Positions 1 through 46,058 of a stretch of DNA of 46,058 bases are shown here, piece by piece. Source of the stretch: Candidatus Saccharimonadota bacterium (GTDB lineage Bacteria; Patescibacteriota; Saccharimonadia; Saccharimonadales; OFTM59); the NCBI GenBank assembly GCA_029260875.1, contig JAJDCL010000007.1, positions 1-46,058 of the forward strand, given 5' to 3'. The position numbers and the translations under genes were made by a program. How positions within the stretch are numbered: position 1 is the stretch's first letter; every line of letters starts with the position of its first letter. The notes below the pieces were generated by a model. It was not told the origin of the DNA and ran no database searches. It saw only the letters and a program-made list of their open reading frames with translations.

Positions 1-102
1 CAGCCTTTGGCTGGCAAACGGCGGGGCTGGTGGAAACAGCACTCGCTTACGCTCGCGCACAGGCCTCCATTTACGTTTAGCTCTCGGTTTTTAACTTTTT
101 GC

Positions 103-220
103 TATAAAATAGGTTCTAGCCTCAGCGTAGAGGGACACCAATAAGTAGGCTGGCTTACTTATTGGCTTAGTAAAATACTTTGAACCTTTGCACCCGAAGG
201 GTGGAGGTTTTTGTGCAAAG
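103..220 (+). promoter_or_regulatory. Putative leader with -10 box, hairpin and competing terminator
   Basis: A strong -10-like box (TATAAAAT, 103-110) is followed by a perfect 10-bp hairpin (CCAATAAGTA 138-147 with TACTTATTGG 156-165). Next is an intrinsic-terminator-like hairpin (AACCT 183-187 and CACCC 191-195 pairing with GGGTG 199-203 and AGGTT 205-209, then T's to 212). CTTTGCAC (186-193) can instead pair with GTGCAAAG (213-220), which would break the terminator. No convincing -35 box was found. This is either an attenuator for the ATP-grasp gene at 241 or the end of an RNA that begins further upstream. Confidence 0.35.
183..212 (+). terminator. Intrinsic terminator upstream of ATP-grasp gene
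   Basis: The stem is AACCT/AGGTT plus CACCC/GGGTG with a GAA loop, followed by five T's (208-212). It lies 28 nt before the ATG at 241, so it can end upstream transcription or act conditionally. Confidence 0.5.
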
Positions 221-240
221 ACACTTACAGCGGATAAAGA

Positions 241-1656
241 ATGACTACCCCTAATCAAGAACCTATCAATGCAGAGTACTGGCTTAATGTGCTTAAGCCT
301 GTTTTTCAAAACAAGAGAGTAATATTCGCAGGAGGTGTTGTTGCAAGTCAGCTCTCGCGTGCGAAACAGATACGCGAAATGGGCGCTAAATCAACTTTTA
401 TACTTGCTACTGAGGGCATGGGTACGGGCGACACGCCAACTAAAGATGATGGTGATTGGCTTTTGGTAGACCCACCGCATTCAGATGATCTAGTGGACGC
501 AATCCATGCTGGTAATGCTTTGCTGGGGGACCTACCTAAGCAGGCTATACAAGCTCTTGACTGGTATGACCCCGACCACTCTGCGATAGTGGTTGGAACA
601 TTCCTACATGAGCGACCATTAGTAGCTGGTCGCAAATCATTGGCCTACAGAAAACCCGACTGGCTAGCCCTAGACGACAAAACAGTTATAGATGAAGTGT
701 GGGATAAGATCGGAATTCCAAGAGAATCGTCTGAAGTTGTTGATGTAAGTATCGATGCCATACTGTCGGCCACCCAGCGCCTGGATAGAGGTGACGGCGT
801 AGTTTTAAGCGGAGACTCTCGTGATGGCGTTAGTGGGGGCGCGGTAGGAGTGCGTTGGGTCCGGTCTGAAATTGACATAGATAAAGCACTTGAATACTAC
901 AAGAAACATTGCAACAAACTACGGGTAATGCCATTTCTGGAAGGCATACCGTGCAGCATTCACGGGATGGTCTTCCCTGATTATGTCGCAGCTTTCCGGC
1001 CGGTTGAAATGATTACGTTGCGTAAAGTCGATTCAAACGAATTCTTCTACGCTGGCACTGCGACTTATTGGGACCCTTCTTTATCTGACCGTCAAGCCAT
1101 GCGGAATATGGCAAAGCAAGTGGGAGATGCCCTTAGGGATATGGTTAATTACAGGGGGATATTTACGGTTGACGGCGTTATGACAAAAGACGGGTTTCGC
1201 CCAACTGAAATGAATACGAGGTCTGGTGCGGGTGTTAAGCCATTAATAGCAGAATTGCCTGGTTTACCCTTAGAAATTATTGCCCAGGCAGTAGCTTCGG
1301 GCGCTGATTTGGATTACAAGCCGAAGGATCTTGAAACCTTAGTTTTAAATGCGGCTGACGAGAATCGTAGCGGTGGTACATGGCGTGCTTTACAGGTTCA
1401 TCTCCCGCGAATAGACAAACGGCCAGTCAAGTTGACTGATAAAAAGTGGGGATGGATAGAAGGTGATGAATCAGATGGGACGGTTACTGTCGGACCAGGA
1501 CCTTTAGGCAGTTTTGTTCGCTTAACACCAACACACACTTCAATTAAATCAGGTCCATCATTTGCTCCTTTTGCACAAGATTTCTGGCGCTTTGTAGACG
1601 AAAACATGGCTAGTGATATCGGTCCGCTTGAGCCAGCTAAGCCAGTTAGGGGATAA
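241..1656 (+). CDS. ATP-grasp superfamily ligase-like protein
   Basis: The protein has 471 residues. The middle and C-terminal half look like an ATP-grasp fold: a lysine/glycine-rich segment with SGGAVG near residue 200, a strand with MPFLEGIPCSIHG near 235, and a metal-binding-like PTEMNTRSGAG near 325, where Glu and Asn would hold Mg-ATP as in PurK, carbamoyl-phosphate synthase and carboxylate-amine ligases. The N-terminal 120 residues resemble a Rossmann-like substrate domain. ATP-dependent ligation of a carboxylate is inferred from the family; the substrate is unknown. The ATG at 241 has no clear Shine-Dalgarno. The gene stands alone, behind a possible attenuator and just upstream of the RAYT element. 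Confidence 0.55.
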   Translation: MTTPNQEPINAEYWLNVLKPVFQNKRVIFAGGVVASQLSRAKQIREMGAKSTFILATEGMGTGDTPTKDDGDWLLVDPPHSDDLVDAIHAGNALLGDLPKQAIQALDWYDPDHSAIVVGTFLHERPLVAGRKSLAYRKPDWLALDDKTVIDEVWDKIGIPRESSEVVDVSIDAILSATQRLDRGDGVVLSGDSRDGVSGGAVGVRWVRSEIDIDKALEYYKKHCNKLRVMPFLEGIPCSIHGMVFPDYVAAFRPVEMITLRKVDSNEFFYAGTATYWDPSLSDRQAMRNMAKQVGDALRDMVNYRGIFTVDGVMTKDGFRPTEMNTRSGAGVKPLIAELPGLPLEIIAQAVASGADLDYKPKDLETLVLNAADENRSGGTWRALQVHLPRIDKRPVKLTDKKWGWIEGDESDGTVTVGPGPLGSFVRLTPTHTSIKSGPSFAPFAQDFWRFVDENMASDIGPLEPAKPVRG

Positions 1657-1658
1657 CG

Positions 1659-1695
1659 AGGTCGTACCTCTAGAAGTGTTAATTAGTGCTAGTTA
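1659..1695 (+). repeat. Left inverted repeat of RAYT/IS200-like element
   Basis: This 37-nt sequence recurs inverted at 2339-2375 with only a few mismatches. Its tip (GAGGT CGT ACCTC, 1658-1670) is itself a hairpin, like the subterminal hairpins recognised by HUH transposases. It begins 3 nt after the stop codon of the ATP-grasp gene. Confidence 0.75.
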
Positions 1696-1708
1696 TGAGT
1701 ATTCTGAG

Positions 1709-2338
1709 TTACTGATCGGCAAGTTCGTGCTTTAGCTCATCCAGCATCTGTTTGTGCTCTTCGTAATCACTAACAAATGTTTGGTAGTCAGTAATATCCT
1801 TGAATAAACCCGTCACTTTTGCTGTCTGTAGCCACTCAGGGCTAGGTACTCCAAGGTAGTGTTTCAAGCTGGAGGCACGGTGAGTTTGCCATAATCTTGG
1901 GTTGAGGTGAATATAGCGCGTGATGTGTTGTAGGTAGCTGTCTTGGTCAATACGCGAGGCCTTATATCTGCTTTCAAACAACGGTCCGGAGCGATTGTAT
2001 TTTAGGTTAAAATAACGGCTATAGCTAGTCATGACACTCTGCATAAGTTTTTTCATGGCGGTCTGTTCAATCTGATAGACGAGTAAATGAAAGTGATTGT
2101 TCATGAGACAGTAGCAGGTTAGCTCTACCTTATCGCGATAGCGCGGATAGGTCACGCCCATGGTACTGATTTTTGGCTTAATCGATAAGTAACGCTCAAA
2201 AAGTTTTAAAAAGTGAGTATAGTCTCTAGTTTCTAAAAATATCTTTTGCTGGCTAACGCCGCGGGCATAGACGTGATAGAAAGAATGGGGCACGTCAACT
2301 TTGTATATATTCCGAGATGGCACACAAACATAGTACAT
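1709..2338 (-). CDS. REP-associated tyrosine transposase (RAYT), IS200/Y1 family
   Basis: The protein has 209 residues. It carries the HUH motif NNHFHLL (histidines at about 82 and 84) and a downstream SYSRYFN segment (about 105-111) with the candidate nucleophilic tyrosine, followed by SGPLFESRYKA, all typical of Y1_Tnp/TnpA_REP proteins. Family members nick single-stranded DNA at hairpin ends. The start codon sits exactly inside the right inverted repeat and the stop is 13 nt from the left one, so the unit is a compact 717-bp element (1659-2375). It appears intact and lies opposite to the neighbouring genes. RAYT and IS200-type TnpA cannot be separated with certainty here; a domesticated REP-mobilising enzyme is likely. 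Confidence 0.85.
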   Translation of the reverse strand: MYYVCVPSRNIYKVDVPHSFYHVYARGVSQQKIFLETRDYTHFLKLFERYLSIKPKISTMGVTYPRYRDKVELTCYCLMNNHFHLLVYQIEQTAMKKLMQSVMTSYSRYFNLKYNRSGPLFESRYKASRIDQDSYLQHITRYIHLNPRLWQTHRASSLKHYLGVPSPEWLQTAKVTGLFKDITDYQTFVSDYEEHKQMLDELKHELADQ

Positions 2339-2375
2339 TAACTAGCAGGGAATTACACTTTTAGAGGTACGACCT
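2339..2375 (-). repeat. Right inverted repeat of RAYT/IS200-like element
   Basis: It is the inverted partner of 1659-1695 and ends in an AGGT-ACG-ACCT hairpin followed by five T's. It directly abuts the transposase ATG, so it probably contains part of its promoter. Confidence 0.75.
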
Positions 2376-2425
2376 TTTTCACCTAGTAAAGAGTTAAATA
2401 TTAACGTAAGTACGAGAGCTATATA

Positions 2426-2833
2426 ATGCCGCAACATTACGAGTTTCCTGGGCGAGATCAAGGTTACCGAAGTAGCATAGAGGATATAAGCGTACCCACA
2501 AGCTGCACAGGCACTATTATTGAAACAACCGATGAAGGCAACTATTTGGCCCAGATGACAGGTCCGAGTATATGTGTACTTGTTCTGTTAGCATGTGACA
2601 GACGCGTAACTACGGGTTACCCAAACGTAGGCGCCAGAACTAGAGTCACGAACCATCGCAGCCCAGATGAAATTGTCAGTACGGGGGCGAAAATTGTTGC
2701 GCACGTTGCACGAATTACTGAAGAGACCGGAAAAACACTACAAGTATATTCTAGCGAGTATCCATTCGTTCATCGTTATCGCGAGTATGTGACAACAGGT
2801 TCATTCGCTACTCGATGGGGCGTTGTTAGTTAA
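2426..2833 (+). CDS. Hypothetical protein, 135 aa
   Basis: Unrecognised soluble protein of 135 residues with no signal peptide. One hydrophobic stretch (SICVLVLLAC, about 48-57) looks like a buried strand rather than a membrane helix. The composition is beta-rich with many Thr, Val and Arg. The ATG at 2426 has a weak AGAG element about 8 nt upstream. A perfect TATAAT (2422-2427) overlaps the start codon; if it were the real -10 box, transcription would begin inside the gene, so it is probably coincidental. The gene is monocistronic between the RAYT element and a DUF4352-like gene. No function is proposed. Confidence 0.55.
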   Translation: MPQHYEFPGRDQGYRSSIEDISVPTSCTGTIIETTDEGNYLAQMTGPSICVLVLLACDRRVTTGYPNVGARTRVTNHRSPDEIVSTGAKIVAHVARITEETGKTLQVYSSEYPFVHRYREYVTTGSFATRWGVVS

Positions 2834-2943
2834 GATATAGAATCCTAAGAGCCGGAAAAGTGGCGCTTAAAAAGCGGAACTTTATTTTTGGGTACCTATC
2901 GGCTATAGTTCACGTATATAACTTAAATGGGAGAATATTCGCT

Positions 2944-3516
2944 ATGGCTGAAGACAAGAAAAGTTGGTTTGCCAAACACAAAGTATTAACTGTAATCTTG
3001 GTCTTTATTGTAATTGCAGTATTAGCAAATGCCATGGGTGGTGGCAGCGGGTCTGATAATAGCTCTTCGGGCGATGGCAGTGGTGTGACAAAAACAGAAG
3101 ATAAAGAGGCTACTGTAGCCAAGCTGAACGAACCAGCAAGAGACGGGAAGTTTGAGTTTGTAGTTAAGGCTGTAGAATGCGGAAAGACCACTATCGGTAC
3201 AAACGAATATGTCACCAAAAATGCTCAAGGCCAGTTCTGCCTAGTGACAATAAATGTTAAAAATATCGGTGATGAAGCCCAGGGCTTCTTTAGTTCAAAT
3301 CAGAAGCTTCTAAATGCACAGAACCAACAGTACGCTGCTGATGATGCTGCGGGTATTTATGTGGACCAGAACTACTCAACCTTGTTTAGCAATATAAACC
3401 CAGGAAATAGCGTTGAGGGTGTGATTGTCTTTGATATTCCAAAAGACCAAACACCAATCACTGCACAGCTACATGACAGCGCGTTTAGCGACGGTGTAAA
3501 AGTTAATTTGCAATAA
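2944..3516 (+). CDS. Membrane-anchored DUF4352-like (telokin-like) protein
   Basis: 190 residues from the chosen ATG at 2944. An in-frame start at 2860 would add a segment unlike the family, whereas 2944 follows a TTCACG-N18-GAATAT promoter-like pair by 5 nt. There is a single transmembrane helix (about 14-32) after a positively charged N-terminus, a Gly/Ser/Asp linker (33-50), then a DUF4352-type Ig-like beta domain (about 65-190). Cys79 and Cys99 could form a disulfide outside the membrane. Such proteins are surface-exposed and of unknown role, often in hosts or symbionts that interact with other cells. Membrane topology is inferred from the sequence; the function is not known. Confidence 0.7.
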   Translation: MAEDKKSWFAKHKVLTVILVFIVIAVLANAMGGGSGSDNSSSGDGSGVTKTEDKEATVAKLNEPARDGKFEFVVKAVECGKTTIGTNEYVTKNAQGQFCLVTINVKNIGDEAQGFFSSNQKLLNAQNQQYAADDAAGIYVDQNYSTLFSNINPGNSVEGVIVFDIPKDQTPITAQLHDSAFSDGVKVNLQ

Positions 3517-3588
3517 CACAAAACAACAAACCGCAAAATAGCGGCATGGTAGTCGCTCTTTTGGCTGCCGGGGCGTGCGTCGGATTGT

Positions 3589-3776
3589 ATGATAGACCGC
3601 AATCAACAACTCCTCTCTGCAAAAGTATTGCTGCTAGAGAGTAAAAAGGTTGAACCATAAAAAAGTGCATGGTTATGCGGGGAGCTTAGAAAATTGTAAG
3701 CAACTTTAAAGTTGTGTCTATAGGGTACGGCTTTATCGTTGCTAAAATTAGTTTGTCTTTACAAACCTAATTTTCG
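3589..3776 (+). other. Structured intergenic region with several hairpins
   Basis: The 321-nt gap 3517-3837 holds four successive hairpins: CTCTCTGCA/TGC-AGAGAG (3613-3641), AACCAT/ATGGTT (3653-3674), the palindrome CAACTTTAAAGTTG (3701-3714), and a 13-bp stem (3744-3774). A 23-codon leucine-rich ORF (3589-3660) covers the first. It could be a small RNA or a leader for the next gene. It does not match tmRNA, RNase P RNA, SRP RNA or any riboswitch I recognise, and no clear promoter is visible. Confidence 0.35.
3744..3774 (+). terminator. Hairpin, possible terminator
   Basis: AAAATTAG plus TTTGT (3744-3756) pairs with ACAAA plus CTAATTTT (3761-3774), with a one-base bulge and a 4-nt loop. It ends in TTTT, so the U-tract lies partly in the stem. 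The hairpin is bidirectional in shape. Confidence 0.4.
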
Positions 3777-3837
3777 GACTGTTCGTTGCTTGTTCAATGG
3801 ATGTAAGATGACATACTAGATACATGAGGTATAGCAG

Positions 3838-4065
3838 ATGTATAATCGCTTAACGCATTGGCTTGCTCGCGAAAGCAATCGTGATGAAGACCTGGCGCCA
3901 ACCCAAGACAAGGACTTGCGGGCTTTAGACCGAAATCCTGACGGATTAAGTATTGGGCCGAAAGTTGATTACCTCCTACTATTTGCAGAAGACAGGGCTC
4001 AGACGGCTATTGATAACACCAAGTATTCTCCGCCTCAAGACGACCCGGGTGAGCTACAAGGCTGA
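3838..4065 (+). CDS. Hypothetical protein, 75 aa
   Basis: Small, acidic, soluble protein of 75 residues with no recognised domain. The ATG at 3838 has a GAGG element (3826-3829) about 8 nt upstream, and a TTGTTC/CATACT promoter-like pair lies further up (about 3791-3818). The C-terminal third is rich in Pro, Asp and Gln and looks disordered. It ends 46 nt before hisS, which has its own promoter, so the two are probably separate units. No function is assigned. Confidence 0.45.
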   Translation: MYNRLTHWLARESNRDEDLAPTQDKDLRALDRNPDGLSIGPKVDYLLLFAEDRAQTAIDNTKYSPPQDDPGELQG

Positions 4066-4071
4066 TATATT

Positions 4072-4100
4072 TTTACAAATCTCTTCAGATTAACTACACT
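4072..4100 (+). promoter_or_regulatory. hisS promoter
   Basis: TTTACA (4072-4077), a 17-nt spacer and TACACT (4095-4100). The predicted transcription start is only a few nt before the ATG at 4112, implying a near-leaderless mRNA. The same TACACT box occurs in the tRNA promoter at 45312. Confidence 0.6.
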
Positions 4101-4111
4101 GGTAACAATAC

Positions 4112-5419
4112 ATGAATTTATCTACACAACCATATAAGGGCGCGCGCGATTTCTTCCCTGAAGATAAGCGACTGCAAAAATATATTTTTGGCAAATGGAG
4201 GCAGGTAGTTGAGCGCTATGGCTACGAGGAGTACGATGCCCCGATTATTGAGCCGCTAGACTTGTATCTAGCAAAAACAGGCGAGGAGATAGTCAACGAA
4301 CAGACTTATACATTTAAGGATCGTGGTGACCGCCAGGTTGCTATTAGACCAGAGATGACCCCCACAGTCAGTAGGATGGTCGCCGCCAAGCGTCAGGAGC
4401 TGGCCTATCCGCTGCGCTGGTATTCTATCCCAAATTTGTGGCGCTATGAACGGCCTCAGCGTGGTCGGTTGCGTGAACACTGGCAGCTGAACTTAGACCT
4501 ATTTGGGGTAAGTGGTATTGAGGCTGAACATGAAATGATCATGGTGGCGAATGAGATTATGCGAGCATTTGGAGCTAAGTGGGACATGTATACATTTCGG
4601 ATCAACAGCAGACAGCTTATGAATTACCTTATGCAGGATTATCTGGGCCTAGATGTAACTCAAGCACATACCTTGAGCAAGGTTATTGACAGCATGCACA
4701 AAATGGATCAGGCCGAGTTCATGGCGCAAATTGAAGCTATATTTAGCCCCTCTCAGCGGGAAGGCGGAGCAAGTACAAAGCTTATCCGCCTTTTGCGAGC
4801 CCAAAGCCTAAGTGAGCTGCCGGATGAAGTGATAGTACATGAATCCGTGCAGCAACTGCAGAAACTATTTGATCTACTTGATGGTTCTGGGATTACAAAC
4901 ACCCGGTTTGATATAAGCATTATGAGAGGATTTGATTATTACACAGGGGTGGTGTTTGAGGTTTTTGACACTGACCCTGCTAATAATAGATCAATGTTTG
5001 GTGGCGGACGTTATGACGGGTTGGTCGGCATGTTTGGCGTAGAACCATTGCCAACAATTGGGTTTGGTGTTGGCGATGTGACTTTTCAAAACTTCTTAGA
5101 AACGCATAATTTGCTGCCAGACCTAAGACCAGAAACAGACCTCTATATTGTCCTGGTAGGAAATGTGTATGATAGGGCGCAAGATATAATTGCTGAGCTA
5201 AGAGGCATGAAACTGAATGTGTTAGTGGACGGATATGGCCGCTCTGTTGACAAACAGATAAAATCAGCCGTCAAAAAAGATGTCCGATATATTATGTTTG
5301 TTGGGGACAAAGAACTTTCTACAGACAGCTACACTCTAAAGGATTTGAAAACTGGGCAAGAAGCAATGCATGGTATAGAGCGTATAGTTAGTATTGTTAA
5401 AGATTTCCGAAGCCAGTAA
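4112..5419 (+). CDS. hisS: Histidyl-tRNA synthetase
   Basis: Charges tRNA-His with histidine using ATP in the cytosol. The 435-residue length fits bacterial HisRS. The N-terminus has the family P-x-G-x-RD start (YKGARDFFP, about residues 8-16). Class II motif 2 is RYERPQRGRLREHWQ (about 112-126), a GRYDGLVGMFG histidine-binding loop lies near 299, and motif 3 is TIGFGVGD near 316. A C-terminal anticodon-binding domain follows from about 340. It is expressed from its own promoter, with no Shine-Dalgarno. Its 3' end contains the promoter region for the next gene. Confidence 0.95.
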   Translation: MNLSTQPYKGARDFFPEDKRLQKYIFGKWRQVVERYGYEEYDAPIIEPLDLYLAKTGEEIVNEQTYTFKDRGDRQVAIRPEMTPTVSRMVAAKRQELAYPLRWYSIPNLWRYERPQRGRLREHWQLNLDLFGVSGIEAEHEMIMVANEIMRAFGAKWDMYTFRINSRQLMNYLMQDYLGLDVTQAHTLSKVIDSMHKMDQAEFMAQIEAIFSPSQREGGASTKLIRLLRAQSLSELPDEVIVHESVQQLQKLFDLLDGSGITNTRFDISIMRGFDYYTGVVFEVFDTDPANNRSMFGGGRYDGLVGMFGVEPLPTIGFGVGDVTFQNFLETHNLLPDLRPETDLYIVLVGNVYDRAQDIIAELRGMKLNVLVDGYGRSVDKQIKSAVKKDVRYIMFVGDKELSTDSYTLKDLKTGQEAMHGIERIVSIVKDFRSQ

Positions 5420-5423
5420 ACCC

Positions 5424-5452
5424 TTGATCTTCACCGAGAGTTCTGATATTAC
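5424..5452 (+). promoter_or_regulatory. Promoter for the orphan gene after hisS
   Basis: TTGATC (5424-5429), a 17-nt spacer and TATTAC (5447-5452). The ATG at 5463 follows by 10 nt, giving a leader of only a few nt. This supports the ATG at 5463 over an upstream in-frame start at 5394 inside hisS. Confidence 0.5.
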
Positions 5453-5462
5453 TTGTGTAGCT

Positions 5463-6152
5463 ATGAGCAAACTACGATCCCACATAGTAATAGTAGGTGG
5501 GCCTCTTCAAACGGAGGAAATGCTTTTTGGTGTTGCAGAAGCTGCTATAGCTATTGAAATGGCGAATGATCCTGTGGTCTTTACTTTTAATGATGCACGC
5601 AGGAAGGAAAAGCTATTGAGCGTTGCAGCTCGAACAGCGGGAATTATACTAACTCACGGCGCTGGTTCTGTCGCTATCCCGGGAAACGAGACCCTGGAAT
5701 CCGTAATAATGATTGCTCCACACGAACCGATTGCAAGGCTTGGTCAAGCAGTGGTCAGAAATAGTTTTGATCATCTAATAGGCAATACAGCACAGCCTAG
5801 GCGTGATCATTTACGCGTGCTGGCCGACAATGTAATGGCTTTAGGCGTTAATCCGATTAGAAATTTGTCTGGAGCAGGAATTGCCTCAGGATTCTCAACA
5901 TACAAATTGGTTCAAGGCGGACATATTCATTCTGACTGCATTGGCTATTTCCCGATGAGCGAGGACCGATTCTATGAGTCCCCAAGCACGGCTAATCTTT
6001 TAAACTTAGAATGGCACGGTCACATAGCTGACGTTCTCCGGGGTGGTCATGATGAACTAATGCTAGACCCGGGCAATGTTCTTATCAATGCGCAGAACAA
6101 GATGAGAGACGGCCAGAGCATTGCCTGGGCAAGAATTGGCGCTAGGCAATAG
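5463..6152 (+). CDS. Hypothetical protein, 229 aa
   Basis: Unrecognised soluble protein of 229 residues from the ATG at 5463. It opens with a hydrophobic strand and Gly-Gly turn (HIVIVGGPL), and a second strand (AGIILTHGAGS, near 60-70) resembles a Rossmann or alpha/beta-hydrolase core, but no complete catalytic motif is visible. Several conserved-looking His residues lie in the middle (QGGHIHSDC near 163). There is no signal peptide or membrane helix. It is monocistronic between hisS and tig. An enzyme of alpha/beta fold is possible; this is weak inference. Confidence 0.55.
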   Translation: MSKLRSHIVIVGGPLQTEEMLFGVAEAAIAIEMANDPVVFTFNDARRKEKLLSVAARTAGIILTHGAGSVAIPGNETLESVIMIAPHEPIARLGQAVVRNSFDHLIGNTAQPRRDHLRVLADNVMALGVNPIRNLSGAGIASGFSTYKLVQGGHIHSDCIGYFPMSEDRFYESPSTANLLNLEWHGHIADVLRGGHDELMLDPGNVLINAQNKMRDGQSIAWARIGARQ

Positions 6153-6194
6153 GGTTCTGGTATTTCCTTGCTCTATCTGTTAGAATAGGCACTT

Positions 6195-7481
6195 ATGCAT
6201 ATTAAGAAGAACTATTTATCAGAGACAGAAGTCAGTTTGACGGTTATAGCGACCGCGGACGAACTCCAAAACATGAAGAGCGTTGTGCTTGGGCGTTTTC
6301 GGCAGCGTTTGAAGTTGCCTGGTTTTCGCGAGGGCAAGGCGCCACTTGCGTTAGTAGAGAAGAATGTTGACCAAACGCAGCTACAAACTGAGTTTCTAGA
6401 AGAAACAATAAATCAGCTTTACCCCCAGGTTATACGTAACGAAAATTTGCGACCTGCTGAACGTCCAGAAATCAGCATTACAAAATTTGTACCTTTTACG
6501 ACCTTGGAATTTGAGGCTAAGGTGGCAGTTATTGGCACTATGAAGCTGCCGGATTACACAAAAATCAAAAAACCCAAACCCAAGGTAAAGGTAACCACTG
6601 ATGATATCAACGGTGTATTAAAGTCCTTACAGCAAAGAGCAGCCGAAAAGAAACAGGTAGATCGTAGTGCGAAAATTGGCGATGAGGTATGGGTTAACTT
6701 TACGGGTACAGACGCTAAAGGTTCCCCCGTCAAGGGCGCAGACGGTAAGGATTACCCGATTGTTTTAGGAAGTAATACGTTTATACCTGGGTTTGAAGAT
6801 AATGTGGTTGGGATGAAACCCACGGAGTCTAAGAGCTTCACGCTGACCTTCCCTAAAGATTACGGAGTAAAGGCGTTAGCGGGCAAAAAGGTAAACTTCA
6901 TTGTTGAGGTAACGAAAGTACAAGAAGTGCTGGAACCTAAACTTGACGATGGCTTTGCAGCCAAGATTGGCCCATTTAAGAGTCTTACAGAGCTAAAAGA
7001 AGATATTAAAAATCAGCTCACTATAGAGAAGCAGCAACAAGCAGATAGGGATTACGAGTCAGAACTTATTCGCGAATTAGCCAAGAAGGCTAAGGTTGAA
7101 GTCCCTAGCGTAATGGTTAATAGTCAAATTGAACGCCTAGTCCAGGAGCTACAGCAAAATATAGCTTACCGCGGGTTGACCTATGAAGATTTTTTGGCGA
7201 ATGAAGGGAAGAATGAGGACGCCTACAAAAAAGAAGTGCTTGCGCCTCAAGCCGAAGAGCGTGCCAAGATAAGTATAATTTTGGGCCATATAGCTGATAG
7301 CGAAAACCTATATATAACCCCTGAAGAACTAGACATTAGGATTCAACTTTTAAGAGCCCAATATAAAGATGAGGCGATGCAAGCTGAGCTGGAAAAGCCT
7401 GAGACTCGGCAAGATATATCCTCGCGTATGTTAACGGAAAAGGTACTAGCAAAACTTGTAGAGTACGCAAATAAAAAGTAG
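6195..7481 (+). CDS. tig: Trigger factor (ribosome-bound chaperone, PPIase)
   Basis: Binds L23 at the ribosome exit and shields nascent chains. The protein has 428 residues, close to the usual 430-450. The N-terminal ribosome-binding domain carries the GFREGKAP signature (about 44-51). The FKBP-type prolyl isomerase domain spans about 155-245 (GDEVWVNFTGT... IPGFEDNVVGM), and the C-terminal helical chaperone domain follows. TAGAAT (6181-6186) ends 8 nt before the ATG, suggesting a leaderless transcript with a poor -35. It lies just upstream of clpP, a common chaperone-protease pairing, but clpP has its own promoter. Confidence 0.95.
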   Translation: MHIKKNYLSETEVSLTVIATADELQNMKSVVLGRFRQRLKLPGFREGKAPLALVEKNVDQTQLQTEFLEETINQLYPQVIRNENLRPAERPEISITKFVPFTTLEFEAKVAVIGTMKLPDYTKIKKPKPKVKVTTDDINGVLKSLQQRAAEKKQVDRSAKIGDEVWVNFTGTDAKGSPVKGADGKDYPIVLGSNTFIPGFEDNVVGMKPTESKSFTLTFPKDYGVKALAGKKVNFIVEVTKVQEVLEPKLDDGFAAKIGPFKSLTELKEDIKNQLTIEKQQQADRDYESELIRELAKKAKVEVPSVMVNSQIERLVQELQQNIAYRGLTYEDFLANEGKNEDAYKKEVLAPQAEERAKISIILGHIADSENLYITPEELDIRIQLLRAQYKDEAMQAELEKPETRQDISSRMLTEKVLAKLVEYANKK

Positions 7482-7510
7482 TAACTACGAAAAGTCAAAA
7501 ATATAGCACA

Positions 7511-7537
7511 TTAGCACTCTTGACTTGCGAGTGCTAA
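7511..7537 (+). promoter_or_regulatory. CIRCE operator (HrcA site) for clpP
   Basis: A perfect CIRCE inverted repeat: TTAGCACTC (7511-7519), a 9-nt spacer, GAGTGCTAA (7529-7537). CIRCE is bound by the repressor HrcA, which releases on heat or unfolded-protein stress. The spacer itself contains the -35 box TTGACT, so HrcA binding would block RNA polymerase directly. Confidence 0.93.
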
Positions 7538-7548
7538 TTTCTTATCAT
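7520..7548 (+). promoter_or_regulatory. clpP promoter inside CIRCE
   Basis: TTGACT (7520-7525), a 17-nt spacer and TATCAT (7543-7548). The GTG start at 7556 follows by 7 nt, so transcription should begin at or next to the start codon (leaderless). Confidence 0.7.
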
Positions 7549-7555
7549 AATATTT

Positions 7556-8155
7556 GTGAGCGTATTAATACCTACAGTTATAGAGAACGAAGGCCGCACC
7601 GAACGAGCTTATGACATATATTCGCGACTGTTGCGTGATCGTATTATCTTTTTGGGCGACGACGTAAACTCACACACCGCCAATCTAATAGTTGCACAGT
7701 TATTATTCCTAGATAATGAAGATTCAAAAAAAGATATATTTCTATACATAAACAGCCCTGGCGGTAGCGTTTATGATGCCTTGGCGATTTACGACACAAT
7801 GCAACATGTAAAAGCTGATATTCAGACCGTCGGAATTGGTGTGCAGGCCAGTGCTGCTGCCTTCTTATTAAGTAGTGGCACAAAGGGCAAACGTTATCTA
7901 CTGCCAAACTCAGCAGTCATGATCCACCAGCCCTCGAGCGGTACCCGCGGTAAGGTTACGGATCAGGAAATTGACCTCAAAGAAGCACTTAGAGTTAAAG
8001 GGCTTATGCAACAGATTATGGCAAAAAACACTGGTCAAAAAATTAACAAGATTCATCAGGATATGGAACGAGACTTTTGGATGACAGCCGATGAAGCCAA
8101 AAAATACGGCATCGTAGACGCTGTCATAACCACGCCTCCCAGATCAAGAACTTAA
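7556..8155 (+). CDS. clpP: ATP-dependent Clp protease proteolytic subunit
   Basis: Tetradecameric serine protease that degrades proteins unfolded by ClpX or ClpC. The protein has 199 residues, typical length. The catalytic triad is visible: Ser99 in GVQASAAAF, His124 in MIHQPSSG, and Asp173 in MERDFWM. The Gly-rich NSPGGSV oxyanion region is near 66-72. Translation starts at GTG 7556 with no room for a Shine-Dalgarno. A perfect CIRCE element overlaps the promoter, so it probably belongs to the HrcA heat-shock regulon rather than the CtsR regulon used by many Firmicutes. No clpX is adjacent. Confidence 0.96.
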
Positions 8156-8197
8156 CCGCTCATGGTCTGATTGGCACCCCATGCTATATTATTAGAA

Positions 8198-8851
8198 ATG
8201 AATACAGTATTACACCCTTACAGCGATTTTAATCAGGCAGAAAGACTTGAACTTGCCGGACGTTTACATGACCTTGTAAATGATAATCGCGAACTTTTGC
8301 ATACTCGACATCTTCTTGGGGTAATAGCTCGCTATGGCCAGGATGTAGATTTAGCCGAACGTAACATTCGTATAGGTCAGTCAATCAGTGACCAACGAGG
8401 CGTACAACCTTATGCCATAATCGATGAAACAGGAGATGTACAAGGTACCGGATCTGTATACCCAGGATTACCACTAAGAGAACTGAGGTTGCCCGTTCCG
8501 CCTAGGTTCGCTATCAGGGGCATATCTGAACGGATGCCCCGTTACTTTGATTTAGAAATACATGCATGGACAGATAAGAATCATATAGATTTATTGAGCG
8601 CTGCATACACTGAATTGCTGGAGCCTGCGCGAAAGTTCAGAACCTGGCTTAATTTAGAGGTAACATGGACTACAGAGCCGACGCGGACGCCCAAATCAGT
8701 GCATGAAGCGATAGTTTCGGCTGGATTGCGAGAACTAAGAACCAGTCGCTACGATGACAAAGAAAGTAGACATATAGTTCCGCCTCGTTCTGTTTTATAT
8801 GTTGAATATGATCGAATGCATAGAACTACTCACCAGGAACAAAACGCTTGA
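8198..8851 (+). CDS. Hypothetical protein, 217 aa
   Basis: Unrecognised soluble protein of 217 residues. The ATG at 8198 is chosen because TATATT (8185-8190) ends 7 nt before it; an upstream TTG at 8171 would lie before the predicted transcription start. YAIIDETGDVQGTGSVYPG (about 81-99) resembles the central strand-turn of GNAT acetyltransferases, but no acetyl-CoA loop (Q/RxxGxG/A) is evident. The protein is rich in Arg and His. It is a separate unit between clpP and rpoB. A GNAT-like role is only a weak suggestion. Confidence 0.5.
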   Translation: MNTVLHPYSDFNQAERLELAGRLHDLVNDNRELLHTRHLLGVIARYGQDVDLAERNIRIGQSISDQRGVQPYAIIDETGDVQGTGSVYPGLPLRELRLPVPPRFAIRGISERMPRYFDLEIHAWTDKNHIDLLSAAYTELLEPARKFRTWLNLEVTWTTEPTRTPKSVHEAIVSAGLRELRTSRYDDKESRHIVPPRSVLYVEYDRMHRTTHQEQNA

Positions 8852-8876
8852 CAATAGAAAAACATTCGTTCAGACT
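8848..8876 (+). promoter_or_regulatory. Possible rpoBC promoter
   Basis: A perfect -35 box TTGACA (8848-8853) with a weak -10 (CAGACT, 8871-8876) after 17 nt. It overlaps the stop codon of the preceding gene and would give a leader of about 175 nt before rpoB. Confidence 0.3.
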
Positions 8877-9004
8877 CTATCTTAAGAAGTAGTGAACGTT
8901 GGCCTGTGCTGGTTTTTATCACAAGAAAGCACCAAAACTCCCACGTAGTGACCTTCGCACGCAAAATCCTTATCTAAAACAAGTGAAATTTACATCAATA
9001 AATT

Positions 9005-9041
9005 GGGCTTCTTTTGAAATCGCGCGTATCAAAAGCAGCCC
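9005..9041 (+). promoter_or_regulatory. Hairpin in rpoB leader before the ribosome-binding site
   Basis: GGGCT (9005-9009) and TTTTGA (9012-9017) pair with TCAAAA (9029-9034) and AGCCC (9037-9041), with a symmetric 2-nt internal loop. It ends 4 nt before the Shine-Dalgarno (GGGAG, 9046-9050). The rest of the 208-nt gap before rpoB shows no gene. Confidence 0.4.
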
Positions 9042-9059
9042 TAATGGGAGCACAATTTT

Positions 9060-12000
9060 ATGGCAAAAAGCATTGGCGCCAAGGCGAACACCAAAAAGCG
9101 AAGGTTTTTTACAAAAGTTGACGACGTTATTAATTTGCCAAATTTGGTCGACCACCAAAACAAATCGTTTCAGTGGTTTGTAGAAGAGGGCCTTGGCGAA
9201 TTACTGGCGGAAATTAGCCCGATTGACGATTATACAGGCACAAAATTATCACTAAGATTCAAAGATTACCGATTTGAATCTCCTAAAATGACTGAAGCTG
9301 AAGCTCGTGAGAACAACATAAGCTACGACGCACCATTAAAAGCTACAGTTGAACTCACAAACAAGGTTACAGGCGAGGTCAAAGACCAAGAAATCTACCT
9401 TGGGGACTACCCTTGGATGACAGAGCGAGGAACATTTGTTATAAACGGTGCCGAGCGCGTAGTCGTATCGCAACTTATCCGGTCTGCTGGAGTGTTTTTT
9501 GTTGCGGACCAGCATGGGGCTACAAGCCGTTACGGCGCTAAAGTTATACCGGGTAGGGGCGCATGGCTTGAGTTTGAAACCGCAGCGAACGGCGCACTAT
9601 ATGTAAAGATTGATCGTAAGCGAAAAATGCCTGTTTCTACACTTCTTAGAGCGCTAGGTCTAACAGATGCGCAAATGAAGGATGAGTTCAAGCATGTCGA
9701 TCAGGGTAAGGTAAGTTATCTTGAGGCGACCCTTGAGAAGGACCCAAGCCGCGGCGTTAACGACTCTTTGATTGAAGTCTATCGTCGCTTAAGGCCTGGC
9801 GATCTGGCAACCGTTGATAACGCACGCAGTTTGCTTGAAAACATGTTCTATAACTTCAAACGATTTGATTTCAGCCGGGTGGGTCGTTACAAAATCAACA
9901 AGCGCCTTAATATAGATCTGCCCAACACGATTGAAAATCGCGTTATGCGCATTGAAGACTTGGTGGCTATTATCGCCGAGATAATTCGCCTTAACAACAC
10001 CCAGGAGCCGGCTGATGACATAGACAGCCTTGCTAATCGCCGAGTAAAGCTTGTCGGGGAACTTGTGCAGCGTCAGTTCCGAATTGGTCTGCTACGAATG
10101 GAACGTAACACCAAGGATCGTATGTCCATGAGCGAAATTGAGACAGTTTCTCCTGCGCAACTAATCAATGCTCGACCAATTGTTGCAGCAGTGCGAGAGT
10201 TTTTCGCTAGCTCACAACTAAGCCAGTTTATGGATCAAATTAACCCGTTGAGCGAACTGGCTCATAAGCGCCGCTTAAGTTCAATGGGCCCTGGTGGCTT
10301 ATCGCGTGAACGCGCCGGATTTGAGGTGCGCGATGCACACGCTACTCACTATGGACGTATTTGCGCAGTTGAAACACCAGAGGGTGCAAATATCGGCCTG
10401 GTGCTTAACCTCGCTAGCTATGCCCGCATAAATGACTATGGCTTCATCGAGACTCCGTATCGTAAGGTCGTTAACGCTGTTTCGGCCAAGGACGCAGCAG
10501 GACACATCGCCTCCGTTAATCTAGAGGACGAAAAAGGCAAAGTCATAGTAAAAGCTGGAACAAAAATTACTCCTGATTTAGCCAAGAAACTTGCTTTGGT
10601 TAAAAAACAAGTCACTTGGCCCGTCAAAGCAAGAGTAACTAGCGATGTTGTATATCTTGATGCCTCTGGCGAAGAGTCAGCAGTTATCGCAAGCGCGGGC
10701 GAAGCCTTTGATGACGAAGGTTACTTTGTGAATGATCGCGTTAGCGTAAGACGTCGGCTTGTCGCAGGAGAAGCAGATGCTGACGAAGTCACTCACATGG
10801 ACGCTAGCCGAATGCAGATTATCGGCTCATCAGCTTCCTTAATTCCCTTCATTGAGAAGAACTACGTTTACCGAAGTCTTATGGGCAGCAACCAGCAGCG
10901 ACAGGCTGTACCGCTTGTGCGTCCAGTTGCTCCTATAGTTGGCACTGGGCTGGAGAACATCGCGGCCACAAATACTGGTCAGCTTACAGTTGCCCCTGAA
11001 GATGGTGAAGTCGTTCGCTCGTCTGCTGACGAAGTCGTTGTCAAATATAAGTCTGGCACTGTTTCTTACAAACCAATGCACTTTGTGAGAAGCAACGAAG
11101 GCAGTAGCATCAACCAGAAAGTGGTTGTGAACGGTGGCGACTTGGTCAAGAAGGGCGACTCTTTGATTGAGGGTATGTCTATAGCCGACGGCGAGCTTGC
11201 ACTAGGTAAGGATCTGCTAGCTGCATTTATGCCTTGGCACGGATATAACTTTGAGGATGCCATCATTATCTCGCGCAAGATTGTTGAGGACGACACGCTT
11301 ACATCTATACACATAGTTGACTACATGGTAGAAGTCCGCGAAACAAAGCTTGGGCCAGAAATCGTAACACGAGATATCCCAAATGTTTCCGAGGATGCTT
11401 TAAGGCATCTTGACGAAGATGGCATTGTCCGCATTGGGGCAGAGGTGCACCCCGGCGATATTCTAGTGGGCAAGATTACACCTAAGGGAGAGCAAGAGCT
11501 TAGCTCAGAAGAGCGATTGCTTCGCGCTATATTTGGTGAAAAAGCTAAAGAAGTTCGCGATACATCACAAAGAATGAGTAACGGCAAGCACGGCAAAGTA
11601 GTCGGCGTAAAAGTCTTTTCAAGAGCTAACGGTCATGAGCTAAAGGCTGGCGTCATAATGCAGGTGCAGGTGTTTGTTGCGCAGATGCGAAAGATCGCAG
11701 TTGGCGACAAGCTTGGTGGACGTCACGGTAACAAGGGTGTTATTGCTCGAATCCTACCAGTTGAGGATATGCCGTTTACTGAAGACGGTACGCCAGTTGA
11801 TATTGTGTTAAACCCATTAGGTGTACCTTCTCGTATGAACATTGGTCAGTTATTTGAGACGCATCTTGGGATGGCCGCTCGCGCTTTGGGGATGAAAGTT
11901 GCTAGCCCACCGTTTAACGGAGTGTCTACAGATGAGATACACGGGCTGCTGAAGGAAGCTGGCTTGCCAGAAGACGGCAAGCAACAGCTATATGATGGGC

Positions 12001-12626
12001 GTACTGGTGATGCGTTTAAAGAGCGAACAACCGTTGGCTCTATGTACATGATCAAGCTTAATCATATGATTGCAGATAAAATTCACGCTCGTTCTACCGG
12101 CCCATATACGATGGTTACTCAGCAACCACTTGGCGGTAAAGCCCAAAATGGTGGCCAGAGATTTGGAGAGATGGAAGTATGGGCGCTTGAAGCTTATGGC
12201 GCCAGCAATATTCTTCAAGAAATGTTGACCATTAAGTCTGACGATGTTTACGGACGCTCAAAGGCATATGAAGCTATAATTAAGGGAACAGAAATTGTTG
12301 GGCCAAAAATTCCTGAGAGCTTTAATGTTCTTGTTAAAGAGCTTCAAGGTTTGGGACTTAAGGTTGACCTCGTTACGTCAGACCAGCTAGTTGATGCTGA
12401 GGCTGTATTGGCCGAAAACATCAAGGACGAAGCAAAACACCTTGCAGATGTACCGGTACCAGAACCTGCAATATCGGATGTAGATGTGACCGAAGACGCT
12501 GTAGCTGACGAGTTTGTTGTGATGGAGTTGGATGATGACGTGCCAGCAACAACAGTAATTCCTAATGATGATAATGCGGACGACACGGCACTTGTATCAG
12601 ACGATAAAGAAGAGGAGAAAAAATAA
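9060..12626 (+). CDS. rpoB: DNA-directed RNA polymerase subunit beta
   Basis: Second-largest subunit of RNA polymerase; forms one jaw of the active-site cleft. The protein has 1188 residues. The rifampicin-pocket segment is present (SQLSQFMDQINPLSE..HKRRLSSMGPGG, near 390-420); at positions matching E. coli 518 and 533 it has Ile and Met. The C-terminal half has MPWHGYNFEDAIIIS and the GGKAQNGGQRFGEMEVWALEA region used with beta-prime. An acidic tail of about 70 residues rich in Asp, Glu, Val and Pro extends past the usual end. The Shine-Dalgarno GGGAG lies 9 nt before the ATG. No rplJ/rplL precede it. It overlaps rpoC by one base. Confidence 0.98.
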   Translation: MAKSIGAKANTKKRRFFTKVDDVINLPNLVDHQNKSFQWFVEEGLGELLAEISPIDDYTGTKLSLRFKDYRFESPKMTEAEARENNISYDAPLKATVELTNKVTGEVKDQEIYLGDYPWMTERGTFVINGAERVVVSQLIRSAGVFFVADQHGATSRYGAKVIPGRGAWLEFETAANGALYVKIDRKRKMPVSTLLRALGLTDAQMKDEFKHVDQGKVSYLEATLEKDPSRGVNDSLIEVYRRLRPGDLATVDNARSLLENMFYNFKRFDFSRVGRYKINKRLNIDLPNTIENRVMRIEDLVAIIAEIIRLNNTQEPADDIDSLANRRVKLVGELVQRQFRIGLLRMERNTKDRMSMSEIETVSPAQLINARPIVAAVREFFASSQLSQFMDQINPLSELAHKRRLSSMGPGGLSRERAGFEVRDAHATHYGRICAVETPEGANIGLVLNLASYARINDYGFIETPYRKVVNAVSAKDAAGHIASVNLEDEKGKVIVKAGTKITPDLAKKLALVKKQVTWPVKARVTSDVVYLDASGEESAVIASAGEAFDDEGYFVNDRVSVRRRLVAGEADADEVTHMDASRMQIIGSSASLIPFIEKNYVYRSLMGSNQQRQAVPLVRPVAPIVGTGLENIAATNTGQLTVAPEDGEVVRSSADEVVVKYKSGTVSYKPMHFVRSNEGSSINQKVVVNGGDLVKKGDSLIEGMSIADGELALGKDLLAAFMPWHGYNFEDAIIISRKIVEDDTLTSIHIVDYMVEVRETKLGPEIVTRDIPNVSEDALRHLDEDGIVRIGAEVHPGDILVGKITPKGEQELSSEERLLRAIFGEKAKEVRDTSQRMSNGKHGKVVGVKVFSRANGHELKAGVIMQVQVFVAQMRKIAVGDKLGGRHGNKGVIARILPVEDMPFTEDGTPVDIVLNPLGVPSRMNIGQLFETHLGMAARALGMKVASPPFNGVSTDEIHGLLKEAGLPEDGKQQLYDGRTGDAFKERTTVGSMYMIKLNHMIADKIHARSTGPYTMVTQQPLGGKAQNGGQRFGEMEVWALEAYGASNILQEMLTIKSDDVYGRSKAYEAIIKGTEIVGPKIPESFNVLVKELQGLGLKVDLVTSDQLVDAEAVLAENIKDEAKHLADVPVPEPAISDVDVTEDAVADEFVVMELDDDVPATTVIPNDDNADDTALVSDDKEEEKK

Positions 12627-15600
12627 TGTTGCGACGATACGACGTAGGCACTAACATTGCTGATTTTGACGCAGTCCGACTTGCCGTAGCTAGCCCAACC
12701 GACATCCAGGAGTGGAGTTATGGGGAGGTCACCAAGCCCGAAACCATAAACTACCGCACTCAGAAGCCGGAACGAGACGGTCTGTTTTGTGAGCGTATTT
12801 TTGGACCTATAAAAGACATAAACCCGCACGACGCTAAATACAAAGGCGTGCGTTCACGCGAGGCTGCCGTTGATAAAAATGGTGAAATCGTTACGAAGAG
12901 CATTGTTCGTAGAGAGCGTATGGGCCATATTACATTGGCGAGTCCGGTGGCACATATTTGGTTCCTGAAGGGCACACCTTCTGCTGTCGGTCTTTTGCTT
13001 GGCATGACCGTCAAAAACCTTGAGCGCGTTGCGTATTTTGCCAGTTATGTCATTAAAAGTGTTAATACTGAAAAACGCGATAAGATGTTAGCAGATAAAG
13101 AGGCAGAATTTTCAGCTGCCCAGGAGGCAATCAAGTCTCGTTACGAGAAAGAAGCGCAAGCCGAGAGCGCAAACGTTAAAGCTCTTGCCGAAATGCAAAC
13201 CAAAGAAATCGATGACCTGTCTACTGAGTTTGAAACTTTCAAAACGCAACTTGAGTCTTTGGAAAAAATGCGTCTGATAAGTGAGACAGATTATCGTGCT
13301 TTGCCTGATAACGTCCAGAGTATAATAACTGTTGGCATGGGGGGCTCAGCGCTTAAGAGTCTGCTTGAGCAAATTGATCTAGATAAGCTCATCACCGAAC
13401 TGGCAGCAGAGGCAGAGGAAGCTAAGGGTCAGCGTAAAAAGAAGCTTATGAAACGACTGCGTCTGCTTGAAAGCATGCTGCGTGCAGGTATTCGTCCAGA
13501 TAGCATGTGTCTCTCTGTTCTTCCGGTAATTCCTCCGGACCTACGTCCGATGGTTCAATTGACAGGTGGGCGTTTTGCTACATCTGATTTAAACGACCTG
13601 TATCGTCGCGTGATCAATCGTAACAACCGTCTAAAAAAATTAGTCGAACTAAATGCTCCTGAGGTAATTCGTCGCAACGAACAGCGTATGTTACAAGAAG
13701 CCGTAGACGCGTTGATTGACAACAACAACGCGCGATCAGGCCGAGCGGTCGCAGCTACCGGCCAACGTCGCCGGCTAAAAAGTCTGAGTGACATGCTTAA
13801 GGGTAAGCAAGGACGTTTTCGTCAGAACCTACTAGGAAAACGTGTTGACTACTCTGGCCGTTCGGTAATTGTTGCCGGCCCTGAGCTAAAAATATTTGAA
13901 TGCGGACTACCGAAAATGATGGCCCTTGAGCTATTCAAGCCGTTTGTAATCGGATATTTGATAGCTAACGAGCATGCACACAATATTCGTTCTGCAACGC
14001 GCATGATTGAGACTGGCGAAATTGCAGTGTGGGACGCCTTAGATGAAGTAATTAAAGGTAAGTATGTCCTCCTAAACCGCGCTCCATCACTTCACAGACT
14101 GTCAATTCAAGCGTTTCATCCTCGTCTTATTGAAGGCAAGGCAATTCAACTACACCCCTTAGTATGTAAGGGTTTTAACGCTGACTTTGATGGCGACCAA
14201 ATGGCCGTGCATTTACCACTATCAGACGCTGCTCAAGATGAAGCGCGCAACATCATGGCATCAAGCAAGAACTTATTGAAACCAGCTGATGGCTCGCCAA
14301 TTCTACACATCGAGCAAGATATTGTACTGGGCTGCTACTACCTAACATATGACCGCGCTGGCAACATGGAAACAGGCAAAGTTAAAGGCTTGTCTAGTCT
14401 TAATGAGGCGGTTATGGCTCTTGATAACGATTCTATTAAATTGCAAAGTAGAATCCGCATACCCTTCCGTGGAGTAATACGCGAAACAACCTTAGGCAGA
14501 ATTCTTTTTAATGAAATATTCCCTGAAGATTTTCCATTCCAAGATGAGCCTATGACAAAGAAAAAGCTGGGTCGTGTAATGGCGCTGGCCTATCAGAAAT
14601 ATGGCCAAGCAAAAACTGCTGAAATAGCTGATGACCTCAAAGATATAGGCTTCCGCTATGCGACACGTTCTGGAATTTCAATGGGTATGGGCGACTTTAC
14701 TGACATTAAAGGACTAGCCCAACTTACCGATAAGGGTGAGGAGCGTGCAACAGAAATTAGTGAGCAGTTTGACCAGGGATTCATTACAGACGAAGAGAGA
14801 TACCGTCTGACCGTTGAAAACTGGACAGATGTCGTTGCAACCGTACAGAAAGCTTTGTCTGAGCAATTCTCCAAGGAAGACAGCTCAATGTCTATCGCTG
14901 TGGTGTCTGGTGCTCGTGGTAACATCGGTCAGGTTATGACCGCTGTTGGTATGCTTGGTGTGACTACTGATGCGACTGGCCGCGCAATTGAGCTGCCAAT
15001 TCGTTCTAACTATAAGTCTGGCTTAACACCTCTGGAATACTTTACCGCCACCCGTGGAGCACGTAAAGGTATGATTGACACGGCGCTAAAGACCGCCGAT
15101 TCTGGCTACCTAACTCGGCGTTTAGTAGACGTTAGCCAGGATGTCTTTACGATTGAAGAAGAGTGTGAGGACCCTGGATTCCCACTTTACCGTTCCGATG
15201 CGGCAGAAATTGGAGTTACGCTTGCTTCTAGGCTTCAGGGTCGTTTTTCGGCAGAAAAAGTCGGCAAACATATTAAGGCTAACGAGCTCATCACGCCTGA
15301 GATTGCAAAAGCAATTGACGATGATGAGTCGCTCGACGGTGTAAGAATAATGAGCGCACTAAGCTGTACTAATGTTCGGGGAGTTTCTCGTAAGTCCTAT
15401 GGCCTTGACCCGGCCACTGGCGAGCTTGTAGCTATAGCTCATCCGGCTGGCGTAATTGCTGCGCAGAGTATCGGTGAGCCTGGCACTCAGCTAACCCTAA
15501 AGACCTTTCACTCTGGCGGTGTCGCTGGTGAAGATATTACGACTGGTCTGCCTCGTGTTGAGGAGCTGTTTGAAGTTCGTACACCTAAAGGTCAAGCGTT

Positions 15601-16450
15601 CTTAGCAGAGATAAGTGGTGTGATATCAACATGGGAAGAAGGCGATCACTATATTGTGCAGGTCGCAACCGATACCAACGAAAAAGTTGACCTTAAGCTA
15701 GAGGATCGCACACCACAAATCGCTGACGGTACTGATGTGGCGATAGGCGATGTGCTTGCAGCGCATGATAACAGTTCTCAGCCACTCATAGCTCCGATCG
15801 CGGGCAAAGCACATGTGGCCAAGACTAAGATTACAGTGACTCCAAACGGCAAGAGTGTTGTGAAGTATGAAATCCCAGGCTTTAAGCAGGTCGTAGTAAA
15901 GGACGGAGATCAAGTAGTCGCCGGCCAAAGGCTAACGAACGGCTCAATCAATTTGCATGAACTTATGCGCCTTCAAGGTGTAGAGGCAACTCAGCGCTAC
16001 ATAATGAACCAGATTCTTGGAATTTTTGCTTCCCAAGGTCAAAACATTGCCGACAAGCATCTTGAAATAATTGTACGCCAGATGTTTAGCCGAGTTCAGA
16101 TAGAAGAGGCTGGTGATAGTTCGTTCGTGACAGGAGACATTGTCAGCAAATTAGCTGTTGCTGAAGCAAATGAACAATTAGTCAAGGACGGCAAGCAGCC
16201 CGCTAAGATTACTCAGTTGTTACTTGGTATAACAAAGGCTAGCTTGTCTACCGACTCATTCCTAAGCGCTGCATCGTTCCAGGACACAACACGTGTTCTA
16301 ATTGCTGCTGCGACAAGCGGCAAGGTAGACCATCTGTACGGGCTTAAAGAGAATGTCATCCTGGGACGACGGATACCTGTAGGGACCGGCTATAGGGCTA
16401 ACGAACTCCGCGAAGAGGAAGAAGAGATTGCAGAAGCGATAGAAGTATGA
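12626..16450 (+). CDS. rpoC: DNA-directed RNA polymerase subunit beta-prime
   Basis: Largest subunit of RNA polymerase; holds the catalytic Mg in NADFDGD (about residues 513-519). The protein has 1274 residues. The start overlaps the rpoB stop (TAATG), implying translational coupling. A coiled-coil insertion rich in Glu, Lys and Ala lies near 150-215. The N-terminal zinc ribbon, normally CxC..CxxC after FGP.KD, is replaced by a cysteine-free stretch (about 63-90, [11 protein letters not shown]...). In the second zinc site Cys847 and Cys914 remain, but the last two ligands are Ser921 and Ser924 (GVSRKSYG instead of GVCxxCYG). Both sites therefore probably lack zinc. Confidence 0.98.
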
Positions 16451-16486
16451 TAAAATTTGACAACTTTACCAAAAGTAATCCGAGCA

Positions 16487-16505
16487 CGGGCGAAGGCAAA
16501 GCCCG
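16487..16505 (+). promoter_or_regulatory. Hairpin in rpsL leader
   Basis: CGGGC (16487-16491) pairs with GCCCG (16501-16505). It lies in the 82-nt rpoC-rpsL gap. A TTGACA (16457-16462) precedes it, but no matching -10 box was found. A Shine-Dalgarno (AAGGAG) precedes the rpsL ATG. Confidence 0.3.
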
Positions 16506-16532
16506 AGTAGCGGTAGATTACAAGGAGAACTA

Positions 16533-16946
16533 ATGCCAACGATCAATCAATTGGTGCGTAAATCACGCACTAAAGTAACGAGCAAGTCTAAATCACCAGC
16601 GTTACAGCGCGTTACAAATAATCTAAAAAACCGTAACTATGAAAAACCGGCGCCTTTCAAGCGCGGTGTTTGTGTTAAGGTTACGACTAAGACTCCCAAA
16701 AAGCCTAACTCAGCCCTGCGCAAAGTTGCACGTGTGCGCTTGCAGAATGGTCATGAAGTCTGGGCTTATATCGGTGGCGAAGGCCATAATTTGCAGGAAC
16801 ACGCTGTCGTTTTAGTACGCGGGGGTCGCGTGCCTGACCTTCCCGGTGTACGCTACCACATTGTTCGTGGCTCACTAGACCTTCAAGGCGTCCAAGGCCG
16901 CAAACAAGGCCGCTCATTGTATGGAGCTAAAAAAGATGCGAAATAA
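16533..16946 (+). CDS. rpsL: 30S ribosomal protein S12
   Basis: Decoding-centre protein of the small subunit. The protein has 137 residues, slightly longer than E. coli (124) through both termini. The universally conserved loops are present: [15 protein letters not shown] (about 52-66) and [14 protein letters not shown] (about 97-110), the sites of streptomycin-resistance changes; the wild-type lysine is present in the first loop (KKPNSA). AAGGAG lies a few nt before the ATG. It is the first gene of the str-type cluster rpsL-rpsG-(orphan)-fusA. Confidence 0.97.
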
Positions 16947-17081
16947 TATGGCAAATTTAACATTCACCAATTTCCATTCACCAATTATTTACCAATTTGC
17001 ATTTGTAAAAATGATGGATGGTAAATTTCTGAAGATTGAAAAATGTAAATTGACACATGCAAGTCCGGAAGGAGTTGCGTA
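16947..17081 (+). repeat. AT-rich self-complementary spacer rpsL-rpsG with RBS hairpin
   Basis: The 135-nt gap is built of ATTTACC/CATTCACC-like words on the left and their complements (GGTAAAT, AAATGTAAATTG) on the right, so it can fold as a long imperfect hairpin. It ends in a compact stem (GCAA-g-TCC, loop GGAA, GGA-g-TTGC, 17059-17078) that contains the rpsG Shine-Dalgarno. Related spacers occur before rpsS, rpsH, rplF and rpsE. Confidence 0.6.
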
Positions 17082-17561
17082 ATGCCTCGTAAAGTTACAG
17101 CTTCACTAGTTAGGGAAATCCCTGCTGACCGTATCTATAACAGTGTTATGGTACAGCGATTAATTAACCGCGTTATGTTAGACGGCAAAAAGCAAATTGC
17201 TGAACGTTTAGTTTATAACGGTATGCAAAAAGCTGCCGACAAGCTAAAAGTACAAAATCCATTAGAAGTTTTTGACACAGCTATAAGCCACATCAGGCCA
17301 GCTATGGAAACACGTTCACGCCGTGTAGGTGGTGCCAACTACCAAATTCCGTTTGAAGTAAAAGGCCAACGCCAGAACCACTTAACCATGATGTGGTTTG
17401 TGGCAGCAGCACGCTCACGCAAAGGCATGAGTATGGAAGACCGTATTGCCCTAGAGCTTATCGATGCCTACAACAACGCAGGTACAGCCGTGAAGAAAAA
17501 AGAAGACACGCACAAAATGGCAGAAGCTAATAGGGCCTTCGCCCACTTCGCAAGGTTCTAG
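17082..17561 (+). CDS. rpsG: 30S ribosomal protein S7
   Basis: Primary 16S-binding protein that organises the 30S head and E site. The protein has 159 residues, normal length. It shows the family core: MVQRLINRVMLDGKK (about 23-37), KPxMETRSRRVGG-type loop (IRPAMETRSRRVGGANYQIP, near 72) and the C-terminal HKMAEANRAFAHFRF-like end. Its Shine-Dalgarno (GGAAGGAG) is inside a small hairpin. The next gene follows after one base. Confidence 0.97.
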   Translation: MPRKVTASLVREIPADRIYNSVMVQRLINRVMLDGKKQIAERLVYNGMQKAADKLKVQNPLEVFDTAISHIRPAMETRSRRVGGANYQIPFEVKGQRQNHLTMMWFVAAARSRKGMSMEDRIALELIDAYNNAGTAVKKKEDTHKMAEANRAFAHFARF

Positions 17562-17562
17562 T

Positions 17563-17970
17563 ATGAGCAGAAATAATGGTGAGGTAGTGTTTTGTGCTGG
17601 TTGCGAGTTTACCGGTGATATTCCTAATGGTGTTGGCATTAATAAGCTTGCGGGCTTCAGAGTGCCACAAACGAAATCAGAGGGTGCAATTTGTTATGAT
17701 GATGAATATAGATTTTCGGAACAAATTGTAGATCCTAGCAGGCCAAATCTTGAACTCGGAGATGTTGACAAGAAAAACATACTAAATATTATATCTAAAT
17801 GTAGAAGAAAGGATGATATCTGCAAGCTCGAAGTAACTGGATATATTCCCGTAACAGCAAGCGATAATATGAAACGATTTTATTTAATCGACGCACTAAA
17901 CGCTAACCATGTTGGGATTCGCAGTCTTGGAGCTCTTACTTTTAAAGAAGAAACTGAAGGGAATATATAA
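17563..17970 (+). CDS. Hypothetical CxxC protein between rpsG and fusA
   Basis: Unrecognised protein of 135 residues lodged in the normally tight rpsG-fusA interval. It starts one base after the rpsG stop and ends 2 nt before fusA, so it is co-transcribed and probably translationally coupled. It has a CAGC motif (Cys11 and Cys14) and three more cysteines (about 43, 80, 87), so metal binding or a redox pair is possible. There is no signal peptide or membrane helix. Codons look more AT-rich than in the flanking r-protein genes, hinting at a later insertion. No function is assigned. Confidence 0.65.
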
Positions 17971-17972
17971 AT

Positions 17973-20060
17973 ATGGCAGCTAAGAAATATCCGTTAGGGA
18001 AAATACGTAATATTGGGATTATCGCGCACATTGACGCCGGTAAAACTACTACTACCGAAGGTATTCTGTACCGTACTGGTCTGAAGCACAAGATCGGTGC
18101 TGTTCATGAAGGCGAAACTACTACCGACTGGATGGCTCAGGAACGTGAGCGCGGTATTACGATTGTTTCCGCCGCTGTCACTTGTTATTGGAAAGATCAC
18201 CAGATCAACATTATTGACACACCAGGCCACATTGACTTCACAGTTGAAGTAGAGCGTTCTTTGCGTGTACTTGACGGGGCTGTAGTCGTTTTTGACGGAA
18301 AGATGGGGGTTGAGTCTCAATCCGAAACAGTCTGGCGTCAGGCGCAAAAATACGGCGTACCACGCGTTTGTTTTATCAATAAGATCAACCAAACTGGTGG
18401 TGATTTCTATAAATCACTTGAATCTATCCATAACCGTCTAAGTAAAAGGGCGTTTCCGATACACTTACCGATTGGTTTTGAACAGGCAATCAACGGTGTG
18501 GTTGATCTCGTCTCTATGAAGGCTTACACATATAAAGAGTTCACCGATCATGAGCTTGTTGAATCCGATATTCCTGCTGACATGATGGATCAGGTCAAAA
18601 AGTACCGCTCTTTGTTAATTGAAAATGCCGTTGCTGAAGACGAAAAGTTGCTTGAAAAATACTTTGAAGTCGGCGAAGAAGGCCTAACTGAAGACGATGT
18701 TAAGCACGCTATACGTAGCGCTGTATTGTCTGGTAACTTCTTTGCAGTTACTGGGGGTGATGGACGCGGGGTTATAGTTGAAAAAGTACTGGATATGATA
18801 AACGACTACCTACCAAGCCCTGTTGAGCGTGGTTCTACTTGGGGAACACACCCTAAAACGGGTGACGAAATTGAACGCAAGCCTGACGTTATTGAACCGT
18901 TCGCTGGCTTGGCGTTTAAGATTGCGACCGACCCGTTTGTAGGTAAGCTGGCTTACTTCCGTGTGTACTCTGGTAAGATCACGGCAGGTTCGTATATATT
19001 GAACAGTTCGACTGGCGAGAAAGAGCGTGTCGGACGCATTGTGCGTATGCAGGCAGACAAGCGTGAGGATGTACCAGAAGTAGAGGCAGGTGATATTGCG
19101 GCAATTGTTGGGCTTAAGGGTACCACAACCGGACATACATTGTGCGACCTTAATAATCCAATAGTTTTAGAAAGTATCACTTTCCCGGAACCACCAGTTT
19201 CTATTGCTATTGAACCTAAAACTAAGGCTGACCAAGAAAAAATGGGTATTGCCATGCAGCGCTTGGCAGAAGAAGACCCTACGTTCAGAATCAAAGTTGA
19301 CGATGAAACTGGCCAGACGATCATTTCGGGTATGGGTGAGCTTCATCTTGAAATTATTGTTGACCGAATGAAGCGTGAGTTTAATGTTGAGGCAAACGTT
19401 GGCGCACCGCAGGTGGCTTACCGTGAAACTATCCGCAAGGATGGCGTAGAAGCACAGGGCAAATTTATTCGTCAGTCAGGCGGCCGCGGCCAGTATGGTG
19501 ATGTGTGGCTACGACTTAGTCAAAACGAACAAGGCAAGGGCTTTGAGTTCATAAACAGTATCAAGGGCGGCGTTGTCCCGAGTGAGTACATTAAGCCCGT
19601 TGAAGAGGGTATTAAAGAGGCCATGAATAATGGTGTTGTGGCAGGATACCCTGTGGTAGATGTTAAGGCCGAACTCTATGATGGCAGTTACCACGAAGTT
19701 GACTCCAATGAAATGGCCTTTAAAATGGCGGGTTCGCTCGGCTTCAAGGAAGCCATGAAAAAGGCCAAGCCAGTTCTTCTTGAGCCAGTTATGAAGGTCG
19801 TAGTGGTCACCCCTGAAAGTTTCATGGGTGACGTGATCGGTGACCTTAACTCAAAGCGTGGGCGTATAGAATCCATGGAAGATTTGCAGGCAGGCATCAA
19901 GGAAATTACTGCCTTCGTACCTTTGGGTGAGATGTTTGGGTATACGACCAACCTTCGCAGCAATACTCAGGGGCGGGCCAGCTCAAGCATGGAGCTTGAT
20001 CACTACGCTGACGTTCCGTCTCATGTTGCCGAGGCAATCCAAGCAAAAGCATCGAAATAA
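17973..20060 (+). CDS. fusA: Elongation factor G
   Basis: GTPase that drives ribosomal translocation. The protein has 695 residues, standard length. G1 is AHIDAGKTT (about 17-25), the switch II region is DTPGHIDF (about 81-88), and G4 is NKIN (about 135-138; the common form is NKMD). The EF-G-specific domains IV and V follow (GGRGQYGDV near 510, RGRIESME near 630). The ATG follows the orphan gene by 2 nt. The gene is single-copy in the window, so it is presumed to be the housekeeping EF-G. Confidence 0.98.
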
Positions 20061-20124
20061 CTTCTCTCAGCTTTATCTTAGCTTAACGGTGTGCAATAAT
20101 GTACTTTCGTAGCAGGGAGTATTG

Positions 20125-21225
20125 ATGAAGATTGCAGCAATGGTTAGGGGGTACATTCCAGCTCCTCGACCTGCGGATATGGTCTATGCGCCTATCGATT
20201 TAGCGGTTAGTATCACAGAGGGATTAGCGAAGCTTGGGCATGACGTTACTTATTATGGGCCCAAGGGAACAAATCTAAATATTCCTACAGAAAACTGCGG
20301 GTTAAGGCCACTCGCTTCTGACAACAAGTCTTTTCAAGATATTCTGCATAACACTGATATGTTGATGCATTATGTTCCGATGCTGTGGGATTTGAAGCTG
20401 GCACGTGCTATGTTTGAGCGTGCTGAGTCTGGTGAATATGATCTACTGTATTTTCATCATCCTGAAGTTGCATATCCCTTCGCTGTGAAATACCCGGACG
20501 TTCCTGTTGTTTACACTGTCCATGACCCTCTTTATGATTGGTATGAAGAGTCTTTAGAGCTTTATAAAACACCTAACCAGTACCGGATATCAATATCTAA
20601 CAATCAGCGGAAGGGCGCAGAAAACATAGAGTTTATTGATACCGTCTATAACGGGGTTGATACTGACGCGTTCCCGTACACTGAAAAAGCAGGAGATTAT
20701 TTATTGTTCGCTGGCCGAATCGTGCCCGAAAAAGGCGTCAAAGAGGCTGTTGAAATTGCGCGGAGATCCGGAGAAAAGCTTATAATAGCAGGGCCTGTGT
20801 TCCCAAACAGTCAGAAATACTTTAACAAATTCGTAAAGCCGTTTCTTAACGATAAAATCAAGTACGTCGGTTATATTGCCCGAGATAAATTAGCCGACTA
20901 CTATAAAAATGCTAAAGCATTATTGTTCCCGCTCCAGTGGGAAGAACCCTTTGGGCTCACATTGATTGAGGCTATGGCCTGCGGGACCCCGGTGATCGCG
21001 CTAAGACGTGGTTCAATCCCAGAAGTAGTTGAGCACGGAAAAACTGGTTTTGTGGTTGACTCGGTTAATGAAATGGTGCTGGCCCTACAAGACATCAACA
21101 AAATTAAACGAGCTGACTGTAGAGCTCACGTGTGTAAGAATTTCACTATTGATACGATGGTCCACGGTTACGAAGAGGCATTTAAGAAAGTGTTGAAGCA
21201 TTCAAAGAAAAACGGGGCTGCCTAA
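20125..21225 (+). CDS. Glycosyltransferase family 4
   Basis: GT-B fold glycosyltransferase of 366 residues that would transfer a sugar from a nucleotide donor. The N-terminal Rossmann domain begins MVRGYIPAPRPADMVYAPI. The C-terminal donor domain has AGRIVPEKGV (about 194-203) and EEPFGLTLIEAMACGTPVIA (about 272-291) with the E-x7-E donor motif. The ATG at 20125 has GGGAG 5 nt upstream; the TTG just before it is less likely. It lies 8 nt upstream of a GH13 enzyme, so the two form a small carbohydrate unit between fusA and tuf. The acceptor is unknown. Confidence 0.88.
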   Translation: MKIAAMVRGYIPAPRPADMVYAPIDLAVSITEGLAKLGHDVTYYGPKGTNLNIPTENCGLRPLASDNKSFQDILHNTDMLMHYVPMLWDLKLARAMFERAESGEYDLLYFHHPEVAYPFAVKYPDVPVVYTVHDPLYDWYEESLELYKTPNQYRISISNNQRKGAENIEFIDTVYNGVDTDAFPYTEKAGDYLLFAGRIVPEKGVKEAVEIARRSGEKLIIAGPVFPNSQKYFNKFVKPFLNDKIKYVGYIARDKLADYYKNAKALLFPLQWEEPFGLTLIEAMACGTPVIALRRGSIPEVVEHGKTGFVVDSVNEMVLALQDINKIKRADCRAHVCKNFTIDTMVHGYEEAFKKVLKHSKKNGAA

Positions 21226-21233
21226 AGTTAGCT

Positions 21234-22832
21234 ATGGCAAACAAAGACTCCTGGTTTCCTGGTTCGGTAATCTACCAAATTTATCCCCGTAGTTTCTATG
21301 ATACTAATAACGACGGCATTGGTGATTTGCGAGGGATTATTCAGAAGCTTGGTTACCTAGCTGGTTCAGAAAACTCGCTTGGCGTAGACGCGATTTGGCT
21401 CTCGCCATTTTATTTATCGCCCATGATTGATTTTGGCTATGACGTAGCCGACCACTGCGCGATAGACCCCGTGTTTGGCACTATGGACGATTTTGACGAG
21501 CTCATAGAAAAAGCGCACGAACGCAATATCAAGGTGATTCTTGATTTCATCCCCAACCACGTATCTGATCAACACAAATGGTTCCGTGAGGCTCGTATGT
21601 CAAAAAATAGCAAAAAACGTAACTGGTTCGTCTGGCGTGATCTTAGGGAAGACGGTGCTCCGCCATCAAACTGGCTTAGTGTTTTTGGCGGATCTGCATG
21701 GGAATTTGACGCTACATCTAAGCAATATTATCTGCACACGTTTCTGAAGCAACAACCAGATCTCAACTGGGATAACCCAGAAGTCCGCAGTGCAATGAAA
21801 GATATTATGAAGTTTTGGCTCAACAAAGGAGTGGACGGCTTTCGTGTTGATAGTGTCTGCTGGTTATCAAAAGACGAGGAATGTCGGGATGATCCTATAA
21901 ATACCGATTTTGACTCAAGAACGCATAGCTCATATGATTCGTTGGATCACATTTATAGTCGTGACGGCCCAAAACTTTACGCATATCTATCAGAGCTTGC
22001 ATCGGTGTTAGACCAATACAAGGACAAGGTTATTGTCGTAGAGGCAAACCCAAACTTAAATAAAGACAAGGGATATTACTTGAGTTTTTACAATAACGTA
22101 GAGCCACACGTAATGGCGCCGTTTAATTTTGCGGTTCTTAACATGCCCTGGGACGCACGGTCTGTCAAACATTATGTTGACACTTTTCAGGCAGGTCTTA
22201 GATCTGAATACAACCCGATCTATGTTCTGAGTAACCATGATAAATCGCGCATTGTTACCCGGCTTGGAGTTAGCGCTGCGCGCACTGCAGCTACACTGCT
22301 CTTGACGTTGCCCGGGTCACCATTTTTGTACTATGGAGATGAGATAGGCATGGAGAACGCGGCCGTTGCTGACGACAATGCGTTGGATCCAATTACAGGC
22401 AGGGAAACATACGCAGAAGCTGGCAGAGATCCGGAGCGTACGCCTATGCAATGGTCAAACGGTGTCAATGCAGGGTTTTCTGCTGTAAAACCATGGCTGC
22501 CAATCGGAGAGAAATATTTGCAATCTAATGTTCTCCTCGAGGAAGACGATAAGAGCTCTATGCTCAATCTTTACAAGCAATTGATATCATTAAGGCGCAG
22601 TAACGAGGCGATTCATCATGGAAGATACGAACCCTTTGATGCCCCGGATCAAGACATTTTTGGCTTCCAAAGAATTGTAGATGATGAGGTCATCCTCGTT
22701 TTACTAAATTTTGTAGGAGAAAGTAGAGTTGTCGATATAGATGGAGATATTTTGTTCTCTACTCACCCTACAGCAACTACAGGTGTATTAGCACCAAATG
22801 AGGCACAAATCATAAAACTTCGTGGGGTGTGA
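21234..22832 (+). CDS. GH13 alpha-glucosidase / oligo-1,6-glucosidase-like
   Basis: Alpha-amylase superfamily enzyme of 532 residues, cytosolic because no signal peptide is seen. The four GH13 regions are intact: DFIPNHVSD (about 103-111), GFRVDSV with the nucleophile Asp (about 202-208), VVEANP with the acid/base Glu (about 268-273), and SNHDKSR (about 331-337). The N-terminal SVIYQIYPRSFYDTNNDGIGDLRGI is typical of alpha-glucosidases and related transglucosylases. It probably hydrolyses or rearranges short alpha-glucans or disaccharides, pairing with the upstream glycosyltransferase. Exact specificity cannot be read. It starts with ATG 8 nt after the GT4 stop. Confidence 0.9.
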   Translation: MANKDSWFPGSVIYQIYPRSFYDTNNDGIGDLRGIIQKLGYLAGSENSLGVDAIWLSPFYLSPMIDFGYDVADHCAIDPVFGTMDDFDELIEKAHERNIKVILDFIPNHVSDQHKWFREARMSKNSKKRNWFVWRDLREDGAPPSNWLSVFGGSAWEFDATSKQYYLHTFLKQQPDLNWDNPEVRSAMKDIMKFWLNKGVDGFRVDSVCWLSKDEECRDDPINTDFDSRTHSSYDSLDHIYSRDGPKLYAYLSELASVLDQYKDKVIVVEANPNLNKDKGYYLSFYNNVEPHVMAPFNFAVLNMPWDARSVKHYVDTFQAGLRSEYNPIYVLSNHDKSRIVTRLGVSAARTAATLLLTLPGSPFLYYGDEIGMENAAVADDNALDPITGRETYAEAGRDPERTPMQWSNGVNAGFSAVKPWLPIGEKYLQSNVLLEEDDKSSMLNLYKQLISLRRSNEAIHHGRYEPFDAPDQDIFGFQRIVDDEVILVLLNFVGESRVVDIDGDILFSTHPTATTGVLAPNEAQIIKLRGV

Positions 22833-22838
22833 TTGTTG

Positions 22839-22858
22839 ACGCTCAGCACATTGAGCGT
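22839..22858 (+). terminator. Weak terminator hairpin after the GH13 gene
   Basis: ACGCTCA (22839-22845), loop GCACAT, TGAGCGT (22852-22858). It is followed only by TTTAAT, so termination may be inefficient. Confidence 0.4.
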
Positions 22859-22881
22859 TTAATCGATTCAATACTTTTCTC

Positions 22882-22910
22882 TTTACAAACATCTTAGTTT
22901 CAGATAGTAT
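22882..22910 (+). promoter_or_regulatory. tuf promoter and leader
   Basis: TTTACA (22882-22887), a 17-nt spacer and TAGTAT (22905-22910). The leader of about 80 nt contains a hairpin (AGTAC/GTACT) and a second one (GCCCT/AGGGC) ending just before the Shine-Dalgarno AAAGGAGA. Confidence 0.65.
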
Positions 22911-22999
22911 TCTCTAGTACATTGTGTGGGTACTACTCACATGCGAAGTAAAGTAATAATGGCCCTTCAAGCAACTTAGGGCAAAGGAGATATTTAAAC

Positions 23000-24181
23000 A
23001 TGGCGAATTTTGACAGAAGTAAACCCCACGTAAACGTCGGCACTATGGGTCATGTGGACCACGGCAAGACAACCTTAACAGCTGCAATTACGCATGTTTT
23101 ATCAAAAAAGCTACCGAGCGACGTTAACAAACCAGTCAACTACGACGAGATTGACAAAGCTCCAGAAGAAAAAGCACGTGGTATCACAATCGCTACTTCT
23201 CACCAGGAGTATGAATCTGAAAAGCGCCACTACGCTCACGTTGATATGCCTGGTCACGCTGACTACGTAAAGAACATGATTACTGGTGCTGCACAGATTG
23301 ATGGCGCCATACTTGTAGTTTCCGCTGCTGACGGTCCTATGCCACAAACACGCGAGCACGTATTGCTTGCGCGTCAGGTAGGCGTGCCTTCCATCTTAGT
23401 CTTTATGAACAAGATGGACCTTGCTGACCCAGAGCTTGTTGAACTAGTTGAAATGGACATTCGCGAACTTCTTGGCAAGTACGAATTTGACGAAAACGCT
23501 CCAATTATCAAGGGTTCAGCTGTTAAGGCGCTAGAGGGCGATGCCGCTAACGAAGATGCAATCATGGAGCTCGTTAAGGCTATGGATGATTACATTCCAG
23601 AGCCAAAGCGAGATTTAGACAAGCCATTCTTGATGCCGGTTGAAGATGTTTTCTCAATCAAAGGACGTGGCACGGTCGCTACTGGGCGTGTTGAACAAGG
23701 TGTTGTTAAGGTTAACGAAGAGATTGAAATTGTCGGTGTTCGTGATACACGTAAGTCAGTCGTTACGGGTGTTGAGATGTTTAAGAAAAATCTTGACCAA
23801 GGTCAGGCCGGAGACAACGTGGGTATTTTGCTCCGCGGTATTGAGCGCGAGGACATTGAGCGCGGCCAAGTTTTGGCTAAGCCAGGGACTATTACGCCAC
23901 ACACAGAATTTGACGCTGAAGTTTATATCCTTACTAAAGAAGAAGGGGGCCGTCACACTCCATTCTTCAAAGGTTACAAACCACAGTTTTACTTCCGTAC
24001 TACTGACGTAACCGGTGAAGTTGAGTTGCCAGCTGATAAAGAAATGGTCATGCCAGGTGACACAGTAACATTCAAGGTCAAACTACTTGCACCGATTGCC
24101 ATGGACCAGGGTCTGCGCTTTGCTATTCGTGAAGGCGGTCGCACAGTCGGCGCCGGTGTTGTTACTAAAATCAGTAAATAG
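23000..24181 (+). CDS. tuf: Elongation factor Tu
   Basis: GTPase that delivers aminoacyl-tRNA to the ribosome. The protein has 393 residues, standard length. G1 is GHVDHGKT (about 18-25), followed by [12 protein letters not shown] (a Met replaces the usual Cys in DCPGH) and NKMD (about 135-138). Domains II and III follow, ending [13 protein letters not shown] strong Shine-Dalgarno (AAAGGAGA) and its own promoter set it apart from fusA, from which two carbohydrate genes separate it. It is the only tuf copy in the window. Confidence 0.98.
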
Positions 24182-24228
24182 GTCAGTACCGGATTTGGTC
24201 CGGGGGCAAGTTTAGCCTATAAATAACT

Positions 24229-24257
24229 TTGACTTACTGCTTTAATTTTTGCATAAA
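24229..24257 (+). promoter_or_regulatory. rpsJ promoter
   Basis: TTGACT (24229-24234), a 17-nt spacer and CATAAA (24252-24257, within CATAAAAT). A 100-nt leader with a GCATG/CATGC hairpin (about 24305-24330) precedes rpsJ. CCGGA/TCCGG (24189-24203) just upstream may end tuf transcription. Confidence 0.45.
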
Positions 24258-24360
24258 ATATTGTAAGATCTAATGGTAAATTAATCGTGGTGACTAAAAG
24301 TCGTTGCATGCTCTCTCCAATAGACATGCTAGGATGTTACATCACACTAGGAGTTTAGAG

Positions 24361-24711
24361 ATGGCAGACGCCAAGAAAGCAGCACCTGCTAAAGCAGAGG
24401 CTAGCACAAACCAACGTATTCGTATTCGCTTAAAAGCATACGACCACAAAGTAATTGACCAGTCCGCCAAACAAATTGTTGACACTGCTTTAAGAACTGG
24501 CGCAACAATTGCTGGCCCGATTCCGCTTCCGACAAAGAAGACTGTTTACACCGTCATAAAGAGCCCTCATGTTTATAAAAAGAGCCGAGAACAGTTTGAA
24601 ATGCGTGTCCACAAACGTCTTATTGACGTCTTAGAGCCAACACCAAAAACTATTGATTCACTTATGAACCTTAGTCTTCCCGCTGGCTGCGACGCCGAAA
24701 TCAAAATGTAG
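24361..24711 (+). CDS. rpsJ: 30S ribosomal protein S10
   Basis: Small-subunit head protein, normally first gene of the S10 operon. 116 residues from the ATG at 24361, chosen because AGGAG lies about 9 nt upstream; an in-frame start at 24304 would precede it with unrelated residues. The N-terminal Ala/Lys-rich extension (about 15 residues) precedes the conserved [15 protein letters not shown] core, then GPIPLPTKK and [17 protein letters not shown]. It is cut off from rplC by about 1.8 kb of accessory genes, so it is probably transcribed on its own. Confidence 0.97.
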
Positions 24712-24746
24712 TATTATAATAAGGCAAATTTGCTGTTAATATTGTT

Positions 24747-25190
24747 ATGAAATACTTAGAAACCGAGCAAAATCTACAAGACTTAGTGGTGCCCAGTGGT
24801 GAACTGTCTAAAGTTTATGCCAACATTGACAGTTCGCAGACCTTACCGACGCTTCAAGACTTGATAAGTGGTGGAGTGAGTCAAGGAGAAATTGGTGTTG
24901 TGTACCGGCCTCCGGTTGATGTGGCTGATACAGTTAATCGGATACACAGGGTTTTCAAAAAATTCCCTTCAGCGGTTCGGTTGGCTCTTGAACAGATCAA
25001 CAATTATGATGGTGTTATTACGTCTTTTTTGTTCTACAGGCTTGTAGAAGAAGATGTTGTATTAGAATACCCCTTACCGCTTGGTCTGTCTCAAAGAGAA
25101 GCTAGGAACTTAAGAGCGTTTCAGCATCTGGACCAAAACAGATTCAACAACGTCGTTCAAAATACTTTTAGAATATCTGCTGTAATTTAA
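24747..25190 (+). CDS. Hypothetical protein, 147 aa
   Basis: Unrecognised soluble protein of 147 residues, first of a two-gene pair inserted between rpsJ and rplC. It is mainly helical after residue 50, acidic at the N-terminus, with no membrane helix. A perfect TATAAT (24715-24720) lies 27 nt before the ATG, though no good -35 is visible, so the pair may have its own promoter. The next gene follows after 12 nt with a strong Shine-Dalgarno. No homology is recognised. Confidence 0.6.
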   Translation: MKYLETEQNLQDLVVPSGELSKVYANIDSSQTLPTLQDLISGGVSQGEIGVVYRPPVDVADTVNRIHRVFKKFPSAVRLALEQINNYDGVITSFLFYRLVEEDVVLEYPLPLGLSQREARNLRAFQHLDQNRFNNVVQNTFRISAVI

Positions 25191-25202
25191 AGGAGCAACT
25201 TA

Positions 25203-25391
25203 ATGGATAACATGGAAATCAAACGCAATAACACTACAAATCGCGCTGAGAGAATATCAGGAGCTATCGCGGACGTGGTTCGGGTGAGTGGTGCTATAAT
25301 CCTGGATATTATTGATTTGGGTATGGCGCTGAAAAAATGCCGTAGCGTACAAGAAATACAAGACACTTTAGGGCCGCCCGATCCTAGATAG
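25203..25391 (+). CDS. Hypothetical small protein, 62 aa
   Basis: Unrecognised protein of 62 residues. Residues about 18-44 (IADVVRVSGAIILDIIDLGMAL) form an amphipathic or weakly hydrophobic helix that could associate with the membrane. The Shine-Dalgarno AAAGGAG ends about 7 nt before the ATG, and the stop of the 147-aa gene lies 12 nt upstream, so the two are an operon. The C-terminus (TLGPPDPR) is polar. The downstream 279 nt to 25670 contain only the interrupted minus-strand gene at 25486-25641. Confidence 0.55.
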   Translation: MDNMEIKRNNTTNRAERISGAIADVVRVSGAIILDIIDLGMALKKCRSVQEIQDTLGPPDPR

Positions 25392-25485
25392 CTAGTACTG
25401 TGGCCACATAGCAAATTGAATATTAAAGTCATTTATTTTTTGGCGTACTTGCGTTGAAACTTAAAGCCACCAGTCTAAACAACGT

Positions 25486-25641
25486 TTAAGGTAGCCTAGC
25501 CGGCCAAAACAGTTTTAGGACCAGTATAACGGCAGCCAACCCGGCAATCGCCAGCGCACCAAGTGCACTAATGTTTCCGCCAAACGACTAAGTTTTTTCT
25601 GTCGCAGTTTTGCCGATTAAGCTGTCGTGACCTTTGACCAT
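25486..25641 (-). pseudogene. Tiny membrane-protein gene with in-frame TAG
   Basis: A minus-strand frame runs from an ATG (25641) to a TAA (25486), 52 codons, broken only by one TAG (plus strand CTA, 25588-25590) at codon 18. After the TAG the frame encodes a typical hydrophobic helix (ALGALAIAGLAAVILVLKLF) and a short basic tail. A GATAAT box lies 7 nt before the ATG, the same leaderless layout seen elsewhere in the window. It is either a recently broken gene, a sequencing error, or an amber read-through case. It sits just downstream of a membrane-protein gene on the same strand. Confidence 0.45.
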
Positions 25642-25670
25642 ACTTTACATTATCAGCAGTACAGTGAACG

Positions 25671-26282
25671 TTAACGTGCCGCAAGGACAAGCACCAATAT
25701 ACCGGCAGCATTTAACAGGAACGTTATTATAAGAAGACTAACAGTCGGCAGATGTGCGATGCCAAGCAGCCCAATCCCAAGTTCGTCAGGCAATGGCGAT
25801 GCTATTGCTATCATGCCAATAATAGTAGTCCTATCTCTGTTCTTTTTGCGCCTTAGACTCTTAAGAAACGTTTTAAGGTGAAACTTTTTCGCAAGTGGCA
25901 GTAGCTCATAGCCTACTTTTTCTTCAAATACCTTTAGAATAATCCAGTCACCAATTACAGACCCAACTGCTGCATAAAAGGCAAGTACTAACGGGTTGTA
26001 CATATCGCCCATTGTTACAAGTAGAACTATCGCCGGCGCAGTTGTAAAAAATGACGTAAAGAGCGCCCCGGCTATAATCATACCGACAATCCCAAGCTCC
26101 TCTACGTATGCAAGGCTGGCACTTACCAGCGCCGTATCAAGGGCCAGTACAAAACCCGAAACAGCCATAATGGCAAGGGTTGTGTGCTTGTATTCATACT
26201 TGCGCCACCACCGTGTTATAAAAGTATGTTTAAAGCGGTATCGTCTTTTTATTGTGTTTTTGTTTGGCATTTGCATAACCAT
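25671..26282 (-). CDS. Multi-pass membrane protein, possibly VTT/SNARE-associated-like
   Basis: Protein of about 203 residues with a very basic N-terminus (about 30 residues rich in Lys, Arg and Tyr) and about five hydrophobic helices (about 36-60, 65-85, 90-112, 150-170, 180-203). A GDW motif after the third helix and SPLPDELGIGLLG before the last resemble the paired re-entrant proline region of small VTT/DedA-like or small-multidrug-export proteins, but the match is partial. Later Met codons at residues 3 or 5 are alternative starts. It lies opposite to the ribosomal genes within the rpsJ-rplC insert. Confidence 0.6.
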   Translation of the reverse strand: MVMQMPNKNTIKRRYRFKHTFITRWWRKYEYKHTTLAIMAVSGFVLALDTALVSASLAYVEELGIVGMIIAGALFTSFFTTAPAIVLLVTMGDMYNPLVLAFYAAVGSVIGDWIILKVFEEKVGYELLPLAKKFHLKTFLKSLRRKKNRDRTTIIGMIAIASPLPDELGIGLLGIAHLPTVSLLIITFLLNAAGILVLVLAAR

Positions 26283-26342
26283 TGTAACCTATAATTCACC
26301 TATAGATACAGTCGCAATGTCGTATGTAGAATTCACAACGCA

Positions 26343-26371
26343 TTGACAGGAGTGGCAATCAGGTGTTACTC
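26343..26371 (+). promoter_or_regulatory. Possible promoter upstream of rplC
   Basis: TTGACA (26343-26348) and TTACTC (26366-26371) with a 17-nt spacer. A second -10-like box (TATAAAAT, 26501-26508) lies next to the rplC start. The 239-nt gap 26283-26521 otherwise shows only a 28-codon ORF at 26393 with no support. Confidence 0.35.
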
Positions 26372-26521
26372 TTGTCCGGTATAACAACAAAAATGTGCAG
26401 TTTGGTGTCCATGCAGGTCTATCCAATGACAATGTTAACAGGGGTAGAAACCGCAGCGCACCAAGTGTTATATTTTTAGCGTTTATTTAGACTTACTTTT
26501 TATAAAATTATTTGAGGAAGT

Positions 26522-27133
26522 ATGAAAGCATTAATTACAAGAAAAGTCGGCATGACAAGCACCATCTCTGAAGACGGTGCGACTGTTGCTGTTACTTTGC
26601 TTTCTGCTAGCCCAAATGTCGTCACCCAGCTTAAAACCACTGAAACTGATGGATATACTGCCGTACAGGTCGGAACTGGCGAATCTAAGCTCAACAAGGC
26701 TGAGGCCGGACATTTTGAGAAGTCTAAGATTAGCCCGAGTGTTGTGCGTGAATTTCGGGTTCCTGAGATCACTGAAGACCTCCGGTTGGGTGAACAACTC
26801 ACAGCAGAGGTCTTTTCTGTTGGCGATATGGTAAACGTTACAGGAATAAGCAAAGGAAAGGGCTGGGCTGGTACGATTAAGCGGCACAATTTTCACCGTG
26901 GGCGCAAGACTCATGGTGGCGGTAGCTACCGTCGCCCCGGCTCTATAGGCTCAATGTACCCGCAAAAGATTTTTAAGGGTAAAAAGATGGCCGGCCAGAT
27001 GGGCCACGAACAAGTGACAGTTCAGAATCTCAAAGTAGCTATTGTAGACATGGAGCTAGGTGTTATAGGTGTTGTAGGAGCAGTACCAGGACCTCGTAAA
27101 GGGGTCGTTTTAATTAAAGGGGCTGAAAAGTAA
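26522..27133 (+). CDS. rplC: 50S ribosomal protein L3
   Basis: Early-assembly 23S-binding protein near the peptidyl-transferase centre. The protein has 203 residues, normal length. It starts MKALITRKVGMT and carries the conserved loop GKGWAGTIKRHNFHRGRKTHGGGSYRRPGSIG (about 116-147, hallmark of the family; the sequence here is split for brevity) and QMGHEQVTVQNLKV. The Shine-Dalgarno GAGGAAG directly precedes the ATG. It heads the long ribosomal run and overlaps rplD by one base. Confidence 0.97.
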   Translation: MKALITRKVGMTSTISEDGATVAVTLLSASPNVVTQLKTTETDGYTAVQVGTGESKLNKAEAGHFEKSKISPSVVREFRVPEITEDLRLGEQLTAEVFSVGDMVNVTGISKGKGWAGTIKRHNFHRGRKTHGGGSYRRPGSIGSMYPQKIFKGKKMAGQMGHEQVTVQNLKVAIVDMELGVIGVVGAVPGPRKGVVLIKGAEK

Positions 27134-27795
27134 TGGCTGTTGCAACATATACCCATAACGGTAGTAAAGCGACAACAAACGCCAAACTAGATAAATCAAT
27201 ATTTAGTATGAGCGTTAGTAGCCACGAATTATTAAAGCAAGCTTATGTTGCGTATCTTGCCAACGGCCGTCGCAACCTTGCAAAGACCAAGACTCGTGGT
27301 GAAGTGATCGGCAGCAATATTAAGCCTTGGCGACAAAAAGGCACAGGGCGTGCTCGTTTCGGCTCTCGTTACAATCCGATTTGGAGAGGGGGTGGTATAA
27401 CTTTTGGTCCAACTGGTCAAGAAAACTACAGCCATAAACTAAACGTCAAAGCCAAACGACAGGCAATTCGTCAAGCATTAAGCCTTGCTAACGAAGCCAG
27501 TAAAGTAGCGGTGCTAGAGAAATTTGACCCTAAAGACGGCAAGACATCTGCTGTTGTTAGCCTACTTAATAAAATTGGTGCTACAGGGAATATATTGATG
27601 GTTGTTGAAGACAAAACCGACAATATCAGGCGAGCCACAGGTAATATCCCTACTTTGATTGTTACACAGACCAAGTACGTTAATGTTTATGACGTTATGA
27701 ATGCCGATAAGATAATAATTACACAAAAGGCGTTAGACCAGTTGCATGAGTGGCTTGTTGTAGCAAAGCCAGCAAAAATTGAGGAAGCAAAATGA
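27133..27795 (+). CDS. rplD: 50S ribosomal protein L4
   Basis: Lines the exit tunnel; in E. coli it also represses its own operon. The protein has 220 residues. The conserved extended loop is [22 protein letters not shown] (about 54-75), followed by the [20 protein letters not shown] segment. The ATG shares a base with the rplC stop (TAATG) and the end overlaps rplW (ATGA), so all three are translationally coupled. Confidence 0.97.
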
Positions 27796-28163
27796 TGGAT
27801 ATGAGCATGCTCCTAAAGCCTCGTATGAGCGAAAAGGCCTACGCAAGTTCTCAAACTGGCGGAGTTTACGTCTTTATGGTTCCTAGGAATGCCAACAAGC
27901 ACTCTGTAGCCAGTGCAATTACTGCTCAGTTTAAAGTTACCGTCACTAACGTGAACATCGCCAACCAGATTGGCAAAGCAAAGCGGACTGTCCGTAAGGG
28001 CGGTCGGGCGATTGCAGGCCGTACCGCTGACCAGAAAAAAGCCTACGTTACGCTAAAATCTGGTGATTCTATACCTGTATTTGCAGCTGTTGAAGAAGCT
28101 GATAAGAAATCCGAAAAGATGGAACAAGTAGCTGCTAAAGCCGTCAAGAAGGAGAAGAAGTAA
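27792..28163 (+). CDS. rplW: 50S ribosomal protein L23
   Basis: Exit-site protein that docks trigger factor and SRP. The protein has 123 residues, with a lysine-rich C-terminal tail of about 25 residues beyond the usual end. The core has LLKPRMSEKAY (about 7-17), VFMVPRNANKHSVASAI and VTNVNIANQIGKAKR. Two consecutive ATGs (27792, 27795) are possible starts; GAGG at 27781-27784 suits either. It overlaps rplD and rplB. Confidence 0.95.
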   Translation: MMDMSMLLKPRMSEKAYASSQTGGVYVFMVPRNANKHSVASAITAQFKVTVTNVNIANQIGKAKRTVRKGGRAIAGRTADQKKAYVTLKSGDSIPVFAAVEEADKKSEKMEQVAAKAVKKEKK

Positions 28164-29017
28164 TGGCGCTACGTATCCACAACCCAACCACTCCAGGCGA
28201 ACGTGGCATGACTAGCTCTGACTTCCGCGAAGTCACGACTAAACGGCCACTTAAGTCATTAATCAGTATCAAGCAAAAACGGAGCGGTCGCAACAACCAG
28301 GGCCGTATTACAACTCGTCATCGAGGTGGCGGTACTCGCAAGTTTTACAGACACGTTAACTTTAATCTCGCTGCTGGGATGGAGACAGTCATTGAGCAGA
28401 TCGAATACGATCCTAATCGTAGTGCTCGTATTGCGCGTATTAAAGATCAGACCGGGCACTATCATTACATTCTTGCTGCCAATGGTATGGAAATCGGGCA
28501 AAAAATTATTGTTGGGGATGAAGTGCCAATTGAGACTGGTAACCGACTACCTTTGAAGAACATTCCTGTTGGTAGTACGATTCATGGCATAGAGCTACAG
28601 CCCGGTAAAGGCGCTCAATTAGTTCGTTCTGCAGGTAACGGCGCACAATTAATGGCCAAGGAAGGTCAGTATGCGCAGGTCAACCTTCCTAGCGGTGAGG
28701 TGCGGCTGATAAGCGTTGACTGCATGGCAAGCATCGGTGTACTTGGTAATGAACAACACCAAAACATTAAAGTCGGAAAGGCCGGCCGCAAGCGCCACAT
28801 GGGTATTCGCCCGGGTGTTCGTGGAGTTGTAATGAATGCTGCTGATCACCCGCACGGTGGTGGAGATGGTGGTCGTCATGGTGTTGGTGGTGGTAAGACA
28901 CACGGTGCAGCGCCACGCACACCATGGGGTCAAAAGACTTTAGGGTACAAGACCCGGCGTCGTAAGAGTACTAGCCAGTTTATCGTAAGAAGTCGCCACG
29001 CGAGCAAGAGGAAATAA
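28163..29017 (+). CDS. rplB: 50S ribosomal protein L2
   Basis: Needed for subunit association and peptidyl-transferase activity. The protein has 284 residues, near the usual 273-280. Conserved features are NQGRITTRHRGGGTRKFYR (about 45-63), VRSAGNGAQLMAKEG, and the C-terminal MNAADHPHGGGDGG..GKTHGAAPRTPWGQ with the functional histidine region. It shares a base with the rplW stop. The following gap is an AT-rich spacer before rpsS. Confidence 0.97.
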   Translation: MALRIHNPTTPGERGMTSSDFREVTTKRPLKSLISIKQKRSGRNNQGRITTRHRGGGTRKFYRHVNFNLAAGMETVIEQIEYDPNRSARIARIKDQTGHYHYILAANGMEIGQKIIVGDEVPIETGNRLPLKNIPVGSTIHGIELQPGKGAQLVRSAGNGAQLMAKEGQYAQVNLPSGEVRLISVDCMASIGVLGNEQHQNIKVGKAGRKRHMGIRPGVRGVVMNAADHPHGGGDGGRHGVGGGKTHGAAPRTPWGQKTLGYKTRRRKSTSQFIVRSRHASKRK

Positions 29018-29168
29018 TCGCTATGCTTAATTTGCCATTTGTCATTTACCATTTACCATTAATTTCTCATTTTGCATTTATTAGAAATAAGGCAAATGCA
29101 AAGCATTTTCCTTCATTGAAAATTGAAAATTGTAAATTGTTAATTGGAGCGACTGCAAGGAGTGAAAC
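29018..29168 (+). repeat. AT-rich self-complementary spacer rplB-rpsS
   Basis: The 151-nt gap starts with CATTTACCATTTACC-type words and ends with their complements (AAAATTGAAAATTGTAAATTG), so it can fold back on itself. The rpsS Shine-Dalgarno AAGGAG lies at its 3' end, without an obvious enclosing hairpin. No ORF is supported. Confidence 0.55.
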
Positions 29169-29441
29169 ATGAGTAGATCACTTAAAAAAGGACCATTTAT
29201 AGACCCTAAGCTTGCCAAGAAAGTGGCTGCGCTTGGAAGTGAAGACCGTACCATCATTAAGACATGGGCACGTGCATCTACTATTCCTCCAGAATTTGTG
29301 GGTCGCACAATAGCTGTCCATAACGGCAAGGTCCATGTGCCCGTATTTGTTACCGAGAACATGGTCGGTCATAAGCTTGGTGAGTTTAGCCCTACACGTA
29401 AATTCCGCCGTCATGGTGGCAAGTTAGCGAAGGGAGCTTAA
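29169..29441 (+). CDS. rpsS: 30S ribosomal protein S19
   Basis: Head protein that forms a complex with S13 and contacts A-site tRNA. The protein has 90 residues. The family pattern is complete: [61 protein letters not shown] (about residues 33-80, read in pieces), ending in a short basic tail. AAGGAG lies 6 nt upstream. The next gene rplV begins 4 nt after its stop. Confidence 0.97.
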
Positions 29442-29445
29442 GATT

Positions 29446-29823
29446 ATGGCTGTGACTGCATTAGCTAAAGGAATTCGTATCAGTCCGCGCAAGGTTAGCG
29501 CAGTCGCTGCTCTTATCCGTGGGCGTACAGTAAGTGATGCGCTGGTTATCTTGAGCCACACACCACGCCGATCGGCTGTTGCTGTGCGCAAAGTTGTTGA
29601 ATCTGCCAAGGCTAATGCCGAGCACAATCATAACTATAAGGCGGATACATTGCATATTCTTCAGATCAGTGTCACCCCAGGACCAAGTCAAAAGCGCTTT
29701 AGGCCGGTATCACGAGGCATGGCACATCCATTCCAACACCGTACAGCTCATGTTCGCGTAGTAGTTGAGGGCGAACAGCGCGCAGCCAAAAAACCAGTCA
29801 CCACGAAAGAGGCCAAATCATGA
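29446..29823 (+). CDS. rplV: 50S ribosomal protein L22
   Basis: 23S-binding protein whose beta-hairpin reaches into the exit tunnel. The protein has 125 residues. It has the usual GIRISPRKVSAVAALIRGR start (about 9-27), the AVRKVVESAKANAEHNH helix, and the C-terminal KRFRPVSRGMAHPFQHRTAHVRVVV hairpin. The family commonly has KRxxPRARGRA in the hairpin; here it is KRFRPVSRGMA, still basic. Confidence 0.96.
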   Translation: MAVTALAKGIRISPRKVSAVAALIRGRTVSDALVILSHTPRRSAVAVRKVVESAKANAEHNHNYKADTLHILQISVTPGPSQKRFRPVSRGMAHPFQHRTAHVRVVVEGEQRAAKKPVTTKEAKS

Positions 29824-29884
29824 TTATTTCTCTATCAACTACTAACTATCAACTCCTAACTACCGCGACCGGAGGGAGCTTGTA
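29824..29884 (+). repeat. Short spacer rplV-rpsC with low-complexity words
   Basis: The 61-nt gap has repeated CTATCAACTAC/CTAACTA words and ends in a GGAGG Shine-Dalgarno about 9 nt before rpsC. It has no complementary right half, so it is only loosely related to the other spacers. Confidence 0.4.
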
Positions 29885-30517
29885 ATGGGTCAAAAAGTTA
29901 ATCCAATAAGCATGCGCTTGCAGCTAAACAAGGACTGGCGTAGTAAATGGTTTGCTAATAAGCGAGATTATGCCAAGCTACTTGGTCAGGACTTAGCTGT
30001 ACGACGTTATATAACAGATAAGCTTGGTTCTCGCGCTAGTATTAATAAAGTTGATATTGAACGTTCTCCTAACCTGGTGTCTGTCACCATTGCAACTGCT
30101 AAAGCCGGCGTTGTTATCGGTCGAGGTGGCGCAGGAGTGCAAGAACTTAAAGAGGCCGTAGAAAAGATATTTGGCATTCCGGCCCGGGTTAATATTGAAG
30201 AGGTTAAGAAGCCTGAGCTTTACGCTAAGCTAGTTGCAGAAAACATTGCCCACCAGCTTGAGCGCCGCATTTCTTTTCGTCGCGCAATGAAGTCAGGTGC
30301 TGCTGCAACAATGCGTGCTGGTGCCAAAGGTGTTCGTATTGAAATTGCCGGACGTCTTGGTGGCGCCGAAATGTCACGCCGAGAAAAAGAAGTTCAAGGC
30401 AGCGTCCCATTACACACAGTGCGCGCCGATATTGATTTCCATCAGGCGAAGGCACGCTATCCTGGGTCTGGCATTATAGGGGTTAAGGTGTGGATCTACA
30501 AAGGAGAGACTAGCTAA
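29885..30517 (+). CDS. rpsC: 30S ribosomal protein S3
   Basis: Head protein at the mRNA entry site with helicase activity. The protein has 210 residues, normal for bacteria without the long C-terminal tail. It starts MGQKVNPI and carries the KH type II domain with [16 protein letters not shown] (about 76-91), then [32 protein letters not shown] (read in pieces, about 133-164). It overlaps rplP by one base. Confidence 0.97.
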
Positions 30518-30930
30518 TGTTAATTCCTAATCGCACCAAGTACCGTAAAGTACGAAAGGGCAAGATTCGCGGTGACGCAACTACCGGTAACGAAATTGCT
30601 TTTGGCGAATATGCCTTGCAGTCGCTTGGGATGGATCGCATTACTTCGCGCCAGATTGAGTCTGCTCGTCAGGCAATGACGCGTTACATCAAACGAGGTG
30701 GAAAGATTTGGATTCGCATATTCCCACACACACCTGTTACACGCAAACCGCAAGACGTTAAGATGGGCAGCGGCAAAGGCAACCCTGAATTTTTCGTTGC
30801 TAAGGTGCGCCCCGGAACTATTTTATTTGAGATGCAAGGCGTTAGCGAAGAGGTTGCACGTGAGGCTATGAGACTCGCCGGGCATAAGCTACCGGTCAAG
30901 ACACGGTTTTTGACGAAAGACGAGGTATGA
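30517..30930 (+). CDS. rplP: 50S ribosomal protein L16
   Basis: Positions the A-site tRNA acceptor end near the peptidyl-transferase centre. The protein has 137 residues, standard. It has [15 protein letters not shown], the [19 protein letters not shown] core (about 58-76), [10 protein letters not shown] and the KLPVKTRFL end. Its start shares a base with the rpsC stop. Confidence 0.97.
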
Positions 30931-30935
30931 TCATT

Positions 30936-31136
30936 ATGAAAATTACTGACATCCGCAAGAAATCTACTAGCGAACTTACCAGCGAAAGCACCAAACTGCG
31001 TGAGGAGATTGTTGAAATGCGCCGACGCCTGCACACTGGGGAAACTCAAAATGTTCGCGTTATCCGTAACAAGCGCAAGGACCTCGCAAGAATGCTGACA
31101 GTACTCAGCGAACAACTAGCAAAGGAAAACATCTAA
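30936..31136 (+). CDS. rpmC: 50S ribosomal protein L29
   Basis: Exit-site protein of 66 residues. The ATG at 30936 is chosen because the family begins MKI/MKA and GAGG (30922-30925) lies 10 nt upstream; an ATG at 30927 overlaps the rplP stop and would add three residues. The helical hairpin contains the conserved LRxExxxxRxxxxTGxxxN pattern (LREEIVEMRRRLHTGETQN) and RVIRNKRKDLARMLTVL. Confidence 0.94.
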   Translation: MKITDIRKKSTSELTSESTKLREEIVEMRRRLHTGETQNVRVIRNKRKDLARMLTVLSEQLAKENI

Positions 31137-31447
31137 TGGCAAAATCACTTATCGGGACAGTTACTTCGAACAAGACAGATAAGACGATTGTTGTGACTGT
31201 TCACACCCATAAAACGCACCCAATCTACAAGAAGCAGTACCCGGCCAGCAAGAATTTTATGGCCCACGACGAAAAGAACGAAGCAAAGATTGGCGACAAA
31301 GTACTGATTGAGGAAACCAAACCCTTAAGTGCGCGTAAGCGCCACATCCTCAAGCAAATTCTTAATAAAGCAACCATTGCGCACGACCAAACAGTAGAGG
31401 CTATAACAGCCGAGCCCAAAGAGGCTGAAACCGAGGCAAAGAAATGA
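31136..31447 (+). CDS. rpsQ: 30S ribosomal protein S17
   Basis: 16S 5'-domain binder with an OB fold. The protein has 103 residues, with a C-terminal Ala/Glu/Lys tail of about 20 residues beyond the core. It shows [18 protein letters not shown] (about 4-21), the loop [24 protein letters not shown] and [15 protein letters not shown]. It overlaps rpmC by one base and rplN by four. Confidence 0.96.
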
Positions 31448-31812
31448 TACAGCAAGAATCAAGATTAATCGTATGCGACAACTCCGGCGCTAAGGAGATC
31501 CTGTGTATACGCGTGCTTGGCGGTACACGCAGACGCTATGCTCGGGTTGGCGACACTATCGTTGCGACAGTTAAAGAGGCCAACCCTGCGGGTAACGTAA
31601 AAAAGAAGTCTGTCGTTAAGGCCGTGGTAGTTCGTACACGCAATGTCATTCAACGGCATGACGGCTCTACTATTCGCTTTGATGATAACGCCGCCGTCAT
31701 TCTAGGTGAAGACAATACGCCTCGGGGAACACGTATCTTTGGGCCCGTGCCAAGAGAGCTCCGTGAACAGGGCTTTAGTAAGATAATTAGTCTTGCCCCG
31801 GAGGTGCTGTAA
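31444..31812 (+). CDS. rplN: 50S ribosomal protein L14
   Basis: Subunit-interface protein of 122 residues. Family features: [27 protein letters not shown] (start), a [14 protein letters not shown] strand, and [29 protein letters not shown] (about 80-108). The ATGA start overlaps rpsQ and the stop overlaps rplX (TAATG), indicating coupling. Confidence 0.97.
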
Positions 31813-32138
31813 TGAATATCTTCAAAATCCGTCTAAAGAAAGGTGACACGGTTGTGGTCCGTTCTGGCAAGTACAAGGGCAAGACAGGTAAGGTCTTATC
31901 AACTCACCCTTCCGAGAACAAGGTTACTGTGGAGAACATTAATGTCTTTAAGAAACATGTTAAGCCAAACCGTCAGTATCCTCAGGGCGGCATCATCGAA
32001 ATGACACGACCTATAGATGTGAGTAAGGTCGGCATACTGGAGCCTACATCTAAGAAACCTTCAAGAATAGGTTTTAAGATTGATGGTGACGGCAAGAAAA
32101 CACGCGTATTTAAGCGCAGCGGAAAGGACATTAAGTAA
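31812..32138 (+). CDS. rplX: 50S ribosomal protein L24
   Basis: Assembly-initiator protein of 108 residues with a KOW motif (KKGDTVVVRSGKYKGKTGKVL, about 9-29) and the VENINVFKKHVKP loop. The C-terminal half (VGILEPTSKKPSRIGFKID, GKKTRVFKRSGKDI) is of usual length. It is tightly coupled with rplN and rplE by one-base overlaps. Confidence 0.96.
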   Translation: MNIFKIRLKKGDTVVVRSGKYKGKTGKVLSTHPSENKVTVENINVFKKHVKPNRQYPQGGIIEMTRPIDVSKVGILEPTSKKPSRIGFKIDGDGKKTRVFKRSGKDIK

Positions 32139-32743
32139 TGGCTACTACCACAAAAAGCAAGCCAACAACCAGTTCTGTAAGACTGAAACAACTCTACAAT
32201 AGTACATATGCTAAGGAATTGGCCAAGGAACTTGGTCTGAAAAACATTAGCCAAGTGCCAAAGCTTGAGAAGATTGTCTTAAACATCGGTCTTGGGCGAG
32301 CTAAGGACGACAAGCGAGCATTTGAGGTTGCGCAAAACACACTGCGAAAAATTACTGGGCAGCAGCCCATTGAAACCTTTGCCAAGCAATCTATTGCCGG
32401 CTTCAAGCTACGCGAGGGCAATAAAATTGGGCTTAAAGTTACCTTGCGTGATGCTCGTATGTACGAGTTCATGGATAGGCTCATTAATGTTGTGCTGCCT
32501 CGCCTCCGCGATTTCCACGGGCTAAGCCCGAAAGCATTTGATGCAACAGGTAATTACAGCATCGGGCTAAATGACCAGTCTGTATTTCCTGAACTTACAT
32601 TTGACGAAACTACTACAACCCATGGGCTTCAGGCAATATTTGTAATACGCACAGAAAGCGCTTTGCACTCACGTGCTTTGCTAGAAAAATTCGGTATGCC
32701 GTTTGAGAAGCCGGTAAAAGTAGCCGCTAAGGAAGGTAAATAA
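32138..32743 (+). CDS. rplE: 50S ribosomal protein L5
   Basis: Carries 5S rRNA into the central protuberance and contacts P-site tRNA. The protein has 201 residues, longer than the usual 179 because of an N-terminal Thr/Ser/Lys extension (about 20 residues). The core has [15 protein letters not shown] (about 41-55), [30 protein letters not shown] (in pieces) and [16 protein letters not shown]. Its stop is 2 nt before rpsN. Confidence 0.96.
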
Positions 32744-32745
32744 CA

Positions 32746-33015
32746 ATGGCAAGAAAATCTAATATAGCCCGCGATGCAAAACGACAGAAGATGATAGAGC
32801 GCATGCGTGCCAAGCGAGCTGAGCTAAAAGGCTTAGGTGACAGAGAAGGCTTGCACAAATTGCCACGTAACTCATCGCCGACGCGCTGGAAAAACCGCTG
32901 TACTGAAACCGGACGCCCGCACGCCTACATGCGCCAGTTCGGCCTAAGTCGTATTTCATTTAGAGAACACGCAAGCAAGGGAGAGATCCCTGGTGTAACG
33001 AAATCAAGTTGGTAA
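32746..33015 (+). CDS. rpsN: 30S ribosomal protein S14, zinc-free type
   Basis: Late-assembly head protein of 89 residues. It is the long cysteine-poor form: [21 protein letters not shown] (about 46-66), then [18 protein letters not shown], where the zinc form has CxxCGR..C..C. Only one cysteine remains (about 51), so a zinc ribbon cannot form. The N-terminal basic helix ([19 protein letters not shown]) is typical of the long form. AT-rich spacer follows. Confidence 0.96.
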
Positions 33016-33174
33016 TACTATGAACAATTTCACATTTTTCACTTCACAATTAACATTAATTTCACATTTTTCAGATAGCAGAATCTCGGCTCTATATATC
33101 TGCAAAATGTTAAATGGTCAGTCAATGCTAAATGCTAAATTTAAAATGATAAATACCTCTGAAGGAGGTGCATA
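33016..33174 (+). repeat. AT-rich self-complementary spacer rpsN-rpsH with RBS hairpin
   Basis: The 159-nt gap has CACATTTTTCAC words on the left and AAAATGTTAAATGG and TTTAAAATGATAAAT words on the right. The last 20 nt match the ends of the spacers at 33577 and 34621. It ends in ACCTC-TGAAG-GAGGT (33155-33169), a hairpin that includes the Shine-Dalgarno of rpsH. Confidence 0.6.
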
Positions 33175-33576
33175 GTGTCAACAGTAACAACCGACCCAAT
33201 TGCCGATATGTTAGCCCGTATCCGCAACGCCATAGCGGTGAACAAAACCGAAATTATTCTTCCCCACTCTAGGGTCAAGGAATCAATAGCCAAGCTGCTA
33301 AAAGATAACCGTTATATTGACGGTGTTTCGGTAACAGACTTATCGATTGGCAGAAGCCTTAAGCTTGTACTAAGCAGCGAAGACGCTTCATCCAATATCA
33401 CGGAAATTGTCCGGTTAAGCAAACCGGGACGACGCCAGTACACAGGTTCTGACAAGATCCCGATAGTTAAGCGTGGCCGTGGTGTAGTGATTGTCTCAAC
33501 AAGCAAAGGGATGATGACCGGCAACGACGCTAAAAAGCAACACCTTGGCGGTGAGTTAATTTGTAGGGTTTATTAA
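33175..33576 (+). CDS. rpsH: 30S ribosomal protein S8
   Basis: Central 16S binder; in E. coli it represses the spc operon. The protein has 133 residues. GTG start at 33175, set by GGAGG about 6 nt upstream inside a hairpin. It begins TDPIADMLARIRNA (about 6-19), then KSSRPGRR-like loop (LSKPGRRQYTG) and the C-terminal VVIVSTSKGMMT..AKKQHLGGELICRVY. Flanked by two of the AT-rich repeat spacers. Confidence 0.96.
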   Translation: MSTVTTDPIADMLARIRNAIAVNKTEIILPHSRVKESIAKLLKDNRYIDGVSVTDLSIGRSLKLVLSSEDASSNITEIVRLSKPGRRQYTGSDKIPIVKRGRGVVIVSTSKGMMTGNDAKKQHLGGELICRVY

Positions 33577-33715
33577 TTATGAATTTACCGTTTACCGTTT
33601 ACCAATTTACCAATAATTTGTCGTCTGCTATTTGTCGTTTGAATAAATGGGGAATGTGGGATGATTTCTTAAATGTAAACTATAAAATGATAAACGTCTC
33701 CGAAGGGGGCCAATA
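33577..33715 (+). repeat. AT-rich spacer rpsH-rplF, near-identical to the rplR-rpsE spacer
   Basis: The 139-nt gap is closely similar over about 110 nt (33601-33712) to 34645-34756, differing at roughly 15 positions. The left half has TTTACC words; the right half has TAAATG/GGGGAATG complements. It ends in CTCC-GAAG-GGGG (33698-33709), which includes the rplF Shine-Dalgarno. Confidence 0.75.
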
Positions 33716-34255
33716 ATGAGTCGTATAGGAAAACTACCAATCGATATACCGAGCGGTGTGACAATCACTGTCGAGAACGGCATTGTTAAAGTCGCCGGTG
33801 CCAAGGGTGCGTTGGAGCAAGTGGCATTACCAGGCATCACAATTAAGCAGGAAGGCAACCAAATCAATGTTACGAGAGCAGACGACCAACCCGATAATCG
33901 GGCCAAGCACGGTCTAATGCGCTCGCTAATAAATAATATGGTTATCGGTGTAAGTAACGGTTTTACTAAGAAGCTTGAGCTAAATGGGGTGGGTTACCGG
34001 GTTGCACTAGCCGGCGCCGACCTGCGGCTAAATATTGGTCTCTCGCACGATGTAACCTTTAAGATTCCGACGGGTATTACTGCGAGTGTTGAGCAAAACA
34101 TAATTACTATAAGTGGTTTTGATAAACAGCAAGTAGGTCAGGTTGCAGCTGAAATCCGTGCGCTTAAAAAGCCTGAACCTTACAAGGGTAAAGGTATAAA
34201 ATATCAAGACGAAAGAATAATCCGCAAGAGCGGTAAATCAGGCAAGGAAAAATAG
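33716..34255 (+). CDS. rplF: 50S ribosomal protein L6
   Basis: Factor-binding-site protein near the sarcin-ricin loop. The protein has 179 residues. Two repeated L6 domains: MSRIGKLPIDIPSGVTI at the start and LELNGVGYRVAL (about 83-94), ending in the signature KKPEPYKGKGIKY (about 151-163). The ATG is set by AAGGGGG 6 nt upstream. It is followed by rplR after 8 nt. Confidence 0.97.
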   Translation: MSRIGKLPIDIPSGVTITVENGIVKVAGAKGALEQVALPGITIKQEGNQINVTRADDQPDNRAKHGLMRSLINNMVIGVSNGFTKKLELNGVGYRVALAGADLRLNIGLSHDVTFKIPTGITASVEQNIITISGFDKQQVGQVAAEIRALKKPEPYKGKGIKYQDERIIRKSGKSGKEK

Positions 34256-34263
34256 GTATAGTC

Positions 34264-34620
34264 ATGAAACGCATAGCAAACACATTACACAAGCTAGCAC
34301 GACGTAAGCATCGTGTCCGCGCCACAGTTTCAGGGACAAGTGAACGACCCAGACTGAGCGTATTCGTTAGTAACACTCATGTCACAGCTCAGATAATAGA
34401 TGACACGAAGCACAGTACGCTTGCCTACATAACAACTGTTGGGCAGAAGGACCTTCCTAGCACAATGACTGAAAAGGCGTTCTGGGTTGGCACAGAGATT
34501 GCCAAGAAGGCAAAAGCACTTAAATTAAAACAAGTAGTTTTTGATCGCAATGGCCGGCTATATCATGGTCGCGTAAAAGCTCTGGCAGATGCTGCCCGAG
34601 CAGGAGGTATGGAGTTCTGA
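34264..34620 (+). CDS. rplR: 50S ribosomal protein L18
   Basis: 5S rRNA-binding protein of 118 residues. It has ARRKHRVRATVSGTSERPRLSVFVSNTH (read in pieces, about 12-39), AQIIDD and the C-terminal VVFDRNGRLYHGRVKALADAARAGG (about 91-115). It ends in TGA, followed by the AT-rich spacer before rpsE. Confidence 0.96.
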   Translation: MKRIANTLHKLARRKHRVRATVSGTSERPRLSVFVSNTHVTAQIIDDTKHSTLAYITTVGQKDLPSTMTEKAFWVGTEIAKKAKALKLKQVVFDRNGRLYHGRVKALADAARAGGMEF

Positions 34621-34759
34621 TGAAATATTTATTAACTACCTATTACCAATTTACCAATAATTTGTCATTTGCTATTTGTCATTTGAATAAATGGGGAATG
34701 GGGAATAATTTGTTAAATGTAAACTGTAAAATGATAAATGCCTCCGAAGGGGGTGTATG
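34621..34759 (+). repeat. AT-rich spacer rplR-rpsE, copy of the rpsH-rplF spacer
   Basis: 34645-34756 is a close copy of 33601-33712, including the shared core AATAAATGGGGAATG. The 3' end is CTCC-GAAG-GGGG (34742-34753), placing the rpsE Shine-Dalgarno in a small hairpin. The copies are about 1 kb apart in the same operon, which suggests duplication or gene conversion of a spacer unit. Confidence 0.75.
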
Positions 34760-35338
34760 ATGGCATACGATGACAAAAGAGGCCGCAGAGGCCATGACCA
34801 ACCTGTCGAAGAAAAGCAGTACGATGAGCGGGTGGTCAATATCGACCGCGTTGCGCGTGTTGTTAAGGGTGGACGACGTTTTCGCTTTCGAGCTCTAGTG
34901 GTTGTTGGCGATCACAAAGGAAAAGTAGGCATTGGCATTTCTAAGGGTAGTGATGTGACGACGGCGGTTTCTAAGGCCGTAGAAGTTGCTAAAAAGAACT
35001 TTGTAAATATCGGGATCATTAAGGGCACGTTGGCTCATGAGGCTGAGGCTAAAGTCAGTGGCTCACATATTCTGATTAAGCCCGCAGCACCAGGTACTGG
35101 CTTGATCGCTGGTGGCACCGTGCGAACCGTATTGGAAGTTACGGGTGTTAGTAACGCACTATCAAAATCTATTGGCTCGTCTAACAAGATCAACACTGCC
35201 TATGCGACTCTGGCTGCATTACAGAGTATTCAGCCACGCAGCAAATGGCTAACTGGTCAGGTTGAGGCCAAAAAGACCCGAACACCCTCAGACAACAAAA
35301 AAACCATAAAACCTAAAGCAGTGGGAGCAAAGAAATGA
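34760..35338 (+). CDS. rpsE: 30S ribosomal protein S5
   Basis: Accuracy protein at the mRNA entry. About 192 residues. Two adjacent ATGs exist (34757 and 34760); the second leaves 6 nt after the AGGGGG Shine-Dalgarno and is preferred. The double-stranded-RNA-binding half has VVKGGRRFRFRALVVVGDHKGKVG (in pieces, about 34-57), followed by the GTGLIAGGTVRTVLEVTGV segment. It has a C-terminal Lys/Thr tail. It overlaps rplO by 4 nt; the usual rpmD (L30) gene between them is absent. Confidence 0.96.
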   Translation: MAYDDKRGRRGHDQPVEEKQYDERVVNIDRVARVVKGGRRFRFRALVVVGDHKGKVGIGISKGSDVTTAVSKAVEVAKKNFVNIGIIKGTLAHEAEAKVSGSHILIKPAAPGTGLIAGGTVRTVLEVTGVSNALSKSIGSSNKINTAYATLAALQSIQPRSKWLTGQVEAKKTRTPSDNKKTIKPKAVGAKK

Positions 35339-35793
35339 AGTACAACGATCTTAAAGTAGTTGCTAATCGCTCTTCCAGAAGAGTTGGGCGGGGCATCGCT
35401 GCCGGACAAGGCAAAACAGCAGGGCGGGGCACAAAAGGACAGAGTTCACGAACGGGCAGCGGGCGACGCCCAGGCTTCGAAGGTGGGCAAAATCCTCTTA
35501 TGCAGCGTTTGCCTAAATTGCCTGGCTTTACCTCTAAGAGACCTAAGGCTGAGGTTATTTACACCGGGCAGCTAGACGCCATAGGTTCAGTAGTTGATAA
35601 CTTTACAGCTTTTAGTGCTGGGCTAGTTTCAAGTCCGCATGTACGTGTAAAACTTATAGTTAAAGGTGCGATCAGCAAAAAAGTGTCCGTTAAACTACAG
35701 GCTGCCAGCGAAGCGGCCATAGCATCTGTGCAAAAGTCTGGTGGGACTTTTACCGTAACACCGCAAATCAAGAGAATAGCCAAAGAAAAGTAA
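35335..35793 (+). CDS. rplO: 50S ribosomal protein L15
   Basis: Late-assembly large-subunit protein of 152 residues. The Gly-rich N-terminus has RRVGRGIAAGQGKTAGRGTKGQ (in pieces, about 15-36) and GRRPGFEGGQNPLMQRLPKLPGF (about 43-65). It starts inside the rpsE stop (ATGA), so rpsE and rplO are directly coupled without rpmD. A hairpin overlaps its stop codon. Confidence 0.96.
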   Translation: MKYNDLKVVANRSSRRVGRGIAAGQGKTAGRGTKGQSSRTGSGRRPGFEGGQNPLMQRLPKLPGFTSKRPKAEVIYTGQLDAIGSVVDNFTAFSAGLVSSPHVRVKLIVKGAISKKVSVKLQAASEAAIASVQKSGGTFTVTPQIKRIAKEK

Positions 35794-35809
35794 CTTTCTT
35801 TGGTATACT
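35780..35809 (+). promoter_or_regulatory. Hairpin and -10 box upstream of secY
   Basis: CCAAAGAAA (35780-35788) pairs perfectly with TTTCTTTGG (35795-35803), spanning the rplO stop. TATACT (35804-35809) follows at once. This could be a processing or partial termination site combined with a secY promoter; no good -35 is visible. Confidence 0.35.
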
Positions 35810-35858
35810 ACGTTTAACGATTTAATCTGTTCTAGAGGGGAAATACTAAGGGTAGCGT

Positions 35859-37340
35859 ATGAGTTGGAAGATTATCTGGCAGTCACTTAAGAACGCTGAC
35901 ATGCGAAATCGCATACTGGCCGTACTGGGTATGTTGCTGGTTTTTCGTATTTTGGCGCATGTTCCAATACCTCTTGAAGACCCCACCACACTTAAACAAA
36001 TTCTTGACAATTTGTTTTCCGTAGATTCACCCCAACTTTTAAGCTTTATTAACGTTATTTCGGGTGGTGCCCTAGCAAACTTTTCAATTATGATCGTAGG
36101 GCTTGGTCCGTACATTAATGCGTCAATCATCATGCAGCTCCTGACTAGAGCCATTCCTAAGCTTGAAGCACTCAACAAGGAAGGTGAATTCGGTCGTAAG
36201 AAGATTAACCAATACACCAGGATGATTGCTTTTCCGCTCGCCATCATCCAGTCGGTTGGCGCTATATATCTAGTCCGCCAGGCTGCAGTACAGGTCAGTG
36301 GTATCGGTGACATTACTGCAGGTATAAGCATCGGACATTGGGTACTCATGGTAACAGCCCTCACAGGCGGAGCGATGATTTTGATGTGGCTGGGCGAGCT
36401 CATAACCGAACGAGGCGTAGGTAACGGAATATCGCTGTTAATTACAGTTGGAATAGTTAGCCAGCTACCGACTACTATCAAAAGCATTATTGAAGCCATC
36501 ACCACTGGGACTGATAAAATCAATATATTCGGGCTAGAAATGGCCTTTAATAAGACCCAAGCAATTTTTGGACTTATAATTACTGTGGTCACTGTCGTCG
36601 CTACAATACTAATTGTAAGGCTTAATGAAGCATCCAGGCGGCTCACCATTAACTATGCTAAGCGAGTACAGGGCAATCGCGCATATGGTGGGGTCTCTAC
36701 AGCATTGCCGATAAAGTTAATTACGGCTGGGGTAATACCTATTATCTTTGCAGTGGCATTTTTAAGTGTCCCGAGCTTTGCCGGGCAATTAATGCAGGGT
36801 TCTGAGCGCTTCAATGAGCTTGGTACTAACCTGATGGTATGGTTTGCGAATCCAAGCCCACAGACATTTCAGCAACCTGGCTTTGTCCCGTATATCTACC
36901 CGTTGGTATACTTTTTGCTGGTGTTTATGTTTACCTTCTTTTATACGAGCATAACGTTTAACTCTAAAGAGATTGCCGAAAACCTACAGCAACAAGGTGG
37001 ATTTATAGAAGGCGTACGCTCTGGCAGCCAAACCGAAAAATATTTAGGCAAAGTAGTTAATCGCCTTACGCTGTTTGGGGCCCTCTCCCTTGGCCTTATT
37101 GCGCTGACGCCAATCATTGGCCAGGCATTTCTGGCTAGTAATATTGCTCTTGGAGGCACGAGCATACTGATCCTTGTATCTGTTGCGCTAGAGACTCTTC
37201 GCTCGGTTGAATCTAGAGCTCTCATGGTTACTTACGATCAATACGAACAGCCAGACTTCTTCTATGAGCCTGAAAGTCTAGGTATGGGTGGCTCTGCGAG
37301 CCGTATACTGCGCTTTGGCCGAAAGCGTAATAAAAAATAA
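35859..37340 (+). CDS. secY: Protein translocase subunit SecY
   Basis: Channel subunit of the Sec translocon in the cytoplasmic membrane. The protein has 493 residues, longer than E. coli (443), mainly through loops and a basic C-terminal tail (FGRKRNKK). About ten hydrophobic helices are visible, beginning about residue 19. The conserved GLGPYINASIIMQLL plug/TM2 region (about 82-96), GNGISLLI and LNEASRRLTINYAKR are present. AAGGG lies about 7 nt before the ATG. No adk or map follows, unlike the classic spc operon. Confidence 0.97.
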   Translation: MSWKIIWQSLKNADMRNRILAVLGMLLVFRILAHVPIPLEDPTTLKQILDNLFSVDSPQLLSFINVISGGALANFSIMIVGLGPYINASIIMQLLTRAIPKLEALNKEGEFGRKKINQYTRMIAFPLAIIQSVGAIYLVRQAAVQVSGIGDITAGISIGHWVLMVTALTGGAMILMWLGELITERGVGNGISLLITVGIVSQLPTTIKSIIEAITTGTDKINIFGLEMAFNKTQAIFGLIITVVTVVATILIVRLNEASRRLTINYAKRVQGNRAYGGVSTALPIKLITAGVIPIIFAVAFLSVPSFAGQLMQGSERFNELGTNLMVWFANPSPQTFQQPGFVPYIYPLVYFLLVFMFTFFYTSITFNSKEIAENLQQQGGFIEGVRSGSQTEKYLGKVVNRLTLFGALSLGLIALTPIIGQAFLASNIALGGTSILILVSVALETLRSVESRALMVTYDQYEQPDFFYEPESLGMGGSASRILRFGRKRNKK

Positions 37341-37354
37341 TGTCACCAAAAGCC

Positions 37355-37383
37355 TTTACAAGAGGCGGGCCATCTGGTAGACT
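37355..37383 (+). promoter_or_regulatory. Promoter for infA-rpmJ-rpsM-rpsK-rpsD-rpoA
   Basis: TTTACA (37355-37360), a 17-nt spacer and TAGACT (37378-37383). The ATG of infA is 17 nt downstream. This would make the alpha-type operon transcribable separately from spc. Confidence 0.6.
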
Positions 37384-37400
37384 TTAGTGACGTTATAGTT

Positions 37401-37619
37401 ATGGCCACGAATAAAGAAGTTATCGAACTCTCGGGAGTAGTGACAGAGGCCCTCCCAGGGACTCAATTCCGAGTAGAGCTTGAAAACGGCCACCAGATTA
37501 TAGCTCATGTCGCGGGGAAAATGCGGAAACACTACATTCGCCTTGTACCCGGTGACGGCGTTACGGTTGAGTTAACACCTTACGATCTCAGTAAGGGTAG
37601 AATCACCTATCGCAAGTAA
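37401..37619 (+). CDS. infA: Translation initiation factor IF-1
   Basis: S1/OB-fold protein that occupies the 30S A site. The protein has 72 residues, standard. It has [19 protein letters not shown] (about 9-27), the strand [23 protein letters not shown], and [14 protein letters not shown] at the end. Start is ATG 37401, 17 nt after a promoter -10. rpmJ follows after 45 nt. Confidence 0.97.
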
Positions 37620-37664
37620 TAAATTAACGCAGTGAGTCATTGCCCATAAGGAGGGATGATCCGC

Positions 37665-37781
37665 ATGAAGGTGCGTGCGAGTATTAAAAAGATTAGTCCT
37701 GATGATAAGATTGTCCGACGCAAGGGCCGTCTTTACGTTATCAACAAGCTAAAACCTAAGCACAAGCAAAGGCAGGGTTAA
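37665..37781 (+). CDS. rpmJ: 50S ribosomal protein L36, zinc-free
   Basis: Small 23S-binding protein of 38 residues with the family start [10 protein letters not shown] and end PKHKQRQG. All three cysteine zinc ligands of the standard form (positions 11, 14, 27) are replaced by Ser11, Asp14 and Asn27; the histidine at 33 remains. So it belongs to the C-minus type. AAGGAGG lies about 9 nt upstream. rpsM starts 2 nt after its stop, the usual rpmJ-rpsM order. Confidence 0.95.
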
Positions 37782-37783
37782 GT

Positions 37784-38170
37784 ATGGCACGTGTTTCTGG
37801 AGTAACTATCCCTGACGGAAAGCAAGTGCAAATTGCCCTTACCTATGTATATGGGATCGGCCCGCTTAGTGGCAGAAAGATCTTAGAAGCAGCAAAAATT
37901 GACCCGACCATTCGAGTTAAAGATTTAACCGATGCAGAACTTGGACGTATTCAAGATGCAATTAACGAAAACTATACGGTTGAAGGTGAATTACAAAGAA
38001 TTGTAACTGGTAACATCAAGCGCCTTAAAGATATTGGCACTTACCGTGGATTACGCCACAAACTGAGCCTCCCCAGCCGGGGCCAACGCACTCGTACGAA
38101 CGCACGTACAAAACGAGGAAAGAAAGTTACAGTTGGTGGCACCAACAAGAAGGTAGCAGCTAAGACTTAG
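37784..38170 (+). CDS. rpsM: 30S ribosomal protein S13
   Basis: Head protein bridging to L5 and P-site tRNA. The protein has 128 residues. It has VSGVTIPDGKQVQIALTYVYGIG (in pieces, about 4-26), TYRGLRHKLSLPSRGQRTRTNARTKRG (about 86-112) and a lysine-rich tail. It lies 2 nt after rpmJ and 8 nt before the rpsK start. Confidence 0.97.
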   Translation: MARVSGVTIPDGKQVQIALTYVYGIGPLSGRKILEAAKIDPTIRVKDLTDAELGRIQDAINENYTVEGELQRIVTGNIKRLKDIGTYRGLRHKLSLPSRGQRTRTNARTKRGKKVTVGGTNKKVAAKT

Positions 38171-38178
38171 GTTTGATT

Positions 38179-38631
38179 ATGACAGAAAATAACGAAGCAC
38201 CGACAGAAGAAGTAACACAGCAAGAGGCTACAGAATTAAAGCCTGCAGCAAAGCCCGTTAAGCGCAAAAAAGCCAAGCGGTCAGTGGCTACAGGACAAAT
38301 GCATGTCCTTGCAACTTTTAATAACACTATAGTTAGTTTTACCGACCCGAGTGGTGGTGTCCTGACGACTGCTAGCGCCGGCGGTTGCGGATTTCGTGGT
38401 TCTAAGAAGGGCACGGCTTACGCTGCACAGGTAGCAACAGAAAAAGCTGGACACTTGGCTAAGCAACAATACGGCCTGTCAAAGGTTTCAGTGTTTATTA
38501 AGGGTATCGGCCTTGGTCGCGATGCTGCAGTTCGTTCACTAGCTAATCTTGATATTTTTGTTGACAGCATCCAAGACGTAACAGGCATCCCTCATGGTGG
38601 GGTGCGACCGCCGAAAGCACGGAGAGTCTAA
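38179..38631 (+). CDS. rpsK: 30S ribosomal protein S11
   Basis: Platform protein near the mRNA exit. 150 residues from ATG 38179; a TTG two codons earlier is less likely. The core has HVLATFNNTIVSFTDPSGGVLTTASAGGCGFRGSKKGTAYAAQ (in pieces, about 41-83), and the C-terminus ITGIPHGGVRPPKARRV is diagnostic (commonly TPIPHNGCRPPKxRRV; here GGVRPP). An N-terminal Glu/Thr/Lys extension of about 35 residues exceeds the usual length. Confidence 0.97.
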   Translation: MTENNEAPTEEVTQQEATELKPAAKPVKRKKAKRSVATGQMHVLATFNNTIVSFTDPSGGVLTTASAGGCGFRGSKKGTAYAAQVATEKAGHLAKQQYGLSKVSVFIKGIGLGRDAAVRSLANLDIFVDSIQDVTGIPHGGVRPPKARRV

Positions 38632-38659
38632 TGAATAATACTTCCGAAGGAGACGTGTA
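38632..38659 (+). promoter_or_regulatory. RBS hairpin before rpsD
   Basis: CTTC-CGAA-GGAG (38641-38652) is a small stem containing the Shine-Dalgarno AAGGAG, 8 nt before the rpsD ATG. It matches the CTCC-GAAG-GGGG ends of the long spacers at 33577 and 34621. Confidence 0.45.
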
Positions 38660-39277
38660 ATGGCACGAGACACACGATCAATCGTTAAGATGAGTCGCAG
38701 AGAGGGTTATGCGCTACATCCCAAGGCTCACAAGGCCTTAGTCAAGCGACCATCTCCTCCAGGCATGCAGGGTGGACGCAACCAACGCAACAAACCAAGC
38801 CAGTACGCCCTACAGTTACGAGAAAAGCAGAAAGTAAAACGACTTTACGGGTTACTTGAACGGCAGTTCAGTAAACTTATGAAGGAAGCGTCGCGCAAAC
38901 AAGGTCAATCAGGACAATTATTGCTGCAGCTTTTAGAGCAGCGGGCTGATAATGTTATCTACCGAGCAGGCTTTGCTACAAGCAGACGCGGGGCCCGCCA
39001 ACTCGTTACACACGGGCATTTTATCGTTAACGGTAGACGAGTAGACATTCCGTCAATGCGTCTCTCGGCTGGTGATGTTGTTGTCCTGCGGGAACACAGT
39101 CAAAAGAACGAATACTTCAAGCGTATAGATGATGTAAGTCCGGCACCGTCAGCACTTCCTGCCTGGATCAAAGTCAATCGCAAGAAGTTTGAGATTCAGA
39201 TCACAGGATTGCCGACACGCGAAGAGGCGGAACCGGATATTAACGAACAATTAATTGTTGAGTACTACTCACGCTAA
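38660..39277 (+). CDS. rpsD: 30S ribosomal protein S4, cysteine-free
   Basis: Primary 16S 5'-domain binder. The protein has 205 residues. Zinc-type S4 has CxxCRREG near residue 9 and CxxxxC before the conserved PPG; here the first pair is Val and Ser (SIVKMSRREG, about 7-16) and the second pair is missing (HKALVKRPSPPGMQGG). The S4 RNA-binding domain is intact (QRADNVIYRAGFATSRRGARQLVTHGHFIVNGRRVDIPS, read in pieces, about 94-132). The protein therefore looks like a zinc-free derivative. Confidence 0.96.
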   Translation: MARDTRSIVKMSRREGYALHPKAHKALVKRPSPPGMQGGRNQRNKPSQYALQLREKQKVKRLYGLLERQFSKLMKEASRKQGQSGQLLLQLLEQRADNVIYRAGFATSRRGARQLVTHGHFIVNGRRVDIPSMRLSAGDVVVLREHSQKNEYFKRIDDVSPAPSALPAWIKVNRKKFEIQITGLPTREEAEPDINEQLIVEYYSR

Positions 39278-39294
39278 AAGGAGACGTTAGCTAT

Positions 39295-40236
39295 ATGTCA
39301 AAAATTATTCACACACCAGGACTCGTCAATGTTGATGAGCACGACGCAAAAAGCGCTACATTTACCATAGAACCTCTGCACACCGGATACGGTATGACCC
39401 TAGGCAACAGCATAAGACGGGTATTGTTGTCGTCTATCGCTGGCGCAGCTATAACTTCTTTTAAGATTGAAGGTGCTACACACGAATTTACGACCATAAA
39501 GGGCGTGAAGGAAGACATAGTAGATATAATGCTAAATCTAAAGGGCATTCGTTTCCGCATCTTTGGTGATGACACACACAACCTTCGCGTTATCAAAAAG
39601 AGCAAGGGTACCATCACCGCCAAAGACATAGAGACTAATGCAGACGTTGAAGTCGTTAACCCCGATCACGTTATTGCCCATATTGACGATGAAAAAGCTT
39701 CATTCGTAATGGACCTGGTTGTAGAAACAGGGCGCGGTTACCGAACAATTGAAGAAGGGACTGCTAAGAAAGCGAGTGACATGATTGCACTAGACGCCAT
39801 CTTTAGCCCGGTCCACCGCGTACGTTATAAGGTTGAAAACACCCGCGTAGGGCAGATGACCGATCTTGATAAATTGATCCTTACAATTACAACAGATGGT
39901 TCAATTACTCCACGCGATGCTTTTGAGGAGGCCTCGGCCATTTTGGTGAATCAATATACCGCGCTAGCTGGGCAAACTCGCATAGAAGCAGCTGCACCAT
40001 TAACAGCTTCAGGTGAGGCGCCTAACTCAGCCAACGAGGATGAGCCCACAGAATTAATGACCTCAATTGACGACCTCAACTTGTCTGCTAGAACAACGAA
40101 CGCATTGATAAATAATGAAATCCACACCCTTAAAGATCTATTTTCACTTAGTGATGCCGAACTACGTGAGTTGAAGGGCTTCGGCAGTAAAGCACTTGAT
40201 GAGGTCAAAGAGAAATTAGCGGAGCTGGAGCTTTAA
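39295..40236 (+). CDS. rpoA: DNA-directed RNA polymerase subunit alpha
   Basis: Dimerises to scaffold beta and beta-prime. The protein has 313 residues. The N-terminal domain has FTIEPLHTGYGMTLGNSIRRVLLSSIAGAAITSFKI (in pieces, about 23-58) and FxPVxRVxYxVENTRVGQMTDLDKLIL. A Glu/Ser/Pro linker (about 230-255) leads to the C-terminal domain (about 256-313, SARTTNALINNEIHTLKDLFSLSD..LKGFGSKALDEVKEKL), which binds UP elements and activators. AAGGAG lies 11 nt upstream of the ATG. Confidence 0.98.
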   Translation: MSKIIHTPGLVNVDEHDAKSATFTIEPLHTGYGMTLGNSIRRVLLSSIAGAAITSFKIEGATHEFTTIKGVKEDIVDIMLNLKGIRFRIFGDDTHNLRVIKKSKGTITAKDIETNADVEVVNPDHVIAHIDDEKASFVMDLVVETGRGYRTIEEGTAKKASDMIALDAIFSPVHRVRYKVENTRVGQMTDLDKLILTITTDGSITPRDAFEEASAILVNQYTALAGQTRIEAAAPLTASGEAPNSANEDEPTELMTSIDDLNLSARTTNALINNEIHTLKDLFSLSDAELRELKGFGSKALDEVKEKLAELEL

Positions 40237-40239
40237 ACA

Positions 40240-40704
40240 ATGCACCGTCACGGATACAAAGGCAAAAAATTCAACAGGGAACGCGACCAGCGCAGAGCAC
40301 TTATTAAAGGCCTGGCGGAATCGCTGATTCAATACGAGTCTATTGAAACGACCCTACCGAAGGCTAAAGAGTTAGTCCCTTATATAGAACAGCTTATTAC
40401 AAAGGCAAAAAAGGGCGATCTGCACAGTCGGCGTCAAATTATTAGCTCACTCCAAACAACAGCCAATGCCCATAAATTAGTGGACGAGATAGCCCCCAAG
40501 CTCAGCGGACGAACAAGCGGGCATCTACGGGTTTCTGCCACCAGAACCCGTCGTGGTGATAACAGCCAATTAGCAAGAGTAAGTTTTGTTGACGATCTTG
40601 CCAAAGAGCCTGCGAAGGAACCAGTCAACGAGGAAAAGCTAAAGCCGAGCGCTACAAAGAAAATGGTGCCAAAGCCCAAAACCACGACCAAGGAGACTAA
40701 ATAA
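40240..40704 (+). CDS. rplQ: 50S ribosomal protein L17
   Basis: Exit-region large-subunit protein. The protein has 154 residues, longer than E. coli (127) through a Lys/Pro/Glu-rich C-terminal tail of about 35 residues. The core has the start MHRHGYKGKKFNRERDQRRALIKGLAESL (in pieces), LVPYIEQLITKAKKGDLHSRRQI (about 46-68) and RVSATRTRRGDNSQLARVSF. It starts 3 nt after rpoA and shares a base with rplM. Confidence 0.96.
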   Translation: MHRHGYKGKKFNRERDQRRALIKGLAESLIQYESIETTLPKAKELVPYIEQLITKAKKGDLHSRRQIISSLQTTANAHKLVDEIAPKLSGRTSGHLRVSATRTRRGDNSQLARVSFVDDLAKEPAKEPVNEEKLKPSATKKMVPKPKTTTKETK

Positions 40705-41144
40705 TGAAAACTTATAGCGCAAAACCCACGGATGTGACACGGTCATGGTATGTTATTGATGCAAGCGAAGCACCTCTAGGGAGAATCTCCACACAAGCAG
40801 CTAAACTCTTGATCGGCAAAGAGAAACCAATGTTTACAAAACATATCGATTGCGGAGATTTCGTTGTCGTCGTCAATACAGATAAGCTAATTGTCACAGG
40901 GAAGAAAATGGACGATAAGATATACTACAGGCACACCGGTTTCCCCGGCGGTATTAAGTCACGGCCATTAAAGGACGTAATTGCAAAAGACTCAACAGCA
41001 GCTGTTTTTCAGGCTATTCGCGGGATGCTACCGGTGAACAAGTTACGTTCTGAGCGCCTAGCTAGGCTTAAGATTTATGCAGGGCCGGAGCACGACCACG
41101 CAGCACAGAAGCCCGTTAAATTCTCTGTGAAGGAAGGTAAATAA
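40704..41144 (+). CDS. rplM: 50S ribosomal protein L13
   Basis: Early-assembly large-subunit protein. The protein has 146 residues. It has SWYVIDASEAPLGRISTQAAKLLIGKEKP (in pieces, about 13-41), the conserved GDFVVVVNTDKLIVTGKKMDDKIYYRHTGFPGG (about 50-82) and RGMLPVNKLR near 112. It is coupled to rplQ upstream and lies 2 nt before rpsI, the conserved rplM-rpsI pair. Confidence 0.97.
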   Translation: MKTYSAKPTDVTRSWYVIDASEAPLGRISTQAAKLLIGKEKPMFTKHIDCGDFVVVVNTDKLIVTGKKMDDKIYYRHTGFPGGIKSRPLKDVIAKDSTAAVFQAIRGMLPVNKLRSERLARLKIYAGPEHDHAAQKPVKFSVKEGK

Positions 41145-41146
41145 CC

Positions 41147-41548
41147 ATGGCAGCTTCAAACTACTTTTATGCATTAGGCCGAAGAAAGGCTGCTACTGCC
41201 CGCGTCAGGCTCATGACCGGCAAAGGCAACTTTACAGTTAATGGAGTCGCTGTCAACGAATACCTAGCAGAAAGCAAAAACTTGCTACACGAGCTTACAA
41301 GACCTATGAACGTACTAGAAATGGAAAGCTCAAAATACGACATTAGCGTTGTTGTTTCTGGAGGGGGTCACCGTGGGCAGGTCGAAGCTATTCGTCTTGG
41401 CATAGCCAAGGCAATCGTCTTGATGAATGAAGATAACCGCGCAACACTGAGGCGTGCGGACCTACTTGGGCGTGATACACGAGAAAAAGAACGCAAGAAG
41501 TTCGGCCTCAAAGGCGCCCGCAAACAACGCCAATTCACGAAGCGCTAG
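41147..41548 (+). CDS. rpsI: 30S ribosomal protein S9
   Basis: Its C-terminal tail contacts P-site tRNA. The protein has 133 residues. It has YALGRRKAATARVRLMTGKGNFTVNG (in pieces, about 8-33), VSGGGHRGQVEAIRLGIAKAIV (about 70-91) and the diagnostic end RKKFGLKGARKQRQFTKR (family: KYGxKKARRAPQFSKR). It is the last gene of the ribosomal cluster. Confidence 0.97.
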   Translation: MAASNYFYALGRRKAATARVRLMTGKGNFTVNGVAVNEYLAESKNLLHELTRPMNVLEMESSKYDISVVVSGGGHRGQVEAIRLGIAKAIVLMNEDNRATLRRADLLGRDTREKERKKFGLKGARKQRQFTKR

Positions 41549-41593
41549 ACGCAGGGGTTTGACTATATTGACAAGTGTGGTAATATACTCTTT

Positions 41594-41668
41594 ATGTCAA
41601 GAGTGACAATCCAGATGAACTATTGGTTTACCGACACTACTGTGGCGGTTTGTTCTGTGTGTTCATAA
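41594..41668 (+). CDS. Putative Trp-containing leader peptide of trpS
   Basis: A 24-codon ORF (ATG 41594, TAA 41666-41668). The single Trp codon is TGG 41624-41626 at codon 11, after Asn-Tyr. The ATG follows the -10 box by 7 nt, so it would be leaderless. The Trp codon lies 4 nt before pairing segment 1 of the attenuator and segment 2 lies within the end of the ORF, so translation state can decide which RNA hairpin forms. Only one Trp codon is present, fewer than in many biosynthetic leaders. Its peptide sequence is not otherwise notable. The claim rests on position and structure, not on homology. Confidence 0.55.
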   Translation: MSRVTIQMNYWFTDTTVAVCSVCS

Positions 41669-41681
41669 AATTTATTAGAAG

Positions 41682-41719
41682 ATATTGGAAAGACCGCCAC
41701 AGGGCGGTTTTTTCAATAT
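41682..41719 (+). terminator. Extended intrinsic terminator of the trpS leader
   Basis: CCGCC-ACAG-GGCGG followed by TTTTTT (41708-41713). Flanking AATATTG-type sequence extends the stem to about 17 bp (41682-41698 with 41703-41719, including G-T pairs). It can end read-through from rpsI or attenuate trpS transcription. Confidence 0.8.
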
Positions 41720-41737
41720 TAAGCGGGAAAAATTATT

Positions 41738-41836
41738 ATGGAAGAACACGAGGCAAGATTACTAGTAAGAGAGCATGGTGTGTCACTTGATATCCGCGAT
41801 CATAGTTCGTACGTAGTGCAAGACGGTGCCGACTAA
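41738..41836 (+). CDS. Possible small ORF, 32 aa, between attenuator and trpS
   Basis: A 32-codon frame (ATG 41738 to TAA 41836) rich in Glu, Arg, His and Val, between the terminator and the trpS promoter region. A weak GCGGGA lies about 8 nt upstream of its ATG. No homology is recognised. It may be chance; the surrounding 41721-41857 shows nothing else. Confidence 0.2.
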   Translation: MEEHEARLLVREHGVSLDIRDHSSYVVQDGAD

Positions 41837-41857
41837 TACCAGAGCCAGACCTTATAA

Positions 41858-41887
41858 TTGAGCAGAATGAAGAAGTTACGGTAGAAT
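41858..41887 (+). promoter_or_regulatory. Proximal trpS promoter
   Basis: TTGAGC (41858-41863), an 18-nt spacer and TAGAAT (41882-41887). The ATG at 41897 is 9 nt downstream, again leaderless-like. If active, it would bypass the upstream attenuator in part. Confidence 0.4.
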
Positions 41888-41896
41888 AGAATGAAG

Positions 41897-42934
41897 ATGG
41901 CAAAACAGGTGATTTTAACAGGTATCCGGGCGAACAACGACCTTCATATAGGTAATTATATGGGCGCTATGTTGCCTATGATTGATATGGCCACTAAACG
42001 AGCAGGCGAATATCAGGTCAATCTGTTTGTGCCGGACCTGCATAGCTTCACCACTCCTATTGACCATAGCAAGCTTCAAGAGGCCATAATGAACAACTTG
42101 CGCGTATTTGTAGCTGCTGGGCTGCCACTTGATAACCCCGACGTGCACATTTACCGCCAAAGCTACATACCAGCACACTCAGAATTGACCATAGTCCTTG
42201 ATTGCTTCACTGGTGTTGGAGAAATGGGTCGGATGACTCAATATAAAGATAAAATTCAAAAAAATGGTGACGACAGAGTTAGTGTTGGGTTATTTAACTA
42301 TCCCGTCCTTATGGCTGCAGATATCTTACTGTACAACACTTCATATATCCCCGTTGGCGACGACCAAACGCAACACCTGGAGTTTGCCCGCGATATCGCG
42401 CTACGACTTAATGCCAATTTTAACCAGGATTTGTTTGTTGTCCCTAAATCTGTCAAGAAACAGCATGCGTTCTTTGGAAAAGACCAAGGGTTACGTATCA
42501 AAGACCTTATAGATCCTACTAAAAAAATGAGCAAAAGTGACGAATCAGGTAGGGGAGTTATCTTCTTAAACGACACACCAGAAATTGCCCGCAAGAAAAT
42601 TACGAGCGCCACCACGGACAGCCTCAGTCGGGTAGGCTATAACACCGACCAGCCAGGTATTAGCAATTTACTCGAATTATTGGCATTATTTAGTTCACGT
42701 TCGCTTGACGAAGTTCGCAAGGAGTTTGAGGGTCAGACCCAATACGGACCATTAAAAGAAGCTTTGGCCGATTCTGTAGCAAACTTCTTAACCGACTTTC
42801 AGACAAGTCTAGCCAAAGTTGACGACAAAGTACTGAAAAGCAAGCTCGAGACATCAGAAAAAGCTATGAACACGGCGGCAAACAGAGTGCTGTTTAAAGT
42901 TCAGCAAGCCGTCGGGCTACGTCCGAGAGACTAG
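41897..42934 (+). CDS. trpS: Tryptophanyl-tRNA synthetase
   Basis: Class I synthetase that charges tRNA-Trp. About 345 residues, normal for bacteria. The HIGH-like motif is LHIGNYMGAM (about 12-21) and the KMSKS motif is intact (KKMSKSDESG, about 208-217). The Trp-pocket loop VPVGDDQTQHLE-like (IPVGDDQTQHLEFARDIA) lies near 150. The ATG at 41897 is chosen because the proximal -10 box ends 9 nt before it; an ATG two codons earlier is possible. The upstream leader suggests induction when charged tRNA-Trp is scarce. rluA-type gene follows after 2 nt. Confidence 0.96.
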   Translation: MAKQVILTGIRANNDLHIGNYMGAMLPMIDMATKRAGEYQVNLFVPDLHSFTTPIDHSKLQEAIMNNLRVFVAAGLPLDNPDVHIYRQSYIPAHSELTIVLDCFTGVGEMGRMTQYKDKIQKNGDDRVSVGLFNYPVLMAADILLYNTSYIPVGDDQTQHLEFARDIALRLNANFNQDLFVVPKSVKKQHAFFGKDQGLRIKDLIDPTKKMSKSDESGRGVIFLNDTPEIARKKITSATTDSLSRVGYNTDQPGISNLLELLALFSSRSLDEVRKEFEGQTQYGPLKEALADSVANFLTDFQTSLAKVDDKVLKSKLETSEKAMNTAANRVLFKVQQAVGLRPRD

Positions 42935-42936
42935 GC

Positions 42937-43788
42937 GTGAGTTACACCTATACAGAAGACCGCCCAAAACGTTTAGATGTTTTTATGGCCGAGCAGTTGC
43001 CTGATTTAAGTCGTGCATATATTAAGCGCCTTATAGAAGAAGGAAATATGCTTGTTGATGCTGAGCCACAAAAACCGGGGTACAAAATTCGTATTGGTGA
43101 AAAGGTAGATCTAATAGTAGACCTTAAAGCCCTTGAGAAAATTGAAGACATTGAGCTGCCAATTTTGTATGAAGATGATAACGTACTGGTCATAGATAAG
43201 CCTGTTGGCGTGATCAGTCACAGTAGAGGCAGATACTGGTACGAGCCGTCAGTAGCGTCGTTTGTGCGGCAAAAGACAGGTAACGAAGGGGATCGTACCG
43301 GAATCGTCCATAGACTGGACCGCGCGACATCTGGGGTGATGATATGCGCCAAAAGCCAAGAAACACTGTCCTTTTTACAAAAACAATTTGGTCAGCGAAC
43401 TGTAAAAAAGTCATATTTAGCGGTTGTTGCGGGGCATATGAAGGACCCGCGTGCGATTATTGATATGCCTATAGAGCGTAACCCCAAGCAGCCGCAAACT
43501 TTCCGTGTTGGCGCTAATGGTAAGGCTGCCAGCACAGAGTACGAGGTAATTCAGAGCTATAACAAGCACGACAAGCTGCTTCTAAAACCTTTGACAGGCC
43601 GCACCCACCAGCTGCGCGTTCACCTAAAACATATCGGCCACCCAATTGTTGGCGACACGTTATATGGCAAGGAGCTATCTAGAAGACTCATGTTGCATGC
43701 CCATTTGCTTGAGCTAACACTCCCCGGAGGAAAGCGAACCACGTTTACCGCACCAGAACCTCCTGAGTTTGGGGCTTTTAGTGACTGA
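42937..43788 (+). CDS. RluA-family pseudouridine synthase (RluD-like)
   Basis: Isomerises uridines to pseudouridine in rRNA or tRNA. The protein has 283 residues. An N-terminal S4 RNA-binding domain (about 10-60, RLDVFMAEQLPDLSRAYIKRLIEEG) precedes the catalytic domain. The catalytic motif HRLDRATSGVM contains the essential Asp (about 124-134), followed by GRTHQLRVHLKHIGHPIVGDTLYG near 225. It starts at GTG 42937, 2 nt after trpS, and overlaps the next gene by 8 nt, so trpS, this gene and the delta-prime-like gene form one unit. RluD versus RluC specificity cannot be read. Confidence 0.93.
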   Translation: MSYTYTEDRPKRLDVFMAEQLPDLSRAYIKRLIEEGNMLVDAEPQKPGYKIRIGEKVDLIVDLKALEKIEDIELPILYEDDNVLVIDKPVGVISHSRGRYWYEPSVASFVRQKTGNEGDRTGIVHRLDRATSGVMICAKSQETLSFLQKQFGQRTVKKSYLAVVAGHMKDPRAIIDMPIERNPKQPQTFRVGANGKAASTEYEVIQSYNKHDKLLLKPLTGRTHQLRVHLKHIGHPIVGDTLYGKELSRRLMLHAHLLELTLPGGKRTTFTAPEPPEFGAFSD

Positions 43789-44623
43789 TCTATTACTACA
43801 CCCATTAACCAGGCAGGCGATTGACCAAGCAATGCTAGGCAGCCACCATTCAATCGCCCTTATTGGCCCCTATGGAGCCGGGAAGGCTTTTACCGCCATG
43901 GAGCTGGCTAAAATGTTGCTGGGGGCCGATTATCAAGAACATAAAGTATTCAGGATCTCAAAGAAAGAGCCGATCGGCATTGAGGATATTAGGTCACTTC
44001 AGTTATTCTTGAGCTTAAAAACAACAGGTGACTCCCCTGTAAGGCGTGTGGTAATCATACAAGACGCACAGACCATGACAATAGAAGCTCAAAACGCGCT
44101 TCTTAAAACGCTTGAGGAGCCTCCGGCGGACACGAAGATCATTTTAACTATCACAGATACGACCTCCTTAAGACAAACTGTTTACTCAAGGTTACTAGCC
44201 ATACACGTACACCCTTCTAGCGAAGAACAAATAGTTGCATATTTTAAGAAGTCCGGATATAGCCATGAAGCTCTAAGAAAAGCCTATTTAATTAGCAGGG
44301 GCTATGTGGGTCTTTGTAGCGCGCTGGCGAGCAACAGCGAACACGATTTGATCAAAGCGATAGCAGAAGCTAAGTTATTTTTGAACTCTACGACCTATGA
44401 AAGACTAATAAGTGTTGAGGGGTTGGCAAAAGATAAGGAAAAGCTAGCATTGTTACTATACGCGGCAAAACGAGTACTTGCTGTTGCCATGCACACCACA
44501 AGTGACAACCGGGTAATCAGCTCTATAATTTCAAAGCTAAAAACCATCTATACTACCGAACGTTCTTTGCATGCTAACCCCAATATGAAACTCATTCTAA
44601 CTGACCTGGCCCTAACACTGTAA
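43781..44623 (+). CDS. holB: DNA polymerase III delta-prime-like subunit (HolB-like)
   Basis: Clamp-loader-type AAA+ protein of about 280 residues. GTG 43781 is chosen because it overlaps the rluA-type stop; an in-frame TTG at 43769 would add four residues. Walker A is degenerate (GPYGAGKA, about 29-36; Ala replaces Ser/Thr). The family hallmark NALLKTLEEPP (about 106-116) and a Ser-Arg in place of the SRC arginine finger (YSRLL, about 140) are present. The Cys4 zinc module of typical delta-prime after Walker A is absent. It probably works as the stator of the clamp loader. The Walker A change fits delta-prime, which need not hydrolyse ATP. Confidence 0.8.
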   Translation: MTDLLLHPLTRQAIDQAMLGSHHSIALIGPYGAGKAFTAMELAKMLLGADYQEHKVFRISKKEPIGIEDIRSLQLFLSLKTTGDSPVRRVVIIQDAQTMTIEAQNALLKTLEEPPADTKIILTITDTTSLRQTVYSRLLAIHVHPSSEEQIVAYFKKSGYSHEALRKAYLISRGYVGLCSALASNSEHDLIKAIAEAKLFLNSTTYERLISVEGLAKDKEKLALLLYAAKRVLAVAMHTTSDNRVISSIISKLKTIYTTERSLHANPNMKLILTDLALTL

Positions 44624-44631
44624 GTATGTAG

Positions 44632-44637
44632 TATAAT
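44632..44637 (+). promoter_or_regulatory. -10 box for the TPR gene
   Basis: A perfect TATAAT (44632-44637) ends 8 nt before an in-frame ATG at 44646 and 2 nt before the ATG at 44640. No matching -35 was found. Confidence 0.45.
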
Positions 44638-44645
44638 TAATGGAC

Positions 44646-45299
44646 ATGTTTGAACTCTTAGTGTTAGCCGGCTTTGGAACGTTCGTAATTAGGAATATTA
44701 AGCCAAGGGATGAAGAATTTTCAATGTTGCCGCGGAAAATCAGTGATAAGCTGGGCAAGCTTTGGGATATCGCTCACTTGGGTATGCGAGAGAACCGCTT
44801 TTTGCGCGCTGAAAAGGCTTTGTTAACAATACTTAAAATCGATGAAAAAAACGCGGCTGCATATAACCGTCTGGGCATTCTTTACGCCAAACAAAAAGAG
44901 TATAAAGACGCTATTGATTGTTTTGAAATTGCTTCAAGTATTGACCCCAGCGCATCAAGTCTACATAACCTAGGACTTATTTATTACGAGACTGAAAACT
45001 ACCAAAAGGCAGCCACAGCTTTTGAGCAAGCAATAAAGCTAGAGGAGGGCATGGCAGCTCGCAATATTGCCTACGCAAAGGTACAAGAAAAGCTGGGCAA
45101 CTACAAGTTGATGCTTGAGAACCTGCAAAAGGCGGTTGAGCTTGAGCCTAGCTACGAAAGCTATACGTTACTACAAAGAGCTTATGACAGTTTAGGCATG
45201 CAAGCTGAGGCGGATCTTGTAGCTCAAAAGCTTGAAAAGCACGTGACGCCCGCAAACCATTCAAGGAGAGTAACCCGTCCTAAACGTGTTGTTATCTAA
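44646..45299 (+). CDS. TPR-repeat protein with N-terminal hydrophobic segment
   Basis: About 217 residues. ATG 44646 is preferred because it lies 8 nt after a TATAAT box; ATG 44640 would add two residues but precedes the likely transcription start. Residues 1-15 are hydrophobic (MFELLVLAGFGTFVI), possibly a membrane anchor. Three to four tetratricopeptide repeats span about 45-190 (AAAYNRLGILYAKQKEYKDAIDCFEIA, SLHNLGLIYYETENYQKAATAFEQAI). The tail is basic. TPR proteins scaffold protein complexes; partners are unknown. It is the last protein-coding gene before the tRNA pair. Confidence 0.75.
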   Translation: MFELLVLAGFGTFVIRNIKPRDEEFSMLPRKISDKLGKLWDIAHLGMRENRFLRAEKALLTILKIDEKNAAAYNRLGILYAKQKEYKDAIDCFEIASSIDPSASSLHNLGLIYYETENYQKAATAFEQAIKLEEGMAARNIAYAKVQEKLGNYKLMLENLQKAVELEPSYESYTLLQRAYDSLGMQAEADLVAQKLEKHVTPANHSRRVTRPKRVVI

Positions 45300-45317
45300 C
45301 CCCGTATCTGTTACACT
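45289..45317 (+). promoter_or_regulatory. Promoter for the tRNA-Thr-tRNA-Tyr unit
   Basis: TTGTTA (45289-45294), a 17-nt spacer and TACACT (45312-45317). The predicted start is about 10 nt before tRNA-Thr. The -35 overlaps the stop region of the TPR gene. Confidence 0.6.
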
Positions 45318-45333
45318 TTTGCAGTTATTTCAA

Positions 45334-45409
45334 GCCGACGTAGCTCAGTGGTCAGAGCGGCTGTTTTGTAAACAGCGGGTCGTGGGTTCGACTCCCTCCG
45401 TCGGCTCCA
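45334..45409 (+). tRNA. tRNA-Thr (anticodon TGT)
   Basis: A 76-nt tRNA with acceptor GCCGACG pairing CGTCGGC, discriminator T and encoded CCA (45407-45409). The anticodon loop TTTGTAA closed by GCTGT/ACAGC places TGT at 45367-45369. The T arm has GGGTTCGACTCCC. It is processed with the following tRNA-Tyr. Confidence 0.95.
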
Positions 45410-45419
45410 ATTTAAAAAT

Positions 45420-45505
45420 GCAGGGTTAGTGAAGCGGTCAAACACGACTGACTGTAAATCAGTTGGCTTATGCCTTCGGGGGTTCGAATCCCTCACCCTG
45501 CACCA
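45420..45505 (+). tRNA. tRNA-Tyr (anticodon GTA)
   Basis: An 86-nt tRNA with a long variable arm, as expected for bacterial tRNA-Tyr. Acceptor GCAGGGT pairs ACCCTGC, discriminator A, encoded CCA (45503-45505). Anticodon GTA at 45454-45456 sits in the loop CTGTAAA closed by ACTGA/TCAGT. The 3' end plus 7 nt recur at 45676-45702. Confidence 0.95.
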
Positions 45506-45512
45506 AATAAAA
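45486..45512 (+). repeat. 27-bp direct repeat, copy 1 (tRNA-Tyr 3' end)
   Basis: GAATCCCTCACCCTGCACCA plus AATAAAA, covering the 3' T-arm and acceptor strand, CCA and 7 downstream nt. It repeats exactly at 45676-45702. A tRNA 3' end is the usual integrase attachment target. Confidence 0.8.
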
Positions 45513-45514
45513 TA

Positions 45515-45537
45515 CCGGTCTCTATGACCGGCTTTTT
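45515..45537 (+). terminator. Terminator of the tRNA unit
   Basis: CCGGTC (45515-45520), loop TCTAT, GACCGG (45526-45531), then C and five T's. Confidence 0.85.
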
Positions 45538-45675
45538 AGTTGGTTTATGAGTCTGGATTCTAATACCCGATGGACGCCTTCGGGGTGAGAACTACGCGGT
45601 GGCAGTTCGCAAGGCAATCTTCCGATGGCAACTGGTTTGCCATTCGCGAAGTTGCGGGCCGGCGGGACGTCGGTT

Positions 45676-45702
45676 GAATCCCTCACCCTGCACCAAATAA
45701 AA
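45676..45702 (+). repeat. 27-bp direct repeat, copy 2 (displaced tRNA-Tyr 3' end)
   Basis: Exact second copy of 45486-45512, 190 bp downstream, without a tRNA body. It looks like the far end (attR/attL-like) of an excised or decayed integrative element. The 138 nt between the first terminator and this copy contain tRNA-like fragments (GCCTTCGGGG, 45575-45584) and hairpins but no gene. Confidence 0.75.
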
Positions 45703-45709
45703 ATAGTCT

Positions 45710-45732
45710 GCCTAAGAAGATAGGCTTTTTTT
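45710..45732 (+). terminator. Terminator after displaced tRNA-Tyr end
   Basis: GCCTA (45710-45714), AGAAGA loop, TAGGC (45721-45725), then seven T's (45726-45732). Confidence 0.8.
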
Positions 45733-45745
45733 ATTTGACGTCGCG

Positions 45746-45838
45746 TGATGGGATTTGAACGTACTACCCTGAATGCCCCCGGACCTTAAGTCCTAAAAGA
45801 CGCCAGTCGGCATGTTTTAGGTTGCCCGTAGCAAAAGT
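45746..45838 (-). pseudogene. Possible decayed tRNA-Leu (TAA) remnant
   Basis: On the minus strand, a stretch has an anticodon-arm-like GGACTTAAGGTCC (loop with TAA), a long variable-like region and TTCAAATCCC like a T loop. Anticodon and T stems are mostly mismatched, the acceptor stem cannot be closed, and no CCA follows. If real, it is a dead tRNA-Leu next to the IS end. Confidence 0.3.
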
Positions 45839-45928
45839 AAATTTCTTTTGTGGCAGGGCGAATCCTAAGGCCTGCGATAAGAAACAGGCTGTTAATTAAA
45901 TTTTTATATAGCCTGATCCGTATAAAAC

Positions 45929-46058
45929 TCAGGAGCTTTGCAACATTTGGCTTGGTGTCCTGTACTGCAAGCTCAAGTGTACACGCTTAGTGTTGTAGAA
46001 CTTCAGGTAGTTGTTAAGTTTAGTCTGTATTTGTGTGTTTGGGATCTTAAAGTCTAGG
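45929..46058 (-). CDS. C-terminus of a DDE (rve) transposase, cut by the window edge
   Basis: The last 42 codons of a minus-strand frame ending in TGA (45929-45931). The peptide LNNYLKFYNTKRVHLSLQYR then TPSQML is the typical end of integrase-core transposases (IS3/IS481 types: NxxLxxYNxxRxHxxLxxxTPxxxL). The catalytic DDE core lies outside the window. Position next to tRNA-derived repeats suggests a mobile-element hotspot. Family choice is uncertain. Confidence 0.75.
   Translation of the reverse strand, partial: LDFKIPNTQIQTKLNNYLKFYNTKRVHLSLQYRTPSQMLQSS

Follow-up and report, generated by a model that had tools for sequence, protein, structure and literature searches.

The window analysed here is the whole stretch of 46,058 nucleotides of contig JAJDCL010000007.1 from a Candidatus Saccharimonadota bacterium (GCA_029260875.1, hereafter G000; its congener is G001). 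Towards its right edge the window carries intact tRNA-Thr and tRNA-Tyr genes, followed by displaced pieces of tRNA sequence and by two inserts of different families, E1 and E2 (Table 1). An exact 27-nt direct repeat covers the 3′ end of the tRNA-Tyr gene with the adjoining AATAAAA, and recurs at 45676-45702, 190 nt from start to start, as a previous sequence-only reading of this DNA had reported; its occurrence by chance is excluded by simple arithmetic. That reading had also described a terminator behind the displaced copy and a gene-free interval with tRNA-like pieces, and both descriptions hold. Each repeat copy is followed by a hairpin with a T-run, no credible gene was found among the window ORFs between the two copies, and the tRNA-like pieces correspond to an antisense copy of the T-arm (rcS) and a sense copy of the 5′ strand of the T-stem (s5). 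The region 45484-45740 folds with a z of -4.4.

Beyond the second hairpin lies a decayed E2 copy, whose fold has a z of -1.6, compared with -6.8 and -5.6 for the copies beside tRNA-Lys and tRNA-Ser (G001). A dead tRNA-Leu had been suspected in this part, where neither ARAGORN nor Rfam gave a tRNA match; the stretch contains an antisense T-arm fragment and the decayed E2 unit. The transposase end noted at the right edge could be recognised as the end of an insertion sequence (45918-46058, start approximate), which encodes the C-terminus of a transposase (rve). The same 140-141 bp are also found at four other contig ends of this genome, so the assembly was probably broken by the insertion sequence.

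Table 1. Features of the tRNA-Thr/tRNA-Tyr locus, in positions of the window
Feature	Position	Strand	Evidence or remark
tRNA-Thr, intact	45334-45409		called by ARAGORN, matched by Rfam
tRNA-Tyr (GTA), intact	45420-45505	+	ARAGORN; Rfam RF00005, 61.7 bits
Repeat copy 1, T-loop to CCA plus AATAAAA	45486-45512	+	initial 20 nt within the tRNA gene
Terminator-like hairpin of the tRNA	45506-45544	+	sequence, fold
rcS, degenerate antisense copy of the tRNA-Tyr T-arm	45555-45573	+	score 11; 0 of 1000 shuffles as high
s5, sense copy of the T-stem 5′ strand, GCCTTCGGGG	45576-45585	+	exact 10-nt match to tRNA positions 53-62
E1, 89-nt structured insert; three hairpin arms, closed by the tRNA stem strands	45586-45674	+	R1, 88.9 bits; covariation
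Displaced tRNA-Tyr 3′ half, T-loop to CCA plus AATAAAA	45675-45702	+	
Second terminator-like hairpin	45696-45739	+	fold
Second antisense T-arm fragment	45745-45760	+	match without shuffle control
E2, decayed insert of a second family	45761-45858	+	also beside tRNA-Lys (G000) and tRNA-Ser (G001)
Second displaced tRNA 3′ end, degenerate (CGAATCC...)	45859-45876	+	by eye

Conserved fold and distribution of E1

A covariance model of E1, named R1, was built from 14 inserts. In an alignment of 107 distinct rows, 94.1% of the cells were paired, compared with 69.3% after shuffling, two-sided changes occurred in 33 of the 34 pairs, and the covariation score reached 0.610, against 0.186 for the shuffled control and at most 0.096 for slid partners; these figures lean towards R1, which was built from some of the same rows and to which the alignment was fitted, and the margin is large. 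GU or UG cells numbered 224 against 47 AC or CA cells, and 136 against 46 when one conserved GU pair was left out, an excess which indicates folding of the tRNA-sense strand and not of its complement. Some of the unpaired nucleotides of E1 are invariant. The alignments show a family of inserts with a conserved predicted fold on the tRNA-sense strand.

The window interval matches sequences beside tRNA-Met and tRNA-Gly of the same genome, and matches were present in 14 of the 31 genomes searched, its own included. The search with R1 revealed 108 places in 18 of these 31 genomes, again including its own. Among 294 genomes of the class, 71 were positive (G000, 68 of the same order and two others of the same class), under stricter filters, so some of the E1-negative genomes may be misses. 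R1 also matched 11 of 379 genomes sampled from the phylum, ten of them G000 or members of the same order and one with a 54-bp match at a contig end; the share of this sample outside the class is not given, and restriction to the class is thus not proven. Ten among the 80 loci listed from a pattern scan of named genomes matched as well, and are labelled Candidatus Saccharimonadia (one), Candidatus Saccharibacteria (two), Candidatus Parcubacteria (one) or 'bacterium' (six).

A viral or plasmid origin of E1 was rejected, since R1 matched none of the 49 viral loci that bear an exact 16-base pattern, the search being confined to pattern-bearing loci, and BLAST gave no match in phage and plasmid collections. 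At gathering scores, Rfam recognised only tRNA and, in one stretch, RNase P in the window and further loci, and E1 was therefore not assigned to a known RNA family; permissive scans added, beyond tRNA, only weak matches below the gathering scores. The literature matches listed, a set with preprints and most subscription papers outside its scope, describe no E1-type element in the parts available. E1 adds a structured RNA family without Rfam match, with more than 100 copies in 18 genomes.

Position of E1 relative to tRNA genes

The surroundings of E1 were analysed for 108 distinct matches, a set that overlaps the 108 matches of the 31-genome search and is not identical with it; two of them, L062 and L072 (minus strand), are antisense matches over E1 copies and were kept. 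For 89 of the 108 a tRNA gene was found in the fetched stretch, and for 84 it lay at most 300 bp away. Eighty-two of these 84 have the same strand as the intact tRNA, 48 downstream and 34 upstream of it, which shows an adjoining intact tRNA to be the usual setting of E1. The flanks match the adjoining tRNA at p ≤ 0.01 in 73 out of the 84, over 25 tRNA types, and 11 have no significant flank match. The 19 matches without a tRNA in the fetched stretch include some at contig ends, and two, L097 and L087, that look unrelated to tRNA. At L097 (contig C10 of G007), two E1 copies follow a protein-coding stretch, with hairpin-like repeats that are not tRNA-like in appearance.

Downstream units carry the tRNA 3′ half, and 38 of the 42 well-matched ones lie at most 89 bp from the tRNA. 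In the 31 well-matched upstream units, the 5′ part reaches the D-loop (5), the end of the D-stem (7), the anticodon loop (6) or positions 45-64 (13, mostly the T-loop). These flanks show where the inserts lie: in partial copies of tRNAs, at the position of the T-, D- or anticodon loop. Tandem 174-bp units of the upstream type, belonging to tRNA-Pro(GGG), run into the end of contig C12 of G000 (L063, 1464-1775); the intact tRNA-Pro(GGG) is found close to one end of contig C25, which suggests a possible join between C12 and C25 at this point.

Full-length copies with E1 in the T-loop were found for tRNA-Gly (L101, contig C4 of G020) and tRNA-Gln (L086, G004), with no intact tRNA in the initial fetched stretch. 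The tRNA-Gly copy retains its T-stem pairing. E1 as an intron was considered for these interrupted tRNAs and rejected, both being read as decaying copies.

The spacers between tRNA and E1 were compared in the 71 of 108 matches that passed filters for length, distance, strand and flank match. The unoccupied site recurred as an antisense copy in 27 of 41 downstream units, compared with 4 and 1 in the controls, which shows that many units share the antisense site. The corresponding figure for upstream units was 18 of 30, weak against controls of 9 and 5.

Partial tRNA copies were also searched without R1. Of 33 tRNA genes examined per genome, 7 in G000 and 11 in G001 have a displaced partial sense copy beside them; the reversed-flank controls all stayed below the threshold, and the G001 count includes a tRNA-Thr case in which the match is confined to the anticodon arm. 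Several of these copies hold inserts of other families. Another insert family, with motifs like ACGCGCAGG - hairpin - CCGAGCATG, occurs in the same arrangement beside tRNA-Leu, -Val, -Met, -Asn and -Tyr (L015, L352, L353, L349, L322 and L328). The inserts at tRNA-Tyr differ between lineages; by a looser local test, a displaced copy within 300 bp is present at 5 of 26 usable tRNA-Tyr loci, that of the window included, and all end within 190 bp. Since unrelated inserts share the same layout, the layout may be selected and not a by-product of movement.

Mobility of E1 and alternative explanations

Comparison of G000 with G001 shows two pairs, in tRNA-Pro and tRNA-Gly units, in which a clean 86-87-bp E1 inside another E1 is present in one congener and absent from the other. 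The net differences are 86 and 87 bp, and no target-site duplication was seen at either pair. These pairs would represent gains and not losses of E1. At tRNA-Gln the locus of G000 is empty, whereas that of G001 is occupied: there the homologous upstream flank continues into a displaced 5′ part, which ends abruptly after nucleotide 17. The tRNA-Met locus is common to both genomes and is therefore taken as inherited, not new. Among the 69 of 108 matches that passed filters for length, distance, strand and flank match, the nearest neighbour lay in the same genome in 27 cases (29 with another tie rule), compared with 5.2 expected and a maximum of 17 in 2000 shuffles, which shows same-genome resemblance above chance. 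Mobility of E1 is supported by these genome comparisons, and the congener pairs allow its movement to be studied.

We read the locus as an RtT-like tRNA repeat unit with a partial tRNA-Tyr copy in sense orientation, the T-loop of which is occupied by E1 (about 87-89 nt), a small RNA element, structured and able to spread within a genome; we give this reading an even chance of being correct. E1 would be a non-autonomous unit that spreads into exposed hairpin loops. A template-switch duplication, running forward-reverse-forward, would restore the tRNA either in that event or in a subsequent one, its product being the tRNA, an antisense site and the site bearing E1. The unit may be transcribed together with the tRNA or by tRNA read-through, and could persist as a folded RNA, comparable to the RtT annotation in E. 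coli.

The strong covariation at the RNA level and the invariant unpaired nucleotides would also suit a functional host RNA, an RtT-like small RNA kept by selection, in which the tRNA pieces are processing signals and nothing is mobile; rttR of E. coli is likewise annotated as a small RNA. This explanation is unlikely, if worth keeping in mind, in view of the patchy presence of E1 (71 of the 294 class genomes), the many tRNAs involved and the similarity of copies within a genome, to which the E1-in-E1 insertions absent from the congener and the decayed copies have to be added.

The sequence-only reading had proposed that the displaced tRNA 3′ end marks a former integration site within an integration hotspot, and that relatives might hold larger islands between the repeats. 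At tRNA-Tyr this was not borne out: the downstream sequence of 25 relatives, searched as far as 15 kb if the contig was long enough (at least 14 kb in 18 of the 25), gave no distant copy of the tRNA 3′ end at a limit of 3 mismatches. Copies at this threshold were present in three of the 25, starting at +147 to +165. However, at five other tRNA loci of relatives, gene-bearing segments of about 0.5-5.7 kb separate the tRNA from another E1 unit, itself with a displaced tRNA end. The five are three tRNA-Lys loci, in G004 (copy at +743, with a NUDIX gene), G008 (+192 and +1098) and G021 (+196 and +2903, with a Peptidase_S24 gene among others), and the tRNA-Met (+187 and +1266) and tRNA-Glu loci (+5868, with a D12-type DNA methyltransferase and others) of G001; the control with reversed sequence gave no match at any of them. 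A distant copy at tRNA-Gln of G004 (+4559) is part of a full-length interrupted tRNA-Gln copy and lies outside the five loci. In the 20 long stretches, 19 of 39 tRNAs have copies, which is not a rate, since the stretches were picked for distant or odd E1 copies.

Three of the segments or units (L423, L424 and L426) have a cassette-like appearance, in that single genes, of 151, 198 and 205 aa, are enclosed by the tRNA or its first unit on one side and, on the other, by an additional E1 unit that has a displaced tRNA end. The tRNA-Glu(ctc) segment (L427, contig C13 of G001) extends to an exact 21-nt 3′ copy with an E1 unit at its end, and encodes, besides the methyltransferase, proteins of 475 and 164 aa without Pfam match; it could be a small defence-type island. 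A gene that we take to be LOG-like is located between two E1 copies beside tRNA-Leu of G008.

Thus tRNA ends with such units also acquire genes in some relatives, and, given the gene segments and the different tRNA-Tyr inserts of each lineage, such tRNA ends can be regarded as insertion hotspots, as had been suggested. Reading the window itself as an integration scar is at best partly supported, its interval being gene-free with a conserved RNA structure inside. One insert family occurs beside 25 tRNA types, 3′ or 5′ of them and at T-, D- and anticodon-loop positions, so a single att core is inadequate as an explanation. A displaced tRNA 3′ end alone is no proof of past phage or island integration.

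The gene-bearing segments at the five loci, among them those with the methyltransferase and the NUDIX protein, fit about as well with a small integrative element, able to carry genes and landing at the loops of tRNAs, of which the E1 unit would be the end or a part of the end, comparable to an att site or to the end of an integron-like cassette; the copy in the window would then be minimal or decayed. Nonetheless, Pfam scans of ten ORFs from the five segments detected no integrase, most E1 units are gene-free with the downstream ones close to their tRNA, and the upstream mirror forms, the D- and anticodon-loop positions and the lack of distant tRNA-Tyr copies in the 25 relatives also argue against it. 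In the cases read, a degenerate tRNA end precedes the distal unit and most of these units have their own terminator, so the genes may have entered between older units by another route. With no match in phage or plasmid collections and G-U pairs that indicate RNA, we find the integrative element rather unlikely. The gene segments between units offer a direct test of whether such RNAs help tRNA genes to capture DNA.

A mover acting in trans could be a RAYT (HUH, Y1) transposase working on single-stranded hairpins, with E1 as a REP-like element. RAYT-like genes were found in 32 of 71 E1-positive and 20 of 223 E1-negative genomes (Fisher p 1e-10), and by genus in 19 of 41 versus 16 of 87 (p 0.0014), which accounts for ancestry to the genus level; some of the E1-negative genomes may be misses of the stricter search. 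Reverse transcriptases showed no such excess (16 of 71 versus 76 of 223), which adds weight to the RAYT association, and were rejected as movers. The lack of a target-site duplication and the presence of a RAYT-like gene within the window would also be in line with a RAYT mover. Yet no Y1 match was obtained in 39 of the 71 E1-positive genomes, E1 lies near only one of 18 RAYT loci, inverted repeats of their own, at least 12 nt long, are present at both ends of 10 of the 14 genes read out from these 18 loci, and the G-U pairs are of RNA type, so that movement by RAYT appears quite improbable.

The RAYT-like Y1 transposase gene of the window is located at 1709-2338 on the minus strand (PF01797, 40 bits), with the inverted repeat AGGTCGTACCTCTA on both flanks. 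The RAYT genes of these genomes (L379-L394) carry palindromes, several with a GGACGGACC / GGTCCGACC core, which are apparently a REP type of this group.

The antisense site could, very doubtfully, be a guide and not debris. The element would in that case be RNA-guided, homing to the loops of tRNAs by means of a protein in trans, and would usually be gene-free and occasionally capture genes. As rcS can pair across E1 with both tRNA stem strands in both mirror layouts, each unit would then combine its own target-matching guide with a common scaffold RNA. If tRNA genes had simply been duplicated locally and had decayed, E1 being filler, the frequent partial copies in G000 and G001 would be explained; this is hardly credible for a single conserved, structured family whose members sit at matching positions in the loops, and is contradicted by the covariation.

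Comparison with known systems

Integron cassettes have a folded site that ends single genes in an array, and some tRNA-Lys loci described here resemble them in having a folded site after single genes, a likeness of arrangement only. They differ in that most E1 units are gene-free, the landing site is a tRNA loop and the strand evidence indicates RNA.

According to a passage in PMC3984707, group I introns occupy bacterial tRNA loops. E1, in contrast, measures about 87 nt, and 84 of 108 copies have an intact tRNA as their neighbour; group I and II intron models gave no match in the window and none at gathering scores in 12 further loci. Inserts at stem-loops are also known as rRNA intervening sequences, and an excerpt of PMC11270868 gives, for Candidatus Saccharibacteria, 64 of 66 rRNA inserts without introns as at most 250 bp long. 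E1 shares with them the small size and the position at stem-loops, whereas it occupies partial tRNA copies, and Rfam detected no rRNA in the 12 scanned of 14 tRNA-less loci.

REP and REPIN sequences are, like E1, short, structured and multi-copy, and RAYT-like genes co-occur with E1 by genome. However, a REP is described in the excerpts available as a 20-40-bp palindrome, whereas E1 has about 87 nt and three arms and is found mostly beside tRNAs. A passage in PMC2817692 describes REPs as flanking the rayt gene in inverted orientation; the RAYT genes here, including that of the window, carry other palindromes in this place.

The closest resemblance is with the tyrT/tyrV locus of E. coli. Downstream of tyrV, three copies of the tRNA 3′ end (19 of the last 21 nt) follow at steps of 178 bp. 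The unit consists of an antisense T-arm GGGGAAGGATGAGAAGCTTCGA (score 16, 0 of 1000 shuffles as high), the sense strand AAGGTTCGA / AAGGTTCG, an insert and AATCC...CCA. The stretch gives four matches to Rfam RtT (RF00391) of 133-138 bits, and covariation support for the RtT structure has been published, as stated in a part of PMC8250186. Both E. coli and the window thus possess a displaced tRNA 3′ half, an antisense T-arm, a sense T-stem strand, an insert in the T-loop and a predicted RNA fold, and the window unit has the RtT-like layout. The inserts are unrelated in sequence: RF00391 had no match at E ≤ 5 in window positions 45300-46058, the four E. coli matches serving as positive control, and R1 did not exceed 9.2 bits when run on the sequence from E. 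coli. Compared with RtT, E1 inserts are multi-copy, lie beside 25 tRNA types, occur also upstream and in other loops, and can be nested. By its sequence organisation the window unit appears to work like, or to have arisen like, an RtT unit, with an insert outside the RtT family. E1 is a new insert family in an RtT-like layout, and the tyrT repeats of E. coli with their RtT RNA become one case of a recurrent arrangement, that of structured RNAs in the loops of partial tRNA copies.
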